NCBI RefSeq assembly: GCF_006716425.1
Contig: NZ_VFOZ01000001.1
Coordinates: 4,464,001-4,528,000, forward strand
DNA length: 64,000 nt
Origin: Actinoallomurus bryophytorum
GTDB taxonomy: Bacteria; Actinomycetota; Actinomycetes; Streptosporangiales; Streptosporangiaceae
Reading direction: 5' to 3'
Of this stretch, positions 1-64,000 are shown piece by piece; within the stretch, counting starts at the first letter, position 1, and every line of letters begins with the position of its first letter. The notes under the pieces were generated by a model, which saw nothing but the letters and a program-made list of their open reading frames with translations, made no database searches and was not told the DNA's origin. Both the position numbers and the translations under genes were made by a program.

Positions 1-192
1 AAGAGGCGGGGCACCCCCTCGCGGGCGCCGTACTCGTAGAAGCTGTTCTGCCCGCGGCCGGCGAAGCCCGGCAGGGTCGGCTCGCTGATCGGTCCGGGCG
101 CGCCGCTGATCGGCTGCCCCCCGCCTCGAACTGCAGGGTGATCGAGAAGGCCGGCCGCGCCCGCCCGGCCAGAAGGCGTTCGCTGTGGTCAT
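1..192 (-). pseudogene. Polysaccharide-deacetylase-like protein, N-terminal part, two frame breaks
   Basis: Reading leftwards from an ATG at 192, the N-terminus begins MTTANAFWPGG. The reading then has to change frame to continue as ARPAFSITLQFEAGG, and again at a G-run near 114-120 to continue as QPISGAPGPISEP and then NSFYEYGAREGVPRL at the window edge. Joined, these segments resemble the start of the polysaccharide deacetylase/allantoinase (PuuE-like) family, where 'YEYG.R.G..RLL' follows the first strand. No single frame stays open, so this is either a decayed gene or a stretch with sequencing errors in G-runs. The family call comes from recognition of the joined reading and is moderate. 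Confidence 0.5.
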
Positions 193-248
193 GGTGCCGC
201 TGGGCCGACCTCGCGAAGGTGGGTTCGCGGACCTGCACGGGACCGCCG

Positions 249-896
249 TCAGGTGAGCAGTTCGTGGTGGAGGGTCCGGGCGAGCCAGTCGCGGAAGTCC
301 TCGTACGTCCAGTCGCGATCACCGACGAGGTGACGGTGCAGGCCGGGGTCGTTGTAGACGGTGATCACGTCGGCGGCCCGCTCCGGGGTGAGCCGGGGGG
401 TGAGGGCGCCGGCGGCGACTAGGAGGGCGACGACCCGCCGCGCGCCCTCGCGCCGTTGGCGTCCGATGTCGGCCCACAGGGCGGCGACGTCGGTGTCGGT
501 GTCGGCGGCGGTGCGGACCACCTCGTACAGGGCCGACACCCCTGCCACGATGCGGGCGAGGATGTCGGCGTAGGCGGCGATGATGTCGGCGCCGTCGTCC
601 AGGGCCTGCATGTCCCGCGACTCGGGCCGGTCGGCGAGGGGGACGCGGCGGTCGTCGCCGATCAGGGCCTGGTCGTAGGCGGTCTTGAGCAGCCAGGGCT
701 TCGCTCCGGCCGCGGTGAAGACGGTCGACCGGCTGACCCCCGCGGCCTCGGCGATGGCGTCGATCGACGTGCCGGCGTATCCGCGTGCGGCGAAGAGATC
801 GGATGCCGCGGTGAGGACGGCGCGCCGGGTCGCCTCGGCCTGCTGGGCCCGGATGCCCGAGCGGTAGGTCCCTTTGGCCGGCGGCCTCGCACTCAT
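249..896 (-). CDS. TetR/AcrR family transcriptional regulator
   Basis: A 215-residue protein with an N-terminal TetR helix-turn-helix (about residues 20-70). It contains 'TRRAVLTAASDLFAARGYAGTSIDAIAEAAGVSRSTVF' style segments, then a helical ligand-binding half with no recognisable effector pocket. The start has an AGGA-type ribosome site a few bases upstream. It is divergent from the SDR gene at 1177, so it may control that gene. A 7-4-7 inverted repeat lies at 919-936, just upstream of its start. TetR proteins usually repress themselves and a neighbour; the ligand is unknown. Confidence 0.9.
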   Translation of the reverse strand: MSARPPAKGTYRSGIRAQQAEATRRAVLTAASDLFAARGYAGTSIDAIAEAAGVSRSTVFTAAGAKPWLLKTAYDQALIGDDRRVPLADRPESRDMQALDDGADIIAAYADILARIVAGVSALYEVVRTAADTDTDVAALWADIGRQRREGARRVVALLVAAGALTPRLTPERAADVITVYNDPGLHRHLVGDRDWTYEDFRDWLARTLHHELLT

Positions 897-918
897 GTCC
901 TCGCTCCTGGTCCGCTCC

Positions 919-936
919 GTGGTCGCCGCCGACCAC
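919..936. promoter_or_regulatory. Inverted repeat, candidate operator for the adjacent TetR gene
   Basis: GTGGTCG and CGACCAC form a perfect 7-bp inverted repeat around a 4-base spacer, 23 bases upstream of the TetR start. A second short palindrome, ACCACGTGGT (932-941), overlaps it. The position suits autoregulation, but short GC-rich palindromes are frequent here, so this is a weak call. Confidence 0.3.
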
Positions 937-1176
937 GTGGTGTGCGCGCTCGTCGCGCGCCGAGCCTACCGGCCGTCTCGCCGCGCCTCTCCGGACCGGG
1001 GCTGGTGAGCCACCGTGCCGGGGCGCGGCGGTGAGACCATCTAATTTGGTCGGACTCTCAGTATGATAATTTAGCCTTCAACAAAGTGGCCGCTCTGTTG
1101 GGAGCTCCGCTCGTCCGCGGAACTCCGGTGCACCGGCGCTTCCACCTCGACCGAGCACCCTCGGAGGAGCATCTTC

Positions 1177-1944
1177 ATGTCCGTCGCACAGGCATTCGTC
1201 CCGACAACCCCGGTTCCAGGCGAGTTCGCGGGGCGGCGCGCCCTGGTCACCGGAGGGTCGCGCGGGATCGGCGCGGCCGTGGCCCGGCACCTCATCGACG
1301 GCGGGGCGACCGTCGTCACCAGCGCCCGCAACCGCACCGAGGACACCCCGAAGGACTCCACCTTCATCAGTGCCGACATCCGCGGCGCCGACGGGGCCCG
1401 CCGTCTCGTGGACGGAGCGCTCGACGCCCTCGGCGGCCTTGACCTCCTGGTGAACAACGCGGGCGCGGCCCGCGCGCACCTCGCGGGCATTCCGGACGAG
1501 GAGTGGGAGGACTCCCTCGCGATCAACTTCCTGTCGGCCGTACGGGTGACCTCAGCCGCCCTGCCGGCCCTGCGGAAGAGCGAACGGGCGGCCATCGTCA
1601 ACGTCTCGTCGGGTGTCAGCACCGATCCGCCCGCGCCCGTCCTGCACTACGGCGCGGCCAAGGCGGCGCTGGAGAGCTGGTCCAAGGGCCTTGCAACCCA
1701 GCTGACGCCGTCCGGCATCCGGGTCAACACCGTCGTCCTCGGCATGGTCCTCACGCCCGGGGGCAGCGAGGTGCTGGCGCCGATGGCGGGGGCCATGGGC
1801 GGAACGGCGGAGCAGGCGTACGCCGCGGTTCCGATCGGCCGTGGCGGCGACGCCCGTGACGCCGCCGAGGCGATCGCGTTCCTGCTGTCCGACCGTGCCC
1901 AGTGGATCGCCGGCAGTTCGCTTCACGTCAACGGAGGGGCCTGA
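1177..1944 (+). CDS. SDR family NAD(P)-dependent oxidoreductase
   Basis: A 255-residue classical short-chain dehydrogenase. It has the cofactor motif TGGSRGIG near residues 25-32, the structural NNAG motif near 100, a catalytic serine in NVSSGVS and the YxxxK active site in YGAAKAALE. A GGAGGAG ribosome site precedes the ATG. The first 18 residues extend beyond the usual SDR start. It faces away from the TetR gene at 249-896, a common arrangement for a substrate-induced oxidoreductase. The substrate cannot be read from the sequence. Confidence 0.92.
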   Translation: MSVAQAFVPTTPVPGEFAGRRALVTGGSRGIGAAVARHLIDGGATVVTSARNRTEDTPKDSTFISADIRGADGARRLVDGALDALGGLDLLVNNAGAARAHLAGIPDEEWEDSLAINFLSAVRVTSAALPALRKSERAAIVNVSSGVSTDPPAPVLHYGAAKAALESWSKGLATQLTPSGIRVNTVVLGMVLTPGGSEVLAPMAGAMGGTAEQAYAAVPIGRGGDARDAAEAIAFLLSDRAQWIAGSSLHVNGGA

Positions 1945-1992
1945 CCGCGACGGGCGAAGCACGGAGAGCCGGCGCGTCACCGGCCCCGAGCC

Positions 1993-2586
1993 TCAGCGTT
2001 CGCCGCCCGGCTTCCACAGCACGTCGCCGTGGTCGGCGTTGGCCACCCGGCCGAGGATGAACAGCAGGTCGGACAGGCGGTTGAGGTAGCGCGCGGTGAG
2101 CGGGTTGATGTCATCATGCGCGTCGAGGGCCGCCCAGGTCCCGCGCTCGGCCCGGCGTACGACCGTACGGGCCACGTGGAGCAGCGCCGCGCCCGCGGTA
2201 CCGCCGGGAAGGATGAAGCTGCGCAGCGTCGGCAGCCCGGCGTTGTGCGTGTCGCAGGCCGCCTCCAGCCTGTCGACGTACTCCTCGGTGACCCGCAGCG
2301 GAGGGAACTCCGGCGCCTCGACGACGGGCGTGCACAGGTCCGCGCCCACGTCGAACAGCTCGTTCTGCACGCGCTGGAGGAGCGTGGCGACCTCCTCCGG
2401 CAGGCCGCCCAGCGTGATCGCCACGCCGATGGCGCTGTTGGCCTCGTCGACGTCCGCGTACGCCACGAGCCTCGGGTCGTTCTTGGAGGTACGGCTCATG
2501 TCGCCGAGGTTGGTCGTGCCGTCGTCGCCGGTACGGGTGTAGATCTTCGAGAGCACGACCGGCTGGTCATCGCGGTTCTTGGGCAT
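1993..2586 (-). CDS. pduO: Cob(I)yrinic acid a,c-diamide adenosyltransferase, PduO type
   Basis: ATP:corrinoid adenosyltransferase of the PduO/MMAB family, which makes adenosylcobalamin for B12 mutases. After the start comes 'LSKIYTRTGDDGTTNLGDMSR', the glycine-rich ATP-binding N-terminus of the family. The C-terminal half carries the usual helical core with 'RAERGTWAA' and 'RYLNRLSDLLFILGR'. I chose the ATG at 2586 (MPKNRDDQ) because AGGG lies about ten bases upstream; a GTG at 2604 would add six residues. It runs convergently with the SDR gene. Its product would serve the mutase at 35.5 kb. Confidence 0.93.
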   Translation of the reverse strand: MPKNRDDQPVVLSKIYTRTGDDGTTNLGDMSRTSKNDPRLVAYADVDEANSAIGVAITLGGLPEEVATLLQRVQNELFDVGADLCTPVVEAPEFPPLRVTEEYVDRLEAACDTHNAGLPTLRSFILPGGTAGAALLHVARTVVRRAERGTWAALDAHDDINPLTARYLNRLSDLLFILGRVANADHGDVLWKPGGER

Positions 2587-2770
2587 GACACCAACCCTAG
2601 CCACGAGGGCCCGGCGGGCTCACGCGTCCATGGCATGGATTCGCCGGCACAGGCAACGCTGGACGCCGTCTGCGGCGTCTTCCCAGGTGACAGCCGTTCC
2701 GCTTGCGCGGGACGGCCTCACAAGCGGTGCCCGGCGGACCTCGGGGGCGTGCCGGGAACCGCGATATCGC

Positions 2771-2815
2771 GACGGGCCCCCGGCCGCCCCGTACGGGCGC
2801 GGCCGGGGACCCGTC
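2771..2815. terminator. Strong hairpin downstream of the M28 peptidase gene
   Basis: Two 17-base arms (2771-2787 and 2799-2815) pair at 16 of 17 positions around an 11-base loop that is itself mostly the palindrome CCCGTACGGG. It lies six bases beyond the stop of the M28 peptidase gene on the minus strand and has no clear U-tract. High-GC actinobacteria often use such bare hairpins as terminators. The rest of 2605-2770 shows no gene. Confidence 0.6.
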
Positions 2816-2821
2816 CCGCAC

Positions 2822-4321
2822 TCAGCGGACGTCGACGCCCGCGGGGGCGCGGAGCACGGTGTGCGTGACCGCCTTGCGCGCGGCGATCCGGTCACCGTTG
2901 ACCGGCAGGGTGCTCTTGGCGAACACCTGGACGGCGTGCGCGGCACCGTCGGACAGCTGGTCGAGAATGGTGGAGTTGTTGTTGTCGTAGGTGTCGCAGG
3001 CCTGGTGGTAGCAGCCGTCGTACGCCTTGCCGGCCTCGCCGCCGTAGATCGCGGCCTCCTCGGGCGTCTTCAGGCCCTCGGCGCCGGAGTCCAGGCCGCC
3101 GGCCGGGATGCCGTTGTCGATGAACGGTCCGTAGTCCGAGCGCCCGTCGAACGTGCTCGGGGAGGTCTGCAGCGAACGTCCGCCGTAGTAGTCCAGGAAG
3201 ACCTTCTCGATCGCGCCGGAGCCCGCGGGCGGGTTGGTGCCCGCGCCCTCGGAGTCGTCGCCGTCGTAGACGCCACGGCGGCCGTTGGGCGAGCCCAGCA
3301 TGTCGAAGTTGAGGTTCAGCGCGATGGTGGCCTTCTGGTCGGCGCTCAGGTGGGTGACGTAGTAGGTCGAGCCGAGCAGGCCCTCCTCCTCGGCGCCCCA
3401 GAAGGCGAACCGGACCTTGTTCTTGATGTCCCCGCCGAGCTTGGCGATCTGCTCGGCGACGGTGAGGGCCGTGGCCGTGCCGCTGCCGTTGTCGTTGATG
3501 CCCGGGCCCTTGACCACGCTGTCGAGGTGGGCGCCCATGACGACCACGTTGTCGGCGCGGCCGCGCGCGGTGTCGGCGATCACGTTGTGCGCGGTGCGCC
3601 TCTCGTTGATCGTGTCGGTCTTGATGTGCAGCTTCAGCGTGCCCGACGCGGCGGCCTTGGCCAGGTCGGTGCCGAGCTGGAAGGTCGGGCCGATGATCGG
3701 GATCTGGAAGGGCTGGCTGGCCGTGCCCGCGACCGGACCCATCCGGTCGGGTGCCGCCCCGTCGTTGTAGATCGCGATGGCGGTGGCGCCTGCGGTCACC
3801 GCGTTCGTGACCTTGACGGAGAAGTTGCAGCCACCCCGCTTGACCAGCGCGATGTCGCCCTTGGTGAACCCGGTGAAGTCCTCGGCCTCGCAGCCGCTGC
3901 CCACTCCGGCACCGGCCGTGTCGATCGCCTCGGCCGTCGCGGTGACGTCGCCCGAGCCGGAGAAGTCGAGCGTGTCGTAGTCGGTGCCGTACGTGTAGAC
4001 GGGGCCACCGGGCTGGTCGAAGACCGCGGGCGTCTTCTCCTTGAAGTAGTCGAAGGGGAAGTCCTGCACCGTCGGCTTGTAGCCGGCCTTGGTCAGCTCC
4101 TTGACGACGTACTTGGTCGAGATCTCGAAGCCGGGCTCACCCGCGGCGCGGGTGCCGCCGTTGTAGGTGGCGATCGTCTGGAGGTCCTGCTGGTGTCTAC
4201 GGATGTCTTTGAGCTTGACCAGCTTGTCGAGCCGCGGATGCGCGGCCGCGTCCGCCGGAACCGCCGTCGTGATCGAGGCGGCGGCCAGGCCCATGAGGGT
4301 AGCGATGGCGAGTTTGCGCAC
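2822..4321 (-). CDS. Secreted M28 family zinc aminopeptidase with PA domain
   Basis: A 499-residue protein resembling Streptomyces griseus-type aminopeptidases. A Sec signal peptide covers roughly residues 1-26, ending in PADAAA. A protease-associated insert follows at about 125-235. The M28 zinc core has H265 (GAHLDS), D277 (NDNGSG), E311/E312 (WGAEEEG), D340 (NFDMLGS) and H439 (CYHQACDTYDN), so both metal sites look complete. It should act outside the cell and release N-terminal amino acids. It is divergent from the GMC oxidoreductase, and a hairpin follows its stop. Confidence 0.95.
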   Translation of the reverse strand: MRKLAIATLMGLAAASITTAVPADAAAHPRLDKLVKLKDIRRHQQDLQTIATYNGGTRAAGEPGFEISTKYVVKELTKAGYKPTVQDFPFDYFKEKTPAVFDQPGGPVYTYGTDYDTLDFSGSGDVTATAEAIDTAGAGVGSGCEAEDFTGFTKGDIALVKRGGCNFSVKVTNAVTAGATAIAIYNDGAAPDRMGPVAGTASQPFQIPIIGPTFQLGTDLAKAAASGTLKLHIKTDTINERRTAHNVIADTARGRADNVVVMGAHLDSVVKGPGINDNGSGTATALTVAEQIAKLGGDIKNKVRFAFWGAEEEGLLGSTYYVTHLSADQKATIALNLNFDMLGSPNGRRGVYDGDDSEGAGTNPPAGSGAIEKVFLDYYGGRSLQTSPSTFDGRSDYGPFIDNGIPAGGLDSGAEGLKTPEEAAIYGGEAGKAYDGCYHQACDTYDNNNSTILDQLSDGAAHAVQVFAKSTLPVNGDRIAARKAVTHTVLRAPAGVDVR

Positions 4322-4514
4322 GAGCGCCCTTTCTCAACAGGTAAAGCGGAGGTAATGCCCAGAGATTGACATCTCTGGCATCCCGCCGCCAGCCGTTGTA
4401 ACCGACTAGTTGTCGAGTTCGGCAGTGTTGGCTAGAACACGGTTCGGTGGACTGCCCCAGAACGCCCGTAATCGATAGTGTTTCGCCGAGGTTCCCCAAG
4501 CTCCGGAGGCGGCC

Positions 4515-6134
4515 GTGTACGACTACGTCATCGTGGGTGCCGGTAGTGCGGGCTGTGTGCTCGCCGCGCGGCTCAGCGCCGACTCCGGTGCCCGCGTACT
4601 CCTGCTGGAGGCGGGCCCGGCCGACGACGCGCCCGAGATCCGTATCCCGGCAGGCCTGCAGACGCTCTTCAAGGGCCCCTACGACTGGGACTACACGACG
4701 ACGCCCCAGGAGAACGCGCAGGGGCGCGGCGTCTACTGGCCGCGCGGCCGCACGCTCGGTGGGAGCTCGTCCACCAACGCGATGATCTACATCCGTGGTC
4801 ATCGGCACGACTATGACACCTGGCGGGACGACTACGGCTGCAAAGGCTGGGGCTATGCCGACCTGTTGCCCTACTTCCGGCGTGCGGAGGACCAGCAACG
4901 GGGCGAGTCGGAGTTCCACGGCGTCGGCGGGCCGCTGCGTGTGGAGGACCTGCGCTACAAGCACCCGCTGACCCGCTCGTGGGTCGAGTCGGCGAAGGCC
5001 TTCGGCCTGCCCGCCAACAACGACTTCAACGGCGCCGAGCAGGACGGCGTCGGCTACTACCAGGTCACCCAGCGGCGCGGACGGCGCTGGTCGACGGCGG
5101 ACGCCTACCTCCGGCCGGTCCTGGACCGCCCCAACCTCACCGTGCAGACCGACGCGCTCACCACGAAGGTCCTGGTGGAGAACGGCCGGGCGACCGGCGT
5201 CCGCTACGTGACCGGTGGCCGCGAGGAGGAGGCGCTCGCCCAGCGCGAGGTCATCCTGTGCGGCGGGGCGGTCAACTCACCGCAGCTGCTCATGCTGTCC
5301 GGGCTCGGCCCCGCGGACCACCTGCGCTCGCTGGGCATCGACGTCGTCGCGGACCTGCCCTCGGTCGGCACCGGGCTCCAGGACCACCCGATCGTGCCGG
5401 TCCGGTGGCACACGCCCGGGACCAAGTCGGTCTGGGAGGTCGCCAACCTGCGCAACCTCATGCTCTGGCAGACGCTGGGCCGCGGACCGTACGCCTCCAA
5501 CGTGGCCGAGGCCGGGGGGTTCGTCCGGACCACACCGGGGCTGCCGGCACCCGACCTGCAGTACCACGTGCTCGGCACCCCGTACGTCGGCCAGGGCCTG
5601 GTCGACGTCGCCGAGCGGATGATCTCCGTCTTCGCCACGGTGGTCTCGGTGGCGAGCCGCGGCAGCATCACCCTGCGGTCGGCCGACCCGCGCTGGAAGC
5701 CGCTGATCGACCCGGCGTACCTCAGTGAGCGGGCCGACCTGGAGGTGCTCCTCGCGGGCGTCGGCCAGGCCAGGGAGATCGCGGCGAACCGCCCGTTCGC
5801 GCGGATCAGCGGCGGCGAGGCGGCTCCCGGCGAGGGCATCGACGTGACCGACTGGATCCGTCACGAGGTCGTGACGCTGTACCACCCGACGAGCACGTGT
5901 GCGATGGGCGGCGGCGACGAGTCGGTGTGCGACCCGGAGTTGCGCGTACGCGGCGTGGACGGGTTGCGTGTCGTGGACGCCTCGGTCATGCCGGCCGTGC
6001 CCCGCGGCAACACCAACGCCCCGACCATCGCGATCGCCGAACGCGCCGCCGACCTGATCGCGGGCGGCCCGCTGCTGCCTTCCGCGGACCCGGCTTCCAC
6101 CGACGGCCTGCTCCCTGCCGCCGACCAGCCGTAG
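4515..6134 (+). CDS. GMC family oxidoreductase (choline dehydrogenase-like)
   Basis: A 539-residue FAD enzyme of the glucose-methanol-choline family. The GTG start follows GGAGGC. The N-terminal dinucleotide site is VIVGAGSAGCVLAARL followed by the acidic strand end in LLLEAG. The GMC signature 'GGSSSTNAMIYIRGH' lies near residue 85, and the C-terminal catalytic histidine is in YHPTSTCAMGG. It oxidises an alcohol at FAD, but the alcohol cannot be inferred. It stands alone, divergent from the M28 peptidase and ending before a perfect 11-bp hairpin. Confidence 0.94.
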   Translation: MYDYVIVGAGSAGCVLAARLSADSGARVLLLEAGPADDAPEIRIPAGLQTLFKGPYDWDYTTTPQENAQGRGVYWPRGRTLGGSSSTNAMIYIRGHRHDYDTWRDDYGCKGWGYADLLPYFRRAEDQQRGESEFHGVGGPLRVEDLRYKHPLTRSWVESAKAFGLPANNDFNGAEQDGVGYYQVTQRRGRRWSTADAYLRPVLDRPNLTVQTDALTTKVLVENGRATGVRYVTGGREEEALAQREVILCGGAVNSPQLLMLSGLGPADHLRSLGIDVVADLPSVGTGLQDHPIVPVRWHTPGTKSVWEVANLRNLMLWQTLGRGPYASNVAEAGGFVRTTPGLPAPDLQYHVLGTPYVGQGLVDVAERMISVFATVVSVASRGSITLRSADPRWKPLIDPAYLSERADLEVLLAGVGQAREIAANRPFARISGGEAAPGEGIDVTDWIRHEVVTLYHPTSTCAMGGGDESVCDPELRVRGVDGLRVVDASVMPAVPRGNTNAPTIAIAERAADLIAGGPLLPSADPASTDGLLPAADQP

Positions 6135-6222
6135 ATCTGGATGAACGCCCTCCGCCTCGCCAGTGATGTCCGACAGCCGCCGCGAAACGCACGGGCGACA
6201 CCGCCGGCCGGGCACAGACGAA

Positions 6223-6263
6223 GAATCCCGCCCGGCCGGGGGGTTCCGGCGTGGGCGGGATTC
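6223..6263. terminator. Perfect 11-bp hairpin between convergent genes
   Basis: GAATCCCGCCC (6223-6233) pairs exactly with GGGCGGGATTC (6253-6263) across a 19-base loop. It lies after the GMC oxidoreductase stop and after the small leftward gene at 6286-6387, so it can end transcription from both sides. Confidence 0.75.
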
Positions 6264-6285
6264 GGCTGAGCGGGCCGACGCGGGT

Positions 6286-6387
6286 TCACCGCGCGCGGCT
6301 CTTCCGCGTCCGGCGCCCGGCCTCGACGTCGGCGTTCAGCTCGCGTACGTGCTCGTTCATGATGGCCCTGATGATGTCGGGATGCAT
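6286..6387 (-). CDS. Small conserved-looking 33-residue protein
   Basis: A short gene starting MHPDIIRAIMNEHVRELNAD and ending in an arginine-rich tail (GRRTRKSRAR). An AGGAGG ribosome site lies eight bases before the ATG, stronger than at most genes here, and a hairpin follows the stop at 6223-6263. The sequence forms one amphipathic helix with a basic C-terminus. Short proteins beginning MHP..., with an N-terminal acidic/hydrophobic helix and a basic end, recur unannotated in actinobacteria (recollection, not a search). Its function is unknown. It lies downstream of the TetR gene on the same strand. Confidence 0.65.
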   Translation of the reverse strand: MHPDIIRAIMNEHVRELNADVEAGRRTRKSRAR

Positions 6388-6520
6388 GTCCGGCTCCTCC
6401 TGCTGCGAACCGGTCGATCCGGCCTCGCAATACCAAGATTCGCGCTAAGCCGGGTGCCCCCACATTGGGACGATGCACTATCTCTTCGGCCGATGCCGCC
6501 TCAGGCCTCCTTAGGGCGCC

Positions 6521-7174
6521 TTAGTCCGTCCCAGACGGCCTTAGGGGCCCGGCGGCCGCCTCGCTCCCCGCTCGGCTCGGCCGGGTACGGAGCCCTTCGG
6601 ACACCACCGTGACGAGCCGGCTCAGCGCGGTGCCGTGCGGGTCGTCGGCCTCGCGCGCCAGACAGCCCGCCATCAGGGCCTTCACGTCCGGGTACGTGAT
6701 GTCGGCCCGTATCGCTCCCGCTTCCTGTGCACGGACGAGCATGGTGCGCAGCCGGCCCGAGACGTCGCAGCCGGCGCGAACGGCGGCGGTCTCCACGTCG
6801 TAGCCGGCGCCGGCCAGGGCCTCGGCGAGTCCCCGGTGGGCCGCACCCTCGTGGACCAGTGTGGCGAAGAAGGTGAAGAACGCGGTCGCGGCGTCATGGG
6901 TGCCGGCGACCTCGTCCGCCTGTTCGGTGAGCTGCCTCATGCGGTCGAGCAGGACCGCCGCGAACAGCTCCTCCTTCGTGGGGAAGTGCCGGCTGACGGT
7001 ACCGGTGCCCACGCCGGCGCGGCGCGCGATCTCGTGCACCGGCACGGACAGCCCTTCGGCCGCGAAGACCTCGGCCGCCACCTGGAGCACCTGGGCGCGG
7101 TTGCGCCGGGCGTCGGCGCGTAGTGCCCTGCCGGGTTTGCGGCCGTCGGCATCGCTCGCGGCGGGATCGTCCAT
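6521..7174 (-). CDS. TetR/AcrR family transcriptional regulator
   Basis: A TetR regulator with the HTH near residues 20-70 from the chosen ATG: 'RRNRAQVLQVAAEVFAAEG', then 'VHEIARRAGVGTGTVSRHFPTKEELF'. The C-terminal part matches the SCO1712/TetR_C form with 'LLAVRAGC..'-like helices. The ATG at 7174 has GAGGAG about a dozen bases upstream. An upstream ATG at 7270 would place the two palindromic operators inside the coding region and is disfavoured. It probably represses itself and the divergent SDR through the paired sites at 7208-7254. Confidence 0.9.
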   Translation of the reverse strand: MDDPAASDADGRKPGRALRADARRNRAQVLQVAAEVFAAEGLSVPVHEIARRAGVGTGTVSRHFPTKEELFAAVLLDRMRQLTEQADEVAGTHDAATAFFTFFATLVHEGAAHRGLAEALAGAGYDVETAAVRAGCDVSGRLRTMLVRAQEAGAIRADITYPDVKALMAGCLAREADDPHGTALSRLVTVVSEGLRTRPSRAGSEAAAGPLRPSGTD

Positions 7175-7207
7175 CGCGGGGCCGCGTCTCCTCTCGGGGT
7201 CGACAAG

Positions 7208-7254
7208 CGGGACGGCCGTCCCGTATATTTCCCAGAACCGGGACGGCTGTCCCG
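7208..7254. promoter_or_regulatory. Two TetR operators, 31 bp apart
   Basis: CGGGACGGCCGTCCCG (7208-7223) is a perfect 16-bp palindrome. CGGGACGGCTGTCCCG (7239-7254) is the same site with one change. Centres are 31 bp apart, three helical turns, so two repressor dimers would bind the same face. The only AT-rich stretch, TATATTT, lies between them and is a likely -10 region. They lie between the TetR gene (start 7174) and the SDR gene (start 7283). Confidence 0.85.
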
Positions 7255-7282
7255 ATTCTACCCCGTGCACCGGAGATGTCAG

Positions 7283-8248
7283 ATGGTACTGAGCACGAGG
7301 CGGCGCTGGACGGCTGCCGACATTCCTGACCAGCGAGGACGCACGGCCGTGATCACGGGCGCGAACACGGGGCTCGGCTTCGAGACGGCCAGGCTGCTCG
7401 CCGAACGCGGCGCCACCGTGATCCTGGCCTGCCGCGACACGGTCAAGGCGGCGGACGCCGCGGCCCGCATCACCGCACTGGCGCCGGACTCGACGGTGCG
7501 CACACTGCGGCTCGACCTGTCGTCACTGGCTTCGGTCCGGCGTGCCGCCGAACGGCTCCGCGCCGACCACCCACGGATCGACCTGCTCGTCAACAACGCC
7601 GGCGGAGTCAGGCGGCGGTACGCGGTCACCGAGGACGGCTTCGAGCTGACCTTCGCCACCAACCACCTCGGCCCGTTCGCGTTCACCGGCCTGGTCCTGG
7701 ACCGGCTCCTGGCCGTACCAGGGGCGCGGGTCGTCACGGTCGCCAGCATCGGGCACCGGCGGGGCACCGTCGCCTTCGACGACCTGCACTTCACCCGCGG
7801 ATACCGGTACGCGCACGCGTACTTCCAGTCCAAGCTCGCGAACCTCATGTTCACCTACGAACTCCACCGGCGGCTGGCCGCGGCCGGCGTGCCGGCCATC
7901 GCGGTGGCCGCCCATCCCGGCAACGCGCGCACGGAGTTCGGCCGGGAGATGCCGCTCCCGGTCCGGGTCATGATGCGTCCGCAATTCCGGATGCTCACCT
8001 GGTGGCTGATGCAGAGTCCGCAGAAAGCGGCCCTGGCCACGGTGCGCGCCGCGGTCGACCCGGAGGCGCGCGGCGGCGACTACTACGGCCCGCCGGGCCG
8101 TGCCCAGTTCACCGGGTATCCCACCCGCGTCCGGTCCACCGCACGCTCCCACGACATGGCGGCAGGGCGCCGTCTGTGGCAGGAGTCCGAACGGCAGACC
8201 GGCGTCACCTACCCACTCGCGGAACCGGCACGCGTCACACCGTCCTGA
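7283..8248 (+). CDS. SDR family oxidoreductase (retinol dehydrogenase/protochlorophyllide reductase-like)
   Basis: About 321 residues from the ATG at 7283, chosen because GGAGA lies just upstream; an ATG at 7265 would add six. It has the Rossmann motif TGANTGLGFETARLLAERGA, NNAG in LVNNAGGVRRR, and YFQSKLANLMF carrying the catalytic tyrosine and lysine. The long form with 'TNHLGPFAFTGLVL' and 'VAAHPGNARTEF' is typical of the retinol-dehydrogenase-like SDR group. It is divergent from a TetR regulator with tandem operators between them, so it is probably induced by that regulator's ligand. Its end overlaps the convergent sigma-factor gene by 14 bases. Confidence 0.92.
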   Translation: MVLSTRRRWTAADIPDQRGRTAVITGANTGLGFETARLLAERGATVILACRDTVKAADAAARITALAPDSTVRTLRLDLSSLASVRRAAERLRADHPRIDLLVNNAGGVRRRYAVTEDGFELTFATNHLGPFAFTGLVLDRLLAVPGARVVTVASIGHRRGTVAFDDLHFTRGYRYAHAYFQSKLANLMFTYELHRRLAAAGVPAIAVAAHPGNARTEFGREMPLPVRVMMRPQFRMLTWWLMQSPQKAALATVRAAVDPEARGGDYYGPPGRAQFTGYPTRVRSTARSHDMAAGRRLWQESERQTGVTYPLAEPARVTPS

Positions 8249-9263
8249 AGTGGTCCCGGCCCCCGATCCGCGGTGGTGGGGAGGACCTGCCGAGGCCGAA
8301 CCTCGCGGCCAGGCCAGGATCGCCGAACACCGTGATGCGGGCGATCCCGGCGTAGGTCGTGGTGAGCACGGCGAGCCCGAACGCCCGGTGGGTCCCGTCC
8401 TCGCCACGAAGGAAGGCCGCCGCCGCGGGCTGGCCGTTCGCGACGACCGGGACCATCCGCCAGTCCCCGGGAGTGCCGAGGAACCGGGTGACGTAACGCA
8501 TGCAGTCGCGGCGGCCGTCGAACCATGTACGAGACGGCACCATCTCCAGGGTCGCGTCCTCGCGCAGCACCCGCTCCAGAGCCGCCACGTCGGCGTTCTC
8601 GAAGGCGGCGATGTAGGCCTCGAGCAGAGCGCGGGCCCGCGGATCGCCGGGTTCGCCGGCCTGCTCGACGCCGGCCGCGCCCACCTCGTCGAGCCGGGCG
8701 CGCGCCCGCTGCAGCGTGCTCTTGACCGCGGCCGTCGTGGTGTCCAGCATCGTTGCGACCTCGGCCGCACGGAATGCCAGCACCTCCCGCAGGATGAGCA
8801 CGGCCCGCTGCCGCGCGGGCAGGTACTGCAGGCTGGCGACGAGGGCGAGCCGGAGGCTTTCCCGCAGGGCGACGATCGCCGCGGGATCCGCGGAGTCCGG
8901 CGTCACGAGCGCGTCCGGGATCGGCTGGAGCCAGGTGACCCCGGGGCCCGCCGCGACCGGCGCCCCGTCCGGGTCCTCACCCGGGCCGCCGAGCCCGGAC
9001 GGCAGCGGCCGCCTGCCGCGGTGTTCCATCGCGGTCAGGCAGACGTTGGTCGCGATCCGGTAGAGCCAGACCCGCAGCGACGACCGTCCCTCGAACCCGC
9101 CGTACGAACGCCACGCCCGCAGGTAGGTCTCCTGGACGAGGTCCTCGGCCTCGTCCAGCGAGCCGAGCATGCGGTAGCAGTGCGCCAGCAGTTCACGCCG
9201 GAACGGTTCGGCGAGCCGGGCGAACTCCGCGCTCTCCGGTCCGGCCCCTGGGCTCGGTGGCAT
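8235..9263 (-). CDS. ECF-type sigma-70 factor with C-terminal SnoaL-like domain
   Basis: A 342-residue extended sigma factor. Region 2 begins near residue 15 (FRRELLAHCYRMLGSLDEAEDLVQETYLRAW). Region 4 lies at about 150-205, with 'LQYLPARQRAVLILREVL' and 'AAEVATMLDTTTAAVKSTLQRARARL'. A C-terminal NTF2/SnoaL-like domain of roughly 130 residues follows, as in the SigJ/ECF41 and ECF56 groups, where the extension modulates activity in place of an anti-sigma factor. The ATG at 9263 follows AAGGAG. The esterase gene lies 31 bases upstream on the same strand, so the two are likely co-transcribed. Confidence 0.9.
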   Translation of the reverse strand: MPPSPGAGPESAEFARLAEPFRRELLAHCYRMLGSLDEAEDLVQETYLRAWRSYGGFEGRSSLRVWLYRIATNVCLTAMEHRGRRPLPSGLGGPGEDPDGAPVAAGPGVTWLQPIPDALVTPDSADPAAIVALRESLRLALVASLQYLPARQRAVLILREVLAFRAAEVATMLDTTTAAVKSTLQRARARLDEVGAAGVEQAGEPGDPRARALLEAYIAAFENADVAALERVLREDATLEMVPSRTWFDGRRDCMRYVTRFLGTPGDWRMVPVVANGQPAAAAFLRGEDGTHRAFGLAVLTTTYAGIARITVFGDPGLAARFGLGRSSPPPRIGGRDHFRTV

Positions 9264-9294
9264 CGTCACTCCTTCTCGCGTCCGGGCGGGCCGG

Positions 9295-10182
9295 TCAGAG
9301 ACCGAGTCTCGGGCGCACCCACGCCGCCAGTGAGCGGATCGCCTCGTCCGCCTCGGGCGCGCGCCCGGCGGTCATCTGGAAGCTGTGCTGCTGGCCGGGG
9401 AAGACGTCGAGCCGCACTTCCATGCCCGCCTTACGCGCGTGCTCCTCCAGCAGGTGGGCGTCATCCACCAGTGTCTCGTCGCCGCCCGCCTGGATGTAGA
9501 CCGGCGGTAGCCCGGTGAGGTCGGCGTGGAGCGGGTTGGCCAGGGGATCCCGCGGATCGCCGTCCGTCCCGAGGAACAGGTCCGCCAGCGCCTGCACGAC
9601 CTCCCGGTAGAAGAAGGCGTCCTTGTCACGGTTCGACTCGTACGACCCGCCGAGGACCTCCATGTCCACCCAGGGGGAGAGCGGCATCGACGCGGCCGGC
9701 AGCGGCAGGCCCCGCTCGCGGGCGCGCAGCATCGTGGTGATGGCCAGACCGCCACCGGCGGAGTCCCCGGCGAACGCGATGTGACGAGCGCCGACGCCCT
9801 GGCCCAGAAGCCAGGCGTACGCGTCCGTGGCGTCGTCGACCTGGGCGGGATGGAGGTGCCCGGGTGCGAGGCGGTACTCCAGGATCAGCGCACGTACGCC
9901 GGCCGCCTTGGCGAGGTGGGCGTAGAGCTTGCGATGCGTGTACATCGATCCGCTCATGAACCCCCCGCCGTGCAGGCAGAGCAGCACACGGTCCTCGGCG
10001 CATCCTTTGGGCACCGCCCACATCGCGGGAACGCCGCCCGCGTCGGTCTCCAGATAGTCGACTCCACGCGGTTCGGCGGTCAGGTCACCCCAGCCATCGA
10101 TGTCGGGCTCCCGCGACTCGATCATGGCTCGCGTCCAGCCCCGGTAGAGCTCTTTCACCGTTTGTGACTGCTTGCTTGGCAT
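9295..10182 (-). CDS. Alpha/beta hydrolase, hormone-sensitive-lipase family esterase
   Basis: A 295-residue esterase. It has the oxyanion motif HGGGFMSG near residue 80, the nucleophile elbow GDSAGGG near 150, an acid in the 'GGDETLVDD' region and a catalytic histidine in QQHSF. This is the HSL (family IV) pattern shared with mycobacterial LipU/steryl-acetyl hydrolase-like enzymes. GAGGACAC precedes the ATG. It is the first gene of an apparent pair with the SnoaL-type sigma factor. The natural ester is unknown. Confidence 0.93.
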   Translation of the reverse strand: MPSKQSQTVKELYRGWTRAMIESREPDIDGWGDLTAEPRGVDYLETDAGGVPAMWAVPKGCAEDRVLLCLHGGGFMSGSMYTHRKLYAHLAKAAGVRALILEYRLAPGHLHPAQVDDATDAYAWLLGQGVGARHIAFAGDSAGGGLAITTMLRARERGLPLPAASMPLSPWVDMEVLGGSYESNRDKDAFFYREVVQALADLFLGTDGDPRDPLANPLHADLTGLPPVYIQAGGDETLVDDAHLLEEHARKAGMEVRLDVFPGQQHSFQMTAGRAPEADEAIRSLAAWVRPRLGL

Positions 10183-10268
10183 GTGTCCTCTTTCGGCCGT
10201 GTCCGTCGCCTATGAAGACCGTCGTCGCCGGAAAAGGAATCGCTCTGCTCTAGTAGCGTTGCTCCGCT

Positions 10269-10850
10269 ATGTCGCAAGATGCGGAGTCCGTGCCGGTGAG
10301 AAGCCCGGCCACACTGCCGCTGTGGGCCGTCGCGCTGTGCTGTCTCGTCATCACGACGGCAGGGTTCGGCGCCTTGCTGAGGCTGGCCGCGCCCGAGGTG
10401 AGTACGGCCGCGGATCTGTCCGGCGGTCTCGTGGTCGGGCTGGTCGCGGCCGCCCTGGTCGCCGCGGGCCTCGCGGACCGGCGGTTCCGCCACGGATGGA
10501 GCCGGACGGAGCGGATCGCCATGGCGCGGGCCTACCGCTCCGGCGAGGCCCCCGCCGACCCCGTACTGGACCAGGCCGTCCTCGCGATGATCACGCGGAA
10601 GCGCCGCGTCCTGCGGTGGCAGGCGAGGTACGGCCCATGGTCGATCGCCCTGCTCGGCGTCGCCGACCTGACCAGCGTGATCAGTGACCGTGTCGGGACC
10701 GGGCTCCCCGGCTTCGTCTTCTTCGCCGCCGCCATCGCCCACACGCGCATCGCCCCGCCGCGGTCGCTGCGGCGGCTCGACCGGCTCGAGATCGCCATCG
10801 GCGAACGCCGGTCCCACCCCGCCGTGGTCCCGTTCGTGAGCGGTGGCTGA
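10269..10850 (+). CDS. Hypothetical membrane protein
   Basis: A 193-residue protein I do not recognise. It has hydrophobic segments near residues 18-40 and 55-75, then a basic cytosolic stretch with 'RRFRHGWSRTERIAMARAYR', then two weaker hydrophobic segments near 125-165. The tail is arginine-rich. It is divergent from the esterase and convergent with the aldehyde dehydrogenase, with an 11-bp terminator hairpin after its stop. Nothing in the residues suggests an enzyme. Confidence 0.7.
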   Translation: MSQDAESVPVRSPATLPLWAVALCCLVITTAGFGALLRLAAPEVSTAADLSGGLVVGLVAAALVAAGLADRRFRHGWSRTERIAMARAYRSGEAPADPVLDQAVLAMITRKRRVLRWQARYGPWSIALLGVADLTSVISDRVGTGLPGFVFFAAAIAHTRIAPPRSLRRLDRLEIAIGERRSHPAVVPFVSGG

Positions 10851-10854
10851 GGCG

Positions 10855-10882
10855 GGCCGCCGGGCGTACGGGCCCGGCGGCC
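10855..10882. terminator. Bidirectional 11-bp hairpin
   Basis: GGCCGCCGGGC (10855-10865) pairs perfectly with GCCCGGCGGCC (10872-10882) over a 6-base loop. It sits between the convergent membrane-protein and aldehyde-dehydrogenase genes. Confidence 0.75.
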
Positions 10883-10897
10883 GTGCTCACTCCGTGC

Positions 10898-12397
10898 TCA
10901 CTTGTAGCGCTTGGCGTGCAGGAGGTTGACGAGCTGCAGGGCCCTGGCCATGTCCTTGTCCGTCCGCTTGAAGGACGAGAGGTTCACCGACGAGAACCGC
11001 TGGCGCGTGATGGCCTTCGCACGGGCGAACTCCCGCAGGCCGTCGGCGCCGTGGATGCGCCCGAAGCCGGAGTCGCCGACCCCGCCGAAGGGCAGCGCCG
11101 GCACGGCCGCGAAGGCAACCACCGCGTTGATCGAGGTCATGCCGCCGCGCAGCCGGCGCGCGGCGCTCATCGCCGCCGACTTGCTGTTCGAGAACACCGT
11201 CCCGGCCAGGCCGTACTCCGTCGCGTTGGCGCGGGCGATCGCCTCGTCCACGCTCTTCACCCGGTGCACGGTGATGGTCGGGCCGAACGTCTCCTCGCGT
11301 ACGGCGGAGGAGTCGTCCGGCACGTCGAGCAGGATGACCGGCTCGACGTAGGGCTCCTTCACCGACGCGGAGCCGCCCACGATCGCCTTGCCGCCCTGGG
11401 CCACGGCCTCGTCGATGTGGCGTTTGATCACGCCGAGCTGGCTGGGCATGGTGATCGGGCCGTACGAGGCGCCGCGGTCCTCGCCGGGCCGCAGCGCGCT
11501 CGCCTGCTCGGCGAGCCGGTCGACGAACGTCTCATAGACACTGTCGACGACGTAGACGCGCTCGACGCCGATACAGGTCTGGCCCGCGTTGGACATGGCG
11601 CCCCAGAGAGCGGCCTCGGCGGCACTGTCCACGTCGGCGTCCGCGTCCACGATGAAGGCGTCCTTGCCGCCGCACTCGGCCACGATCGGGGTGAGACGCT
11701 CGGCGCAGGCGGCCATGACCTTGCGCGCCGTCGGGGTCGACCCGGTGAAGGCGATCTTGTCGACGGCTCCGCGGGTGAGCGCGGCGCCGGTCTCGCCCAG
11801 GCCGGTGACGACCTGCAGCACCGGCTGCTCGGGCACGACTCCGGCGACGATCTCGGCGAGCAGCAGGGCCACGCCCGGGGTGTACTCCGAGGGCTTGAAC
11901 ACCACCGCGTTGCCCGCCGCCAGCGCGTACGCGATCGACCCCACCGGCGTGAAGAGCGGGTAGTTCCACGGGCCGATGACACCGACGACGCCGAGCGGCT
12001 GATACTCCAGCACGCACTTCTGGTTGATCGCGAGCATGCCGGGGAAGACGCCGCGCGGGCCGAGGACCTTTTCGGCCTTACGCGCGGCCCAGTCGAGGTG
12101 CGTGACGGCCAGGATGACTTCGAGCTGGGCGTCCTCGATGGGTTTGCCGGTCTCCTGGTGGATCAGGCTGGCGACCCGGTTGAGCGAGCGCGTGAGGGCG
12201 CCCTTGATGTTGAGCAGCCGGATCCGCCGCTCTTTCCACCCCAGGCCGGCCCACCACACGGACGCGGCACGTGCGCGTTCGATCGCGGCGTTCACCGCCT
12301 CCTCACCGTGGACCGGATGCTCGCCGACGAGCTCGCCGGTCGCCGGGTTGAGAGACCGGAAACTCTCCGTGGTCTCGGCATCCATGGTCGCCGTCAT
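10898..12397 (-). CDS. Aldehyde dehydrogenase family protein (succinate-semialdehyde dehydrogenase-like)
   Basis: About 499 residues with the full NAD(P)-dependent ALDH set: 'GPWNYPLFTP' and 'VFKPSEYTPG' for cofactor binding, FTGST near 230, the general-base glutamate in VAECGGKDA and the catalytic cysteine in NAGQTCIG. Closest in memory are the GabD2-type succinate-semialdehyde dehydrogenases of mycobacteria. The substrate remains an inference. The ATG at 12397 has GGTGG just upstream; a GTG at 12406 is an alternative. It is a single-gene unit ending at the shared terminator. Confidence 0.9.
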   Translation of the reverse strand: MTATMDAETTESFRSLNPATGELVGEHPVHGEEAVNAAIERARAASVWWAGLGWKERRIRLLNIKGALTRSLNRVASLIHQETGKPIEDAQLEVILAVTHLDWAARKAEKVLGPRGVFPGMLAINQKCVLEYQPLGVVGVIGPWNYPLFTPVGSIAYALAAGNAVVFKPSEYTPGVALLLAEIVAGVVPEQPVLQVVTGLGETGAALTRGAVDKIAFTGSTPTARKVMAACAERLTPIVAECGGKDAFIVDADADVDSAAEAALWGAMSNAGQTCIGVERVYVVDSVYETFVDRLAEQASALRPGEDRGASYGPITMPSQLGVIKRHIDEAVAQGGKAIVGGSASVKEPYVEPVILLDVPDDSSAVREETFGPTITVHRVKSVDEAIARANATEYGLAGTVFSNSKSAAMSAARRLRGGMTSINAVVAFAAVPALPFGGVGDSGFGRIHGADGLREFARAKAITRQRFSSVNLSSFKRTDKDMARALQLVNLLHAKRYK

Positions 12398-12559
12398 CGC
12401 CACCACCCACTAGAAGGACATTCTGGTACTTCGTAAATTACCGCAACCGGACCTGTCCCGGCCTGGACGTTCCTGTTCGTTCCGGTGCGATCCGGCGCAG
12501 TGGGGTTGGTCCAGGCCAGTCGGTGTTTCGAGGTCCGTGCGGGTGAGGCGGGTCCTGGG

Positions 12560-12664
12560 TCATCGGGGGAGTTCGCGCTCCAGCTCAACGGCGCGGCGGG
12601 TTGCCTCGTGCAGCAGCTCGGCGCCGGCCGGCGTGGCGGTGATGATCATCCGGCGGCGATCGCG
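12560..12664 (-). pseudogene. MarR-family C-terminal remnant in a 460-bp gene-poor gap
   Basis: In one frame, residues 'RDRRRMIITATPAGAELL' followed by HEATRRAVELERELPR and a stop match the wing and last helix of a MarR regulator. A stop codon lies directly upstream in this frame and no N-terminal half is found. On the plus strand 12664-12760 reads like a hydrophobic membrane segment (TNTTGPAVLAVAAALALV), perhaps an efflux-pump remnant. The rest of 12398-12860 shows no convincing gene. Confidence 0.5.
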
Positions 12665-12860
12665 TCACCAACACCACCGGCCCGGCCGTGCTGGCAGTCG
12701 CCGCCGCGCTGGCGCTGGTCCGGCTCGGCCGGGCACCCAGAATCGCTGATCGCTGAGCGACTGCCCGACCGGCGGGGCAGCGGGTACTTCACCCGGTCCG
12801 CTGGGCCGCGCGGTCGAGGACGGTTCGGCGCAGCGCCCGGGGGTCTGTGCATCCGGCCGT

Positions 12861-13487
12861 CTACCGGCCCGGGGCGGGCAGGATGCCTCGCTCCAGAGCC
12901 GCCGTCACCGCGGCCGTACGGTCCGAAACGTCCAGCTTGCCGAACGTCCGCAGCAGATGCGTCTTGACCGTCGCCTCACTGATCAGCAGCTCCCGCCCGA
13001 TCTCGGCGTTGGTATGACCGCGGGCGACCAGGCGGAGCACCTCGATCTCGCGCCGTGACAGCTCCACCGGCGAGCGCATCCGCGACACCAGCTTGGCCGC
13101 GACCGAAGGGGCCAGCACCGTCTCACCGCGCGCCGCGGCGCGGATCGCCTGGGCGAGCTCGGCGCGCGACGCGTCCTTGAGCAGGTAGCCCGCGGCGCCC
13201 GCCTCCACGGCGCGCAGGATGTCGGCGTCGGTCTCGTACGTCGTCAGCACCACCACCCGGGCCGCCGGGCGCTGGGCCAGCACGCGCGCGGTCGCCTCGA
13301 CGCCGTCGCCGCCCGGCATGCGCAGGTCCATGAGGACGACGTCGGGCTCGTGGGCGCGTACGGCGGCCACCGCCTCGGCGGCGCCGCCGGCCTCGGCCAC
13401 GACCGTGAGGTCCTCCTCGGCCGCGAGCATGCCGCGCAGCCCTTCGCGTACGACCGGATGGTCGTCCACCAGCAGTACCTTGATCAA
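12861..13487 (-). CDS. NarL/LuxR-type response regulator
   Basis: A 208-residue response regulator. The receiver domain (1-120) has acidic pair D8/D9, phospho-acceptor D54 in VVLMDLRMPGGDG, the switch threonine in VVLTTY and lysine in LLKDAS. A LuxR-type HTH follows (145-205: 'LSRREIEVLRLVARGHTNAEIG', 'ISEATVKTHLLRTFGKLDVSDR'). Its start overlaps the kinase stop as ATGA. It is the last gene of the ABC-kinase-regulator operon and probably controls that operon. Confidence 0.95.
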   Translation of the reverse strand: MIKVLLVDDHPVVREGLRGMLAAEEDLTVVAEAGGAAEAVAAVRAHEPDVVLMDLRMPGGDGVEATARVLAQRPAARVVVLTTYETDADILRAVEAGAAGYLLKDASRAELAQAIRAAARGETVLAPSVAAKLVSRMRSPVELSRREIEVLRLVARGHTNAEIGRELLISEATVKTHLLRTFGKLDVSDRTAAVTAALERGILPAPGR

Positions 13488-14650
13488 CTCGCCGGCACCT
13501 CCACCGTGATCGAGGTCCCCACGCCGGGCACGCTGCGCACGTCGAGCGTGCCGTCGACCTGGGCGGCGCGCTCACGCATGCCGCGTAGGCCGAAGCCGCT
13601 GGCGGTCTCGGGGTCGAAGCCGGTGCCGTCGTCGCGCACCTCCAGGCGTACCGCGGCGGCGCCGTAGTCGAGCGTGATGGCGACAGCGTCGGCCTTTGCG
13701 TGCTTGCGGACGTTCGCCAGCCCTTCCTGGGCCGCCCGTAGCAGGACCACCTCGGACCGGGCGTCCAGTCGTCGCGGCTCACCGGAGACGACGCATTCGG
13801 TGTCGACGTCCAGTTCTTCCCCCAGCCGGTCCGCGAGCCGCCGTACGGCCTCGTCCAGGGACGCCTCGCCCAGCGCGGCGGGCGGTACGGCGCTGACGAG
13901 GGCACGGGCCTCGGCGAGGTTCTCGCGTGCGGTACGGACGGCCAGGCCGATCTGCCGCCGCGCCCCGCCGGGATCGTCGGCCAGGCGCGGCTCGGCCGCC
14001 TGCAGCAGCATGAGGATGCTGGTGAAGCCCTGCGCGAGGGTGTCATGGATCTCGGCGGCCATGCGTTCGCGCTCGGCCATCACCCCGGCCTCCCGGCTGA
14101 CCGTGGCCAGCTCGGCACGCGTCGCCTCGAGCTGCCGGATGAGCTCACGCCGCTCGATGCTCTGGTTGATGATGCGTTCGACCCAGAGCCCGAAGAACGC
14201 CGAGAACGTGATGACCACGACGGTCCAGAGCGCGAACGACACGATGGCGCCGGCGCCGGTCGAGCCGACCAGGAAACGCGCGGCCGGCACGATGTTGAGC
14301 AGGACCACCGCGACGATCGCCGTCCGCCAGTTGAGCATCATGTAGCACTGCGGGCAGAGCGCGAACAGCACGAGTGCGCTCTCCGGCGTCGCTGCCGCCG
14401 CGCCGGCGGACAGGGCGACCAGCCCGGCGACGTAGACCAGGGCGGTGGCACCCTGGCGGTCCGCGCCGATGGCGCGCCGGCCGAACGCGGCGTACCACGG
14501 CACCATGGCGGCCAGTAGGACGGCCGCGACCGCCCCCTTGGGCCACGAGCCGTCCCCGGCCAGTACATAGATGACCGTGCAGATCAGGACCAGACCGAAG
14601 TAGATCTCCCACCGGCCGACGCCCAGCTCCCACGCGTCTTCGCCGTTCAT
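13484..14650 (-). CDS. Sensor histidine kinase, HisKA_3 type
   Basis: A 388-residue kinase from the ATG at 14650, which overlaps the permease stop as ATGA; the open frame continues upstream inside the permease gene. Several hydrophobic segments fill the first 150 residues. A coiled-coil linker and the dimerisation/phosphotransfer helix ERERMAAEIHDTLAQGFTSI follow, with the histidine in EIHD. The C-terminal HATPase has an N-box (EGLANVRKHAKA), G1 (DDGTGFD) and G2 (GFGLRGMRERA). It resembles DesK-type membrane kinases. It probably senses membrane stress or the exported compound, by inference from the linked exporter. Confidence 0.93.
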   Translation of the reverse strand: MNGEDAWELGVGRWEIYFGLVLICTVIYVLAGDGSWPKGAVAAVLLAAMVPWYAAFGRRAIGADRQGATALVYVAGLVALSAGAAAATPESALVLFALCPQCYMMLNWRTAIVAVVLLNIVPAARFLVGSTGAGAIVSFALWTVVVITFSAFFGLWVERIINQSIERRELIRQLEATRAELATVSREAGVMAERERMAAEIHDTLAQGFTSILMLLQAAEPRLADDPGGARRQIGLAVRTARENLAEARALVSAVPPAALGEASLDEAVRRLADRLGEELDVDTECVVSGEPRRLDARSEVVLLRAAQEGLANVRKHAKADAVAITLDYGAAAVRLEVRDDGTGFDPETASGFGLRGMRERAAQVDGTLDVRSVPGVGTSITVEVPAS

Positions 14651-15459
14651 CCGTCGCCGCGCCGTTTCCAGCGGAATGTGGTCAGGCACAGGACGAAGCC
14701 TGCTATACCCCAGGCCGCCAGCACCAGGGCGATCCGGCCGTGCTCCCAAGAGTGGGCGGGCTCGGCGGGGAGCAGGGTGTCCGGCAGCAGCGCCGATCGC
14801 AGGCCCTGGCAGATCCACTTGAGCGGGAACACCGCGCCGACCTGCTGGATGCCCGATGGCAGGCCGCTGAAGGTGAAGTACACCCCGGAGATGAACTGCA
14901 GCACGAGGTAGGGCAGGTTGAGCACGGCGGCGGCGCCCCGTCCCGAGCGGGGCACACTGCTGACCGCGATGCCGAGCAGGGTGCAGACGGTCACGCCCGC
15001 GGCGAAGACCCAGATCAGGGTGGACCAGCGCTCGAGCGTGCTCGGGGGCCGCAGGCCGAACATCACGCCGCCGAGCACGAACAGGATCACCGTCTCCGTC
15101 ACCGACAGCACCAGCGCCGAGATCGTCTTGCCGATGAAGTACGCCGCCGGCGGCATCGGGGTGCCGTAGAGCCGCTTGAGCGTTCCGTCGTCGCGCTCCT
15201 GCGCGATGCCGACGCCGAGGCTGATGAACGTGGTCGACGCGATGCCGCTCGCGATGATGCCGGCGGCGAAGTACTGCCGGAAGTCCACGTTCGTGCCGTC
15301 GACCCGGCCCTTGAAGATCGTGCCGAAGACCACCATGAGCAGGACCGGCATCGCGAACGTGAAGACCATCGCCTCCTTCTCACGGACGAAGCCCTTCAGC
15401 TCCAGCGCGCCGCGTGAGAGCCCGACCCTCAGCGTGGAGGGCATCGCGAGAGCGGTCAT
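14647..15459 (-). CDS. ABC-2 type transporter permease
   Basis: A 270-residue permease with about six membrane segments. It begins after a cytosolic N-terminus (residues 1-30) and has the ABC-2 signature region around 'LKRLYGTPMPPAAYFIGKTI' and 'GAVFPLKWICQGLR'. It overlaps the ATPase stop upstream and the kinase start downstream by four bases each, so the four genes are translationally linked. The family (DrrB/NatB-like) exports drugs, lipids or sodium. Confidence 0.93.
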   Translation of the reverse strand: MTALAMPSTLRVGLSRGALELKGFVREKEAMVFTFAMPVLLMVVFGTIFKGRVDGTNVDFRQYFAAGIIASGIASTTFISLGVGIAQERDDGTLKRLYGTPMPPAAYFIGKTISALVLSVTETVILFVLGGVMFGLRPPSTLERWSTLIWVFAAGVTVCTLLGIAVSSVPRSGRGAAAVLNLPYLVLQFISGVYFTFSGLPSGIQQVGAVFPLKWICQGLRSALLPDTLLPAEPAHSWEHGRIALVLAAWGIAGFVLCLTTFRWKRRGDG

Positions 15460-16301
15460 CGGCCTGCTCCGATCATCGAAAGGTAGGTGTCCTCGAGCGT
15501 GGGCCGCGTGACGGTCAGGCCGGGCACCTCGCCGTCGAACCGGTGGCCCAGCTCGGCCACGACCTGGGTGGGGGAGTCCGTCTCGAGCGACTGCGGGCCT
15601 TCGGGGCCCGTCCAGCGCACCCGCGCCTTGGCGGTGGCACGGCCACCGAGGTCGCCGGGCGGGGCGACCTCGACGAGCCGTCCGCCGGCGATGACACCGA
15701 CCCGGTCCGCGAGGGCCTCGGCCTCGTCCAGGTAGTGGGTGGTCAGCAGGATCGTCGTGCCGCCGCCGGCCAGGCCCTTGATCAGCTGCCAGAACCGCCG
15801 GCGCGCGTCCGGGTCGAAGCCGGTCGTCGGCTCGTCCAGGAAGAGCAGCTCGGGATCGCCCACGATGCCCAGCGCGACGTCCACCCGGCGACGCTGGCCC
15901 CCGGACAGTACCGACAGCCGCGCATCGGCCTTGCCGGTCAGCCCGACCGCCTCGATCACCTCGTCGGGGTCGCGCGGCGCGGGGTAGTAGCCGGCGAAGT
16001 GGCGCACCATCTCCCGTACGCTCAGCTGAGGCTGTTCGTTCGAGGTCTGCGGCACGATGCCGATGCGGGCCCGCCAGCCACGGGTGGGCCGGCCGGGGTC
16101 CAGGTCGAGGACCGACACCTCACCGCCCGTACGCCGCCGGTGCCCCTCGAGGATCTCTACCGTCGTGCTCTTGCCGGCGCCGTTCGGCCCGAGTAGGGCG
16201 AACACCTCACCGCGCGGGATGTCCAGGTCGACGCCGTTCACCGCGTCGAGATCGCCGTATCGCTTGCGCAGACCGCGTACGCGCACTGCCGTTTCGTCCA
16301 T
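15456..16301 (-). CDS. ABC transporter ATP-binding protein
   Basis: A 281-residue DrrA/CcmA-type ATPase. It has Walker A GPNGAGKST near residue 40, a Q-loop in GIVPQTSN, signature LSGGQRRRVDVALGI, Walker B LLFLDEPTTGFD and H-loop LLTTHYLDEAE. All catalytic motifs are intact, unlike the ATPase at 33.9 kb. The C-terminal 80 residues form the regulatory tail found in DrrA-like proteins. It is the first gene of a four-gene operon with permease, kinase and regulator. A 26-bp near-palindrome lies 54 bases upstream. Confidence 0.95.
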   Translation of the reverse strand: MDETAVRVRGLRKRYGDLDAVNGVDLDIPRGEVFALLGPNGAGKSTTVEILEGHRRRTGGEVSVLDLDPGRPTRGWRARIGIVPQTSNEQPQLSVREMVRHFAGYYPAPRDPDEVIEAVGLTGKADARLSVLSGGQRRRVDVALGIVGDPELLFLDEPTTGFDPDARRRFWQLIKGLAGGGTTILLTTHYLDEAEALADRVGVIAGGRLVEVAPPGDLGGRATAKARVRWTGPEGPQSLETDSPTQVVAELGHRFDGEVPGLTVTRPTLEDTYLSMIGAGR

Positions 16302-16354
16302 ACCGCCAGCGTCGTGGCGGCGGGCGCCTCACGCGATCGGCGGTCCGGTCCTTT

Positions 16355-16380
16355 CCGTGTCCACCGAACGGTGGACACGG
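16355..16380. promoter_or_regulatory. 12-bp inverted repeat upstream of the exporter operon
   Basis: CCGTGTCCACCG (16355-16366) and CGGTGGACACGG (16369-16380) are perfect inverse copies separated by AA. The site lies 54 bases upstream of the ABC ATPase start and just past the stop of the M50 gene. There is no U-tract on either strand, so an operator for the linked response regulator is as likely as a terminator. Confidence 0.55.
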
Positions 16381-16389
16381 CGCCGTACC

Positions 16390-17184
16390 TCAGCCGAGGT
16401 TCACGCTCTGCCAGAACTGGAACAGGGCGTGCCCGACCGTGGTGAGGTCGGAGTTGATCCCGAACAGGTCGGTCAGGTGGTAGATGATCGAGAAGAACTG
16501 GCGGTTGACCGGCGGGATCCACAGCAGCGCGAGCAGCGCCATGAAGGCGTAACCACCGACCCTGTTGGCCTGCGCGACCCAGTGGCGCGGCAGGTACGGC
16601 TCGACGATGCCGAAGCCGTCCAGGCCCGGCACCGGCAGGAGGTTGAGCACCGCCGCGGTCACCTGGAGGAAGGCCAGGAACGCCATGCCGCTCCAGAACA
16701 GCGCGTGGTCCAGGCTCGTGGCGAGGTTCGAGAGGATGACGCCGAGCACGATCGCGAAGACGAGGTTGGCCAGGGGACCGGCCGCCGAGATCAGGCTGTG
16801 GCGGAGCCGGCCGCGGATCGCGCCGCGGTCGATGTAGACCGCGCCGCCGGGCAGTCCGATGCCACCGAGCAGCAGGAACAGCACGGGCAGCAGGAAGCTC
16901 AGCGCCACGTCCGTGTACTTCAGCGGGTTGAGGGTCAGGTATCCCTTGGCGGCCATGCTGCGGTCGCCGGAGCGGTAGGCGAAGAACGCGTGCCCGAACT
17001 CATGCAGGCACAGCGACACGATCCAGCCGGTGACCACGAAGACGAACAGCAGGAACCGGGCGCCGTGCCCGACATCCGTGCCGTACCGCCAGACGGCCAG
17101 TCCGGACAGGGCGAAGATACCGAGGACGAACAGGAAGATCGGGCTGGGCCGCACGGAGGACCGCAGGGCGGTGACGTTGCTCAT
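16390..17184 (-). CDS. M50 family membrane zinc metalloprotease
   Basis: A 264-residue site-2-protease-like protein with about six membrane segments. The zinc motif HEFGH lies near residue 62 in LCLHEFGHAFFAYRSGD. The second metal ligand region is NLLPVPGLDGFGI, the M50 'NLxPxxxxDG' motif. No PDZ domain is present, placing it with the small rhomboid-like M50B group. Such enzymes cut membrane-bound substrates, often to release regulators. The ATG overlaps the TetR stop by one base (TGATG), so its translation is coupled to that regulator. Confidence 0.92.
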   Translation of the reverse strand: MSNVTALRSSVRPSPIFLFVLGIFALSGLAVWRYGTDVGHGARFLLFVFVVTGWIVSLCLHEFGHAFFAYRSGDRSMAAKGYLTLNPLKYTDVALSFLLPVLFLLLGGIGLPGGAVYIDRGAIRGRLRHSLISAAGPLANLVFAIVLGVILSNLATSLDHALFWSGMAFLAFLQVTAAVLNLLPVPGLDGFGIVEPYLPRHWVAQANRVGGYAFMALLALLWIPPVNRQFFSIIYHLTDLFGINSDLTTVGHALFQFWQSVNLG

Positions 17185-17792
17185 CAGTTGCTCTCTGCCA
17201 GGGCGGGGACGACGTAGGTGCGGAGGAACTCGCGGGGTTCGTCCTCGCGAGGCATGACGATCATCGAGGAGATGATCCGGAAAAGGAACTCGACGGCGCC
17301 CTCGACGGTGATGTCCGGCCGAAGGGCCCCGTCACGCTGGGCGGCGCCGAAGTGAGGGCGTACGTAGTCGGCGCACAGGTCCAGCAGGCTCCTGGCGCCG
17401 CCGACGACGGCGGCCTGGGTGTGCCCGGCGGCGTCGGGCGTGAGCAGCGCGGCGACCTGGGGCTCTCCTCGTACGAAGGCGACCGCGTCGACCACGCCCT
17501 CGACGATGGCGTCGGGGACGGAACGTTCGCGTCTCAGCCGTCCGGCCAGGCGGTCGAGGAAGCGCCGTAGGTCGCGCTGGACGACGGCAAGGATCACCTC
17601 GTCCCGCCCGCCGGCGAAGCTGCGGTAGACGGTGGCGCGGGACAGCCCCGCCGCCGCCGCGATGTCCTCGACCGTGGTCTTGCCGACGCCGTACCGGGCG
17701 AAGCACCCCTCGGCGGCGTTCACGATCCGTTCCCGGATCTCGGAGACCTGCGGCATGCCTCGCAGGTTATCGGTACGACGAGGGGGCGGCAC
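17184..17792 (-). CDS. TetR/AcrR family regulator coupled to an M50 protease
   Basis: About 202 residues from a GTG at 17792. An ATG at 17756 (MPQVSEIRER) would remove 12 residues and may be the true start. The HTH is 'IRERIVNAAEGCFARYG' then 'TVEDIAAAAGLSRATVYRSFAGG'. The ligand half includes 'RDLRRFLDRLAG' and 'VRPHFGAAQRDGALRPDI'. Its stop shares one base with the M50 start. It is divergent from the SDR gene at 17939 with a 146-base shared promoter region. It may control both neighbours. Confidence 0.9.
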   Translation of the reverse strand: MPPPRRTDNLRGMPQVSEIRERIVNAAEGCFARYGVGKTTVEDIAAAAGLSRATVYRSFAGGRDEVILAVVQRDLRRFLDRLAGRLRRERSVPDAIVEGVVDAVAFVRGEPQVAALLTPDAAGHTQAAVVGGARSLLDLCADYVRPHFGAAQRDGALRPDITVEGAVEFLFRIISSMIVMPREDEPREFLRTYVVPALAESN

Positions 17793-17938
17793 ATGAGACA
17801 GATGTTGCCTTCTGTTGCACGGTGCGTGAACGCGAGACGCCGGATCAGAGGGTACGTCCCCGTTCCACCCGGACGACTCGGCGTTCTGGTGCCGTGCGAA
17901 GCATGTTCGGGCGGCGCTCGACGTGACACGATGCCGCC

Positions 17939-18730
17939 ATGAAGATCGCCCAGATGACCGCTCTGGTCACCGGTGCGACGGGCGGGCTCGGCCAGGCGAT
18001 CGCACGGGAGCTGGCCGGCCGGGGCGCGTCAGTGGTGCTGACCGGCAGGCGCGCGGACGTGCTCGGACCCCTCACCGCCGAGCTGGGCGGCCGGGCGATC
18101 ATCGCCGACCTGACCGACCGCGACGCCGCGGCCGCGCTGATGGACGAGGCCGGCCCGGTGGACATCCTCGTGGCCGGCGCGGGGCTGCCCGCCAGCGGCC
18201 CGCTCACCGAGTACACCCTGGAGGCGGTCGACCGGGCTTTGGACGTGAACCTCCGCGCCCCGGTCGTGCTGGCCCGGCTGGCGGCGGAGGAGATGGTCTC
18301 CCGCCGCCGCGGGCACCTGGTGTTCGTGTCGTCGGTTGGCGGCAAGATGGCGGCCGGTGGGACGTCGCTGTACAACGCGACGAAGTTCGGGCTGCGCGGG
18401 TTCTCCCTGGCGCTCCGCGAGGACCTGCGGCCCCATGGCGTCGGCGTCTCCACGATCTATCCGGGCTTCATCCGCGACGCGGGCATGTTCGCCGAGACGG
18501 ACATCACCCTCCCGCGCGGCCTCGGCACCCACACCCCCGGCGACGTCGCACACGCCGTGAGCCGCGCGATCGAGCGCGACCTGGCCGAGGTCGACGTCGC
18601 ACCCCTGACCTTCCGCCTGGGCGCCAGGTTCGCCGGCGTGGCCCCGGTACTGGCGGCCCGCATGGCACGGCTGGGCGGCGGCGACCGCCTGACCCAGGCC
18701 CTCTCCGAAGCCCAGCGCGGCAAACGCTGA
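17939..18730 (+). CDS. SDR family oxidoreductase
   Basis: A 263-residue classical short-chain dehydrogenase. It has TGATGGLGQAIARELAGRGA for cofactor binding, an altered NNAG motif (VAGAGLPASGP), the catalytic serine in VSSVGGKM and YNATKFGLRGFS as the YxxxK site. The tail (residues 215-260) resembles the DltE-like or acyl-chain-acting SDRs with 'RAIERDLAEVDVAPLTFRLGARF'. It is divergent from the TetR-M50 pair and ends before a bidirectional hairpin. The substrate is unknown. Confidence 0.9.
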   Translation: MKIAQMTALVTGATGGLGQAIARELAGRGASVVLTGRRADVLGPLTAELGGRAIIADLTDRDAAAALMDEAGPVDILVAGAGLPASGPLTEYTLEAVDRALDVNLRAPVVLARLAAEEMVSRRRGHLVFVSSVGGKMAAGGTSLYNATKFGLRGFSLALREDLRPHGVGVSTIYPGFIRDAGMFAETDITLPRGLGTHTPGDVAHAVSRAIERDLAEVDVAPLTFRLGARFAGVAPVLAARMARLGGGDRLTQALSEAQRGKR

Positions 18731-18794
18731 GACCCGCCACCCGCGTGAGAGACCGGGAGACGACGACCCCGCAGGTGGCGACCTTCACCCTGGT

Positions 18795-18828
18795 GGAGAT
18801 ACCTGTCAGTTCTTGACGGGTTATCTCC
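18795..18828. terminator. Bidirectional hairpin between SDR and nucS
   Basis: GGAGATACCTGTCA (18795-18808) pairs with TGACGGGTTATCTCC (18814-18828), with one bulge and one wobble, over a short loop. It is unusually AT-rich for the region and lies between convergent genes. Confidence 0.65.
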
Positions 18829-18831
18829 GGC

Positions 18832-19491
18832 TCAGAAGAGGGTGCCGTCGCGCTCGATGCCGCGCAGGGCGTCGTAGTCCAGCGTCACGCAGCCGATGCC
18901 GCGGTCCGCGGCCAGCACCCGCGCCTGCGGCTTGATCTCCTGCGCCGCGAAGATGCCCTTCACCGGGGCGAGGAGCGGGTCACGGTTGAGCAGCTCCAGG
19001 TATCGGGTCAGCTGCTCGACGCCGTCGATCTCGCCGCGGCGCTTGATCTCGATGGCGACCGTCGTGCTCGCGTCGTCGCGGCAGAGGATGTCGACCGGGC
19101 CGATCGCGGTGGGGTACTCACGGCGGATCAGCTTCCAGCCCGCGCCGAGGGTCGTGATGTGCTCGGCGAGCAGCTCCTGCAGGTGCGCCTCGACGCCGTC
19201 CTTCTGCAGGCCGGGATCGATGCCGAGCTCGTGGCTGGAGTCGTGCAGGATCTCCTCGATCGTGAGGATCAGCTGCTCACCGGACTTCGCGTGGGTGACC
19301 GTCCACTTGCCCTCTTCCTCTTTGAGAGTGCAGGGCGGGTTCATCCAGTTGAGTGGCTTGAACGCCCGGTCGTCGGCATGGATCGAGACCGACTTGTCGG
19401 CCTTGATGAGAACGAGCCGCGGGGCCATGGGGAGATGGGCGGTGAGCTTGCCGACATAGTCGACGCTGCAGCGGGCGATGACGAGACGCAC
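18832..19491 (-). CDS. nucS: Endonuclease NucS (EndoMS), mismatch-specific
   Basis: A 219-residue protein from a GTG at 19491, where homologues begin with [15 protein letters not shown]; an ORF running further upstream is not supported. NucS is the mismatch-cutting nuclease used by actinobacteria that lack MutS-MutL. The N-terminal half is the DNA-binding/dimer domain. The C-terminal RecB-like nuclease core shows 'VDILCRDD', '[22 protein letters not shown]' (the D-ExK metal site) and '[10 protein letters not shown]'. Length matches the family (about 223). It is divergent from a small gene at 19586. Confidence 0.96.
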
Positions 19492-19585
19492 GGTCGCCCA
19501 CCCTAGTCGTATGGAGGCGGCGGCGTGGCGGGCTCGCCTGAGCCTCCACCACTCATCCGGAACGGCCTCATCTACCCTGATCGGC

Positions 19586-19897
19586 ATGAGTCCGCGTAAG
19601 AATCGCCGCACACGCGACACCGCACGGGAAACCGGGAGTGGCGCGTTCGGCGGTCCGCAGCGGACCGAGGAAGGGCCCGACGGAGACTGGATCGTACGTC
19701 CGGCGGCCGGGGCCGCGAAGTCCTACCGCTGCCCCGGCTGTGACCAGGAGATCCCACCGGGTGTCGGGCATCTCGTGGCATGGCCGGCCGAGGGTGGTGG
19801 CCCGCAGGACCGGCGCCACTGGCACCGGCCGTGCTGGGATCACCGGCTCAACCGCCTGCCCAACATCCAGCGGTCCCGTCGCGGCCCGCGCTACTGA
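19586..19897 (+). CDS. Small zinc-ribbon-like hypothetical protein
   Basis: A 103-residue protein, charged at the N-terminus, with the metal-site pattern [10 protein letters not shown], then HLV, then [10 protein letters not shown]. The two cysteine/histidine clusters suggest one zinc-binding fold. Homologues next to nucS in Streptomyces are, as I recall, labelled ATP/GTP-binding protein without clear support; I see no P-loop. TACCCT seven bases before the ATG and no ribosome site indicate a leaderless message. The alpha/beta hydrolase follows ten bases after its stop. Confidence 0.8.
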
Positions 19898-19907
19898 GAG
19901 GACGAGG

Positions 19908-20618
19908 ATGGCGGAGATCCGGGCGAGCACGGTACTGCCCGCGCGCCGTACCGAAATCGAGCTGCAGACGGCCGACGGGCTCACCCTGGTCGGTGAGCTG
20001 GCACTCCCGGAGGACCGGCCGCCCGTCGCGACCCTCGTGTGCCTGCATCCGCTGCCGACGGCCGAGGGCATGATGGACAGCCACGTGCTGCGCAAGGCGT
20101 CGTACCGGCTGCCGGCCCTCGCCGGCGTGGCCGTGCTCCGGTTCAACACCCGGGGCACGAGCAGCGATCGCGGTACGAGCGAGGGAGAGTTCGGCGACGG
20201 CGACTCCGAGCGGTACGACGTGGCGGCCGCGCTGGAGTGGGCCGAATACCACGATCTGCCCAGGACCTGGCTGCTCGGCTGGTCGTTCGGCACCGAACTG
20301 GCACTTCGCTGGGGGCGCGACCCGCTCGTCGAAGGGGCGATTCTGCTGTCGCCGCCGCTCCACCGGGCGACCGACGGCGATCTCGACGCCTGGGCGGAGT
20401 TCGGCCGCCCGCTGGTCGCGCTGGTACCCGAGCGCGACGACTACCTGCGGCCGCCGGAGGCACGTGAGCGCTTCAAGCGGGTACCCCAGGCCGAGGTGAT
20501 CGGCGTCGACGGTGCCAAGCATCTGTGGGTAGGTGAGCCCTATGTCCGGATCGTTCTCAACGAGATCGTGAAGCATGTGGCGCCTGAGGCGTACCCGTTG
20601 TCGACCGAGGTCCCGTAG
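19908..20618 (+). CDS. Alpha/beta hydrolase
   Basis: A 236-residue hydrolase from the ATG at 19908, preceded by GAGGACGAGG. The fold follows the YpfH/dienelactone-like small hydrolases: an early CLHPLPTAEG motif, then FNTRGTSSDRG, the nucleophile elbow GWSFGTE, acid in VPERDDYL and histidine in GAKHLWVG. The histidine after 'CLHP' and the missing lid suggest a minimal esterase or thioesterase. It is co-directional with the upstream zinc-ribbon gene and close enough to be in one transcript. Confidence 0.88.
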   Translation: MAEIRASTVLPARRTEIELQTADGLTLVGELALPEDRPPVATLVCLHPLPTAEGMMDSHVLRKASYRLPALAGVAVLRFNTRGTSSDRGTSEGEFGDGDSERYDVAAALEWAEYHDLPRTWLLGWSFGTELALRWGRDPLVEGAILLSPPLHRATDGDLDAWAEFGRPLVALVPERDDYLRPPEARERFKRVPQAEVIGVDGAKHLWVGEPYVRIVLNEIVKHVAPEAYPLSTEVP

Positions 20619-20742
20619 GCTCCGCGTCTACAGGGGCCGATATGGGGAGTACTCCTCCCAGAAACCCGCTTCGCCTAAACGTCTGAGACCGATCGCGGCC
20701 ACGGTGTCGGCAGGGCGGCAATCACGGGTAACGATGAGCGGG

Positions 20743-20782
20743 GTCCGGTAAGTACCGGACTGGGGAGGTTTGCGTAGCAAAC
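20743..20782 (+). promoter_or_regulatory. Two hairpins in the leader of the 20.8-kb hydrolase gene
   Basis: GTCCGGTA and TACCGGAC (20743-20760) form an 8-bp stem around AG. GTTTGC and GCAAAC (20768-20773, 20777-20782) form a 6-bp stem around GTA. They sit in the 55 bases before the GTG start, with GGGGAGGGG between the second stem and the start. They could be a repressor site plus a leader hairpin. No riboswitch class is recognised. Confidence 0.4.
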
Positions 20783-20797
20783 GGGGAGGGGCACGCC

Positions 20798-21583
20798 GTG
20801 CAGTTGTACACCCGCGACGTCGGGAGCGGGACGCCGTTAGTGCTCTTGCATGCGTTCCCGCTGTCGTCGGCCATGTGGCTGGCCCAGCGAGAGGGCCTGG
20901 TGTCGCGCTTTCGGGTGCTAACGCCTGATATGCGGGGATTCGGCGGGTCTCCGCTCGGAGCCGAGGAGCCATCCGTCGACGCCATGGCGGACGACGTCGC
21001 GGCCCTGCTCGACACCAAGGGCATCGACCGGGCGATCATCGGCGGACTGTCGATGGGCGGGTACGTCACGCTGGCGTTCTGCCGGCGGCACGCGGATCGC
21101 GTCCTGGGCGCCGTCCTCGCCGACACCAAGGCGACCGAGGACGCCGCCGCGGCACGGGAGGCGCGGATCAGTATCGCCGAGCGGCTCGAGGCCGACGGCA
21201 ACGTCAGCGTGCTCCTGGACGACCTGCTGCCGAGACTGGTGGGACCGACCACGATGCAGCAGCGTGCGCTGGTGTACGGGCGGGTCCGCGGGCTGGTGCA
21301 GTCCACGCCCCCGCTCGCCGCGGCCTGGGCCCAGCGCGCGATGGCCGCGCGACCCGACTCGACCGGTGCGCTCGCGGAGTTCCGTGCGCCCACGCTCGTC
21401 CTGCACGGCGCGGAGGACGCCATCATCACCGAGGACGAGGCGCGGAGCATGGCCGAGGCCCTGCCCAACGCGGAGCTCATCATGATCCCCGGCTCGGGTC
21501 ACCTCACCGCCGTCGAACAGCCGCAGCTGTTCAACGACGCGGTGACGGAGTTCGGCGCGGCCCTGACCCGTACGCTCCGCTGA
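20798..21583 (+). CDS. Alpha/beta fold hydrolase
   Basis: A 261-residue hydrolase starting at GTG after GGGGAGGGG. It has LLHAFPLSSAMW as the oxyanion region, GGLSMGGYV as the nucleophile elbow (serine near residue 88), acid in HGAEDAII and histidine in GSGHLTAVEQP. A helical lid fills residues 115-185. It resembles the 3-oxoadipate enol-lactonase/haloperoxidase-like esterases, but no aromatic-degradation genes lie nearby, so substrate is undefined. It is convergent with the AI-2E family gene. Confidence 0.92.
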   Translation: MQLYTRDVGSGTPLVLLHAFPLSSAMWLAQREGLVSRFRVLTPDMRGFGGSPLGAEEPSVDAMADDVAALLDTKGIDRAIIGGLSMGGYVTLAFCRRHADRVLGAVLADTKATEDAAAAREARISIAERLEADGNVSVLLDDLLPRLVGPTTMQQRALVYGRVRGLVQSTPPLAAAWAQRAMAARPDSTGALAEFRAPTLVLHGAEDAIITEDEARSMAEALPNAELIMIPGSGHLTAVEQPQLFNDAVTEFGAALTRTLR

Positions 21584-21611
21584 GCGGGCGCGTACGGTCA
21601 GGGCCGCGAGG

Positions 21612-23021
21612 TCAGACCTCCTCCTGGCGAGGCATCACGACCTCACGCAGGATCAGAGCCAGCGCCGCTGCGGCCGGGATCGCGAGCAGGGCGCCGATCA
21701 CGCCCAGCAGCGTGCCGCCGATCAGCGCCGCGATGATCGTCACGGCCGGCTGCACGTCGACCGACCGCTTCATGACCCTCGGCTGGACGATGTAGTTCTC
21801 GACCTGCTGGTAGATGATGAAGAAGATCGCTGTGGCGACCCCCACCCACAAGCCGGAGAAGAACGACAGGGCCGTGACGAACACCGCCCCGATCGAGGCA
21901 CCGACCAGGGGGATCAGGTCGGTGATGGCCACGAGAAGGGCGAGCGCGAGGGCGAACGGCACCCCGGCGATCAACAGGAAGATGTACGACGTCACCCCGG
22001 CGATGAGCGAGATGAGCAGGTTGCCGGCGACGTAGCCGCCGATCCGGGTGAGGATCTCGTCGCCGAGCAGGGCCACCCGCGCCCGTCGTGAGCGCGGCGC
22101 CAGCCGGTACATGAAGCCGGTGATGCTGGGCAGCGAGTTCAGGAAGTAGAGCGTGAGGATGAGTACGGTCAGCGCGCTGAAGAGCCCGCTCAGCACGACC
22201 TGGCCGAAGCCGACCACCCCGTTGGCCGCCCGCGTGCCCAGGTCCTTGCTCTGCAGAGCGCTTCTGGCCTTCTGGATGATGTGGTAGCGGTGATCCAGAT
22301 CCTGCACCCGAGGGTTGTTCTGTAGCTGTTCGAGGTAGCCGTTCCCGCTGGTGAGGTTGTGGATGATCGCGGTGGTCTGCTGGGAGAGCGGCGGGACGAT
22401 GGCGAACCCGAACCCGACGAAGAACCCCACCAGCGCGAGGAACACCAGAAGCACCGCCCACCGGCGCGAGATGCCGAGCCGTTCCAGCGCCTCGACTCCG
22501 GGGTTGAGGCCGACCGCGAGGAACAGCGCGACGATGATCAGGATGATCACCTGGAGGGCGTTCTGCAGCGCCTGGACCAGCATGTACGCGACCAGAACGC
22601 CGAGTGCCCCGTAGAAGCCGAAGACGAACGGGTGGCTCCTGGTCAGCGGGCGGCCAGGGCGGCCGAAGGGGAACCGCTCGTCCACGCCGGCCTCGCGTTC
22701 GCGGGCCTTCATATCGGTGATCGGGTCGGCGGCCCTCTCCTGTGGGGACAGGGTTTCGGCCGGGATGGGCTCGCCGGGTTCGGCGGGTTCCAGCTCCGTG
22801 TCCGCGCCCGTTTCCGGGCCGCCGGTGTCCGATTCGGTGGTATCGATGCCGGCCGTATCCACGTCGGCCGTATCTGACGCAGCACCTTCATCGGCTGAAT
22901 CCGGTTCAGCCGTGTCCGACTCGGCCCGTTGTCGCTCGGCCGAGTCGTCGTCCCGGCGCCGGTCCCGGGCAAGTAGGCCCCGGTCAGCGCGCCGGCTGTT
23001 TTTCGGGAGCTCGTCAGGCAC
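21612..23021 (-). CDS. AI-2E family transporter with long acidic N-terminus
   Basis: A 469-residue membrane protein. The C-terminal 340 residues are the AI-2E/PerM domain: two early membrane helices, a soluble insert (about 220-280), then 'GGYVAGNLLISLIAG', 'ITDLIPLVGASIGAV' and 'ENYIVQPRVMKRSVDVQPAVTI', the family's most conserved run. The first 115 residues are acidic and built of SDTA/DTADVDTAG-like repeats, a poorly conserved cytosolic tail. An AAGGAGGTGGGGA site precedes the GTG start. Despite the family name, a role in autoinducer transport is unproven; relatives include Na+/H+ exchangers. Confidence 0.92.
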   Translation of the reverse strand: MPDELPKNSRRADRGLLARDRRRDDDSAERQRAESDTAEPDSADEGAASDTADVDTAGIDTTESDTGGPETGADTELEPAEPGEPIPAETLSPQERAADPITDMKAREREAGVDERFPFGRPGRPLTRSHPFVFGFYGALGVLVAYMLVQALQNALQVIILIIVALFLAVGLNPGVEALERLGISRRWAVLLVFLALVGFFVGFGFAIVPPLSQQTTAIIHNLTSGNGYLEQLQNNPRVQDLDHRYHIIQKARSALQSKDLGTRAANGVVGFGQVVLSGLFSALTVLILTLYFLNSLPSITGFMYRLAPRSRRARVALLGDEILTRIGGYVAGNLLISLIAGVTSYIFLLIAGVPFALALALLVAITDLIPLVGASIGAVFVTALSFFSGLWVGVATAIFFIIYQQVENYIVQPRVMKRSVDVQPAVTIIAALIGGTLLGVIGALLAIPAAAALALILREVVMPRQEEV

Positions 23022-23057
23022 TCCCCACCTCCTTTGAAGTGCCCCAAATTATGGCAA

Positions 23058-23090
23058 AAAGCCTAGAGGCAAGGTTTGCCTCTAGGCTTT
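23058..23090 (-). terminator. Rho-independent terminator of the DivIVA-like gene
   Basis: A 15-bp perfect stem (AAAGCCTAGAGGCAA and TTGCCTCTAGGCTTT) with a 3-base loop is followed on the minus strand by a run of five T residues. It lies 58 bases past the coiled-coil gene and 37 bases upstream of the AI-2E start. It is the clearest classical terminator in the window. Confidence 0.88.
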
Positions 23091-23148
23091 CCGCCGTCTC
23101 GCGTTTTATAGCGGGATTGCCCGCGTTATTCGGGGAGTGGGCTGATGG

Positions 23149-24450
23149 TTACTCCTGCCACCAGTCGTCGTCCTCGTCCTTCTTGCGCGGCTGGCCCTGC
23201 TGCTGCGCCTTCTGCTGCTGCTGTTGTGCCGGCTTGGGCTCGGCGGCCGCGAGGGCGGGCTTCTCCGGCGGTGCGGCGAGAGCCTCCTCGGCGGCGGCGC
23301 CACCCAGCGGGGACTGCATGCCACCGATCAGCTGACGCAGCTGGTTGAGGTGGCTGGTGATGCTGTCGCGCTGGCGCGTGAGCTCGTCCACCTGGCGCTG
23401 CGCGGTCGTGCGCATCCGCTCGGCCTCGGACTTGGTGTCCGACAGGAGCTGCTCGGCCTGGGACTTCGCCTCGGCGATGACCGAGTCGGAGTTCTTTCGG
23501 GCGTTGGCCACCAGCTGCTTGGCGTGGCTGTCGGCCTCGCGACGGGTCTGCTCGGCCTGCTGCGTCGCCTTGGTGGCGCGCTGCTCGGCGGACGCGGCCC
23601 GCTGCTCGGCTTCGGCGACGAGCTTCTGGGTGGCGGTCTGCGCGGCGCTGTGACGCTCCGCATCCTGCCGCTCGGCCTCTTCGCGCCGTGCGGCCAGCTG
23701 GATCTCGAACTCGCCCTCGGCCTGTGCCCGCTGAGCTTCGCTCTCCTCGAGGATGCGCTGGGCCTGGGCCCGCATCTCGTCGGCCTGGCGCTTGGCCGTG
23801 GTGAGGATCTCGTCGCGTTCCCGCTTGGTGGACGCCCGGAGCTGGGCGACCTCCCGCTCGGTGGTGGTGCGGAGCTTGGCGATCTCCCGCTCGGCGCCGG
23901 CACGCTTTTCGGCGACCTCGTGGTCGGCGGTGGCGCGGAGCTTGGCCACCTCGCGCTCGGTCGTCGAGGTCAGCTCGTCGGCCTCACGGCGGGCTCCGGT
24001 GCGCACCTCTTCGGCCTCGCGCTCGGCCATGTTGCGCATGTCCTCGCCCTCGCGCTGGGCGGTGGCGCGGAGCTCGGCCGCTTCGTTCTCGGCCGTGGCG
24101 CGGTGCTCGGCCGCGTCGACCTTGGCCGCGGCCTTGATCTCGTTGGCCTCCGACCGGGCGGCCTGGACGAGCTCGGTGGCCTGCTCTTCGGCCAGCCGGA
24201 GCAGCTGCTCGATGCGCGCTCCGAGACCGGAGTAGGTGGGGCGTTCCTGCTCCTGCAACTGACGGTGCGCGTCGGAAAGCTCACGCTGCATCGCCGAGGT
24301 CTGCTCGCGGCTCTGGCGGACCTCGTTGTCAAGCTGCTTGATGTGTTCTTCGACCTGGTGCCGGTCGTAGCCGCGGAGCACCACGTCGAACTCGCGTGGG
24401 GGCGTGTCTTCGAAGAAGTTACTGAGCTGGGCGTCGATGTCGGACTGCAT
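23149..24450 (-). CDS. DivIVA-domain coiled-coil protein (Scy/FilP-like)
   Basis: A 433-residue protein from the ATG at 24450. The first 50 residues carry the DivIVA-type signature 'FDVVLRGYDRHQVEEHIKQLDNEV'. Residues 50-365 are an unbroken coiled coil rich in Ala, Glu and Arg with hendecad-like 'AxREAEExR' repeats. A Pro/Gln-rich tail ends in KKDEDDDWWQE. This matches actinobacterial polar-growth scaffolds related to Scy and DivIVA, but shorter than Scy (about 1300). It likely organises the growing pole or septum. A strong terminator follows. Confidence 0.87.
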   Translation of the reverse strand: MQSDIDAQLSNFFEDTPPREFDVVLRGYDRHQVEEHIKQLDNEVRQSREQTSAMQRELSDAHRQLQEQERPTYSGLGARIEQLLRLAEEQATELVQAARSEANEIKAAAKVDAAEHRATAENEAAELRATAQREGEDMRNMAEREAEEVRTGARREADELTSTTEREVAKLRATADHEVAEKRAGAEREIAKLRTTTEREVAQLRASTKRERDEILTTAKRQADEMRAQAQRILEESEAQRAQAEGEFEIQLAARREEAERQDAERHSAAQTATQKLVAEAEQRAASAEQRATKATQQAEQTRREADSHAKQLVANARKNSDSVIAEAKSQAEQLLSDTKSEAERMRTTAQRQVDELTRQRDSITSHLNQLRQLIGGMQSPLGGAAAEEALAAPPEKPALAAAEPKPAQQQQQKAQQQGQPRKKDEDDDWWQE

Positions 24451-24649
24451 GAGGCTCAATCCTGCTGTGACGAGACGGCTACAAGTGGTAGAGATGCCGG
24501 ATCATGGCTACGCGAACACTGCGTGTTACGGGGTAGTGCACGCGCGGGACCACTTCCGGCGACAGCAGCGTACTCCGGACACTGCCGTGTTGGGGGCTCA
24601 ACTGGACGCCCTGGGTGCATTGTCTTCTTTGTAGTTGATTTTCGGGCGT

Positions 24650-25087
24650 TTACTCGCCTTCGTGCTGACCCTCTGATGCCTGCACCAGCTCGGTCAGCAC
24701 TCCACCCACGTCCTTGGGGTGCAAGAACGCGATGGACGCTCCCATCGACCCATGACGGGGGCGCCTGTCCAGCAGACGCACGTCCTTGGCGCCGATCGCC
24801 TCGAGCGCGGCCGCGACATCATCCACACCGTAGCCGACATGGTGTACTCCCTCGCCACGCTTGGCGAGGAACTTTCCGACCGGCGTGTCCGGGCCCAGCG
24901 GCTCCAGCAACTGGATGTACGAGGAGCCTGACGGGCCGTCCGCGACGTGCATCATGGCCTCCTTCACGCCCTGCGCCTCGTTGACCTCACGGGACGCCAG
25001 GACGAGGCCGAAAGTGGTCTCGTAGAAGGCGATCTTCTCCTCAAGGTCGTGACAGGCGATACCGACATGGTCGATGCGTGTGAGCAT
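24650..25087 (-). CDS. mce: Methylmalonyl-CoA epimerase
   Basis: A 145-residue VOC-fold enzyme that interconverts (2S)- and (2R)-methylmalonyl-CoA between propionyl-CoA carboxylase and the B12 mutase. Start at ATG 25087, preceded by GGAGGG. The metal ligands are H in [11 protein letters not shown] in [11 protein letters not shown] and the C-terminal glutamate in VLTELVQ. It is divergent from the thiolase gene across an 82-base gap. Together with meaB at 26.4 kb and the adenosyltransferase at 2 kb it indicates a working methylmalonyl-CoA route. Confidence 0.95.
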
Positions 25088-25169
25088 GCGTTGCCCTCCA
25101 GGAAGTCCACCGTCCCCGTGTGGGTATGTTGGCAAACGTCGCGCAGCCCCGGGTAGTGGAGGTCTCTTT

Positions 25170-26348
25170 ATGGCCGGATCCGTCATCGTCGCCGGGGCTC
25201 GGACGCCCATCGGCCGCCTTCTGGGCTCACTGAAGGGCTTCGCGGCGGTGGACCTCGGCGCGGTCGCCATCAGGGCGGCGCTGGAGCGCGCCGGTGTCAC
25301 GGGCGACCAGGTCGACTACGTGATCATGGGGCACGTGCTCCAGGCGGGCGCCGGTCAGATCCCCTCGCGCCAGGCCGCGGTCAAGGCAGGCATCCCGATG
25401 GACGTCCCGTCGTTGACGATCAACAAGGTGTGCCTGTCCGGCCTCGACGCGATCGCGCTCGCCGACCAGCTCATCCGTGCGGGCGAGTTCGAGATCGTCG
25501 TCGCGGGCGGCATGGAGTCGATGACCAACGCGCCGCACCTGCTGCCCAAGTCGCGGCAGGGCTACAAGTACGGCTCCATCGAGATGCTCGACGCGACCGC
25601 GCACGACGGGCTCACCGACCCCTTCGACGGCGTGTCCATGGGGGAGTCGACCGAGGGCTACAACGCCAAGCTCGGCATCTCGCGCGAGGAGCAGGACGAG
25701 TTCTCCGCCCGCTCACACCGGCGTGCCGCCGAGGCCGCCAAGAACGGCCTGTTCGACGACGAGATCGTCCCGGTCGAGATCCCCCAGCGCAAGGGTGAGC
25801 CGGTCGTCTTCAGGGCCGATGAGGGCGTGCGTGCCGACACCACCGCCGAGTCGCTCGGCCGGCTGCGGCCCGCGTTCAGCAAGGACGGCACGATCACCGC
25901 CGGCTCCTCCTCCCAGATCTCCGACGGCGCGTGCGCCGTCGTCGTGATGTCCAAGGCCAAGGCCGAGGAGCTCGGGCTCACCTGGCTCGCCGAGATCGGC
26001 GCGCACGGCAACGTCGCGGGCCCGGACAACTCACTGCAGTCCCAGCCGGCCAACGCCATCAAGCACGCGCTCGGCAAGCAGGGGCTGGACGTCGGCGACG
26101 TGGACCTCATCGAGATCAACGAGGCGTTCGCCTCCGTCGGCGTCCAGTCGATGCGCGACCTCGGTGTGGACGAGACCAAGGTCAACGTCAACGGCGGCGC
26201 GATCGCGCTGGGCCATCCCATCGGCATGTCCGGGGCCCGCCTCGTCCTGCACCTTGCCTGCGAACTGCGCCGGCGTGGTGGCGGAGTGGGCGCGGCCGGG
26301 CTGTGCGGCGGCGGCGGCCAGGGCGACGCCCTGATCCTGAAGGTCTGA
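25170..26348 (+). CDS. Acetyl-CoA C-acetyltransferase (thiolase)
   Basis: A 392-residue thiolase from an ATG preceded by GGAGG. Catalytic residues are the acyl-accepting cysteine in [11 protein letters not shown] (near 90), the histidine in [14 protein letters not shown] and the second cysteine in [11 protein letters not shown]. The INEAFA motif is present. It condenses two acetyl-CoA or cleaves 3-ketoacyl-CoA. It is 11 bases upstream of meaB and divergent from mce, a cluster often seen in actinobacteria. Confidence 0.94.
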
Positions 26349-26359
26349 GGGGCCCCAGG

Positions 26360-27322
26360 GTGGCAACGCTGGCGCGGAAGGCCGACGTCGACGACCTGGT
26401 CGCGCGGGCGCGCAAGGGCGAGCCGCGCGCGGTCGCGCGGCTCATCACCCTGATCGAGAACGCCTCGCCGCAGCTCCGCCAGGTCATGGCGGCGCTGAAC
26501 CCCCTCGCGGGCAAGGCGCGGATCATCGGCCTGACCGGGGCGCCGGGCGTCGGGAAGTCGACGTCCACCAGTGCGCTGGTCCGCGCCTTCCGCGCCCAGG
26601 AGCTACGGGTCGGCGTCCTGGCCGTCGACCCGTCCTCGCCGTTCACCGGCGGGGCGCTGCTCGGTGACCGGGTGCGGATGCAGGACCATGCCTCCGACCC
26701 GGGCGTCTTCATCCGGTCGATGGCCAGCCGCGGTCACCTCGGCGGGCTGTCCTGGGCGGCTCCGCAGGCCATCCGCGTGCTCGACGCGGCCGGCTGTGAC
26801 GTGGTGCTGGTCGAGACGGTCGGGGTCGGCCAGGCCGAGGTGGAGATCGCCTCGCTCGCCGACTCCACCATCGTGCTGGTCGCGCCCGGCATGGGCGACT
26901 CCATCCAGGCGGCCAAGGCCGGCATCCTGGAGATCGCGGACGTGTTCGTGGTGAACAAGGCCGACCGCGACGGCGCCCAGCAGACCGTACGCGACCTGCG
27001 CAACATGATCGCGCTGGCCGCGCCCGAAGGGTGGAGGCCGCCGATCGTGCCGACCGTGGCCGTCAAGGACGAGGGAGTCGCGGACGTCATCGGACGACTC
27101 GACGAGCACCTGTCCTGGATGGAGGACTCGGGCGAGCTCGGCCGCCGCCGGCGTACCCGTGCTCGTGACGAGATCGAGGCGATCGCCGTCACGGCGCTGC
27201 GCGAGCGCATGGGCGACCTGCACGGGCATCAGCGTCTCGACGTGCTCGCCGAGAAGGTGCTGGACGGCTCGTGCGATCCGTACGCCGCCGCCGACGAGCT
27301 CGTAGCGGGACTCACCGAGTAG
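26360..27322 (+). CDS. meaB: Methylmalonyl-CoA mutase-associated GTPase MeaB
   Basis: A 320-residue G3E-family GTPase starting at GTG 26360. It has the P-loop GAPGVGKST, 'LAVDPSSPFTGGALLGDRVRM' as the switch region, 'VETVGVGQAEVEIA' for the metal site and the NKAD base-recognition motif. MeaB gates adenosylcobalamin delivery to the mutase and protects it from inactivation. The partner mutase-like gene is 8 kb away at 35.5 kb. A short GCGGGG-TCG-CCCCGC hairpin (27323-27337) directly follows the stop. Confidence 0.96.
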   Translation: MATLARKADVDDLVARARKGEPRAVARLITLIENASPQLRQVMAALNPLAGKARIIGLTGAPGVGKSTSTSALVRAFRAQELRVGVLAVDPSSPFTGGALLGDRVRMQDHASDPGVFIRSMASRGHLGGLSWAAPQAIRVLDAAGCDVVLVETVGVGQAEVEIASLADSTIVLVAPGMGDSIQAAKAGILEIADVFVVNKADRDGAQQTVRDLRNMIALAAPEGWRPPIVPTVAVKDEGVADVIGRLDEHLSWMEDSGELGRRRRTRARDEIEAIAVTALRERMGDLHGHQRLDVLAEKVLDGSCDPYAAADELVAGLTE

Positions 27323-27526
27323 GCGGGGTCGCCCCGCATCCAGCCCTAACGCCTAATCCGGTCGTCTTTATAGTTATCGCGGGCTAGGCCGAAATCAGGG
27401 TCGGCCTCCTGCCGGACCGAGGGACGCGAGCCGGGCGCCGGCGGGTCCGCATGGTGAGGACGAACGGGGTCGACGGCATGACGAAGCAGTGCGCGGGAGA
27501 ATCGGCCGGGTACGGACCGGGAACGC

Positions 27527-28531
27527 ATGGAGGGGATGTTCGCGGCCCGTACCGTGGTCAGGGGATGGGCCCGCGCCGCCCAGGCACTGGCACTTCTGGA
27601 GGCCGTGCACGAGGCCGGCTGGCTCGGCTTTCTGGCCGAACCCCGCGGACTCGCGGTGTTGCGGGACTTCACCGGGCTGACGGCCGGGAGGCTGGAGGAC
27701 GTGCTCGGGGCGCTGGCGGCATACGACATCGTGGAGCGCGACGCCGACGTGGTGCGGTTGGCCCCGGCCTTCGCGCTGCTGTCCGCCGGCGACGCGCCGG
27801 TCGACCTCACGGACATGCTCGCCCACCTCGCGATGCTGCCCCGGCTGGTGCGGGACGCGGTCGCGGACGGCCCCGGTGCCCCGCTGGACGAGGGCGACGC
27901 GCTCGTCCTCGCCAAGGCGACGGCCGGACGCGTCACGCCCGTCTCCCAGGAAGTGTTCCGGATACTCGTCGACGCTCTCCCCGAGTACCAGGTGCTGGGC
28001 GAGGGCGGCCGGCTGCTGGACGTCGGATGCGGAGTCGGCTGGGCGATGCTCGATCTCGCCACGCTCTTTCCCCAGGGGCGGCAGGTGGGACTCGAGCTGG
28101 TCCCGGAGGTCGCCGCGGAGACGAGAAGGCGGGCGGAGGCGCTCGGTGTCCAGGACCGGGTGGAGGTACGGTGCCAGGACGCTCGGACCTTCGACGAGGA
28201 AAACGCCTTCGACCTGTCGTTCTGGGCTCACCCCTTCTTCGCCGAGTCCGCCCGTGGCGGCGTCCTGAAAATGATCTTTCATGCGCTGAAGCCGGGTGGT
28301 TCGCTCCTGATGCAGGAGCTCTTCGTGCCCCCGGAGCCGGGCGATGAGGCGGGGGCGCGCGGCTTCGCCCTCGATCGGCTGCTGTACCGCCACTGGGGCG
28401 CCGAATTCGCCCCTTCGGCGGAGCGGCTCTGCGAAGAGGCCGCCTCGGCCGGATTCGAGCGGAGCCGGATCGCCGAGACAGGTCTGGGACGCGTCGTCGT
28501 CATGCGCCGGCCCGAGGTCACATCCGCCTGA
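27527..28531 (+). CDS. SAM-dependent methyltransferase with N-terminal helical domain
   Basis: A 334-residue protein. The N-terminal 100 residues are helical and resemble the winged-helix dimerisation domain of O-methyltransferase-like proteins ('RLEDVLGALAAYDIVERDADVVRLAP'). The Rossmann methyltransferase begins near 160 with motif I LLDVGCGVGWAML, the acidic end of strand 2 in VGLELVPE, and 'HALKPGGSLLMQELF' as motif III. The acceptor is unknown. The 204 bases upstream are AT-richer (TTTATAGTTAT) and likely hold the promoter. The coding frame begins at ATG 27527; ATG 27536 is an alternative. Confidence 0.85.
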   Translation: MEGMFAARTVVRGWARAAQALALLEAVHEAGWLGFLAEPRGLAVLRDFTGLTAGRLEDVLGALAAYDIVERDADVVRLAPAFALLSAGDAPVDLTDMLAHLAMLPRLVRDAVADGPGAPLDEGDALVLAKATAGRVTPVSQEVFRILVDALPEYQVLGEGGRLLDVGCGVGWAMLDLATLFPQGRQVGLELVPEVAAETRRRAEALGVQDRVEVRCQDARTFDEENAFDLSFWAHPFFAESARGGVLKMIFHALKPGGSLLMQELFVPPEPGDEAGARGFALDRLLYRHWGAEFAPSAERLCEEAASAGFERSRIAETGLGRVVVMRRPEVTSA

Positions 28532-28536
28532 ACGCG

Positions 28537-28575
28537 GGCCGGGCACGGCGCCGCGTCCTGGCACCGTGCCCGGCC
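28537..28575. terminator. Perfect 12-bp bidirectional hairpin
   Basis: GGCCGGGCACGG (28537-28548) pairs exactly with CCGTGCCCGGCC (28564-28575) around a 15-base loop, between the convergent methyltransferase and DUF2156 genes. Confidence 0.8.
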
Positions 28576-28593
28576 TCCGTGCGGTCGCGCCGG

Positions 28594-30330
28594 TTACCAG
28601 CCCGGATAGATCGGCAGCGTCGCGTAGGACTCCTCGGGCACCGGCTCGGCCTGACGGCGGGCCTCCGAGCCCGGGTGCCAGTGCCCGAACTCCAGCATCA
28701 GCAGTGCCAGCGCGATCGGCAGGATGCTCGCCCACGAAGGGAACATCACGCGGCGCGGCACGTAACGCGGCTTGAACTTGCGGTTGAACAGGTACAGCGA
28801 CTCGACCTTGATGAACCGGTCGAGCAGATGGATCAGGTGGTAGCTCCCCTGCTCCAGCGCTCCGCGGTCCTCGGTCTCGAACAGCTCGCGGAAGGCCGCG
28901 AAGTTGAGCGACACCTCGTCGATCCGGTGCGCGGCGGCGTACTCCATGACATCGGCGATCATGCGTTCGTTGAGGCCGTTGGCCGATCCCGGCGCGCGGC
29001 GCATCGCGTCGAGTGACAGGCGCCGTCCGGAGGCGCTGGGCAGGTAGCGCTGGAAGCCCGCCGCGGTACCGTCCGCGTCGCGCGCGACCACGACGACCGG
29101 GAACGTGTGGCGTCCGGTCAGCAGCCCGTCCATGTTCATCGAGAAGCCGCGCTCCTCGGTGCCGCCCATCGCGTCGGTGGCCAGCGTCCGCAGTTCGGCG
29201 CGGTCCGGCTCGTTCAGCGCACCCTCCTGGACGACCTCGGTCGTCACGCCGGCGTTGTGCGTGCGGCGTACCGCCTGGCGCACGTTGCGCATGCTGCGGC
29301 CGCCGAGGCCGAACTCACCGGTGGCCAGCAGCACCTCGTCGCCGATCCCGACCGAGTGCATCCCGTACGGGGCCCACAGGTCCATGAGGTCGGCGCGTGC
29401 GGCGAGCACGGCCATCCGCCAGCCGGACCGGCGGGCAAGCGCCGCGAACTCGGCCACGGCGTCGGGGTAGGAGCGCGGGTCGCCCGCCGGGTCGCCGCCC
29501 GCGGCCGCGACGCCGAACAGGACGCGGTAGCCGATCACGGCGCGGCGATCGGGGCTGAAGACGTAGGACTTGTCACCGCGCAGCAGGAACGGAGCCAGTG
29601 TGTCCGACTCGTCGGCGTCGACCAGACGCGCGACCTCGGCGCGTTCTTCGTCGCTGCCGACCGGGGGCGCGGGCGCCGGTGAGAGCAGCGCCATGAGCAT
29701 CGCGAGCAGACCGCCGCCACCCAGGATGCCGAGGCTGGCCTCGAACCAGCGGTCGGGCGAGCCGTCGAAGTGCAGTGGTCCGGTCCCCGATGCGCTGAGC
29801 CCGGACAGGATCTCCCGGCCGGCATCACCCGCGGTGACGCCCGGCGTGATGTGGTTGCGCTCGGCGATCATGACCGCGAGGCCGTACCCGATCGCCACTC
29901 CGTAGGTGATCAGACCGGTGCGTACGGCGGCGCGGACCCGGCTCGGGACCGTGGAGAACTCACGGCGGTATCGCACGAGGGCGACCGTGGCCGGGACCAG
30001 GATCAGCGCCCGGCCGAGGTCGCGCGTGCCCACCGCGTCGAGCATCGACAGCACGGTGAGGGAGAGGACGACGTAGTAGGCCACGCGGCGGCGGAGCAGG
30101 AGGCCGCGCGCGGCGGCCAGCAGTATCAGTGCCAGCAACAGCTCCTGCCCGCCGGGGAACAGGTCGCCGACGAGCAGGTGAGCCGGCCGGTCACCCAGGC
30201 CGGGGGCGAGTGCGGGGATGGCGACGGCCACCGCCGCGAGCCCGACCGGTAGCGCGAACGGCCAGGTCGGCCGCGCCACCGGGTCGCGCGAAAGCGTAAA
30301 CGTCTCTGCTGCGATCGACACAGCCATCAC
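28594..30330 (-). CDS. DUF2156 phosphatidylglycerol lysyltransferase-like membrane protein
   Basis: A 578-residue protein. About six membrane helices occupy residues 25-225. The soluble C-terminal half is the DUF2156/MprF synthase-type GNAT fold, with 'RNVRQAVRRTHNAGVTTEVV', 'MNMDGLLTGRHTFPVVVVARD', 'GFQRYLP', 'GLNERMIADVMEYA', 'VSLNFAAFRELF' and 'VESLYLFNRKFKPRYVPR'. The final motif is strongly conserved in LysX/MprF relatives. The family transfers an amino acid from tRNA to phosphatidylglycerol or a related lipid, altering surface charge. No tRNA-synthetase domain is fused here. Confidence 0.88.
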   Translation of the reverse strand: MMAVSIAAETFTLSRDPVARPTWPFALPVGLAAVAVAIPALAPGLGDRPAHLLVGDLFPGGQELLLALILLAAARGLLLRRRVAYYVVLSLTVLSMLDAVGTRDLGRALILVPATVALVRYRREFSTVPSRVRAAVRTGLITYGVAIGYGLAVMIAERNHITPGVTAGDAGREILSGLSASGTGPLHFDGSPDRWFEASLGILGGGGLLAMLMALLSPAPAPPVGSDEERAEVARLVDADESDTLAPFLLRGDKSYVFSPDRRAVIGYRVLFGVAAAGGDPAGDPRSYPDAVAEFAALARRSGWRMAVLAARADLMDLWAPYGMHSVGIGDEVLLATGEFGLGGRSMRNVRQAVRRTHNAGVTTEVVQEGALNEPDRAELRTLATDAMGGTEERGFSMNMDGLLTGRHTFPVVVVARDADGTAAGFQRYLPSASGRRLSLDAMRRAPGSANGLNERMIADVMEYAAAHRIDEVSLNFAAFRELFETEDRGALEQGSYHLIHLLDRFIKVESLYLFNRKFKPRYVPRRVMFPSWASILPIALALLMLEFGHWHPGSEARRQAEPVPEESYATLPIYPGW

Positions 30331-30393
30331 CCCGACTCGTCCCCAACCACACCTCTTAGTGAGGTATTCCCCCGGTGATCCTTCGCCTAAGGT

Positions 30394-31080
30394 TCAGGGA
30401 GATGTGGCAAAGGTCACGGTAACTGTTTTGAAGCCCAATGCCTTCAACATGTTCGTGAGCATCAGCTTCGTGTTCGCGTCGGCACGCTGAGTGAGACCGC
30501 TGGAGTTCGCCGCGTCCTGGATTTTCTGCGACGCGAGGACGTAGAGCTGCTGTTGCTGGTTGGGGTTCGAGCTGAAGAAGTCACCGAAGCGGTCGAACAG
30601 CCCGCGCTGGCGCGCGAACACGTAGCTGTGCTTCGGGTCGAGGTTGGTCTTCTCCAGCTGCGCGTGGGGCATGCGCACCGTCACCGTGTTGTGCGCCTTG
30701 TCGACCGTGAGGGCGCCGTTGCCGATGTGGGAGAAGTCGACGTAGGCGTCGACGTTGCCGTTGCCGACGAACAGGGTTCGCTCGCCGCGTAGCTGGCCGG
30801 GCAGGAACTTCGCGTCCTTCTCGAGGTCGACCACGACCTGGTAGTTGCCGGTCGCCGCCTCGTACCGCGAGAGATTCTGGATGGAGTTCAGCACGACGGG
30901 CGCGCTGCGGTCCTTGGTCGTCTCGCCGAACGGGTTGAGCCAGTGCGGCAGCCTGTGCGCCGCCTCCAGCCCCGCGTAGACCAGAGCGATCATGACGACG
31001 ACGACGGCGATCGCGCGCAGGATGGGCCGGCGCGGCCGCTCGGATATGCGTGAATCCTCGGATGCTTCCGAGTGCGACAT
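30394..31080 (-). CDS. DUF4230 domain membrane-anchored protein
   Basis: A 228-residue protein. One membrane helix lies near residues 20-40, then an extracellular domain with the DUF4230 pattern: 'QNLSRYEAATGNYQVVVDLEKD', 'LPGQLRGERTLFVGNGNVDAYVDFS' and a C-terminal helix ending in FKTVTVTF. The ATG at 31080 is spaced correctly from GAGGTG; an ATG at 31089 is possible. Function of the family is unknown; an envelope role is inferred from the topology and the neighbouring membrane proteins. Confidence 0.85.
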   Translation of the reverse strand: MSHSEASEDSRISERPRRPILRAIAVVVVMIALVYAGLEAAHRLPHWLNPFGETTKDRSAPVVLNSIQNLSRYEAATGNYQVVVDLEKDAKFLPGQLRGERTLFVGNGNVDAYVDFSHIGNGALTVDKAHNTVTVRMPHAQLEKTNLDPKHSYVFARQRGLFDRFGDFFSSNPNQQQQLYVLASQKIQDAANSSGLTQRADANTKLMLTNMLKALGFKTVTVTFATSP

Positions 31081-31137
31081 TCTCATCACCTCTGGGGGGA
31101 TTGTTCACCCCCCGGTGTTCCCCAGAAACCTAAGAAG

Positions 31138-31911
31138 TCACCCAGCGGACTCGGTGTGCGGAGAGACGGCGGCGCGTTCGACTTCGATCAGCGACTCACC
31201 ACGCCGGTGGGCCTCGTACGCCTCCTTCCCGCCGCGGATCCCGAACAGCCGCTTGGACACCAGGAGGTACACCACGAGGCCGAGGTTGATCACCAGGGCT
31301 CCTATGCGGAAGGCGGTGATCCTCTCGGTCAGCTCGTAGATCTCCAGCGGCAGGCCGAAGGAGGTGGCGACCACGGCGAAGTACTCGCCCCACCGCTTTT
31401 GCAGCCACAGTCCGACGGCCTCGATCAGCTCGATGAGGGCGTACGCGAGCAGCCCGATCGCGAACCAGGTCAGGGTGGTGGACTTGACGCTGAAGACGTG
31501 CCGGATGCTCTCCACGATGTGGGAGTTGTCGAGATCCCAGCCGACCTGGCGGGCCAGCGGCTTCAGCAGCGGGATGTCCTTTTCGAAGATTTTTTCGATG
31601 GAGCCCCGGTGGGCGGAGAACCGCCACACGCCGTACGCGGCCGCCGCGATCACCAGGCCGCGGATCACGCGTTCGAGCGCGAAGAACCGGATGATGAACG
31701 CGTCGCGCAGCTCACGCCCGCGCGGGACGAGCGGCGCCTGCTCGGCCGGTCCGTGCCCGTGCGGCTCACCGTGGACATAGGTGCCGCAGCGCAGGCAGCG
31801 CCAGGCCTCACCGGCCGGCGTCTCGACGTGCAGCCGGTCGCGCAGGGCGGCCTCGTCCGGCGCGTAGGTGATGTGCCCCTTACGGGCGCATGTCAGCATG
31901 CTCCAGTCCAC
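31138..31911 (-). CDS. DUF2127 membrane protein with N-terminal zinc-ribbon-like segment
   Basis: A 257-residue protein starting at GTG 31911. The first 55 residues contain LTCARKGHITY and WRCLRCGTYVHGEPH, a possible zinc-binding segment. Four membrane helices follow in the DUF2127 domain, with 'RFFALERVIRGLVIAAAAYGVW' and 'WGEYFAVVATSFGLPLEIYELTERIT' as the conserved parts. Its role is unknown. It lies 57 bases upstream of the DUF4230 gene on the same strand and may share its transcript. Confidence 0.85.
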   Translation of the reverse strand: MDWSMLTCARKGHITYAPDEAALRDRLHVETPAGEAWRCLRCGTYVHGEPHGHGPAEQAPLVPRGRELRDAFIIRFFALERVIRGLVIAAAAYGVWRFSAHRGSIEKIFEKDIPLLKPLARQVGWDLDNSHIVESIRHVFSVKSTTLTWFAIGLLAYALIELIEAVGLWLQKRWGEYFAVVATSFGLPLEIYELTERITAFRIGALVINLGLVVYLLVSKRLFGIRGGKEAYEAHRRGESLIEVERAAVSPHTESAG

Positions 31912-31956
31912 GGCCTGACCCTAGTCAACATCGGAGACGAGCGTCATGCTCCTGGG

Positions 31957-32676
31957 ATGATGGGGCACCGGCACGAGGCCGTCGAGGGTCTTTACGCGGC
32001 GTTCGGGCACGTACGGCGCCCGGCACGCGTGCCGGGCTGCCCGCACTGTGTCGCGCCGCAGGAGGACCGTCCCCTCCTCGACGGGCCGGTCCGCTCGCTG
32101 CCCGCGGACGCCCTCGCGCGTTACGCCGCCAAGGCGATCAGCACCTGGGGCGGTGCCGAGGAGTTCCGCTACTTCCTGCCCAGGCTGCTGGAGTGCGCGG
32201 CCGCCGACGCGTTCGGCTACCCCGACCCGGCGATCGTCTTCGGCAAGGTGGCCGCCGCGGGCTGGCACGCCTGGCCGGCCGGTGAGCGCGCGGCGATCGA
32301 GGCGTTCCTGACCGCGTGGTGGGCGGACACGCTGGAGCGGCATCCGGCCGACCCCGACGCCGGGACGGTCCTGTGCTGCCTGGGCGCCGCCCGTGCCGAC
32401 CTGACGCCGTTCCTGGACCACTGGGGCGGCCTGCCGGACGCCGGCGCCGTCCGGCACCTGCGTGAATTCGTCCTGTACGGCGTGGAGTGGACGCGCGGCC
32501 CACGGCTCGCCGACGCCTTCTGGGACCGCGGGAGCGTCGCGCACCGCCAGGTCCTGACCTGGCTGACCGATGGCGGTGCCGCCACCGCCGTCGAGGCGGC
32601 GTTCGACGCGGAGACGCGGGAGGACGTGCTCGGGCTGCTGGAGGAGCTCCATGCCGTACTGGCGGCCTACTCCTGA
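31957..32676 (+). CDS. Hypothetical protein, helical, unknown function
   Basis: A 239-residue protein from ATG 31957 that I do not recognise. The N-terminal part has the pattern PGCPHCVAPQE, a CPxC-like pair that could bind metal, then a mainly helical body rich in Trp and Ala ('STWGGAEEFRYFLPRLLECAAADAF'). The layout recalls solenoid or HEAT-like actinobacterial hypotheticals. No signal peptide or membrane helix is present, so it is cytosolic. It is convergent with the permease gene that ends at 32698. Confidence 0.75.
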   Translation: MMGHRHEAVEGLYAAFGHVRRPARVPGCPHCVAPQEDRPLLDGPVRSLPADALARYAAKAISTWGGAEEFRYFLPRLLECAAADAFGYPDPAIVFGKVAAAGWHAWPAGERAAIEAFLTAWWADTLERHPADPDAGTVLCCLGAARADLTPFLDHWGGLPDAGAVRHLREFVLYGVEWTRGPRLADAFWDRGSVAHRQVLTWLTDGGAATAVEAAFDAETREDVLGLLEELHAVLAAYS

Positions 32677-32697
32677 CCACGGGCCGCTGAGCCCGGC

Positions 32698-33945
32698 TCA
32701 CACCACGCGGAAGTCGCGGCCGCGCAGAGTGCAGGAGTGGTAGCGCAGGTAGTGCGTGCGCAGCCAGTGGCGCCGCCGCACCTCGGCCCACGCGGCGAAG
32801 TCGCGCGCGGCGGTGACGTCGCTCAGCCGCGGCGGTGCCTCGTCGAGGAGCCACGCGGAGACCAGCGCGGTGTAGCGCACACCCGTGGCGTGCGTGGGGT
32901 TCCCGCAGGTGCGTGCGTCGAGCAGGCTGATCTGGATCTCCTGCTCGGCGCGGTGTTCGTACCCCGGCGAAAGATCGCTGAGGTGGATGTAGACCACGCC
33001 GCGCGCCGGACGCGGGAAGTCGTTGTCGGGCCGGTGCTCGACCCGCGTGAACCGGCCCGGCGTGCCGCTCAGGCGCGTGGCGAGAGGGGTCAGAGCGGCC
33101 TCCAGTGACGGCAGCGCCGTACGCAGTGCCGGGTGGACGCACACGGTCAGCGGCCACTGGCGGCAGGAGTACTCGAAGGCGCGCGGGGCCAGCGGCGCGC
33201 GCTGCTGGGCGTGGATCCACAGGGTGGTGATGACGATGACGGCGGCGGCCGCGACGATCGGGAACGCGAGCCGCGCCCGCCGGGTCAGCGCCAGCAGGTA
33301 GCACGTCACGAGCAGCGCGCCCAGGCCGAGCGACCACAGCGCCTGTGCGGCGAGGAGCTCGGTGCGGAGGCCCGCGAACGGGTGGATGTGCTCGACGCCC
33401 GGCGGGGGCAGGAGGTACGTCCAGGTGCCCGGGCGTGCGACCCCCCACAGGTAGGTGACGGCGGCGGCCGCCGCGACCGTCGGCAGGTGGGGCACCGCAC
33501 GGCCCGCGAGGTAACCGATCACCGTGTAGACGAGCAGTGTGAGCGCTCCGGCCAGCAGGCCGGCCACCTGGGGGTGTCCCGCCTCGACGTGGAGCAGGGT
33601 CTTGATGACGACGACGGTGGCCACCGCGGCGTACGCGGTCAGCGTGACGACGCCGAGCAGCATGAGGTCGAGCAGCGGCCCGAGTGCGGGCGAGCGCGCG
33701 CTCAGGCCGCGGAGGTAGCCGAGGCGGTGCTCGCGGAGCGCCACCCAGGCGGCGAGCGCCGCCGACGCGGGGCCCAGGACGCGTACCGAGGCGAACAGCG
33801 CGGCGACGGCGTCGTCCCAGTAGGCGACGCCGGGCAGCAGCGCACGCCAGGCCGCCACGGCACCGAGCAGCGCCAGAGCCGGGACGGCCAGGAACGGGGC
33901 GGTGCGGCGGGCATCGATCCGCAGCACCCGCCCCAGGTCAGACAC
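32698..33945 (-). CDS. ABC transporter permease-like membrane protein with C-terminal extension
   Basis: About 415 residues from a GTG at 33945 that overlaps the ATPase stop (GTGTCTGA). An ATG at 34002 would give a 65-base overlap. Roughly seven hydrophobic segments fill residues 15-265. The C-terminal 140 residues are soluble and contain 'YSCRQWPLTVCVHPALRTALPSLEAAL' and a His/Arg-rich end, so the protein resembles ABC-2-like permeases carrying an external or peptidase-like domain. Cargo is unknown. The partner ATPase is degenerate. Confidence 0.75.
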   Translation of the reverse strand: MSDLGRVLRIDARRTAPFLAVPALALLGAVAAWRALLPGVAYWDDAVAALFASVRVLGPASAALAAWVALREHRLGYLRGLSARSPALGPLLDLMLLGVVTLTAYAAVATVVVIKTLLHVEAGHPQVAGLLAGALTLLVYTVIGYLAGRAVPHLPTVAAAAAVTYLWGVARPGTWTYLLPPPGVEHIHPFAGLRTELLAAQALWSLGLGALLVTCYLLALTRRARLAFPIVAAAAVIVITTLWIHAQQRAPLAPRAFEYSCRQWPLTVCVHPALRTALPSLEAALTPLATRLSGTPGRFTRVEHRPDNDFPRPARGVVYIHLSDLSPGYEHRAEQEIQISLLDARTCGNPTHATGVRYTALVSAWLLDEAPPRLSDVTAARDFAAWAEVRRRHWLRTHYLRYHSCTLRGRDFRVV

Positions 33946-34621
33946 CGGCCGGCACCTGGGACCACGATCGAGAGACCTCCAGTGACTCGATGAGGCGCGC
34001 ACGGACGATGGTGAACACGCGGTCGCACCATCCCGTCAGCTCCGCGGCGTCCGGCGCCGTCACGACCACGGTCGGGGCGAGCCCGCGCAACAGGCCGATG
34101 AGTTCGTCGCGTTCGGAGTCGGGGATGGAGTGCAGTGGTTCGTCCAGGAAAACCAGATCCGGCTGATGGACACAAGTGGCCGCCAGCCCCGTGCGCAGCC
34201 GCAGATCCGCGGGGAGCATATCCATCTCCAATTCCGCGGCATCGGACAATTCAAATCGTTCCAAAATCGCATCGACCGCGTGGTTCGGCGTGGCTTTGAA
34301 ATAGGCGGCGTAGGCGACGAACTCGCGGGCCGTCACTCCGGCGGCCCAGCCGAACCGATCAGGCAGAAACCCCAGCCGGGCGCGTACGGCGCGCTGGCCG
34401 GCCGCGCCGGTCACGTCGTGCCCGAGCAGTTCGAGCTCGCCCACGCTGGGCCGGCGCAGGGTCGCAAGGGTCTCCAGCAGGGCAGACCTGCCCGAACAGG
34501 GCGGACCGGCCAGGCCGACGACCCCTGAGGTGATGCCGAACGTGGTGGGACGCAGGATCCACCGCCCCCTGTGGCGGATACCCATGTTCCGTGCCACGAT
34601 CGTGGAAAAATCCGCGATCAT
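33938..34621 (-). CDS. ABC-type ATPase-like protein with degenerate catalytic motifs
   Basis: A 227-residue protein with the ABC ATPase outline. The Walker A lysine is replaced by R45 (GPPCSGRSALLE), the Q-loop reads LGFLPDRFG, the LSGG signature is LPADLRLRTGLA, and the H-loop histidine is absent (VVVTAPDAAE). Walker B with its catalytic glutamate survives (LVFLDEP). It overlaps the permease gene. Either ATP turnover is lost and it acts as a structural or regulatory partner, or it pairs with an active subunit elsewhere. It is divergent from a MarR gene. Confidence 0.82.
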   Translation of the reverse strand: MIADFSTIVARNMGIRHRGRWILRPTTFGITSGVVGLAGPPCSGRSALLETLATLRRPSVGELELLGHDVTGAAGQRAVRARLGFLPDRFGWAAGVTAREFVAYAAYFKATPNHAVDAILERFELSDAAELEMDMLPADLRLRTGLAATCVHQPDLVFLDEPLHSIPDSERDELIGLLRGLAPTVVVTAPDAAELTGWCDRVFTIVRARLIESLEVSRSWSQVPAGV

Positions 34622-34884
34622 TTAAACCCCCCGAAATCGCGGTGTGTGCTCGAGGACGGAACGGATCAGCCCGATGAACGGCTGCGTCGACGCCCCCCTT
34701 TGCCGTCGCCGCACACACCGACAACGGAACTATAACTTGCCTTGGTGATGACTGTCAGCGTTGTTAGGGCCGCCGGTGTCGCCGACAATGATTCGGGGAG
34801 TATTCAGGAAACAATTGTGGATATAGTTCGGCAAATGTCGGATGCCTGCTCAGTTGCTTGCCGGGTAGGCGCTAACGTGTCCAG
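34622..34884. promoter_or_regulatory. Divergent AT-rich promoter region between ABC pair and MarR gene
   Basis: This 263-base stretch is markedly more AT-rich than its surroundings and shows no gene. It contains ACAATTGT (34811-34818), GACAATGATTC (34790-34800) and a TAACGT box (34873-34878) six bases before the MarR GTG, which suggests a leaderless message. The ACAATTGT centre is a plausible MarR site. Confidence 0.45.
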
Positions 34885-35391
34885 GTGGCCAAGCCGCTCA
34901 ACCTCGCCTTCGATCCGATCGCCCGCGCCGGGGACCTCTGGGAACGCCGCTGGGGGCACTCACCCGCGATGCTCGCGGTGACATCGATCATGCGAGCCCA
35001 GGCGATCCTCATCGCCGAGCTCGACGCCCTGCTGAGACCGTACGAACTCACCTTCGCCCGCTACGAGGCGCTCGTGCTGCTGACGTTCAGCAGCTCCGGC
35101 GCGCTGCCGCTGTCCAAGATCGGCGAGCGGCTGATGGTGCACCCGACCAGCGTGACCAACACGATCGACCGGCTGGAGCGGCAGGGCTACGTCTCCCGGC
35201 GCCCCAACCCGCGCGACGGCCGCGGCGTGCTGGCGGAGATCACCGACAGCGGCCGGGACACCGTGGAGCGTGCCACACGCGACCTCATGGCCGCGGACTT
35301 CGGCCTCGGCACGTACGGCGCCGGTGACCAGGGAAAGATCTTCGATGTCCTGCGCTCGCTCCGCGTCGACGCGGGCGACTTCCAGGACTGA
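34885..35391 (+). CDS. MarR family transcriptional regulator
   Basis: A 168-residue MarR protein starting at GTG 34885. The winged helix is at about residues 65-125, with 'LPLSKIGERLMVHPTSVTNTIDRLERQGYVSRRPNPRDGR' in fragments, the last being the wing's DxR. The N-terminal 35 residues carry 'FDPIARAGDLWERRWG', seen in a MarR group common in actinobacteria. It may control the divergent ABC pair or the downstream mutase, 88 bases away on the same strand. Confidence 0.92.
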   Translation: MAKPLNLAFDPIARAGDLWERRWGHSPAMLAVTSIMRAQAILIAELDALLRPYELTFARYEALVLLTFSSSGALPLSKIGERLMVHPTSVTNTIDRLERQGYVSRRPNPRDGRGVLAEITDSGRDTVERATRDLMAADFGLGTYGAGDQGKIFDVLRSLRVDAGDFQD

Positions 35392-35429
35392 GACCTCGTT
35401 CAGACCGCCCTCGGCTGCCTCTTCCCAAA

Positions 35430-35449
35430 ATACTAGGACGTCCTAGTAT
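35430..35449. promoter_or_regulatory. Perfect 20-bp palindrome upstream of the mutase gene
   Basis: ATACTAGGACGTCCTAGTAT is fully self-complementary. It ends 30 bases before the mutase ATG and overlaps TAGTAT, a probable -10 box, so a bound repressor would block transcription. The size and symmetry fit a TetR-family dimer. No TetR gene is adjacent. Confidence 0.8.
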
Positions 35450-35478
35450 CCTGGAGGAGACACCGGAGGAGCGTGCCC

Positions 35479-37146
35479 ATGGACATGCAGGACATCGAGG
35501 AGGGTCGCCGTCGCTGGCAGGAGCGCTTCGACGCTTCGCGCAAGCGGGAGGCCGACTTCACGACGCTGTCGGGCACGGAGGTCGAGCCGGTGTACGGACC
35601 GCCGGCCGCCGACCCCAGGTTCGAGCGCATCGGCTGGCCGGGGGAGTTCCCCTACACCCGTGGCCTGTACGCGACCGGCTACCGCGGGCGGTCCTGGACC
35701 ATCCGCCAGTTCGCCGGGTTCGGCAACGCGCGGCAGACCAACGAGCGCTACAAGATGATCCTCGCCGCCGGCGGCGGCGGGCTGTCGGTCGCCTTCGACA
35801 TGCCGACGCTGATGGGCCGCGACTCCGACGAGCCGAAGTCACTGGGCGAGGTCGGACACTGCGGCGTCGCGATCGACTCGGCCGCCGACATGGACGTGCT
35901 GTTCGACGGCATTCCGCTCGGCGACACCACGACGTCGATGACGATCTCGGGCCCGGCCGTGCCGATCTTCTGCATGTACCTCGTCGCGGCCGAGCGGCAG
36001 GGCACCGACATCCGCGGTCTGGACGGCACGCTGCAGACCGACATCTTCAAGGAGTACATCGCGCAGAAGGAGTGGCTGTTCGGGCCCGAGCCGCATCTGC
36101 GCCTCATCGGCGACCTGATGGAGTACTGCGCGGCCGAGATCCCGGCGTACAAGCCGCTCAGCGTGTCCGGCTACCACATCCGTGAGGCGGGCTCGACGGC
36201 CGCGCAGGAGCTCGCCTTCACGCTGGCCGACGGGTTCGGCTACGTCGAGCTCGGCCTGTCACGGGGACTCGACGTCAACGAGTTCGCGCCGGGCCTGTCG
36301 TTCTTCTTCGACTCCCACCTCGACTTCTTCGAGGAGATCGCCAAGTTCCGTGCCGCCCGCCGGATCTGGGCCCGCTGGCTGCGCGACGTCTACGGCGCGA
36401 CGTCGGACAGGGCCCAGTGGCTGCGCTTCCACACGCAGACCGCCGGGGTGTCGCTGACCGCGCAGCAGCCCGACAACAACGTCGTGCGCACCGCCGTGGA
36501 GGCGCTCGCCGCGGTCCTCGGCGGCACCAACTCCCTGCACACCAACGCACTGGACGAGGTGCTGGCGCTGCCGAGCCAGAAGGCCGCCGAGATCGCCCTG
36601 CGCACCCAGCAGGTGATCATGGAGGAGACCGGCGTGGTGAACGTCGTCGACCCCCTGGGCGGTTCCTGGTACGTCGAGGAGCTCACCGACCGCATCGAGG
36701 CCGAGGCCGAGAAGATCTTCGCGCGGATCAAGGACATGAGCCCGGACGGCACGATGACCGGCGGCATCCTGCGCGGCATCGAGGACGGCTGGTTCATGGC
36801 CGAGATCGCCGACGCCGCCTTCACGTACCAGAAGCAGCTCGAGAAGGGCGAGAAGAAGATCGTCGGGGTCAACGTCCACACGCAGAGCATCGAGGAGCCG
36901 CTGGAGATCCTGCGGGTCAGCCACGAGGTCGAGCGCGAGCAGAACCGCGTGCTCGCGGGCCGCCGTGCCGAGCGCGACCAGGCCACCGTCGACGCGGCGC
37001 TGGCCCGCATGACGGAGGTGGCCCGCACCGACGGCAACCTCATCCCCGCCATGCTCGACGCCGCACGCGCCGAGGCGACGCTGGGCGAGATCTGCGGCGC
37101 GCTCCGCGAGGAGTGGGGAAGCTACTCCGAGCCCGCCCGCTTCTGA
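35479..37146 (+). CDS. icmA: B12-dependent acyl-CoA mutase large subunit, isobutyryl-CoA mutase type
   Basis: About 555 residues, TIM-barrel subunit only; the C-terminal cobalamin domain of methylmalonyl-CoA mutase is missing, as in IcmA. Counted from the GTG at 35473, the two selectivity positions are F80 (TIRQFAGF) and Q198 (EYIAQKEW), matching IcmA and not the Tyr/Arg pair of methylmalonyl-CoA mutase. It should interconvert isobutyryl- and n-butyryl-CoA with a separate small B12 subunit, not found in the window. GGAGGA fits ATG 35479 better than the GTG. A perfect palindrome overlaps its promoter. Confidence 0.9.
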   Translation: MDMQDIEEGRRRWQERFDASRKREADFTTLSGTEVEPVYGPPAADPRFERIGWPGEFPYTRGLYATGYRGRSWTIRQFAGFGNARQTNERYKMILAAGGGGLSVAFDMPTLMGRDSDEPKSLGEVGHCGVAIDSAADMDVLFDGIPLGDTTTSMTISGPAVPIFCMYLVAAERQGTDIRGLDGTLQTDIFKEYIAQKEWLFGPEPHLRLIGDLMEYCAAEIPAYKPLSVSGYHIREAGSTAAQELAFTLADGFGYVELGLSRGLDVNEFAPGLSFFFDSHLDFFEEIAKFRAARRIWARWLRDVYGATSDRAQWLRFHTQTAGVSLTAQQPDNNVVRTAVEALAAVLGGTNSLHTNALDEVLALPSQKAAEIALRTQQVIMEETGVVNVVDPLGGSWYVEELTDRIEAEAEKIFARIKDMSPDGTMTGGILRGIEDGWFMAEIADAAFTYQKQLEKGEKKIVGVNVHTQSIEEPLEILRVSHEVEREQNRVLAGRRAERDQATVDAALARMTEVARTDGNLIPAMLDAARAEATLGEICGALREEWGSYSEPARF

Positions 37147-37456
37147 TCCGATCCCGCCCGCTTCTGACGCGAGCGGTCGTCTCGCCGGCAGGACGCCGTA
37201 GAACGACCGCCGTACGCCGAGACGCCCCCGCGAAGACCGCGCGGGGCGTCTCCGCGTTCGCGAGGTCGATCGCAGGGACCTCCAGGCGCCCGCCCGGCCG
37301 CCGCCGGGCTCCGTGTACGCCGGTACCCGCACGGCGCACCTCACCTGTCCCCACGACCCGGACCCGAGGCTCCCGGCGCGCGGGACAGGCGCGGCGCGGG
37401 TGGTTACCGGGTGGCCGCTCGTGCGCATTCGGCGGTGTATGCGGCAGGATGGATGC
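37147..37456. other. 310-base gap with a terminator hairpin
   Basis: The gap after the mutase holds GAGACGCCCC (37219-37228) paired with GGGGCGTCTC (37243-37252), a probable terminator, and flanking GCGGTCGT and ACGACCGC arms. The last 100 bases are presumably the promoter of the thioredoxin gene. No further gene is visible. Confidence 0.6.
37219..37252 (+). terminator. Hairpin downstream of the mutase gene
   Basis: A perfect 10-bp GC-rich stem encloses a 14-base loop that can pair further (CGCG with CGCG). It lies 73 bases past the mutase stop, on the transcribed strand, with no U-tract. Confidence 0.6.
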
Positions 37457-38386
37457 ATGACGTCACCGGACTTCTCGTTGCACGGCGCCATCGATCTGGG
37501 CGCCCGGCAGGCCGCGGCGAAGCGGGCGCAGGAGCGTCCCGCAGCCACGGGCGGTTCTTCTTCCGTCATCGACGTGACGGACGCCACGTTCAACGCCGAG
37601 GTCATCGACCGGTCGCGCGACGTCCCGGTGCTCGTCGACTTCTGGGCCGACTGGTGCCAGCCGTGCAAGCAACTCGGCCCGATCCTGGAGAAGCTCGCGA
37701 ACGAGGCGGCCGGCCGCTGGCTGCTCGCCAAGGTCGACATCGACGCGAACCCCGGTCTGGGCCAGCAGCTCAGCCGCATGGGCGTGCAGGGCATCCCGTT
37801 CGTCGCCGCCGTCGTGGCCGGCCAGATGCTGCCCGTGCTCAACGGCGCCGCGCCGGAGCCGCAGGTACGCCAGGTGCTGGACCAGCTCTTCGACGCCCTG
37901 CGCGAGCAGGGCCTGATGCCCGAGGGCGCCGACGCGGCCGAGACGGGTGACGGCGAGGCGCCGCAGCCGGCCGGCGACCCCGTACAGGACGAGGCGGAGG
38001 CCGCCCTGCAGCGGGGCGATCTCGACGCGGCCGCGGCCGCGTTCGGGAAGATCCTCGAGACGAAGCCGAACGACGGGTTCGCCAAGAGCGGTCTGGCCCT
38101 CGTCGAGCTGCAGCGCAGGGTCGAGGCGTACGACCCGCAGCAGGCACGCAAGGACGCCGCCGACCGGCCCGCCGACGCGGCCGCGCAGATCAGCGTCGCC
38201 GATCTCGACCTCGTCGAGGGACGGGTGGACGAGGCGTTCGACCGGCTCATCGGCGCGGTGCGGCGCACCTCCGGGGACGAGCGCGAGTCGGTGCGCAAGC
38301 ACCTCCTGGCGCTGTTCGAGGTGCTTCCGCCGGACGACCCCCGCGTGGGAAAGGCGCGCCGCAGACTCGCGTCCGCGCTGTTCTGA
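37457..38386 (+). CDS. Thioredoxin-fold protein with TPR region (CnoX/YbbN-like)
   Basis: A 309-residue cytosolic protein. Residues 38-145 are a thioredoxin domain with C67 and C70 in FWADWCQPCKQLGPILE; the glutamine between the cysteines is unusual compared with classical CGPC. The cis-proline is in QGIPFVAAV. Residues 160-305 are helical and TPR-like ('EAEAALQRGDLDAAAAAFGKIL', 'DLVEGRVDEAFDRLIGAV'), as in YbbN, which pairs redox with chaperone handover. The start is set at ATG 37457 from homology. Confidence 0.9.
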   Translation: MTSPDFSLHGAIDLGARQAAAKRAQERPAATGGSSSVIDVTDATFNAEVIDRSRDVPVLVDFWADWCQPCKQLGPILEKLANEAAGRWLLAKVDIDANPGLGQQLSRMGVQGIPFVAAVVAGQMLPVLNGAAPEPQVRQVLDQLFDALREQGLMPEGADAAETGDGEAPQPAGDPVQDEAEAALQRGDLDAAAAAFGKILETKPNDGFAKSGLALVELQRRVEAYDPQQARKDAADRPADAAAQISVADLDLVEGRVDEAFDRLIGAVRRTSGDERESVRKHLLALFEVLPPDDPRVGKARRRLASALF

Positions 38387-38413
38387 CCGGCACAGAGCGG
38401 GAATCATCCTGTT

Positions 38414-39046
38414 ATGGCCGGAGTCGTGACGGTCTCCGCGACGTTCGGCGCGGGGGGCAGTGTCATCGGCCCCGCCGTCGCCGAGCGTCTCGGCACGCCC
38501 TTCGTCGACCGTGCGATCCCCTACACGGTCGCGGCCGACATCGGGTGCACGCTGGAGGAGGCGCTCGCCCATGACGACCGGACCGAGCACGGCCTCGGCC
38601 GCATCCTGTCCAACGCCGCGCGGCTCCCGAACATCACCCTCGGCGGCGTGGACTCCTATCTGGCCCCACGGCATTTCGTGCCGGACGAGGAGTTCCTCGT
38701 CCGCACGGAGAAGGTGATCAAGGAGATCGCCGAGCACGGCGGCGGCGTCATCCTCGGCCGGGCCTCACAGCTGGTCCTCGCGGGCCATCCGGCCGCCCTG
38801 CACGTACGCCTCGACGGCCCGAGGAAGCGGCGTCTGGCGAACGCGGCCGAGTCCATGGATCTGTCCGCCGAGGACGCCGAGCGGCTCCTCGAGGACAACG
38901 ATCGGGCCCGCACGGCCTACGTGAAGCACTTTTATCGCGCCGACCCAGCCGACCCGGCGCTCTATGATCTGGTCATCGACAGTACGCGGCTGGCGGCGGC
39001 GGCCTGTGCCGACATCATCGTGACGGCCGCGCTCGCCATCCCCTAG
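38414..39046 (+). CDS. Cytidylate kinase-like family protein
   Basis: A 210-residue protein of the Cmk-like (AAA_26) group. The N-terminal nucleotide region reads VSATFGAGGSVIGPAVAERLG, so the P-loop lysine of true kinases is absent. 'GGGVILGRASQLVLAGHPAALHVRL' and 'YVKHFYRADPADPALYDLVIDS' are the other family landmarks. Such proteins are widespread in actinobacteria without a proven substrate. It lies 27 bases after the thioredoxin-TPR gene and 86 bases before malic enzyme. Confidence 0.85.
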   Translation: MAGVVTVSATFGAGGSVIGPAVAERLGTPFVDRAIPYTVAADIGCTLEEALAHDDRTEHGLGRILSNAARLPNITLGGVDSYLAPRHFVPDEEFLVRTEKVIKEIAEHGGGVILGRASQLVLAGHPAALHVRLDGPRKRRLANAAESMDLSAEDAERLLEDNDRARTAYVKHFYRADPADPALYDLVIDSTRLAAAACADIIVTAALAIP

Positions 39047-39132
39047 AAGACCAGCCCTGCGGGCCGGATGCTCCCTGGTGAGTGACACCATTACGGGCGG
39101 AGCCCCCCGGACCTGGCAAAGGAGCAGCTGAC

Positions 39133-40524
39133 GTGGCGACCGTGCCCAGCGTGTCCTACTCGATCACCGTACGCCTCGAGGTCGCGGCGGGCGGCCGTGC
39201 GGTGAGCCAGCTCACCGGGGAGGTGGAGCAGGCCGGTGGCATCGTCACGGCTCTGGACCTCACGCCCGCCGCGCATGACAGGCTCCGCATCGACGTCACC
39301 TGCGCCACACGCGACACCGAGCACGCCCAGGAGATCGTCGACGCGCTGGAGCGGGTCGACGGGGTGACGATCCACAAGGTCAGCGACCGGACGTTCCTGA
39401 TGCACCTCGGCGGCAAGATCGAGATGCAGTCGAAGGTGCCGCTGCGCAACCGCGACGAGCTGTCCATGGCCTACACCCCCGGTGTCGCGCGCGTCTCACT
39501 GGCGATCGCCCGCAACCCCGAAGACGTACGCCGCCTGACCGTCAAGCGCAACAGCGTCGCCGTGGTCACCGACGGCTCGGCCGTGCTCGGCCTGGGCAAC
39601 ATCGGGCCGGAGGCGGCGCTGCCGGTGATGGAGGGCAAGGCCGCGCTGTTCAAGCGGTTCGCCGGCATCGACGCCTGGCCGATCTGCCTGGACACCCAGG
39701 ACACCGACGAGCTGGTCCGTACGGTGCAGATCATCGCGCCGGCGTTCGGCGGCATCAACCTCGAGGACATCTCCGCGCCGCGCTGCTTCGAGGTCGAGCG
39801 GCGGCTGCGGGACCTGCTGGACATCCCGGTCTTCCACGACGACCAGCACGGCACCGCGATCGTCGTGCTGTCCGCGCTCACGAACGCCCTGCGCGTGGTC
39901 GGCAAAGACCTCGCCGACGTCCGCATCGCGATGGCCGGTGCCGGCGCCGCGGGCACCGCCGTGCTGAAGCTCCTGCTGCACGCCGGCGCCAAGCACGTCG
40001 TCGTCTGCGACTACCACGGCGCGGTCCACGGTGGCCGCGACGACCTCGACGAGTCGCTGCGCTGGATCGCCGACAACACCAACGCCGACGGCTACACCGG
40101 CGACCTGCACGGCGCGGTACGCGGGGCGGACGTCTTCATCGGCGTCTCGGCCCCCGGCATCCTCACCGGTGAGGACGTCGCCACGATGAACGAGGGCGCC
40201 GTGGTGTTCGCGCTGGCCAACCCCGACCCGGAGGTCGACCCGGCGGTGGCGCGTGAGCACGCCGCGGTGGTCGCCACGGGCCGCAGCGACTACCCCAACC
40301 AGATCAACAACGTGCTGGCCTTCCCGGGCGTCTTCCGCGGCCTGCTCGACGCGCAGAGCCGTACGGTCAGCCAGGACATGCTGCTCGCCGCCGCACGCGC
40401 CCTGGCGGCGGTCGTGACGGACGAGGAGCTCGGCCCGAACTACATCGTGCCGAGCGTCTTCCACCCGGACGTCTCCCACGCCGTCGCGGCGGCCGTGCAG
40501 AAGGCGGCGACCGCGTCGCGCTGA
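39133..40524 (+). CDS. NAD-dependent malic enzyme with N-terminal ACT domain
   Basis: A 463-residue enzyme starting at GTG after AAAGGAGC. Residues 5-80 form an ACT-like regulatory domain ('ITVRLEVAAGGRAVSQLTGEVEQAGG'). The catalytic part has the tyrosine in MAYTPGVARV, the lysine in LPVMEGKAALFK, the metal-binding EDISAPRCFEVERRL and DDQHGTAIV, and the NAD motif AGAGAAGTAVL. It decarboxylates malate to pyruvate. ACT-fused malic enzymes usually respond to an allosteric ligand. It ends before a bidirectional terminator. Confidence 0.94.
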   Translation: MATVPSVSYSITVRLEVAAGGRAVSQLTGEVEQAGGIVTALDLTPAAHDRLRIDVTCATRDTEHAQEIVDALERVDGVTIHKVSDRTFLMHLGGKIEMQSKVPLRNRDELSMAYTPGVARVSLAIARNPEDVRRLTVKRNSVAVVTDGSAVLGLGNIGPEAALPVMEGKAALFKRFAGIDAWPICLDTQDTDELVRTVQIIAPAFGGINLEDISAPRCFEVERRLRDLLDIPVFHDDQHGTAIVVLSALTNALRVVGKDLADVRIAMAGAGAAGTAVLKLLLHAGAKHVVVCDYHGAVHGGRDDLDESLRWIADNTNADGYTGDLHGAVRGADVFIGVSAPGILTGEDVATMNEGAVVFALANPDPEVDPAVAREHAAVVATGRSDYPNQINNVLAFPGVFRGLLDAQSRTVSQDMLLAAARALAAVVTDEELGPNYIVPSVFHPDVSHAVAAAVQKAATASR

Positions 40525-40533
40525 CGCCCTGGA

Positions 40534-40563
40534 GCCGCGCGGGCTCTTCGGAACCCGCGCGGC
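40534..40563. terminator. Perfect 10-bp bidirectional hairpin
   Basis: GCCGCGCGGG (40534-40543) pairs exactly with CCCGCGCGGC (40554-40563) over a 10-base loop, between the convergent malic enzyme and LPXTG-protein genes. Confidence 0.8.
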
Positions 40564-40569
40564 GGGCTC

Positions 40570-41232
40570 TTACTTCGCGTCGTCGAACATCTTGTCGCGG
40601 CGGCCCGGCCAGATGCGGCCGTACCAGAAGATGATCAGGCCGGTGAGCATGGCGGCGACGCCCGTCGCGATCCTGGCGATGATCATCCCGCTGTCCGGGC
40701 CGGTGTGCGGCAGCGCGTGGCCCGGGGCGTTGCGGACGCAGTGTGCCGTACGGTCCAGGCTCTTGACCGGGATGTTGTGCCACGTGACCGCGATGGTCGT
40801 CGCGTGGTCCTCCTTGACGGTCAGCGTGGACCTGCGCGTGGTGCCCGGCGCGATGCGGTCGGCCACGGAGATCGAGCCGTCCGTGGTGATCGCGTAGTCC
40901 TCCGTCCCGTCGCCGTGGTTGGTGACCGACACGAGCACGCTGCGGCCGGGGCACCGGACGGTGCCGATGGAGACCCGCAGCGGGGCGGCCGGCGTCACCG
41001 ACGGCGCCGTCACAGGCTTCTTGGTCGACCGGGTGGGGCTCGGCTTGTGCGTGGGCGTGCGGGACGGCTTGGCGGACCTGGAGGGGGAGACCGACGGGGA
41101 CACCGTGGTCTGGGGCGAAGGTGTGGCGCTCGTGAGCTGTGAGGGCGACGAGCTGTCCATCAGCATGGGGATCAGGATGAGCGCCCCGACGACCAAGAAA
41201 ATGGCCGCGATGGCGACCCTGGAAAGCTGCAT
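40570..41232 (-). CDS. LPXTG cell-wall-anchored protein
   Basis: A 220-residue surface protein. The N-terminus has a hydrophobic signal segment (residues 8-25). Residues 30-80 are a Ser/Thr/Pro-rich linker, and 85-165 a small beta-rich domain with two cysteines (VRCPG and AHCVR) that may form a disulphide. The C-terminus has the sortase motif LPHTG at 174-178, a membrane helix and a basic tail (GRRDK), the full sorting signal. No sortase lies in the window. Function of the domain is unknown. Confidence 0.85.
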   Translation of the reverse strand: MQLSRVAIAAIFLVVGALILIPMLMDSSSPSQLTSATPSPQTTVSPSVSPSRSAKPSRTPTHKPSPTRSTKKPVTAPSVTPAAPLRVSIGTVRCPGRSVLVSVTNHGDGTEDYAITTDGSISVADRIAPGTTRRSTLTVKEDHATTIAVTWHNIPVKSLDRTAHCVRNAPGHALPHTGPDSGMIIARIATGVAAMLTGLIIFWYGRIWPGRRDKMFDDAK

Positions 41233-41384
41233 CGGGGTCCTCCGGTGGTGGGGGGCACACCTGGGTGATCTAGTTTTTGATCTAGGCCCGTATTCTGCCG
41301 ATTACCCAGGCGCCAAGGGCACGTAACCGACGTACTCGGCCGCGTACTGTTCGCATGCGAGCTTCGGGACAGGATGATTGGGGC

Positions 41385-41960
41385 ATGGACGACGGGATAA
41401 TCGCGGGCAGGCTGCTCGTCGCGACGCCCCAGCTGGCCGATCCGAACTTCCGGCGCAGCGTCGTCCTTCTCGTGGAGCACGAGGAGGACGGCGGCACGCT
41501 CGGCGTGGTGCTCAACCGGCCGACCGAAGTACCCGTCGACCAGATACTCCCGCCCTGGTCAGAGTTGGTGACGGGCCCCTCCGTGGTGTTCCAGGGCGGC
41601 CCCGTCGCACTCGACAGCGCGCTGGCCCTGGCCCACGTCCCGGGCACCGACGAGCCCCTCGGGTGGCGGGCGCTCGGCGGCAGCCCGGCGGTCGCGCGGG
41701 TCGGGCTGGTCGACCTGGACGCGCCTCCGGAGCTGCTCGCCACCGAGCTCACGAAGCTGCGGGTTTTCGCCGGTTATGCCGGATGGGGGATTGGCCAGCT
41801 CCGGTCAGAGGTCGACGAGGGTGCCTGGTACGTCCTGCCGGCCGAGCCAGGGGATGCGTTCATGGACGATCCGGAGCGCCTTTGGCACGACGTTCTGCGA
41901 CGTCAGGGCGGCGATCTGGCATTCGTCGCGACCTTTCCCGAGGATCCGTCACTAAACTGA
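41385..41960 (+). CDS. YqgE/AlgH family protein
   Basis: A 191-residue protein from ATG 41385; an ATG at 41355 would add ten residues but has a TACTGT box only three bases upstream. It has the family landmarks GRLLVATPQLADPNFRRSV, 'GTLGVVLNRPTEVPV', 'VFQGGPV' and 'FAGYAGWGIGQLRSEV'. YqgE homologues are conserved but of unsettled function, linked to transcriptional control in some proteobacteria. It is four bases upstream of the DUF3039 gene. Confidence 0.93.
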   Translation: MDDGIIAGRLLVATPQLADPNFRRSVVLLVEHEEDGGTLGVVLNRPTEVPVDQILPPWSELVTGPSVVFQGGPVALDSALALAHVPGTDEPLGWRALGGSPAVARVGLVDLDAPPELLATELTKLRVFAGYAGWGIGQLRSEVDEGAWYVLPAEPGDAFMDDPERLWHDVLRRQGGDLAFVATFPEDPSLN

Positions 41961-41964
41961 GCCC

Positions 41965-42210
41965 GTGAGTACGAAGATCCTTCCTGAGAGTGACACCCGC
42001 CCTGATCTCTCCCACGGCGACGGTGGTCATGAGCGCTTCGCGCACTACGTGCAGAAGGACAAGATCATGGAGAGTGCCGTCAGCGGCACGCCCGTGATCG
42101 CGCTCTGCGGCAAAGTGTGGGTGCCCAACCGTGACCCCAAGAAGTACCCCGTCTGCCCGGAGTGCAAGGAGATCTACGAATCCATGTCCGGCGACGACAG
42201 CGACGAGTGA
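41965..42210 (+). CDS. DUF3039 domain-containing protein
   Basis: An 81-residue protein starting at GTG 41965. The DUF3039 core includes 'ERFAHYVQKDKIMESAVSGTPVIALCGKVWVP' in pieces and a CxxC in YPVCPECKEIYE, so it probably binds zinc. TAAACT six bases before the start, overlapping the YqgE stop, suggests a leaderless message from its own promoter. In many actinobacteria it sits next to a DEAD/DEAH helicase; here an M43 protease gene lies between them. Confidence 0.92.
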   Translation: MSTKILPESDTRPDLSHGDGGHERFAHYVQKDKIMESAVSGTPVIALCGKVWVPNRDPKKYPVCPECKEIYESMSGDDSDE

Positions 42211-42292
42211 CCGTCAAATCGGTGTGATGGACCCGCGCGTCGGGCGATCCTCGCGAGCCTGAGGGCTAGCCTCTCCGTCTCGGGGGGATCCA

Positions 42293-43252
42293 ATGAGGCG
42301 GAGAGTCCTGTCCGGGCTGTTCGGAGTCGTTCTGGCGTCGTGTGCGACGGTGCCCTCGAGCACTTGCGCACGCCCTGCGGGCGGCACGGCGTGCCTGCGT
42401 CACGCGTCGGCCGCAGTGGCCGGCCGGCCACGTGATCCGGACGCGCTGTCCTCGCCACAGGTCGGGGCGATGCTGCGCGACTTCACCTCGACGCTGCGCC
42501 GCAGATACGGCGTCGCCGGTGAGCGGCAGCTGGAGGCGAGCCGCCGCCTCGCGGGGCGACTCGTCGTGCCCGTGCGGTTCCACGTCGTCACCGACGGGCG
42601 TACCGGCCTGCTGAGCCGCGCCGTCATCGACCAGCAGCTGAACAACCTCAACGCCGCGTACGGGGGGACCACCGGAGGCGCCGACACGGGCGTGTCGTTC
42701 CGGCTCGTCGCCGCCGACGTCGTGACGAACCCGCGGTGGTTCGAGCGGCCGCACGACTACCAGTCCCAGCTGCTCGGCGCGCTCTCCCGCGGCGGTCCAG
42801 GCACCCTGAACCTCTACACCGCGTCGGTCGGCACGGACGTGCTCGGCTTCTCATCGTTCCCGCAGTGGTACCGCTCGCGGCCCACGACGGACGGCGTGGT
42901 GGTCGACTACCGGAGCGTGCCGGGAGGGCAGCTCGAGCACTTCAACCGCGGCTACACGGCCGTGCACGAGATCGGCCACTGGCTGGGCCTGTTCCACCCG
43001 TTCGAGAACGGCTGCCGGCCCCCCGGCGACGGCGTGGACGACACACCGTACGAGTCGCTGCCCACCCAGAACTGCCCGGCGGCCAAGGACACCTGCCCGC
43101 AGCCGGGCACCGATCCGGTGCACAACTTCATGGACTATGCGTGGGACACCTGCATGACGTCCTTCACGCCGGGCCAGGGCCTGCGCATCCGGGCGATGTG
43201 GGCCGCCTACCGTGCAGTTCAGGCCGGTCGCGCGGCGCGCCGGGCCCGTTAG
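42293..43252 (+). CDS. M43-type zinc metalloprotease lipoprotein
   Basis: A 319-residue exported protease. The signal ends in a lipobox LASC with C17, so it is probably a lipoprotein. Residues 80-310 form a pappalysin-like catalytic domain with HEIGHWLGLFH (the HExxHxxGxxH zinc motif) near 225 and a Met-turn NFMDY near 280. Cysteines in NGCRPPGDG, TQNCPAAKDTCPQ and DTCMTSF probably form disulphides. It may process envelope or extracellular proteins. It is inserted between DUF3039 and the helicase. Confidence 0.9.
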   Translation: MRRRVLSGLFGVVLASCATVPSSTCARPAGGTACLRHASAAVAGRPRDPDALSSPQVGAMLRDFTSTLRRRYGVAGERQLEASRRLAGRLVVPVRFHVVTDGRTGLLSRAVIDQQLNNLNAAYGGTTGGADTGVSFRLVAADVVTNPRWFERPHDYQSQLLGALSRGGPGTLNLYTASVGTDVLGFSSFPQWYRSRPTTDGVVVDYRSVPGGQLEHFNRGYTAVHEIGHWLGLFHPFENGCRPPGDGVDDTPYESLPTQNCPAAKDTCPQPGTDPVHNFMDYAWDTCMTSFTPGQGLRIRAMWAAYRAVQAGRAARRAR

Positions 43253-43278
43253 GAGGCCGCGCGGGCAGGACCGCGCTA

Positions 43279-43392
43279 CTGCGCGGTGTCCAGGCGGCGC
43301 CTGGCCGCGTCGTCGTCGGTCGACGGCCGAACCAGGCCGACCTCCTCCGCCTTGTCAGGCACCACCTGGACACCGCTCGCTACGCGCGCGCC
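43279..43392 (+). repeat. Copy of the 51-kb MITE core, without terminal repeats
   Basis: This stretch is an imperfect copy, in opposite orientation, of the central part of the element at 51028-51187. Shared blocks include CCAGGCGGCGCCT, GTCGTCGGTCG and CACCACCTGGAC. It carries its own inner inverted repeat (GTGTCCAGGCGG and CCACCTGGACAC). The GGGCGTGTC ends are missing. It occupies most of the gap between the M43 gene and the helicase. Confidence 0.7.
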
Positions 43393-43488
43393 GCCCGCGA
43401 CGGCCTCTAACACGAGCACCGCGGGTTCCTGTGGATCACGTCACGCTCGGCATGTCCTGTCAGTGCCTCCGGGTAGCCTCTTTTCACC

Positions 43489-45258
43489 GTGAGCACGTTT
43501 GCCGCATCCGACATCCCTCCCGCCCTTCCGGGCCGGGCGTCCTGGGGTACCGCCCCCGCTCTACGCGCCTGGCAGCAAGGCGCTCTGGAGGAATACTTCC
43601 GGACCGAACCCCGCGACTTCCTCGCCGTCGCGACGCCCGGCGCGGGTAAGACGACCTTCGCGCTGCGGCTCGCGGCCGAGCTCATGGGCCGCCGGATCAT
43701 CGACCGCATCACCGTCGTGTGCCCGACCGAGCACCTGAAGCGCCAGTGGGCCGAGTCCGCCGGCCGGGTGGGCATCAAGATCGACCCGGAGTTCAAAAAC
43801 GCCCACGGCCGCACGGCCAAGGACTTCGTCGGCGTCGCGGTCACCTACGCCCAGGTCGCCGCGCACCCGGCGCTGCACCGCGGCCGTACGGAAAACCGCC
43901 GGACCCTCGTGATCCTTGACGAGGTGCACCACGCGGGCGACGGCCGCTCGTGGGGTGACGCCATCCGCGAGGCGTTCGAGCCGGCCGCGCGGCGCCTGGC
44001 GCTCAGCGGCACGCCGTTCCGCACGGACATCAACCCGATCCCCTTCGTCCTGTACGAAGAGGGCCCGGGTGGCGTACGCCGCAGCCGCGCCGACTACACC
44101 TACGGCTACGGCCCCGCGCTCGCCGACGGAGTCGTCCGCCCGGTGATCTTCCTGGCGTACGCGGGCGAGATGCGCTGGCGCACCCGCGCCGGCGACGAGA
44201 TCACCGCGTCGCTCGGCGAGCCGCTGACCCAGGACCAGATGTCACAGGCCTGGCGGGCCGCGCTCGACCCCAAGGGCGAGTGGATGCAGCAGGTGATCGC
44301 CGCCGCCGACCGCCGCCTGACCGAGGTACGCCGCGGCGTCCCGGACGCGGGCGGCCTGGTCATCGCCACCGACCACGAGACCGCACGCGCGTACTCCAAG
44401 ATGATCCGCAACGTGACCGGCGCGGGCGCGACCGTGGTGCTGTCCGACGACCCCTCGGCGAGCCGCAAGATCAAGCAGTTCGGCGAGTCGGAGGACCGCT
44501 GGATGGTCGCTGTCCGCATGGTCTCCGAGGGCGTCGACATCCCCCGGCTGTCGGTCGGCGTGTACGCCACGTCGACCTCGACCCCGCTGTTCTTCGCCCA
44601 GGCGATCGGCCGCTTCGTCCGTGCGCGGCGGCGCGGCGAGACCGCCTCGGTTTTCCTGCCGTCCGTACCCACCCTCATGGGCCACGCGTCGGAGATGGAG
44701 ACCGAACGCGACCACGTCCTCGAGCGCAAGGTCCGCGAGGACGGCCTGGACGACGATCTGCTAGCCGAGGCCAACCGCAAGCGCGACAACCCGGACGTGG
44801 GCGAAGAACTCCCCTTCGAGACCGTCGAGGCGTCGGCCCACTTCGACCGCGTCGTGTTCGACGGCGGCGAGTTCGGCATGGGAGCCGCGCCCGGCTCGGC
44901 CGAAGAAGAGGACTACCTCGGCATCCCGGGCCTGCTGGAGCCCGACCAGGTCACCAGCCTGCTCAAGCAGCGCCAGGCGGAGCAGTTGGCCGCCCAGCGC
45001 AAGGGCGGCAAACGGGGGACGGCCAGCAAGGACGACCGCACGGCGTCGGAGGACCTCCACGCACTGCGCAAGGAGCTCAACGGCCTGGTCGGCGCCTGGC
45101 ACCACCGCACAGGCCAGCCCCACGGCGTGATCCACGCCGAACTCCGCCGCATGTGCGGCGGCCCCCCGTCGGCTCAGGCCAGCGCCGAGGACGTACGCAA
45201 ACGCATCGCCAAGGTCCGCGAATGGGCCGCCCGTCCCCAGCCCCGCACCCGCGACTAG
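43489..45258 (+). CDS. DEAD/DEAH-box superfamily 2 helicase
   Basis: A 589-residue helicase starting at GTG. It has Walker A ATPGAGKTTFALR, motif Ia VVCPTEHLKRQW, motif II DEVHHA, motif III LALSGTPFRTD, motif V VAVRMVSEGVDIPRLSVGVYA and motif VI FFAQAIGRFVRARR. The C-terminal 200 residues are charged and helical, containing a glutamine/alanine-rich stretch. It matches the actinobacterial helicase paired with DUF3039; nucleic-acid substrate is not known. TAGCCT nine bases upstream may drive a leaderless message. Confidence 0.94.
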   Translation: MSTFAASDIPPALPGRASWGTAPALRAWQQGALEEYFRTEPRDFLAVATPGAGKTTFALRLAAELMGRRIIDRITVVCPTEHLKRQWAESAGRVGIKIDPEFKNAHGRTAKDFVGVAVTYAQVAAHPALHRGRTENRRTLVILDEVHHAGDGRSWGDAIREAFEPAARRLALSGTPFRTDINPIPFVLYEEGPGGVRRSRADYTYGYGPALADGVVRPVIFLAYAGEMRWRTRAGDEITASLGEPLTQDQMSQAWRAALDPKGEWMQQVIAAADRRLTEVRRGVPDAGGLVIATDHETARAYSKMIRNVTGAGATVVLSDDPSASRKIKQFGESEDRWMVAVRMVSEGVDIPRLSVGVYATSTSTPLFFAQAIGRFVRARRRGETASVFLPSVPTLMGHASEMETERDHVLERKVREDGLDDDLLAEANRKRDNPDVGEELPFETVEASAHFDRVVFDGGEFGMGAAPGSAEEEDYLGIPGLLEPDQVTSLLKQRQAEQLAAQRKGGKRGTASKDDRTASEDLHALRKELNGLVGAWHHRTGQPHGVIHAELRRMCGGPPSAQASAEDVRKRIAKVREWAARPQPRTRD

Positions 45259-45819
45259 CCCCGCTGCCCGTGCCAGGCCCCAACACCGCGGCATCCGCGC
45301 TTTGATGATCCGCCGCCCGGCCCGGTCAGGGCAGGCCGGCGGGTTGATGTGGACGGGTGGAATCGTGCTGTTCGTGTCGAACTGGCGGTAGGGCCTGCGC
45401 TTGTCGGAGGTGAGGGCGTTTGGTGGCCTGCCGCGATGCGGGCCGTCGTCGACAGCGCGATGCTTAGCGGCGGGCTGGTGGCGTCGTGCTGGTCGTGCCG
45501 AACTGGCGGTGGGCCTGTCTGCCGTCGGGTGGTGGCGCCCGGGAAATGGGGGCGTTCGGTGGGCCTGCCGCGCAGCGGGCCGTCGTCAACGGCATGATGC
45601 CTGGCGGCGGGTTGGTGGGGGTCGTGCCGACCTGGCGGTAAGGGCCTGCCCGCTGTCGGGTGGTGGTGGCCGGGGCGTGGACGCGTTCGGTGGCCTGTCG
45701 CGGGCCGGCCGCCGTCAGCGGCACGATGCGTAGCGGCGGGCTGGGTGTGTGGATGGCTGGTCGGCTGGGAGCGCGTACGCGGTGTCGTGGACGTCACGGG
45801 CTCCGTCCCGCATGCGGAC
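45259..45819. other. 561-base gene-poor gap
   Basis: Between helicase and VOC genes there is no convincing gene. The middle is filled by three tandem copies of a 121-129-base unit (see the repeat entry). The open frames crossing it have no start signal and a composition typical of high-GC antisense frames. Confidence 0.7.
45374..45745 (+). repeat. Three degenerate tandem repeats of about 125 bases
   Basis: Each unit starts with GTGYCGAMCTGGCGGT and contains GGGCGTT/TTCGGTGGCCTG, a 'GCGGGCCGTCGTC' block and GATGC-TAGCGGCGGGCTG. Units begin at 45374, 45495 and 45624. Spacing differs by small insertions, so they are old duplications. They have no terminal inverted repeats and no codon periodicity that I can see. 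Confidence 0.75.
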
Positions 45820-46188
45820 TCAGTGGTGGCCGGTGTCGATGACGCAGAAGCGGTTGCCCTCGGTGTCGGCGAGCACGACGAAGTCGGCGTCGTCCGGATA
45901 CAGGTCCCAGTCGACTCGTTCGGCGCCGAGGGAGATCAGCCGCGCCACTTCGGCGGCCTGGTCCGCCGCATCGCCCGCATAAAGATCAAGGTGGACCCGT
46001 GGGTGCTCCTGCACCGGCGTAGTGCTGAGACCGAGCGCCAGTCTCGGACCGGGGCCGTCGGCGGGTATGAGCACGGTCCAGTCGTCCTCCACGCCATCCC
46101 GGGGGACGTAGTCCAGGGCCCGGATCCAGAAGTCCGCCGCACGCCGTACGTCCGCGGCGCCCATCACGATCGTTCCGACGCTCAACAT
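45820..46188 (-). CDS. VOC family (glyoxalase-like) protein
   Basis: A 122-residue single-domain vicinal-oxygen-chelate protein with two betaalphabetabetabeta modules: 'GTIVMGAADVRRAADFWIRALDYVP' and 'HPRVHLDLYAGDAADQAAEVARL', ending 'VVLADTEGNRFCVIDTG'. The histidine in VHLDLY and the glutamate in TEGNRFC are the usual metal positions. These proteins act as lyases, isomerases or antibiotic-binding proteins; nothing nearby selects one. It is flanked on both sides by repeat-rich DNA. Confidence 0.9.
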   Translation of the reverse strand: MLSVGTIVMGAADVRRAADFWIRALDYVPRDGVEDDWTVLIPADGPGPRLALGLSTTPVQEHPRVHLDLYAGDAADQAAEVARLISLGAERVDWDLYPDDADFVVLADTEGNRFCVIDTGHH

Positions 46189-46227
46189 TCACCGATGTTG
46201 GCAGATGACCCCGACAGTTCCGGTGCG

Positions 46228-46400
46228 TGTGGCAGGGGCTGGTGGGTGAGTGGGGTGCCAGGGGCCGGGGGTGAGTGGGTCATCCGGGTAGCGAGGGGTG
46301 GGTGAGTGAGCGCGTCGTCAAGTTGCCAGGCCGGTGGGTGAGTGGGTCAGCCGGGTGGCCAGGGGGCGGTGAGTGAGTGGGTCAGCCGGGTGGCCAGGTC
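46228..46400. repeat. Short direct repeats of GGTGAGTGGGTCAGCCGGGTGGCCAG type
   Basis: At least four imperfect copies of a GGTGAGTGGGTCA-CCGGGT-GCCAGG motif of 25-40 bases are strung together, with GGGTGAGTG the most regular part. The array borders the TetR remnant and may have replaced its 3' end. No gene is seen here. Confidence 0.6.
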
Positions 46401-46532
46401 GGCGCCGAGCGGAGCGTGGCCGATCAGGAGGCGGTACCACAGCACGCCGTAGACCTGGTCCACCATGAGATCGAGGTCGGCACCGGCGGACAGCTCCCCC
46501 CGGTCCTGGCCCCTGGCGAGGCATACGGGCAC
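46347..46532 (-). pseudogene. TetR regulator remnant (C-terminal part only)
   Basis: The open frame reads 'ARGQDRGELSAGADLDLMVDQ' then VYGVLWYRLLIGHAPLGADL, closely matching the last two helices of TetR proteins of the TetR_C_16 kind, where 'RGEL..D.D...V.D...G.L.YR.L..H.PL' is typical. No helix-turn-helix precedes it, and the frame runs into the short direct repeats. It is a decayed fragment. The remaining 46533-46648 shows no gene. Confidence 0.65.
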
Positions 46533-46648
46533 CGCTCACCTGATGCCCGACGACGACCCGAGGCAGAGGCTCAACTGGCTCCCGAGGGCCAGCGGGATGC
46601 TCGTCCGGCTCCTCGGGACGGAGCTGCTCACGATCCGGGTGGACCTGG

Positions 46649-47149
46649 TCAGGTCTTCAGACCGGCCAGATCGATGATCTCCTGAACGACCTGCTCCGGC
46701 GCCGCGTCGATGGAGACGACCAGCGGGTCCTCCGAGGGGCCCGGCGCCTCCAGGTCGGCGAACTGGCTGTCCAGCAGCTGCTTCGGAAAGAAATGCCCAT
46801 GCCGCGCGGCGAGACGGTTGCCGATCAGCTCGTGGCTGCCCTCCAGATACACCAGCCGCAGGTCCGGCCGCCCCGAGCGGAGCAGGTCGCGGTACTTGCG
46901 CTTGAGCGCCGAGGACGTCACCACGGCCGGGGCGGTCTGGTCCTTCATCCACGCCGCGGTGGCCTCGAGCCACGGCCGGCGGTCCTCGTCGGTCAGGGGG
47001 ATGCCCGCGTGCATCTTCTCCACGTTGGCCGGCGGGTGGAAGTCGTCGGCCTCGGCGTACGTCCAGCCGAGCCGTCCGGCCAGCATCGCGCCGATCGTGG
47101 TCTTCCCGCTGCCGGAGACACCCATCAGCAGATATATCGGGTTACGCAT
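46649..47149 (-). CDS. Gluconokinase
   Basis: A 166-residue carbohydrate kinase of the GntK type that phosphorylates gluconate to 6-phosphogluconate. The ATG at 47149 begins RNPIYLLMGVSGSGKTTIG with the P-loop, followed by the substrate segment EADDFHPPANVEKMHAGIPL, 'DRRPWL' and VVTSSALKRKYRDLLR. Length matches the family. TACGTT seven bases before the ATG and no ribosome site suggest its own leaderless promoter, although pncA ends only 29 bases upstream on the same strand. Confidence 0.94.
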   Translation of the reverse strand: MRNPIYLLMGVSGSGKTTIGAMLAGRLGWTYAEADDFHPPANVEKMHAGIPLTDEDRRPWLEATAAWMKDQTAPAVVTSSALKRKYRDLLRSGRPDLRLVYLEGSHELIGNRLAARHGHFFPKQLLDSQFADLEAPGPSEDPLVVSIDAAPEQVVQEIIDLAGLKT

Positions 47150-47178
47150 GAGACGCAACGTACCGGGAGAAGCCGCGC

Positions 47179-47760
47179 TCAGGGAGCGACGAGCGGCTCG
47201 CCGCTGAGCTGTACCCCCGCGTCGCCCAGCTCGGCGAGGGCGCGCTCGGTGGTCGGGAGCGCCACACCGGCCGTCATCCCGAGGAGCACCCGCGTGGCCA
47301 GGCCGGCGCCGCGGGCGTCCAGTGCGGTCGCCCGTACGCAGTGGTCGGTGGCGATGCCGACCACGTCGACCACGGTCACCTCGTGTTTGCGCAGCCACTC
47401 ACCCAGCGGAGTGCCGTCGTCGGACGTCCCCTCGAAGCCGCTGTACGCCGCTCCGTGCTCGCCCTTGCTGAACACCGCCTCGATCGGCGCCAGGTCGAGA
47501 TTGGGATGGAAGTCCGCCCCGGGCGTGCCGATCACACCATGCGGCGGCCAGGAGTCGGCATAGTCCGGATGATCCGAGAAGTGGTCGCCGGGGTCGAGAT
47601 GAAAGTCGCGGGTGGCGACGACGTGCGCGTACTCCCCGCGATGCGCGGCGACGTAGGAGGAGATCGCGGCCGCGACCTCGGCTCCGCCCGACACCGCGAG
47701 CGAGCCTCCTTCGCAGAAGTCGTTCTGCACGTCCACGATGATCAATGCTCTGCTGCTCAT
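47179..47760 (-). CDS. pncA: Nicotinamidase / isochorismatase family protein
   Basis: A 193-residue hydrolase. The catalytic triad is aspartate in IIVDVQNDFCEGG, lysine in AVFSKGEHG and cysteine in GIATDHCVRATALDA. The metal site is DFHLDPGDHFSDH, and the cis-peptide region VVGIAT is present. It converts nicotinamide to nicotinate for NAD salvage. The start at ATG 47760 follows GGAGGGG. The next NAD-salvage gene, pncB, is 0.5 kb away on the same strand, separated by a small opposite gene. Confidence 0.95.
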   Translation of the reverse strand: MSSRALIIVDVQNDFCEGGSLAVSGGAEVAAAISSYVAAHRGEYAHVVATRDFHLDPGDHFSDHPDYADSWPPHGVIGTPGADFHPNLDLAPIEAVFSKGEHGAAYSGFEGTSDDGTPLGEWLRKHEVTVVDVVGIATDHCVRATALDARGAGLATRVLLGMTAGVALPTTERALAELGDAGVQLSGEPLVAP

Positions 47761-47946
47761 GGCACCCCTCCCCGGGAGTGATCCCCCCACACGAGGGAAG
47801 CTACCCCGGCGGACCGGGGAAACATCATCGGGGCCGACCTGGAGATCGCGTTGTGATCACCACACTTCGCTGCGATCGTTTTCAGCGACAAGGAAAACGC
47901 AGCCAGATCGCACCGAAGGTGTTCACCCCCACCGGACGGAGTCGTC

Positions 47947-48252
47947 ATGCTCGAAGGAAACGTCGGACACATCCAGGAACGACTGCTCGAAGAGCTCACC
48001 GAACTCTCCGCCGAGGCGGCCCCGCGCCGCTTCGCGATCTGCCTGCTCGACGTCGACCACGACGACGGTGTCGTCCTCGGCTGGGGCCTGGCCCTCGACG
48101 ACCAAGCCGTCGCCTACGTGCCCGCGGACGGCTGCGGGCCGCCGAGCCTGCTCTGCGCCGGCTCATTAGCCCGGCTGCCGAAGCTGGTCCGCCGCGACGG
48201 TGACGTACGCCTCATCTGGATCGACCCCGGCGACACCGAACCGGACGGCTGA
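47947..48252 (+). CDS. Small hypothetical protein
   Basis: A 101-residue acidic protein of unknown function. It starts MLEGNVGHIQERLLEELTEL, forms an amphipathic helix, then a beta-rich core with 'ICLLDVDHDDGVVLGWGLALDD' and ends 'IWIDPGDTEPDG'. GGACGGAG lies before the ATG. Upstream, 47840-47930 is AT-rich and probably holds the promoter. It lies between pncA and pncB on the opposite strand. Confidence 0.7.
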   Translation: MLEGNVGHIQERLLEELTELSAEAAPRRFAICLLDVDHDDGVVLGWGLALDDQAVAYVPADGCGPPSLLCAGSLARLPKLVRRDGDVRLIWIDPGDTEPDG

Positions 48253-48261
48253 AGGACGGCC

Positions 48262-49554
48262 TCAGCGGAAGTCGGTCGGCACGGCCGGGTCGCCACGGGA
48301 CAGCTGGAAGGCGCGCGGCGGCAGCTCGGCCATGGCGCGCTCGTGCCGGGCGCGCGCCGCGGCCACCGGCTCCCGACCGATGATCTCGCCGTCGCGTACG
48401 AGCGGTGTCAGCAGCGACCGGTCGTGTGGGCCCGGGTCCGGCTCGCTCGTGGAGACCACTTCCGCGATGGCCTTCCCGTCCTCGCCGAGGTGCCGTACCC
48501 CCCATTTGCGCCCGCCACGGCTCGGCTTGCCGACCGAGCGCTTGGCCACCGGGCGTAGCGGGCCGTCCTCCGACTCCGCCCGCGCCACCAGCTTGTAGAC
48601 CAGGGCCGCCGTCGGCGCACCCGACCCGGTGACCAGCGACGTGCCGACGCCGTACCCGTCGACCGGCGCCGACGCCAGGCCCGCGATCGCGTACTCATCC
48701 AGGTCCCCGGTCACGATGATCCGGGTCTTCTCGGCGCCCAGGCCGTCGAGCTGGGCGCGTACCTCGTGCGCCGTCTCCGCCAGGTCACCGCTGTCGAGCC
48801 GTACGGCGCCGAGCCCGGGGCCGGCCAGCTCGACCGCCACCGCGACCGCGCGCGCCACGTCGTACGTGTCGACCAGCAGCGTCGTCTCCTTGCCCAGCGC
48901 GTCGAGCTGGGCGCGGAACGCGTTCCGCTCGCCGTCGTGCAGCAGCGTGAACGCGTGCGCGCTGGTGCCCGCCGTCGGCACGCCGTACGTCCGGCCCGCC
49001 TCCAGGTTCGAGGTCGAGGTGAAGCCCGCCAGGTACGCCGCGCGTGCCGCGGCCACCCCGGCCATCTCGTGGGTACGGCGGGAGCCCATCTCGATGATCG
49101 GGCGGCCCGCGGCCGCGTGCACCATGCGGGACGCGGCCGAGGCGATGGCGGTGTCGTGGTTGAGGGTCGACAGTGCGAGCGTCTCCAGGATCACCGCGTC
49201 GGCGAACCCCGCCTCCACCACGAGGATCGGCGAGCCGGGAAAGTAGAGGTCACCCTCGCCGTATCCCCAGATATCGCCCGAGAACCGGTACGACGACAGC
49301 CACGAGGCCGTCGGCTCGTCCACGATGCCGTGGGAGATCAGGAACTCCAGCGCCGGGTCGTCGAACCGATACGCTTCCAGCGCGTCGAGGAAGCGACCGA
49401 TCCCGGCCACGACGCCGTACCGCCGCCCCGCGGGAAGGTGGCGGGCGAACACCTCGAAGACCGCGCGGCGTGCCGCGGTGCCGCTGGCGAGGGCGCCGCG
49501 CACCATGGTCAGTTCGTAGCGGTCGGTCAGCAGGGCCGTCGTCGAATGATCCAC
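48262..49554 (-). CDS. pncB: Nicotinate phosphoribosyltransferase
   Basis: A 430-residue type II phosphoribosyltransferase that makes nicotinate mononucleotide. Landmarks are TDRYELTMVRGAL at the N-terminus, the autophosphorylated histidine region GTSAHAFTLLHDGE, 'LLVDTYDVARAVAVAVE', 'VRLDSGDLAETAHEVRAQLD', 'TGDLDEYAIAGL' and 'GVGTSLVTGSGAP'. It completes NAD salvage with pncA. It is divergent from clpS, as in M. tuberculosis Rv1330c-Rv1331 (recollection). Confidence 0.96.
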   Translation of the reverse strand: MDHSTTALLTDRYELTMVRGALASGTAARRAVFEVFARHLPAGRRYGVVAGIGRFLDALEAYRFDDPALEFLISHGIVDEPTASWLSSYRFSGDIWGYGEGDLYFPGSPILVVEAGFADAVILETLALSTLNHDTAIASAASRMVHAAAGRPIIEMGSRRTHEMAGVAAARAAYLAGFTSTSNLEAGRTYGVPTAGTSAHAFTLLHDGERNAFRAQLDALGKETTLLVDTYDVARAVAVAVELAGPGLGAVRLDSGDLAETAHEVRAQLDGLGAEKTRIIVTGDLDEYAIAGLASAPVDGYGVGTSLVTGSGAPTAALVYKLVARAESEDGPLRPVAKRSVGKPSRGGRKWGVRHLGEDGKAIAEVVSTSEPDPGPHDRSLLTPLVRDGEIIGREPVAAARARHERAMAELPPRAFQLSRGDPAVPTDFR

Positions 49555-49620
49555 GAGTGGCAGATTACGGTGAATGTGTGCACGATGATTGAGGGGAGCT
49601 CCCGTTAAGGAGGCACCAAC

Positions 49621-49911
49621 GTGACCACGGCTCCCGTCGAGCTCGATCGACCGGACGCCGCCGAGGACGTACGGCCAGACCGTCCGTGGGTGGCGATCGT
49701 GTGGAACGATCCCATCAATCTCATGTCATACGTGACGTACGTGTTCCAGGCCGTGTTCGGCTACTCCAAGAAGAAGGCCGAGAAGCTGATGATGGACGTG
49801 CACCACAAAGGTCGTGCGGTCGTCTCCAGCGGCACCCGCGAGGAGATGGAGCGCGACTGCGAGATCCTGCACTCCTACGGCCTTTGGGCGACCGTCAAGC
49901 AGGACGTGTGA
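49621..49911 (+). CDS. clpS: ATP-dependent Clp protease adaptor ClpS
   Basis: A 96-residue adaptor that delivers N-degron proteins to ClpC/ClpA. The core '[27 protein letters not shown]' contains the NDP residues that bind the substrate's N-terminal residue. '[20 protein letters not shown]' and the C-terminal 'LWATVKQD' complete the family. It starts at GTG after AAGGAGGCACC. The stop overlaps the DUF2017 start by one base (TGATG). Confidence 0.96.
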
Positions 49912-50447
49912 TGAACGGCGGCTTCACCAGCGCTTCGGGTGGCCGGGTCTGCCTGCGTATGGGTTCGGAGGAGGCTGCGGTCGTACGGCTGCTCGTCGGC
50001 CAGCTCCTCGACCTGATCGGCGAGGTCGCCGAGTCCGAGAAGTTCGAGGGGATGCCGGACCTCAAGCTGTCCGACAACACCTCGGTGCCGGAGGACCCGG
50101 TTCTGGCCCGGCTGTTCCCCGACGCCTACAGCGAGGACCACGGTGCGTCCGCGGAGTTCCGCCGCTACACCGAGGCGGGCCTGCGTGACGGCAAGCGTGC
50201 CGCGGCGGAGACCGTGCTGGAGACGCTCGGCGAGGGCGGCAAGGTCTACCTGGACGCCGAGCAGGCCCAGGCCTGGCTGCGGGCGCTCAATGATCTGCGG
50301 CTGGCGCTCGGCACCCGCCTGGACATCACCGAGGAGACGCTGGAGCAGATGCGGACGTTCGACTGGGACGATCCGCGCAATGCCGGGTACGCGGCCTACG
50401 ACTGGCTGACCTACCTGCAGGAGAGCCTCGTACGCGCCCTCTGGTGA
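49911..50447 (+). CDS. DUF2017 family protein
   Basis: A 178-residue protein regularly found downstream of clpS in actinobacteria. The start overlaps the clpS stop, so translation is coupled. It is mainly helical, with 'GSEEAAVVRLLVGQLLDLIGEV', 'DPVLARLFPDAYSEDHGASAEFRRYTE' and 'AEQAQAWLRALNDLRLALGTRLDITEE'. Its biochemical role is unknown; association with ClpS suggests a proteolysis accessory. Confidence 0.92.
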   Translation: MNGGFTSASGGRVCLRMGSEEAAVVRLLVGQLLDLIGEVAESEKFEGMPDLKLSDNTSVPEDPVLARLFPDAYSEDHGASAEFRRYTEAGLRDGKRAAAETVLETLGEGGKVYLDAEQAQAWLRALNDLRLALGTRLDITEETLEQMRTFDWDDPRNAGYAAYDWLTYLQESLVRALW

Positions 50448-50483
50448 CGGCACGCCCGCCGGGGCGTGGATACCCTTTTGCGC

Positions 50484-50915
50484 ATGCTGACGATCGAGCG
50501 GGCCATCGTTGACCAGATCGTCGCGCACGCGCGCGCCGACCACCCGGACGAGGCGTGCGGTGTCGTCGCGGGCGCCATCGGCTCGGACCGGCCGACGCGG
50601 TTCATCGCGATGGAGAACGCCGAGCGCTCGCCCACTTTCTACCGGTTCGACTCGATGGAGCAGTTCAAGGTGTGGCGGGAGATGGACGACCGCGACGAGG
50701 AGGCGGTCGTGATCTACCACTCCCACACGGCGACCGAGGCGTACCCCTCGCGTACCGACATCTCCTACGCCTCCGAGCCGAACGCGCACTACGTGCTCGT
50801 CTCCACGCGCGAGGCCGGCTCGACCGACTTCCGGTCCTACCTGATCGTCGACGGCGAGGTGACCGAGGAGGAGGTCACCATCGTGGAGGCCCAGGGTTCC
50901 GACTCGGTAAACTGA
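50484..50915 (+). CDS. mec: M67 family metallopeptidase Mec (CysO-cysteine hydrolase)
   Basis: A 143-residue JAMM/MPN+ zinc peptidase that in mycobacteria releases cysteine from CysO-cysteine. The metal site is glutamate in DEACGVVAG, H-x-H in YHSHTATEAYPS and aspartate in RTDISYA. TACCCT seven bases before ATG 50484 and no ribosome site point to a leaderless message. CysO and CysM follow downstream, separated only by a small ORF and a MITE-like element. Confidence 0.95.
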   Translation: MLTIERAIVDQIVAHARADHPDEACGVVAGAIGSDRPTRFIAMENAERSPTFYRFDSMEQFKVWREMDDRDEEAVVIYHSHTATEAYPSRTDISYASEPNAHYVLVSTREAGSTDFRSYLIVDGEVTEEEVTIVEAQGSDSVN

Positions 50916-50920
50916 TTGAC

Positions 50921-51028
50921 GTGACGACGATGATGGCCGGACGCCGCGGACGCGGCCATGTCGTCGCCCCTGTGCAGAACTTCCTGTTCGGCCATAGCCG
51001 CGCCGAGATCGTCTACGACTGTCACTAG
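50921..51028 (+). CDS. 35-residue small ORF ended by a MITE
   Basis: A short frame from GTG 50921, six bases after mec. It begins VTTMMAGRRGRGHVVAPVQN and ends in VYDCH, giving basic residues at the front and an acidic, His/Cys-containing end. Its stop TAG uses the TA target site and first G of the inserted element; without the element the codon would be TAA, so its length is unchanged. Whether it is expressed is unproven. Sulfur-gene leader peptides are one possibility but it does not look like the known ones. Confidence 0.45.
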   Translation: MTTMMAGRRGRGHVVAPVQNFLFGHSRAEIVYDCH

Positions 51029-51187
51029 GGCGTGTCTGACAAATCCTGTTCGTAGCGGGCGGCGTCCAGGTGGTGCGTCGCAAGGCGGAGGAGGGAGTCA
51101 GCCTGGTGTTGGCTGGCGACCGACGACAACGCGGCGAGGCGCCGCCTGGACGTCGCGCAGCCGGACGAGGGTTTGTCAGACACGCCC
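51028..51187. mobile_element. 160-bp MITE-like element with 16-bp terminal inverted repeats
   Basis: The ends GGGCGTGTCTGACAAA (51028-51043) and TTTGTCAGACACGCCC (51172-51187) are perfect inverted repeats, flanked by TA on both sides (51026-51027 and 51188-51189). The centre holds a second inverted repeat built from GGCGTCCAGGTGG and CCGCCTGGACG. No transposase is encoded. TA duplication and these ends fit a non-autonomous IS630- or IS5-like element. A terminus-deleted relative lies at 43279-43392. Confidence 0.85.
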
Positions 51188-51280
51188 TAAGGCTCGTCCC
51201 TCAGCCTGGAATCCCCGAACGGCCCGCCGCGTTGGCCTGGGCGGTAGCCGGGGTCCGTACGACGAAGGAGACACATCGCC

Positions 51281-52500
<1,220 letters not shown>

Positions 52501-52502
<2 letters not shown>

Positions 52503-52546
52503 GCAACTTGGGGTTGCCTTATACGAGAGGGCAACTTAAAGTTGCC
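52501..52546. promoter_or_regulatory. Tandem operators of the Clp-N/HTH regulator
   Basis: Site 2, GGCAACTTAAAGTTGCC (52530-52546), is a perfect 17-bp palindrome. Site 1 (52501-52519) has 7-bp matched arms AGGCAAC and GTTGCCT around a mismatched middle. Centres are 28 bp apart. TATACG between them is a likely -10 box. Site 2 ends three bases before the ATG at 52550, so binding would block both transcription start and translation start. Confidence 0.85.
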
Positions 52547-52549
52547 TAC

Positions 52550-53254
52550 ATGGGTGATTCCACACTGACTCTGGACGTGTTGATCGAGCAGGTGCGTACG
52601 GGCCTGGAGACGGCGCCCGTTCTCGACCGGCTCACCCGGGCCGTCGACCTGGCGACCCGGGTCAACGAGCTCGGGGAGAACCTCGTCGGCTTCTACGTCG
52701 ACGAGGCCCGCCGTGAGGGCGTCTCCTGGGCCGACATCGGAACGCGGCTGGGGGTGACCCGGCAGGCGGTGCAGAAGAGGTTCATCCCCAGCGAGGGGGG
52801 CGCCGACCGGCCCGGCTTCTGGGATCGGGCGACCGACGGTCTGCGCGAGACGGTCGGCGAGGCCCGCGAGGAGGCGCGCCGCCGCCGCAAGACCTACCTG
52901 GGCACCGAACACCTTCTCCTCGCCCTCGCCGCGCGCGAAGAGGACCCGGCGACCCGCGCGCTGGCCGCCTGCGGCGCCGGCCCCGCGACCCTGCGTGCCG
53001 CCATCGACGGGCGTGTGGGCATCCCGGCCGGCGACCCGCTCCCCGACGAGACCCCCTTCACCCGCCTGGCCCTGACCGCACTGCGCCACTCGCTGCGCGA
53101 GGCGCTGCGTGCGGGCACCGAAAGTGTGGGCACCGGGCATCTCGCCCTGGGCCTGTTCACCCTCGGAGAGGGCATGGCCCACGACGTCATGGTCAACCTC
53201 GGAGTGGGCTATGACGCCCTGCGTGAGGCGGTGGCCGCGCAGGCGGAGGCCTGA
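52550..53254 (+). CDS. HTH protein fused to a Clp-N-type repeat domain
   Basis: A 234-residue protein. Residues 1-90 contain an HTH-like segment 'VNELGENLVGFYVDEARREGVSWADIGTRLGVTRQAVQKRF', where the last part is a classical HTH. Residues 115-230 carry two Clp-N repeats ('TYLGTEHLLLALAAREEDPATRAL', 'SVGTGHLALGLFTLGEGMAHDVM') like those of ClpC. Start at ATG 52550. The tandem palindromes before it suggest autoregulation. The Clp-N part may sense a ClpC partner, or a ligand as in ClpC recognition. No ATPase domain is present. Confidence 0.87.
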   Translation: MGDSTLTLDVLIEQVRTGLETAPVLDRLTRAVDLATRVNELGENLVGFYVDEARREGVSWADIGTRLGVTRQAVQKRFIPSEGGADRPGFWDRATDGLRETVGEAREEARRRRKTYLGTEHLLLALAAREEDPATRALAACGAGPATLRAAIDGRVGIPAGDPLPDETPFTRLALTALRHSLREALRAGTESVGTGHLALGLFTLGEGMAHDVMVNLGVGYDALREAVAAQAEA

Positions 53255-53313
53255 TGCCGGCCCGACGGCCGGGACGGTAAGGTTCGTACCGAATTGGGTT
53301 CTAATATTCTGGG

Positions 53314-54114
53314 GTGGGTGCGAACGTGGGCAGCTTCGACCAGGCCACAGCGGTCCAGCGCATCGGCGAGGGCCGTTACTCCGCCGAGCTCGACGCCGAG
53401 TACGGGTTCGAGCAGGCACTCAACGGTGGCTACCTGATGGCCGTGCTGACGCGTGCCGCGCTGGACGCGGCCGGCCGCCCGCACCCGATCTCCACCAGCA
53501 CGAACTTCCTGCGGGTGGCGCGCCCGGGGCCCGCCGGGATCCACGTCGAGACGCGCAAGTCCGGGCGTACGGCCGATGTGGCGCGTGTCACGCTCATCCA
53601 GGATGACCAGCCTCTCGTCGAGGCCCTCATCACCAGCGGCACTCTCGACGGCGGCGCCGAGCCGCTCTACTCGGCGACCGTCGACGATCTCCCGCCGCTC
53701 GACGAGTGCGTCACGTACACCCATCAGGGCCTGTCCGGCTTCGCGGCACAGGTCGACATGCGTTATGACGGGGCCACGATGGGCTGGCTCGACGGGCAGC
53801 CCAGTGGACGGCCGGAGATGCGCTCCTACTTCCGCCTGCGCCGGCCGTACGAGCCGGACGGGATACTGCTCGCCCTCGCCGTTGACGCGCTGCCGCCCGT
53901 CGTGCTCAACCTCGGGCCGTCCGGCTGGTCGCCCACCGTCGAGCTGACCTGGCAGATGCGGGCCGTCCCCGCGCCCGGATGGCTGGCCCTGCACGCGTCC
54001 GGCCGCCTCGTCAGCGACGGATGGTTCGACGAGGAGGTCGAGGTCTGGGACTCCGCGGGGAAGCTCGTCGCCCAGAGCCGCCAGATCGCCCGTTCAGGAC
54101 GTAATCGCCGCTAA
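53314..54114 (+). CDS. Acyl-CoA thioesterase-like double hot-dog protein
   Basis: A 266-residue protein of the thioesterase (TesB/4HBT_3) kind: an N-terminal hot-dog with '[35 protein letters not shown]' in fragments and '[25 protein letters not shown]', then a C-terminal hot-dog with '[41 protein letters not shown]'. TAATAT six bases before GTG 53314 suggests a leaderless start; GTG 53326 is an alternative. It occupies the place of the rhomboid gene in M. tuberculosis. The acyl group is unknown. Confidence 0.88.
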
Positions 54115-54209
54115 GGGCGCACGCGGGACCTCCGGCCCGTGGAAATACCCGTGTGACATGCAGCGCATTGGGGCGGCGTTCCCTCATGTGTTCTCTAGCC
54201 TGTGTGGTC

Positions 54210-55025
54210 ATGTCTGACGCTTCGATCGGGATTTTCGACAGCGGGGTCGGCGGGCTCACGGTCGCCCGCGCGATCCTCGACCAGCTGCCCAACGAGCCGT
54301 TGCTGTACGTCGCCGACACGGCACGGTTCCCGTACGGGCCCAAGCCGATCGCCGAAGTACGCGCGAACGCCCTCGAGGTGCTGGACCATCTCGTCGAAGA
54401 AGGCGTGAAGATGCTCGTGATCGCCTGCAACAGCGCGAGCTCGGCGGTGCTGCGCGACGCGCGTGAGCGATACCGGGTCCCGGTCGTCGAAGTCATCCAG
54501 CCCGCCGTGCGCGCGGCGGTGAGCGCGACGACCACGGGAAAGGTGGGATTGGTCGCGACTCGTGCGACGGTGACGAGCCGCGCATATGACGATGCTTTCG
54601 CTGCTGCGCCTCATGTGACACTGACAAGCGTCGCATGTCCGCGTTTTGTGGAGTTTGTGGAGCGGGGCATCACTATGGGCGACGAACTTCTCGACGTCAC
54701 ACGGGAGTATTTGGAGCCGATTCTCGACGCGGACTGTGACGCGCTCATCCTCGGATGCACGCATTACCCCTTGCTTACCGGCGTCATCTCCTATGTCGCC
54801 GGAGACGGGGTAACGCTGGTATCGAGTGCCGATGAGACCGCCAAGGATGTGTATCGAGTGCTGCAGGACCGCCGCCTGGCCCGCGCCGAGGGCTCCCCGG
54901 AACCGCGTCATCGGTTTCTCGCGACAGGGGATCCCGCGCCGTTCGGCGCACTCGGCCGCCGCTTCCTCGGCCCGGAGATCGGGCTTGTCGAATCAGCCCC
55001 CGTGGAAATTTCGTTCTCGGCATGA
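54210..55025 (+). CDS. murI: Glutamate racemase
   Basis: A 271-residue cofactor-free racemase that supplies D-glutamate for peptidoglycan. The catalytic cysteines are in VIACNSAS (near 73) and LGCTHYPLL (near 185). '[16 protein letters not shown]' and '[11 protein letters not shown]' form the substrate pocket. Start at ATG 54210, with TAGCCT eight bases upstream, which suggests a leaderless message. A short stretch around 54550-54780 has lower GC than neighbours. Gene order with the Rv1339-like hydrolase, rph and rdgB matches other actinobacteria. Confidence 0.96.
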
Positions 55026-55199
55026 GAACTCCTCCGCGGGACACTGGAGAGGGGAGCGTCGGTCCAGGTGGATGACGCACAAAGACAAGGGTGTGCCCAC
55101 GCTGTCGGCCATCGGCGACGGCCGATGAATGCCGTGCCGCATGTCCATTCGGCATGGTTCGGCCTGTCCCGCCCTTGGATGACGTGAGGAGGCCGGCCC

Positions 55200-55949
55200 G
55201 TGCGGATAACGGTGATCGGCTGTTCGGGGAGTTTTCCTGGACCGGACAGCCCGGCGTCCTGCTATCTCGTCCAGTCGGGCGGCTTCTCGCTGCTGCTCGA
55301 CCTCGGTAGCGGGGCCCTTGGTGCACTGCAACGCCATATCGGCCTCTATGACATCGATGCGATCCTTTTTACTCATTTGCATGCGGATCACTGCCTAGAT
55401 CTCTGTGGTTATTGGGTCGCACGCCGATACGCCCCAGATGGGCTGAAACCGCGCATTCCGGTATACGGGCCGACCGGTGTCGCCGCGCGGATGGCACGCG
55501 CGTACGACCTCGATCCCGAGCCCGGCATGTCGGAAGCGTTCGATTTCCGTACCCTCGCCCCGGGCACCTTCGAACTCGGGCCGTTCACCGTGACGGCCGC
55601 GTCCATGGACCATCCCGTCGAGGCGTACGGCTTCCGCGTCGAACAGGGCGGAGTGGCGTTCGCCTACTCCGGGGACACCGGTGCGTGTGACGCTCTGGTC
55701 GATCTCGCGGACGGCGTCGACCTGCTACTGGCCGAGGCGTCGTTGCTGGAGCGTCCGGGCCTGCCGGGCGGCCTGCACCTCACCGCACGGCAGGCGGGCG
55801 AGCATGCCGCGCGGGCGGACGCGAAACGGCTCGTACTCACCCATCTCGTGCCTTGGAACGACAACGGCCACAGTCTCGCGGAGGCGAAGGCCAGTGGTTA
55901 CCGGGGCCAGATCGAGCTGGCCTGTCAGGGGGCCGTGTACGACCTGTAG
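55200..55949 (+). CDS. MBL-fold hydrolase, Rv1339-like cyclic-nucleotide phosphodiesterase
   Basis: A 249-residue metallo-beta-lactamase-fold enzyme starting at GTG after AGGAGG. The metal motif is [14 protein letters not shown] near residue 60, followed by histidine in [11 protein letters not shown], aspartate in [10 protein letters not shown] and histidine in [11 protein letters not shown]. This is the atypical class II phosphodiesterase group that includes mycobacterial Rv1339, reported to hydrolyse cAMP. The 174 bases before it contain only the short frame starting near 55070, not convincing as a gene. Confidence 0.92.
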
Positions 55950-56004
55950 TGACCGTGAGACGGGCCGCCGCGAGCGGCGGTCCGGTCTCGATAGGGTTGG
56001 CGGC

Positions 56005-56724
56005 ATGGCACGACCCGATGATCGCCTCGCTGACCAACTTCGCCCCGTCACCATCCGTCGCGGATGGCTCACCCACGCGGAGGGCTCGGTCCTCGTGGAG
56101 TTCGGGGGCACGCGCGTCCTGTGCGCCGCCACGGTGCAGAGCTCGGTGCCGCGATGGCGCCGCGACTCCGGCCTCGGCTGGGTCACCGCCGAGTACGCCA
56201 TGCTGCCGCGGGCGACGACCACCCGGAACGACCGTGAGTCGGTCCGAGGCAAGATCGGTGGCCGTACGCACGAGATCTCGCGGCTCGTCGGCCGGTCCCT
56301 GCGGGCCTGCGTCGACTACAAGGCCCTGGGCGAGAACACCATCCTGCTCGACTGCGACGTCCTGGAGGCCGACGGCGGCACGCGTACCGCCGCGATCACC
56401 GGCGCGTACGTCGCCCTGGCCGACGCGATCTCCTGGATGCGCGACCGCAAGATGATCAAGACCAGCCCGCTGGTCGGCTCGGTCGCCGCCGTGAGCGTGG
56501 GCATCGTGGACGGGGAGCCCCGGCTCGACCTGTGCTACGAGGAGGACGTCGCGGCCGAGACCGACATGAACGTCGTGTGCACCGGCGACGGCCGTTTCGT
56601 CGAGGTGCAGGGCACCGCCGAGGGCCAGCCGTTCGACCGTGCCGAGCTCGACGCGCTGCTCGACCTGGCGGCCGGCGGCTGCGCCGACCTCACACGGATC
56701 CAGCAGGAGGCCCTGGGCTCGTGA
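56005..56724 (+). CDS. rph: Ribonuclease PH
   Basis: A 239-residue phosphorolytic exoribonuclease that trims tRNA 3' ends. Landmarks are '[19 protein letters not shown]', '[14 protein letters not shown]', '[19 protein letters not shown]', '[27 protein letters not shown]' and '[14 protein letters not shown]'. TAGGGT lies seven bases before ATG 56005 and no ribosome site is seen, so the message is probably leaderless. The stop overlaps the rdgB GTG start (GTGA). Confidence 0.96.
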
Positions 56725-57299
56725 AGATCGTCCTTGCCACCCGTAACCAGGGCAAGATCGTCGAACTCCGCCGGATCCTGGACGATATCGACGTGGTCGG
56801 CCTGGAGGAGTTCCCCGACGCTCCGGACGTCCCGGAGACCGAGCTGACCTTCGAGGGCAACGCGCTGCTCAAGGCCCGCGCGATCGCCGCGCACACCGGC
56901 CTGCCCGCGGTCGCCGACGACTCCGGCCTGTGCGTCGACGCGCTGGGGGGAATGCCCGGGATCTTCTCGGCCCGCTGGTCGGGCCGGCACGGCGACGACG
57001 AGGCCAACCTCGACCTGCTGCTCGGCCAGCTGTCCGACGTCGCGCCGGAGCACCGGGGCGCCCGCTTCGTGTGCGTGGCCGCCATCGCGTGGCCGTCGGG
57101 GGAGGAAGACGCGGTCGAGGGCCACCTGACGGGCCACGTCATCGGCGAACGCCGGGGCACCAACGGCTTCGGCTACGACCCGATCTTCGTCCCGGACGAC
57201 GAGACCCGTACGACGGCGGAGCTGTCGCCGGACGAAAAGGACGCCATCAGCCACCGAGGCAAGGCCTTCCGCGCCCTCGCCGCCCGCCTGCACGCGTGA
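56721..57299 (+). CDS. rdgB: XTP/dITP diphosphatase (HAM1/RdgB)
   Basis: A 192-residue house-cleaning pyrophosphatase that removes non-canonical purine nucleotides. The phosphate-binding start is [14 protein letters not shown], then '[32 protein letters not shown]', '[14 protein letters not shown]' and '[11 protein letters not shown]'. It starts at GTG 56721 overlapping the rph stop, so translation is coupled. It ends the conserved murI-Rv1339-rph-rdgB run; degraded sequence follows. Confidence 0.96.
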
Positions 57300-57610
57300 A
57301 CCCACCCGCGCGGGTGTGGGCCGGTGTTGGCTCACGTTCGCGCGGAGCCTCGGTGAGTGCGGTACGGGTGCGCCGGAGGTGCCCGGCGGCGCGCTCTGAT
57401 CACGTCGGCCTTTGGCGGCGGGGTGTACGCGAGGTCGGCGACCGACGCGCGTCAGGCACCGTCGAGGCGCGCCTGGCGCTTGGCCCCAGAGCGCGCCGTC
57501 GCCTCATCCTGACCGGCACCCCTGCGCCCACGGTGCGAAGGACTTGGAGAACCTCTTCAGCCTTGTCTGGCCAGGTCAAGGCCGCCGGACACTAATCCGC
57601 GCCGTCGCGG
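57300..57610. other. 311-base degraded gap after rdgB
   Basis: No intact gene. Two adjacent frames can be joined as RRLILTGTP then AKDLENLFSLVWPGQGR, which resembles the motif III region of SNF2-type helicases. It is short, frame-shifted and unsupported on either side, so it is recorded only as a possible helicase remnant. Confidence 0.35.
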
Positions 57611-58208
57611 GTGGCGATCTCCGACGCCCTGCGCAACGACCGGCTCATCCTCGAGGCGGCGGCACGAGGCCTGGCCGAGGACCCCAAGGCCACGATGCAG
57701 CGCATCGCCGACGAGGCGGGCGTGGCGAGGCTCACCGTCTACCGCCGCTACCACGACCGCGAGGCACTACGCCGTGCGATCTTCGAGGCCGCCGCGGCCG
57801 AGGCCCAGCAGGTCATCCCCGATCCGCTGGGAGACGACCTGGATCCCGTGGGGCGCACTGCGCACTCTCATCATCGAAAGGGCCGCCATCGCCCAGCGCT
57901 ATCCGCTGCTGTCCGTCGGAACCGACCTGCAACCCCTGCCGTCGGACGTCCGGCGCCCTTCCACTCCGCCCCAGGCCAGAGCCATGCAACAGGCGGTCCT
58001 CGCGGCTCGTACGGCGAGGACGGCGGCAGGGCCGCCTGCGATCCGACCTGCCGCCGGAACTGCTGCCCCAGGCCATCGCCGGCACCCTCCGGATCGCACT
58101 GAGGTTCGCCCGGAGCCTCGGCACCGCTCCGGAGCTCATCGGGGCCTAGGTGGCCGACCTCCTCCTGCACGGCTTCGCCCTGGATCCTCCGGACGACCAC
58201 ACGCCTTA
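57611..58208 (+). pseudogene. TetR regulator pseudogene, several frame breaks
   Basis: A GTG start gives 'AISDALRNDRLILEAAARGLAED', then IADEAGVARLTVYRRYHDRE, a good TetR helix-turn-helix, to about 57840. The frame then has to change to continue as PWGALRTLIIERAAIAQRYPLLSVG, and again near 58000 for LRSDLPPELLPQAIAGTLRIA. A stop interrupts before VADLLLHGFALDPP. Pieces are collinear, so this was one gene of about 190-200 residues. It no longer encodes an intact regulator unless the breaks are sequencing errors. Confidence 0.75.
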
Positions 58209-58229
58209 GTGGTCTGAGTCGTAAGTCCT
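58208..58229 (+). repeat. Left 22-bp direct repeat flanking the SUKH gene
   Basis: AGTGGTCTGAGTCGTAAGTCCT; matches 58920-58941 at 20 of 22 positions. It lies at the end of the TetR pseudogene, seven bases after a possible stop. Confidence 0.8.
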
Positions 58230-58329
58230 TCGGGGGTGGATTCCCCGGTGTCGCGCGCCGATGCGGGTGCCGTGGTGGCCGCTGGTCCAGAATGACGCGT
58301 GGAACTTCTCGGAGGAGAGGAACGCTGAT

Positions 58330-58920
58330 GTGACGGACATGTCTGTTGGGGATGCGCCGCGCACCGCTGAGGACTGGCGTGCCTATCTGGTCGAGTACGG
58401 CGGGGTGTATGTGCGGACCGCGAACGAGTACGTACGCCCACGCCTGACCGCCGAGCAGATCGAGAGCCACTGGCTGGGTGCCGCGCCCGTGGACGTGCGA
58501 ACCATCGCGGCCACCGAGCAGCGCCTGGGCATCCGGTTCCCGCCCAGCCTGCGGGCCTTCCTGACCGTCACCGACGGCTGGCAGGGGGTCGGCGGGTGGG
58601 TCGATGAGGTCAGTCCTTGCGCCGAGATTGACTGGCTGCGCAACACCGGCATGGGTGAGGACCTGATCGGCGTCTACGCCGAGGTGGAGCAGGAGGACAG
58701 CGAGCCCAATGAGCTGCTCGCGCTGTTCCGGCGTGCCTTGGTGATCACCAGCGGTGAGGATTTGTGGCTGCTCGATCCCACCACGATTCACCCGGACGGC
58801 GAGTGGAGCGCCTACGAGTTCGCGCCCAAATACGGGGAGGCCGAGGAGTACCCGAGCTTTGCCGAACTGTTCCACGCGAGCAAGGATCGGATGATCAGGC
58901 TCGCCGAAAACGAGAACTAA
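58330..58920 (+). CDS. SMI1/KNR4 (SUKH) family protein
   Basis: A 196-residue protein starting at GTG 58330 after GGAGAGGA; ATG 58339 is an alternative. It has the SUKH core 'VDVRTIAATEQRLGIRFPPSLRAFLTVTDGWQGVGGWVDEV' in fragments, with the family's 'P.SL..FL...NGW' helix-turn, and 'LFRRALVITSGEDLWLLDP'. SUKH proteins often serve as immunity proteins to polymorphic toxins. No toxin gene is adjacent. A 22-bp repeat copy begins at its last stop-codon base, so the gene sits inside a repeat-bounded 0.7-kb segment. Confidence 0.88.
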   Translation: MTDMSVGDAPRTAEDWRAYLVEYGGVYVRTANEYVRPRLTAEQIESHWLGAAPVDVRTIAATEQRLGIRFPPSLRAFLTVTDGWQGVGGWVDEVSPCAEIDWLRNTGMGEDLIGVYAEVEQEDSEPNELLALFRRALVITSGEDLWLLDPTTIHPDGEWSAYEFAPKYGEAEEYPSFAELFHASKDRMIRLAENEN

Positions 58921-58941
58921 GTGGTCTGAGTAGTTAGTCCT
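58920..58941 (+). repeat. Right 22-bp direct repeat flanking the SUKH gene
   Basis: AGTGGTCTGAGTAGTTAGTCCT; its first base is the last base of the SUKH stop codon. The 100 bases beyond it, up to the transposase remnant, show no gene. Confidence 0.8.
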
Positions 58942-59047
58942 CGTTTTCAGGCCATGGTTGGCAGAGCAGGCTGATCCTCGTGTTCGGGGCCGGGTTCTGT
59001 TTGTTCGTGTCGCTCGATCCGGGCTAGACGAGTCTTTCCGAATGTGG

Positions 59048-59520
59048 TCAGTGATCGTAGGCGGTCAGTGAGCGGGTGATCGCTTGGCCGGTCTGGAAGT
59101 TGTGCCAGATCGCGGCGGCCGGTGCCGGCACGCGTTGCGCGACAAGTACGGCGACGCCCTCGACGGTGCGTGCACCGTGTTGTTCCAGGTCGAGCTGGCC
59201 TTTGAGGGTGTCGTTCACCGATTCGATGAGCTGGCGGACCTTTTTGAGTATCGGTTCGCCGGCTCGCCTGATCTCGTCCTTGCGGGAGGGCCGCAGGAGC
59301 GTGATGCCCGGTGTGGACAGTGACCGTTCGAAGGACTTGGATGTGAGCCCTTGTCGCTGATCAGCAACAGGCCTGGCCGCTCGCGCACCAGGTCGGCATC
59401 GACGGTGAGCATCGCGTCCAGCACCTCCCGTTCACCGAGCTTGGGATCGGCCAGTGCCCACAGGATCGGCATCCCGGCCGGGATGCACACCAGATAGAGG
59501 CGTAGTCCCCAAAAAGAACG
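59048..59520 (-). pseudogene. IS982-family transposase fragment, truncated and frame-shifted
   Basis: Read leftwards, 'RSFWGLRLYLVCIPAGMPIL' and WALADPKLGEREVLDAMLTVDADLVRERPGLLLISDKG run in one frame. After a frame break near 59345 the sequence continues as FERSLSTPGITLLRPSRKDE and ends in QLIESVNDTLKGQLDLEQHG and TRSLTAYDH with a stop at 59048. This is the C-terminal two-thirds of an IS982 transposase, lacking the N-terminus. Its upstream end is fused to the sequence TAGGGCGTGT, which matches the MITE terminus at 51 kb and supplies the stop of the neighbouring gene. Confidence 0.85.
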
Positions 59521-59527
59521 ACACGCC

Positions 59528-60481
59528 CTAACGGGGTGGGACGCGCAGGCGGATGTCGGTGCCGGTCGGGCCGGTGCGGAGTTGGACCAGCGGGCACAGC
59601 ATGCGGACGCCCCACAGGCCGAAGCCCGCGCGTACCAGGGGGTCCGGAGGCAGGAAGCCCGGCAGGCCCTCCGGCCGCCAGTGGCCGCCGTCCGTCACGT
59701 CGACCACCAGGTCGCCGCCGTCGGCCCAGGTGCGGCAGGTGACCGGGGGGAGGCCGTGCCGGATCGCGTTGGTGGCGACCTCGGTGGTGGCGACGAGCAG
59801 ATCGTGCAGGCGGGCCGACGTGATGCCGTGGTCCTCGGCGTGGCCGCCGACGAAGGCCCGTAGTGCGCACAGGTCGATGCTGTCGACCGGCATCGCGCGT
59901 GCGTCCGGCGGGACCGGGGGCAGCGGAGGGCGGTCGACCTCGGCGTAGACCGCGTGAGGATCGCGGTAGGCGTCGTTGACGTGCGGGCCGGCGCCGCCGA
60001 CCAGCTCGGGGTGGGTGTGCAGCACGCCGTCGAGGACGTCCGGCGCGATCAGGCGCCGGTCGTACATGCACAGCACGGCCGCGTCCACGTCGGCGAACGC
60101 CTGGTTGACGATCGACTCGTACCGGGTCCATTCGGCGATCTCGGCGGGCGTGCGGGCCTTCCAGCCGGGCTCGGCCAGCGCGCGGATGCGCGTCGCGGGA
60201 TGGTCGTCGATGAAGGAGCTGTAGGCGGCGATGGTGCGCGTCGGATGGGAGTACCAGTGGGCGGCGTCGCGGAACTCCAGGGCGTCGGCGCGAGCGCCCA
60301 GCGCGTGGCGGAGCCTGACCTCGGTGGCGGCCGGGATGACGGCGAGTACGGCCTCGCCGGCCTCGAGCCCCTCGACCAGGAACGGTATCGCCGCCGCGAG
60401 ATAGGACTCGTCGCCGGAGTGGAGCATGGCCCGGTGGACGAGCCTGGTGTGGGGGGAGTCGCTGTGGGGGGACATCGTCAC
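59528..60481 (-). CDS. MEDS-domain protein fused to anti-sigma-type HATPase
   Basis: A 317-residue protein. Residues 12-190 form a MEDS (DcmR-like sensory) domain ('HRAMLHSGDESYLAAAIPFLVEGLEAGEAVLAVIPAA', 'IDDHPATRIRALAEPGW', 'YESIVNQAFA'). Residues 205-315 are an HATPase_c_2 kinase of the anti-sigma kind, with N-box TTEVATNAIRHG, G1 DVTDGG and G2 GFGLWGVRML. Such fusions (RsbA-like) are thought to control partner-switching. The start overlaps the upstream MEDS-STAS gene's stop (ATGA). The TAG stop is part of TAGGGCGTGT from an insertion end. Confidence 0.9.
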   Translation of the reverse strand: MTMSPHSDSPHTRLVHRAMLHSGDESYLAAAIPFLVEGLEAGEAVLAVIPAATEVRLRHALGARADALEFRDAAHWYSHPTRTIAAYSSFIDDHPATRIRALAEPGWKARTPAEIAEWTRYESIVNQAFADVDAAVLCMYDRRLIAPDVLDGVLHTHPELVGGAGPHVNDAYRDPHAVYAEVDRPPLPPVPPDARAMPVDSIDLCALRAFVGGHAEDHGITSARLHDLLVATTEVATNAIRHGLPPVTCRTWADGGDLVVDVTDGGHWRPEGLPGFLPPDPLVRAGFGLWGVRMLCPLVQLRTGPTGTDIRLRVPPR

Positions 60482-61359
60482 GACGCCTCACCGTTGCCGA
60501 TCTTCAGCCAGGGGAGCATCGGCCCTCCGACGAGCTGTACGACCTCGGTGAGGTCGGGTGAGGGATCGTCGAGTATCAGGCTGCCGTGCGCGGCCATGCG
60601 CATCGCCGCGCCGGCCATCATGCTCAGCGCGCCCAGGTCGATGAACCTCAGGTCACGGACATTGAGGTGAATGTCGCCGCCCAGCGCCGTCACGGCATGC
60701 AGGGCCTCGGCGAACACGGTGTGCCGCGCGCCGTCCAGCTCGCCCTTGAGATGCAGGCCGCGTGGCGAGAACGTGCGGGTTATGGTCAGGACTCCATCGT
60801 CGAAGTCTGGATCGGCGCCCACGAGAACCTCGTGTGTCTCCTTGAGTGCGGTGAGCTCGTCGCGTGTGCAGGAGCGCCGGTCGATCTGGCATATCGCCAT
60901 CGCCGTGGTGCTGGGTGCGATGGCCGCGTCTAACCCGGCCTCGCAGTCCAGCACTCGGTCTCGGCCGCTCCGCTGCCGGATCGCCCAGGTCATGTCCGCC
61001 GTCACACGGACTCCGCGGAACCGGTCCCGTTCGGCACGGGCCAGCACGTCTTCCAGAGAGGCGACCATCCGCGCGGGATCGAAGACCCCGGCGGTCAGGC
61101 ATGCCTCCGCGCGCGGAAGGATCGCGAGCTGCCCCGTGCGCAGGTAGGTCTCGGGATTGAGCTCGCGGGTGGTCCGCAGGCCCGGCAGATCCCGCGGATC
61201 GGCATCGGTGATGTAGATGACCTTGTCCGCGGTCATCAGCCCGTCGCGGAGGAAGGTGCCCACGACGTGCTCCTGCTCCTCACGACTGGAGTAGGAGAAC
61301 CACGCATGGTCTCCGGGCAGCATCTTGCCGACGGATCGTTCGGCGAACCAGCTCTCCAT
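60478..61359 (-). CDS. MEDS-domain protein with C-terminal STAS-like domain
   Basis: A 293-residue protein from ATG 61359, preceded by GTGGAG; a longer frame upstream is not supported. Residues 15-185 are a MEDS domain ('LPGDHAWFSYSSREEQEHVVGTFLRDGL', 'VIYITDADPRDLPG'). Residues 200-290 are STAS-like ('LTITRTFSPRGLHLKGELDGARHTVFAEALHAV', 'DIHLNVRDLRFIDLGALSMMAGAA'), with a serine-free anti-sigma-antagonist centre (FIDLGAL in place of FIDSSGL). The missing phosphorylatable serine is odd. It overlaps the downstream HATPase gene, making a sensor-antagonist and sensor-kinase pair. Confidence 0.88.
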   Translation of the reverse strand: MESWFAERSVGKMLPGDHAWFSYSSREEQEHVVGTFLRDGLMTADKVIYITDADPRDLPGLRTTRELNPETYLRTGQLAILPRAEACLTAGVFDPARMVASLEDVLARAERDRFRGVRVTADMTWAIRQRSGRDRVLDCEAGLDAAIAPSTTAMAICQIDRRSCTRDELTALKETHEVLVGADPDFDDGVLTITRTFSPRGLHLKGELDGARHTVFAEALHAVTALGGDIHLNVRDLRFIDLGALSMMAGAAMRMAAHGSLILDDPSPDLTEVVQLVGGPMLPWLKIGNGEAS

Positions 61360-61453
61360 AGGCTCCACCCCGCGCGGCGATCGGCAGGCACATACAGCAT
61401 AAGGCCATGAACTCAGCGTGACGATGCCTTCACCCATACCGATTTCGTCAGGC

Positions 61454-61957
61454 TCAGTCGGGATGCGGGTCGAACCCGCCGTACCGGCCCTGATGGTATA
61501 GGAGCGGCCCACCGGACGTACCCAGCTCAGTACCAATCACGATTCCGACCACGAGCCAATGATCACCCAACGCGATGGTGTCGTAGGGCTCGCACAGCAG
61601 GTGAACGGTGATTCCGCCGAGGATCGGCACCCCGTACGGGCCCGTTCGCCAACGGGTGGGCGACCCGAAACGATCGATGCCGCGCACGGCGAAACGCGAC
61701 GCGGTCGCCGCCTGGTCGCCGGCGAGCACGTTGACGCCGAAGACCGGCGCCTGCCGCAGGTCCGGCCAGGTCGTGGACGCGCGGTCGACGCAGAACGACA
61801 CGAGCGGGGGGTCCAGGCTGACCGAGGTCAGCGACGTCGCGGTCAGTCCCACCGGGCCCGGCCCGGTGATCACGGCCACGCCGGAGGCGTGCCGGCCCAG
61901 TGCGAGCCGGAACCGGTTCGCGTCCACGATCGGCTTCTGCGTCACTCGGGTGTTCAT
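61454..61957 (-). CDS. Flavin reductase domain protein
   Basis: A 167-residue FMN-binding split-barrel protein from ATG 61957 (MNTRVTQKP), which overlaps the upstream NADPH:FMN reductase stop (ATGA). Motifs are 'FRLALGRHASGVAVITG', 'GLTATSLTSVSLDPPLVSFCVD', 'FGVNVLAGDQ' and 'LVVGIVIGTEL'. It would supply reduced flavin to the LLM monooxygenase. It is the last gene of the sulfonate operon on the minus strand. Confidence 0.9.
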   Translation of the reverse strand: MNTRVTQKPIVDANRFRLALGRHASGVAVITGPGPVGLTATSLTSVSLDPPLVSFCVDRASTTWPDLRQAPVFGVNVLAGDQAATASRFAVRGIDRFGSPTRWRTGPYGVPILGGITVHLLCEPYDTIALGDHWLVVGIVIGTELGTSGGPLLYHQGRYGGFDPHPD

Positions 61958-62484
61958 CGACCGCCTGCCGTTTCCGGTAGTCGTACGGCCGCCGCCCACT
62001 CGGCCAGGATCTCCTCGATCCGCCCCAGCTCGGACTCGACCACGGCGAGCCCCGGCGTGGGCACGGTCGCGCCGAGCTCGACGAGGAGCGGGCGCAGGTG
62101 CACCTCGACCGCGAGCGCGTGCCGGGGCGAGCCCATCACGAGCAGCGGCAGCGCAGTGACGCCGCCGAGCGAGGGCACCCGGTCGAGGAACGCCTTCAGC
62201 AGACCCGTGTAGGTGCCCTTGTACGTCGGGCTCGCGACCACCAGGAGGTCGGCCGACGTGACGCGTTCGACGGCGTCCTCCAGCGCCACCGAGGCGTGCG
62301 GGCCGAGCAGTACGGGAGCCAGCGCGGTCAGGTCGATGATCTCGGGCGTGATGCCGGGCGCGAGCGCCTGTGCGGCCTGGGCGGCGACCGCGTGCGTACG
62401 TGAGGCCGGGCGCGGGTTGCCCACGAGGACGACGACGCGCGTGCCGTGGCGGGTGGTGGTGCCGGCCTTCGACGGGGCGCTCAC
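61954..62484 (-). CDS. ssuE: NADPH-dependent FMN reductase (SsuE-like)
   Basis: A 176-residue flavodoxin-like reductase starting at GTG 62484 that overlaps the ssuD stop (GTGA). The FMN-phosphate loop is [11 protein letters not shown], then '[26 protein letters not shown]' and '[28 protein letters not shown]'. It reduces FMN for the sulfonate monooxygenase. Having both SsuE and a split-barrel reductase in one operon is redundant; one may serve a different enzyme. Confidence 0.9.
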
Positions 62485-63587
62485 GCGGCGTCCTCGCGCA
62501 GGCCGAGGCGGTTCAGCTCGGGCAGCACGCCCTCGCCGAACCAGTACGCCTCCTCCAGGTGCGGGTACCCCGACAGGACGAACTCCTCGATGCCGAGCGA
62601 GGCGTACTCCGCGATGCGCTCGGCAACCTGGCCATGGCTGCCGACGAGCGCGGTACCCGCGCCTCCGCGTACGAGGCCCACTCCGGCCCAGAGATTGGGG
62701 TAGATCTCTAGGTCATGGGCGGACCCGCCGGTGCGGAAGTCCTCGTGCAGGGCCCGCATCCGCTTCTGGCCCACCGACTCGCTGCGGGCCAGGCCCTCCT
62801 GGGCGGCGGCGATCTCGGCCGGGTCCAGGTCGTCGAGCAGGCGGTCCGCCGCGACCCAGGCCTCCTTGGCCGTGTCGCGGGTCACGACGTGCAGCCGGAT
62901 GCCGAACCGCAGCCGCCGTCCCTGCTCCTCGGCCAGCCCGCGGATCCACTCGATCTTCTGCTTGACCTGCTGGGGCGGCTCGCCCCAGGTCAGGTAGACG
63001 TTCACGTGCCTGGCCGCCACCGGGCCCGCCGCGGGAGAGGAGCCGCCGAAGTACAGCTCGGGGATCGGGTCCGGCGCCGCCGAGACGGTCGCGCCCTCGA
63101 CCTGGTAGTGGTCACCCTTGAAGTCGTACGGCTCCCCACTCCAGGCGCCGCGCACGATGGACAGGAACTCATCGGTACGCGCGTAGCGCTCGTCGTGGGA
63201 CAGATGGTCCCCGAAGCGCGCCTGCTCGGTGCGCTCGCCGCCGGTGACGATGTTGAGCAGCAGCCGGCCGCGCGAGAGCCGCTGGTACGTCGCGGCCATC
63301 TGCGCGGCCAGCGTCGGGGACAGCGCGCCGGGACGGAAGGCGACGAGGAACTTCAGGCGCTCGGTCTCGCGGGTCAGCGCGGCCGTGGTCAGCCAGGCGT
63401 CCTCGCACTGTGTGCCGGTGGGGGTGAGGACGCCCTCGAAGCCGAGTTGTTCGGCCGACCGCGCGATCTGCGCCAGGTACTCGATGTCCGGCGGGCGCTG
63501 CACCCCGCGCCGGGCGGCCCCGTGACCGCCGCCGACGAGGTTGCGGCCGTCACCGCTCGTGGGCAGGAACCAGTGGAACTTCGTCAT
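62481..63587 (-). CDS. ssuD: LLM-class FMN-dependent alkanesulfonate monooxygenase
   Basis: A 368-residue luciferase-like TIM barrel. Landmarks are [12 protein letters not shown] at the start, '[27 protein letters not shown]', '[40 protein letters not shown]' and '[27 protein letters not shown]'. These are the SsuD pattern. It oxidises alkanesulfonates to aldehyde and sulfite with reduced FMN. It overlaps ssuA stop and ssuE start by four bases each, so the operon is tightly coupled. Confidence 0.94.
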
Positions 63588-64000
63588 GACGAGCCTCCGG
63601 GAACGGTGTCGTTGAAGCGCCGGTCGACGAAGTCGCCGATCTTCAGGCGGCCGGGGATGAGCTTGGCGTCGGAGAACGCGTCGGCGAGCTGCTGCTCACC
63701 GGTGATGACGGTGTCGTCGAGCTGGACCGGCTTGGTGACGCGCCGGTGCGCGGCGACCTGGGCGACGGGAAGCGGCAGCCCGATCTGCGCGGACCACGTC
63801 TTGGCCCACTGGTCCTGGTGGGTCGCGGCCCAGACCGTGGCGCGGTCCAGCCGGGTCAGGTAGTCGCGGATCGCCGCGACCTTCGCCTTGTCCTTCAACG
63901 CCTTGGCCGCGGCGACGTTGAACTGGTAGTTGGTGCCGAAGCCGTTGCCGTAGACCAGGGTGCGGGCGCCGGTCTGCGCCTGGGCCTGCGCGGTGTAGGG
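63584..64000 (-). CDS. ssuA: Aliphatic sulfonate ABC transporter substrate-binding protein (C-terminal part)
   Basis: The C-terminal 138 residues of a periplasmic-type sulfonate-binding protein, cut by the window edge on its N-terminal side. It contains '[23 protein letters not shown]', '[41 protein letters not shown]' and '[27 protein letters not shown]', typical of SsuA-like proteins. It is first in the visible operon and overlaps ssuD by four bases. The rest of the gene and any permease lie to the right of the window. Confidence 0.92.

Follow-up and report, generated by a model that had tools for sequence, protein, structure and literature searches.

Partner switches are the textbook case of control by reversible serine phosphorylation, and the question raised by a gene pair on the reverse strand of the Actinoallomurus bryophytorum genome is how such a switch could be set when its antagonist has no serine at the usual site. 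The pair lies in a stretch of 64,000 nucleotides, which we call the window. Gene S (60478..61359, reverse strand) encodes a MEDS-STAS protein of 293 aa, a putative anti-anti-sigma factor by Pfam matches and conservation in the genus. Gene K (59528..60481, reverse strand) encodes a MEDS-HATPase_c_2 protein of 317 aa, a putative anti-sigma factor of the RsbA family by Pfam and NCBIfam. By their reading frames, the stop of S and the start of K overlap by 4 bp (60478..60481, reverse strand). The preliminary description had proposed two overlapping genes with a MEDS domain each, one joined to HATPase_c_2 and the other to STAS, and all four domains indeed score above their Pfam cut-offs. The pair is real at these coordinates; chance or spurious reading frames were ruled out by domain matches, dN/dS and conservation.

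The MEDS domain of S (residues 17-176; 60832..61311, reverse strand) was matched by Pfam at E 3.8e-33 and 115 bits (PF14417 cut-off 29.8), and is KaiC-like by AlphaFold2 and Foldseek, though it carries no Walker A motif. Its STAS domain (residues 202-278; 60526..60756, reverse strand) was matched by Pfam STAS_2 at E 2.4e-9, and a profile of 64 S proteins matched SpoIIAA-family chains with a best E of 5.7e-6; against TIGR00377 (ant_ant_sig) S stayed under the cut-off (24.2 vs 53.45 bits). The AlphaFold2 model of S has a pLDDT of 92.7. KaiC accounts for all 50 of its Foldseek matches listed, the best at E 9.5e-7; since their query TM-scores lie at 0.40-0.46 and most rmsd values at 13-14, they are to be read for fold class only. 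S is under purifying selection (dN 0.06/dS 0.54 vs its nearest relative, L031), as is K (dN 0.16/dS 0.34 vs the same locus).

The MEDS domain of K (residues 16-158; 60008..60436, reverse strand) reaches E 2e-28 and 99.7 bits against the same PF14417 cut-off, and its HATPase_c_2 domain (residues 204-313; 59543..59872, reverse strand) E 8.4e-14. The latter is SpoIIAB/RsbW-like by Pfam, AlphaFold2 and Foldseek. The whole protein belongs to NCBIfam NF041045 (RsbA_anti_sig), with 295.9 bits against a cut-off of 210 and positions 2-302 of the 303 in the profile covered. The N-box of K, TEVATNAIRHG (59753..59785, reverse strand), keeps its Glu and Asn in the alignment, which we take to be of the catalytic type and the Mg-ligand type, respectively. 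The GHKL residues of K stand in TEVATN (Glu and Asn) and DVTDGG (Asp-x-Gly), as in the SpoIIAB/RsbW fold. With the AlphaFold2 model of K (pLDDT 91.0) the top Foldseek row is the response regulator LvrC at an rmsd of 22; the next rows are SpoIIAB, a SigF anti-sigma factor and RsbW, with KaiC and RecA further down. The window genome has three MEDS genes in all, the third being a MEDS-HATPase gene (C2:121682-122575) about 33% identical to K; no further MEDS gene was found near it, and a SpoIIE-type phosphatase match lies about 2.5 kb away at C2:118258.

The two-gene arrangement, which had been suggested for a search across actinobacteria, is conserved among relatives. In all eight genus genomes, the window's included, a MEDS search placed S and K on the same strand at a distance of about 0.8 kb; both genes were assigned by BLAST in each, and each genome has the centre F[IV]DLGAL. 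Since both the arrangement and the centre recur in eight of eight genomes, they are not due to chance. The seven genomes besides the window's (L031-L036 and L039) are mostly Actinoallomurus and were counted once. A wider scan gave 45 loci, nearly all from Thermomonosporaceae, of which 43 were used after L074 (fragments) and L075 (a weak Nitrospinales match) had been dropped; the alignment sets hold 64 S and 62 K proteins, those outside 230-400 aa being left out. S is followed by an adjacent MEDS-K in 36 of the 43 loci, so the objection that homologues of the two genes might never co-occur does not apply. The order is absent from L043, L053, L057, L063, L068 and L070; in L073, S is broken over frames and has no scored row, its pieces reading Val and Gly at the phosphosite. 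An overlap of 4 bp is possible at 25 of the 38 S-K junctions tested and one of 1 bp at 3. At E 0.001, 144 of 200 genomes from the order have matches to the MEDS-STAS profile, many of them weak or to one domain; at E 1e-20, matches are limited to 7 genomes in a sample of 148 from the class. In the open-access literature, subscription papers not being covered, we found no description of the MEDS-STAS/MEDS-HATPase pair.

The centre of the STAS domain bears most directly on the question. It reads FIDLGAL (60625..60645, reverse strand), and in the alignment of the S profile with that of SpoIIAA, F-I-D-L-G-A-L lies opposite F-M-D-S-S-G-L, so that the second Ser is replaced by Gly (codon 60631-60633). 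This second Ser is the residue that is phosphorylated in SpoIIAA (Ser58). The accessible part of PMC8256260 mentions a mutation of Ser58. The absence of a phosphorylatable Ser, already noted from FIDLGAL in the window, extends to the whole of its group: among 65 scored S copies the position is Gly in 61, Ala in 3, Asp in 1 and Ser or Thr in none. The Glu, the Asn and the Asp of G1 are all kept in 37 of the 39 adjacent K of this group. The sequence thus shows that the usual reset, in which the kinase phosphorylates the STAS Ser and a PP2C-type phosphatase removes the phosphate, has no Ser to act on at this position of S; phosphorylation of S at other residues is possible.

A broader set puts this loss in context. 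It consists of 60 S rows from 60 hand-picked, not random, stretches, in which the next gene is a MEDS-K in 25, a HATPase gene without MEDS in 25 (by a distance rule) and neither in 10. Among 64 MEDS/MEDS pair rows, a number that includes L088 as a duplicate of L040, Ser or Thr in S goes with an intact MEDS-K in only 2 (L111 and L133), and Ser in S goes with a deletion of the N-box in K in 7. Where S precedes a plain HATPase gene, Ser and an intact kinase occur together in 11 of the 25 rows. On a quick S tree, rooted at its midpoint and holding 119 of 125 S rows (the duplicate L088 was removed, and five more were lost in matching), all seven rows with Ser and a dead kinase fall in one clade of 12 rows (97, starred), which is sister to the 65-row group of the window (100, starred; joining fork 91). 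Ser was thus lost in the window's group and the N-box deleted in K of the sister clade, so that the phosphate link is broken at opposite ends. The sister clade also has Ala at the site in 5 of its 12 S and no K beside S in 4 of 12, which speaks against a strict rule, and because the rows are related (at least 10 changes of phosphosite state are needed overall on the tree) the counts are not those of independent events. In another clade (L086, L087, L103, L105, L114, L118, L120, L121 and L122) the MEDS-STAS centre reads FIDLSCT, with Ser kept, and the next gene encodes an intact HATPase that has no MEDS domain. In L136, L137, L138, L139 and L141, MEDS-STAS and plain HATPase genes share their stretches with plain STAS matches whose centre, FIDTTGLG, has Thr at the aligned site.

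We therefore turn to what the pair may do. Our preferred reading, which we consider rather probable, is that the pair works as a partner switch in which the MEDS domains of S and K have taken over the gating and phosphorylation no longer has a part. The two proteins would be co-translated as such a switch. The HATPase domain of K would bind and hold a sigma factor of the SigB/F/G type whose gene lies elsewhere, and the STAS domain of S, going by the usual pairing of STAS with HATPase domains, would bind K and so free the sigma factor. The switch would be set by MEDS sensing, and possibly by ATP/ADP in K, and not by phosphate at the usual site of S. Points against this are the score of S under the TIGR00377 cut-off, the absence of a sigma gene beside the window pair, the two rows (L111 and L133) with Ser or Thr and an intact kinase, and the fact that K keeps its kinase residues, which is odd if it never phosphorylates. 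The conservation of the kinase residues favours another explanation, by which K acts as a Ser kinase on some canonical STAS protein whose gene lies elsewhere, while S, lacking the Ser, occupies K as a decoy or competitor. The 89 HATPase_c_2 matches in the window genome at E 0.001, which make for a large network, also speak for it, and the available part of PMC10950880 gives a precedent in the RsbW proteins of M. smegmatis, where kinase, anti-sigma factor and antagonist are separate. We regard this explanation as rather unlikely, since the operon overlap and the paired co-evolution described below point to S as the main partner of K. The retained GHKL residues have another possible use as well, for they may support nucleotide-dependent sigma binding without kinase activity.

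For the gating by MEDS domains, the preliminary description had favoured a gate in which both domains sense one ligand as a MEDS-MEDS heterodimer. KaiC-like domains assemble, which would suit such a gate, as do the KaiC matches of the S model. The two MEDS domains are also of one family, with a profile alignment probability of 96.6%; yet they share 22% identity and their conserved residues are largely different. Furthermore, the HATPase gene after S has no MEDS domain in the 25 of 60 broader rows given above, from which it follows that a MEDS-MEDS contact is not needed for S to pair with a HATPase. Taken together, this makes co-sensing by a heterodimer improbable as the gate. The Walker A motif (G/AxxxxGK[ST]) is absent from the MEDS part of the 64 S rows (first 190 residues) and the 62 K rows. 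The relation of MEDS to KaiC, which also speaks for co-sensing, is not new, since the domain is listed as 'iKaiC' in the part of PMC5847659 available to us. Citations in the accessible part of PMC11507031 give simple hydrocarbon derivatives as the predicted signals of MEDS and name the domain as a negative regulator of SigB in actinobacteria, the latter being credited to Anantharaman and Aravind 2005.

Signs of co-evolution of S and K come from loci where the genes occur in arrays. A full K-S-K-S array is present in 16 of the 43 loci and an S-K-S-K array in Actinocorallia sp. API 0066 and in MAG RYN_227; S-K only is found in the window's clade and in L037, L041 and L042, and elsewhere there are partial arrays (S-K-S, K-S-K) and, in a few loci, a lone S. 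In the S tree, the last S of all 16 K-S-K-S arrays falls in a 20-row group (99, starred) and the first S of all 16 in a 23-row group (99, starred). The K tree is split in the same manner: one group of 20 rows (100, starred) takes in the first K of every such array, and another of 22 rows (99, starred) the second K. Both S-K-S-K arrays have a first S that clusters with the last S of K-S-K-S (96, starred; 86 in a larger tree), the S copy of L058 being a long branch in this grouping, and the first K of the S-K-S-K arrays groups with K1 of K-S-K-S. Because the first S and first K thus go with the last S and K1, the trees suggest ancestral pairs Sa-Ka and Sb-Kb, with Sa probably moved later to the end of the array. 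The arrays of L044-L071 show an apparent permutation of order, S-K-S-K vs K-S-K-S, with the pairings kept.

A mirror-tree test was made on the 11 of the 16 K-S-K-S loci that were left after distances had been corrected for Ham1 and RNase PH. It gave correlations of 0.74 for K1-S2 and 0.52 for S1-K2, the remaining pairings lying between -0.16 and 0.28. K1-S2 with S1-K2 was the best pairing in all five settings (9 to 16 loci) and won 919 of 997 scored bootstraps in the setting just described, and 939 of 997, 985 of 1000, 905 of 1000 and, without near-identical species, 818 of 944 in the others; these figures come from 9 to 16 related loci whose distances are not independent. A correlation is also seen for K1-K2, at 0.51 with one control gene and 0.71 without correction, and in two settings it comes near. 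Covariation at the interface had been proposed as a check on the pair, and it is at the coarse level of whole genes that the expectation holds, the test favouring specific S-K partners (K1-S2 and S1-K2). We infer that an S-K unit was duplicated into two co-evolving pairs in Actinomadura and relatives.

The sigma factor that such a switch would control is not to be read from the neighbourhood of the window pair. No sigma gene lies next to it, the nearest Sigma70_r2 match (of 104 in the genome) being about 12 kb off, and a homologue of the phosphatase of the sister loci was not matched within 100 kb; we therefore rejected the idea of naming the sigma target from its position next to the pair. 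The genome has six SigBFG matches over the NCBIfam cut-off. The sole SigBFG gene beside a HATPase_c_2 match is at C1:1069552, and that match is weak and under its cut-off. In the sister clade, all 12 S loci have a SigB/F/G-type sigma gene (246.0-275.8 bits; NCBIfam SigBFG cut-off 234.35). These were found with a profile for which 3 of the 8 sigma loci fetched were used, and its 12 sister matches were all confirmed by NCBIfam; a thirteenth, weak match to it is in L071. In all 12, a homologue of a PAS-GAF-SpoIIE phosphatase (at least 64% identical to that of L090) lies directly upstream of S, its SpoIIE domain being confirmed by Pfam in L089, L090 and L098. A complete partner-switch locus, with sigma and PP2C-type phosphatase genes, is thus found in 12 of 12 sister loci and not at the window pair. 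In L092 a stand-alone HATPase_c_2 gene adjoins the sigma gene and matches the HATPase half of RsbA_anti_sig; when its protein was compared with the window genome, K of the window was the second-best match (43% identity, E 7e-27). For the L092 sigma factor itself a single clear orthologue was not found in the window genome, which has six matches at 48-50% identity. In the plain STAS protein of the sister loci the centre reads FMDSRAL, so that the aligned residue is Arg and the Ser directly precedes it. The sister loci are the strongest link of the S-K pair to control of a SigB-type sigma factor, a link of association and not of function. Between the sigma gene and the region of the SpoIIE-type phosphatase, 12 of 12 sister loci (L089-L094, L097-L099, L104, L108 and L109) also have a homologue of an ANTAR-GAF gene whose product in L092 has 235 aa.

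Upstream of the window pair there are genes of a different kind. A flavin reductase gene (61454..61999) lies 94 bp upstream of S as a clade-specific neighbour, and beyond it come genes for an SsuE-like NADPH-dependent FMN reductase (61954..62484; below its NCBIfam cut-off), an SsuD-like luciferase-like monooxygenase (62481..63587; 472.7 bits, cut-off 510) and an SsuA-like aliphatic-sulfonate binding protein, 90% identical to the L031 protein, of whose gene the end part (63584..64000) is seen before it runs off the window; all four are on the reverse strand. The order in the window's clade is SsuA-like, SsuD-like, FMN reductase, flavin reductase and S, with a gap of 74-134 bp between flavin reductase and S on the same strand in L031-L035, and SsuC-like transport genes go with the cluster where tested (L031 and the window genome). 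The SsuA-like protein of L031 is over the SsuA_fam cut-off, and its SsuD-, SsuE- and SsuC-like proteins stay below theirs. Of the 7 other loci of the clade, 5 were found to have the flavin reductase, the monooxygenase and the SsuA-like end, which makes six loci with the window. In L034 no FMN reductase was found; the sulfonate cluster was not found in L036 (13,962 bases), and L039 has only a partial FMN-reductase match. A scan of 59400-62100 found neither a promoter nor a terminator.

These alkanesulfonate-type genes, directly upstream in six loci, together with the missing adjacent sigma gene, could mean that the S-K complex acts on a target that is not a sigma factor, such as the sulfonate genes through a different regulator. 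We think there is little chance of this, because the cluster was found only in the window's clade, whereas rdgB (Ham1) lies within the fetched flank of 31 of the 43 loci in several genera, and because the 12 sister loci have SigBFG sigma genes with phosphatase homologues. Under the preferred reading of a sigma-directed switch, the cluster bears on the ligand instead. Given its position upstream of S and the predicted sensing of hydrocarbon derivatives by MEDS (the latter from the accessible part of the source cited above), our guess is that the ligand class in the window's clade is an alkanesulfonate or an aldehyde. A wider and tentative reading, which we hold to be possible yet doubtful, is that the phosphate link was cut more than once, by loss of the Ser in one clade or of the kinase site in its sister, that both partners sense small molecules through degenerate KaiC folds, and that the signal in Actinoallomurus may be an alkanesulfonate or its aldehyde product.

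Compared with known systems, the S-K pair is a conserved variant within the partner switches, unusual in its cut phosphate link. K matches the RsbA_anti_sig model (NF041045) end to end and above its cut-off; the model is silent on the partner, and K is here tied to a MEDS-STAS gene. The HATPase and STAS domains are of the same families as in SpoIIAB/SpoIIAA and RsbW/RsbV, from which the pair differs in that S has no Ser at the usual site, both partners have sensors, and the window pair was found to have neither a phosphatase nor a sigma gene next to it. RsfA of M. tuberculosis is similar in being an antagonist gated by its own signal and not by phosphate; as given in the available part of PMC10950880, it senses redox directly via two cysteines, whereas S has a fused MEDS domain. 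In the rsbB-rsbA-sigB operon of S. coelicolor, according to the accessible part of PMC8346170, an antagonist gene likewise adjoins the anti-sigma gene for a SigB-type sigma factor; unlike the window pair, that operon includes sigB, and its control involves phosphorylation through a second RsbV homologue. If the reading proposed here is true, a phosphate-free form with sensors on both halves would show how a partner switch can be re-gated, and two co-evolving paralogous pairs in one array would add to that case. The relatives would also form a natural series (Ser with a dead kinase, no Ser with an intact kinase, Ser with an intact plain kinase) with which the purpose of the kinase step can be probed.

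Downstream of the pair, the stretch at 58990-59535, just after K, has by eye the look of a broken transposase, with a 72% identical copy at C1:3481981 and three shorter partial matches elsewhere; one of its reading frames was checked and had no Pfam match. Further along the window there are a TetR-like reading frame (57611-58217), with an apparent shift in mid-frame by eye, and a gene of the SMI1/KNR4 (SUKH) family (58261-58920).
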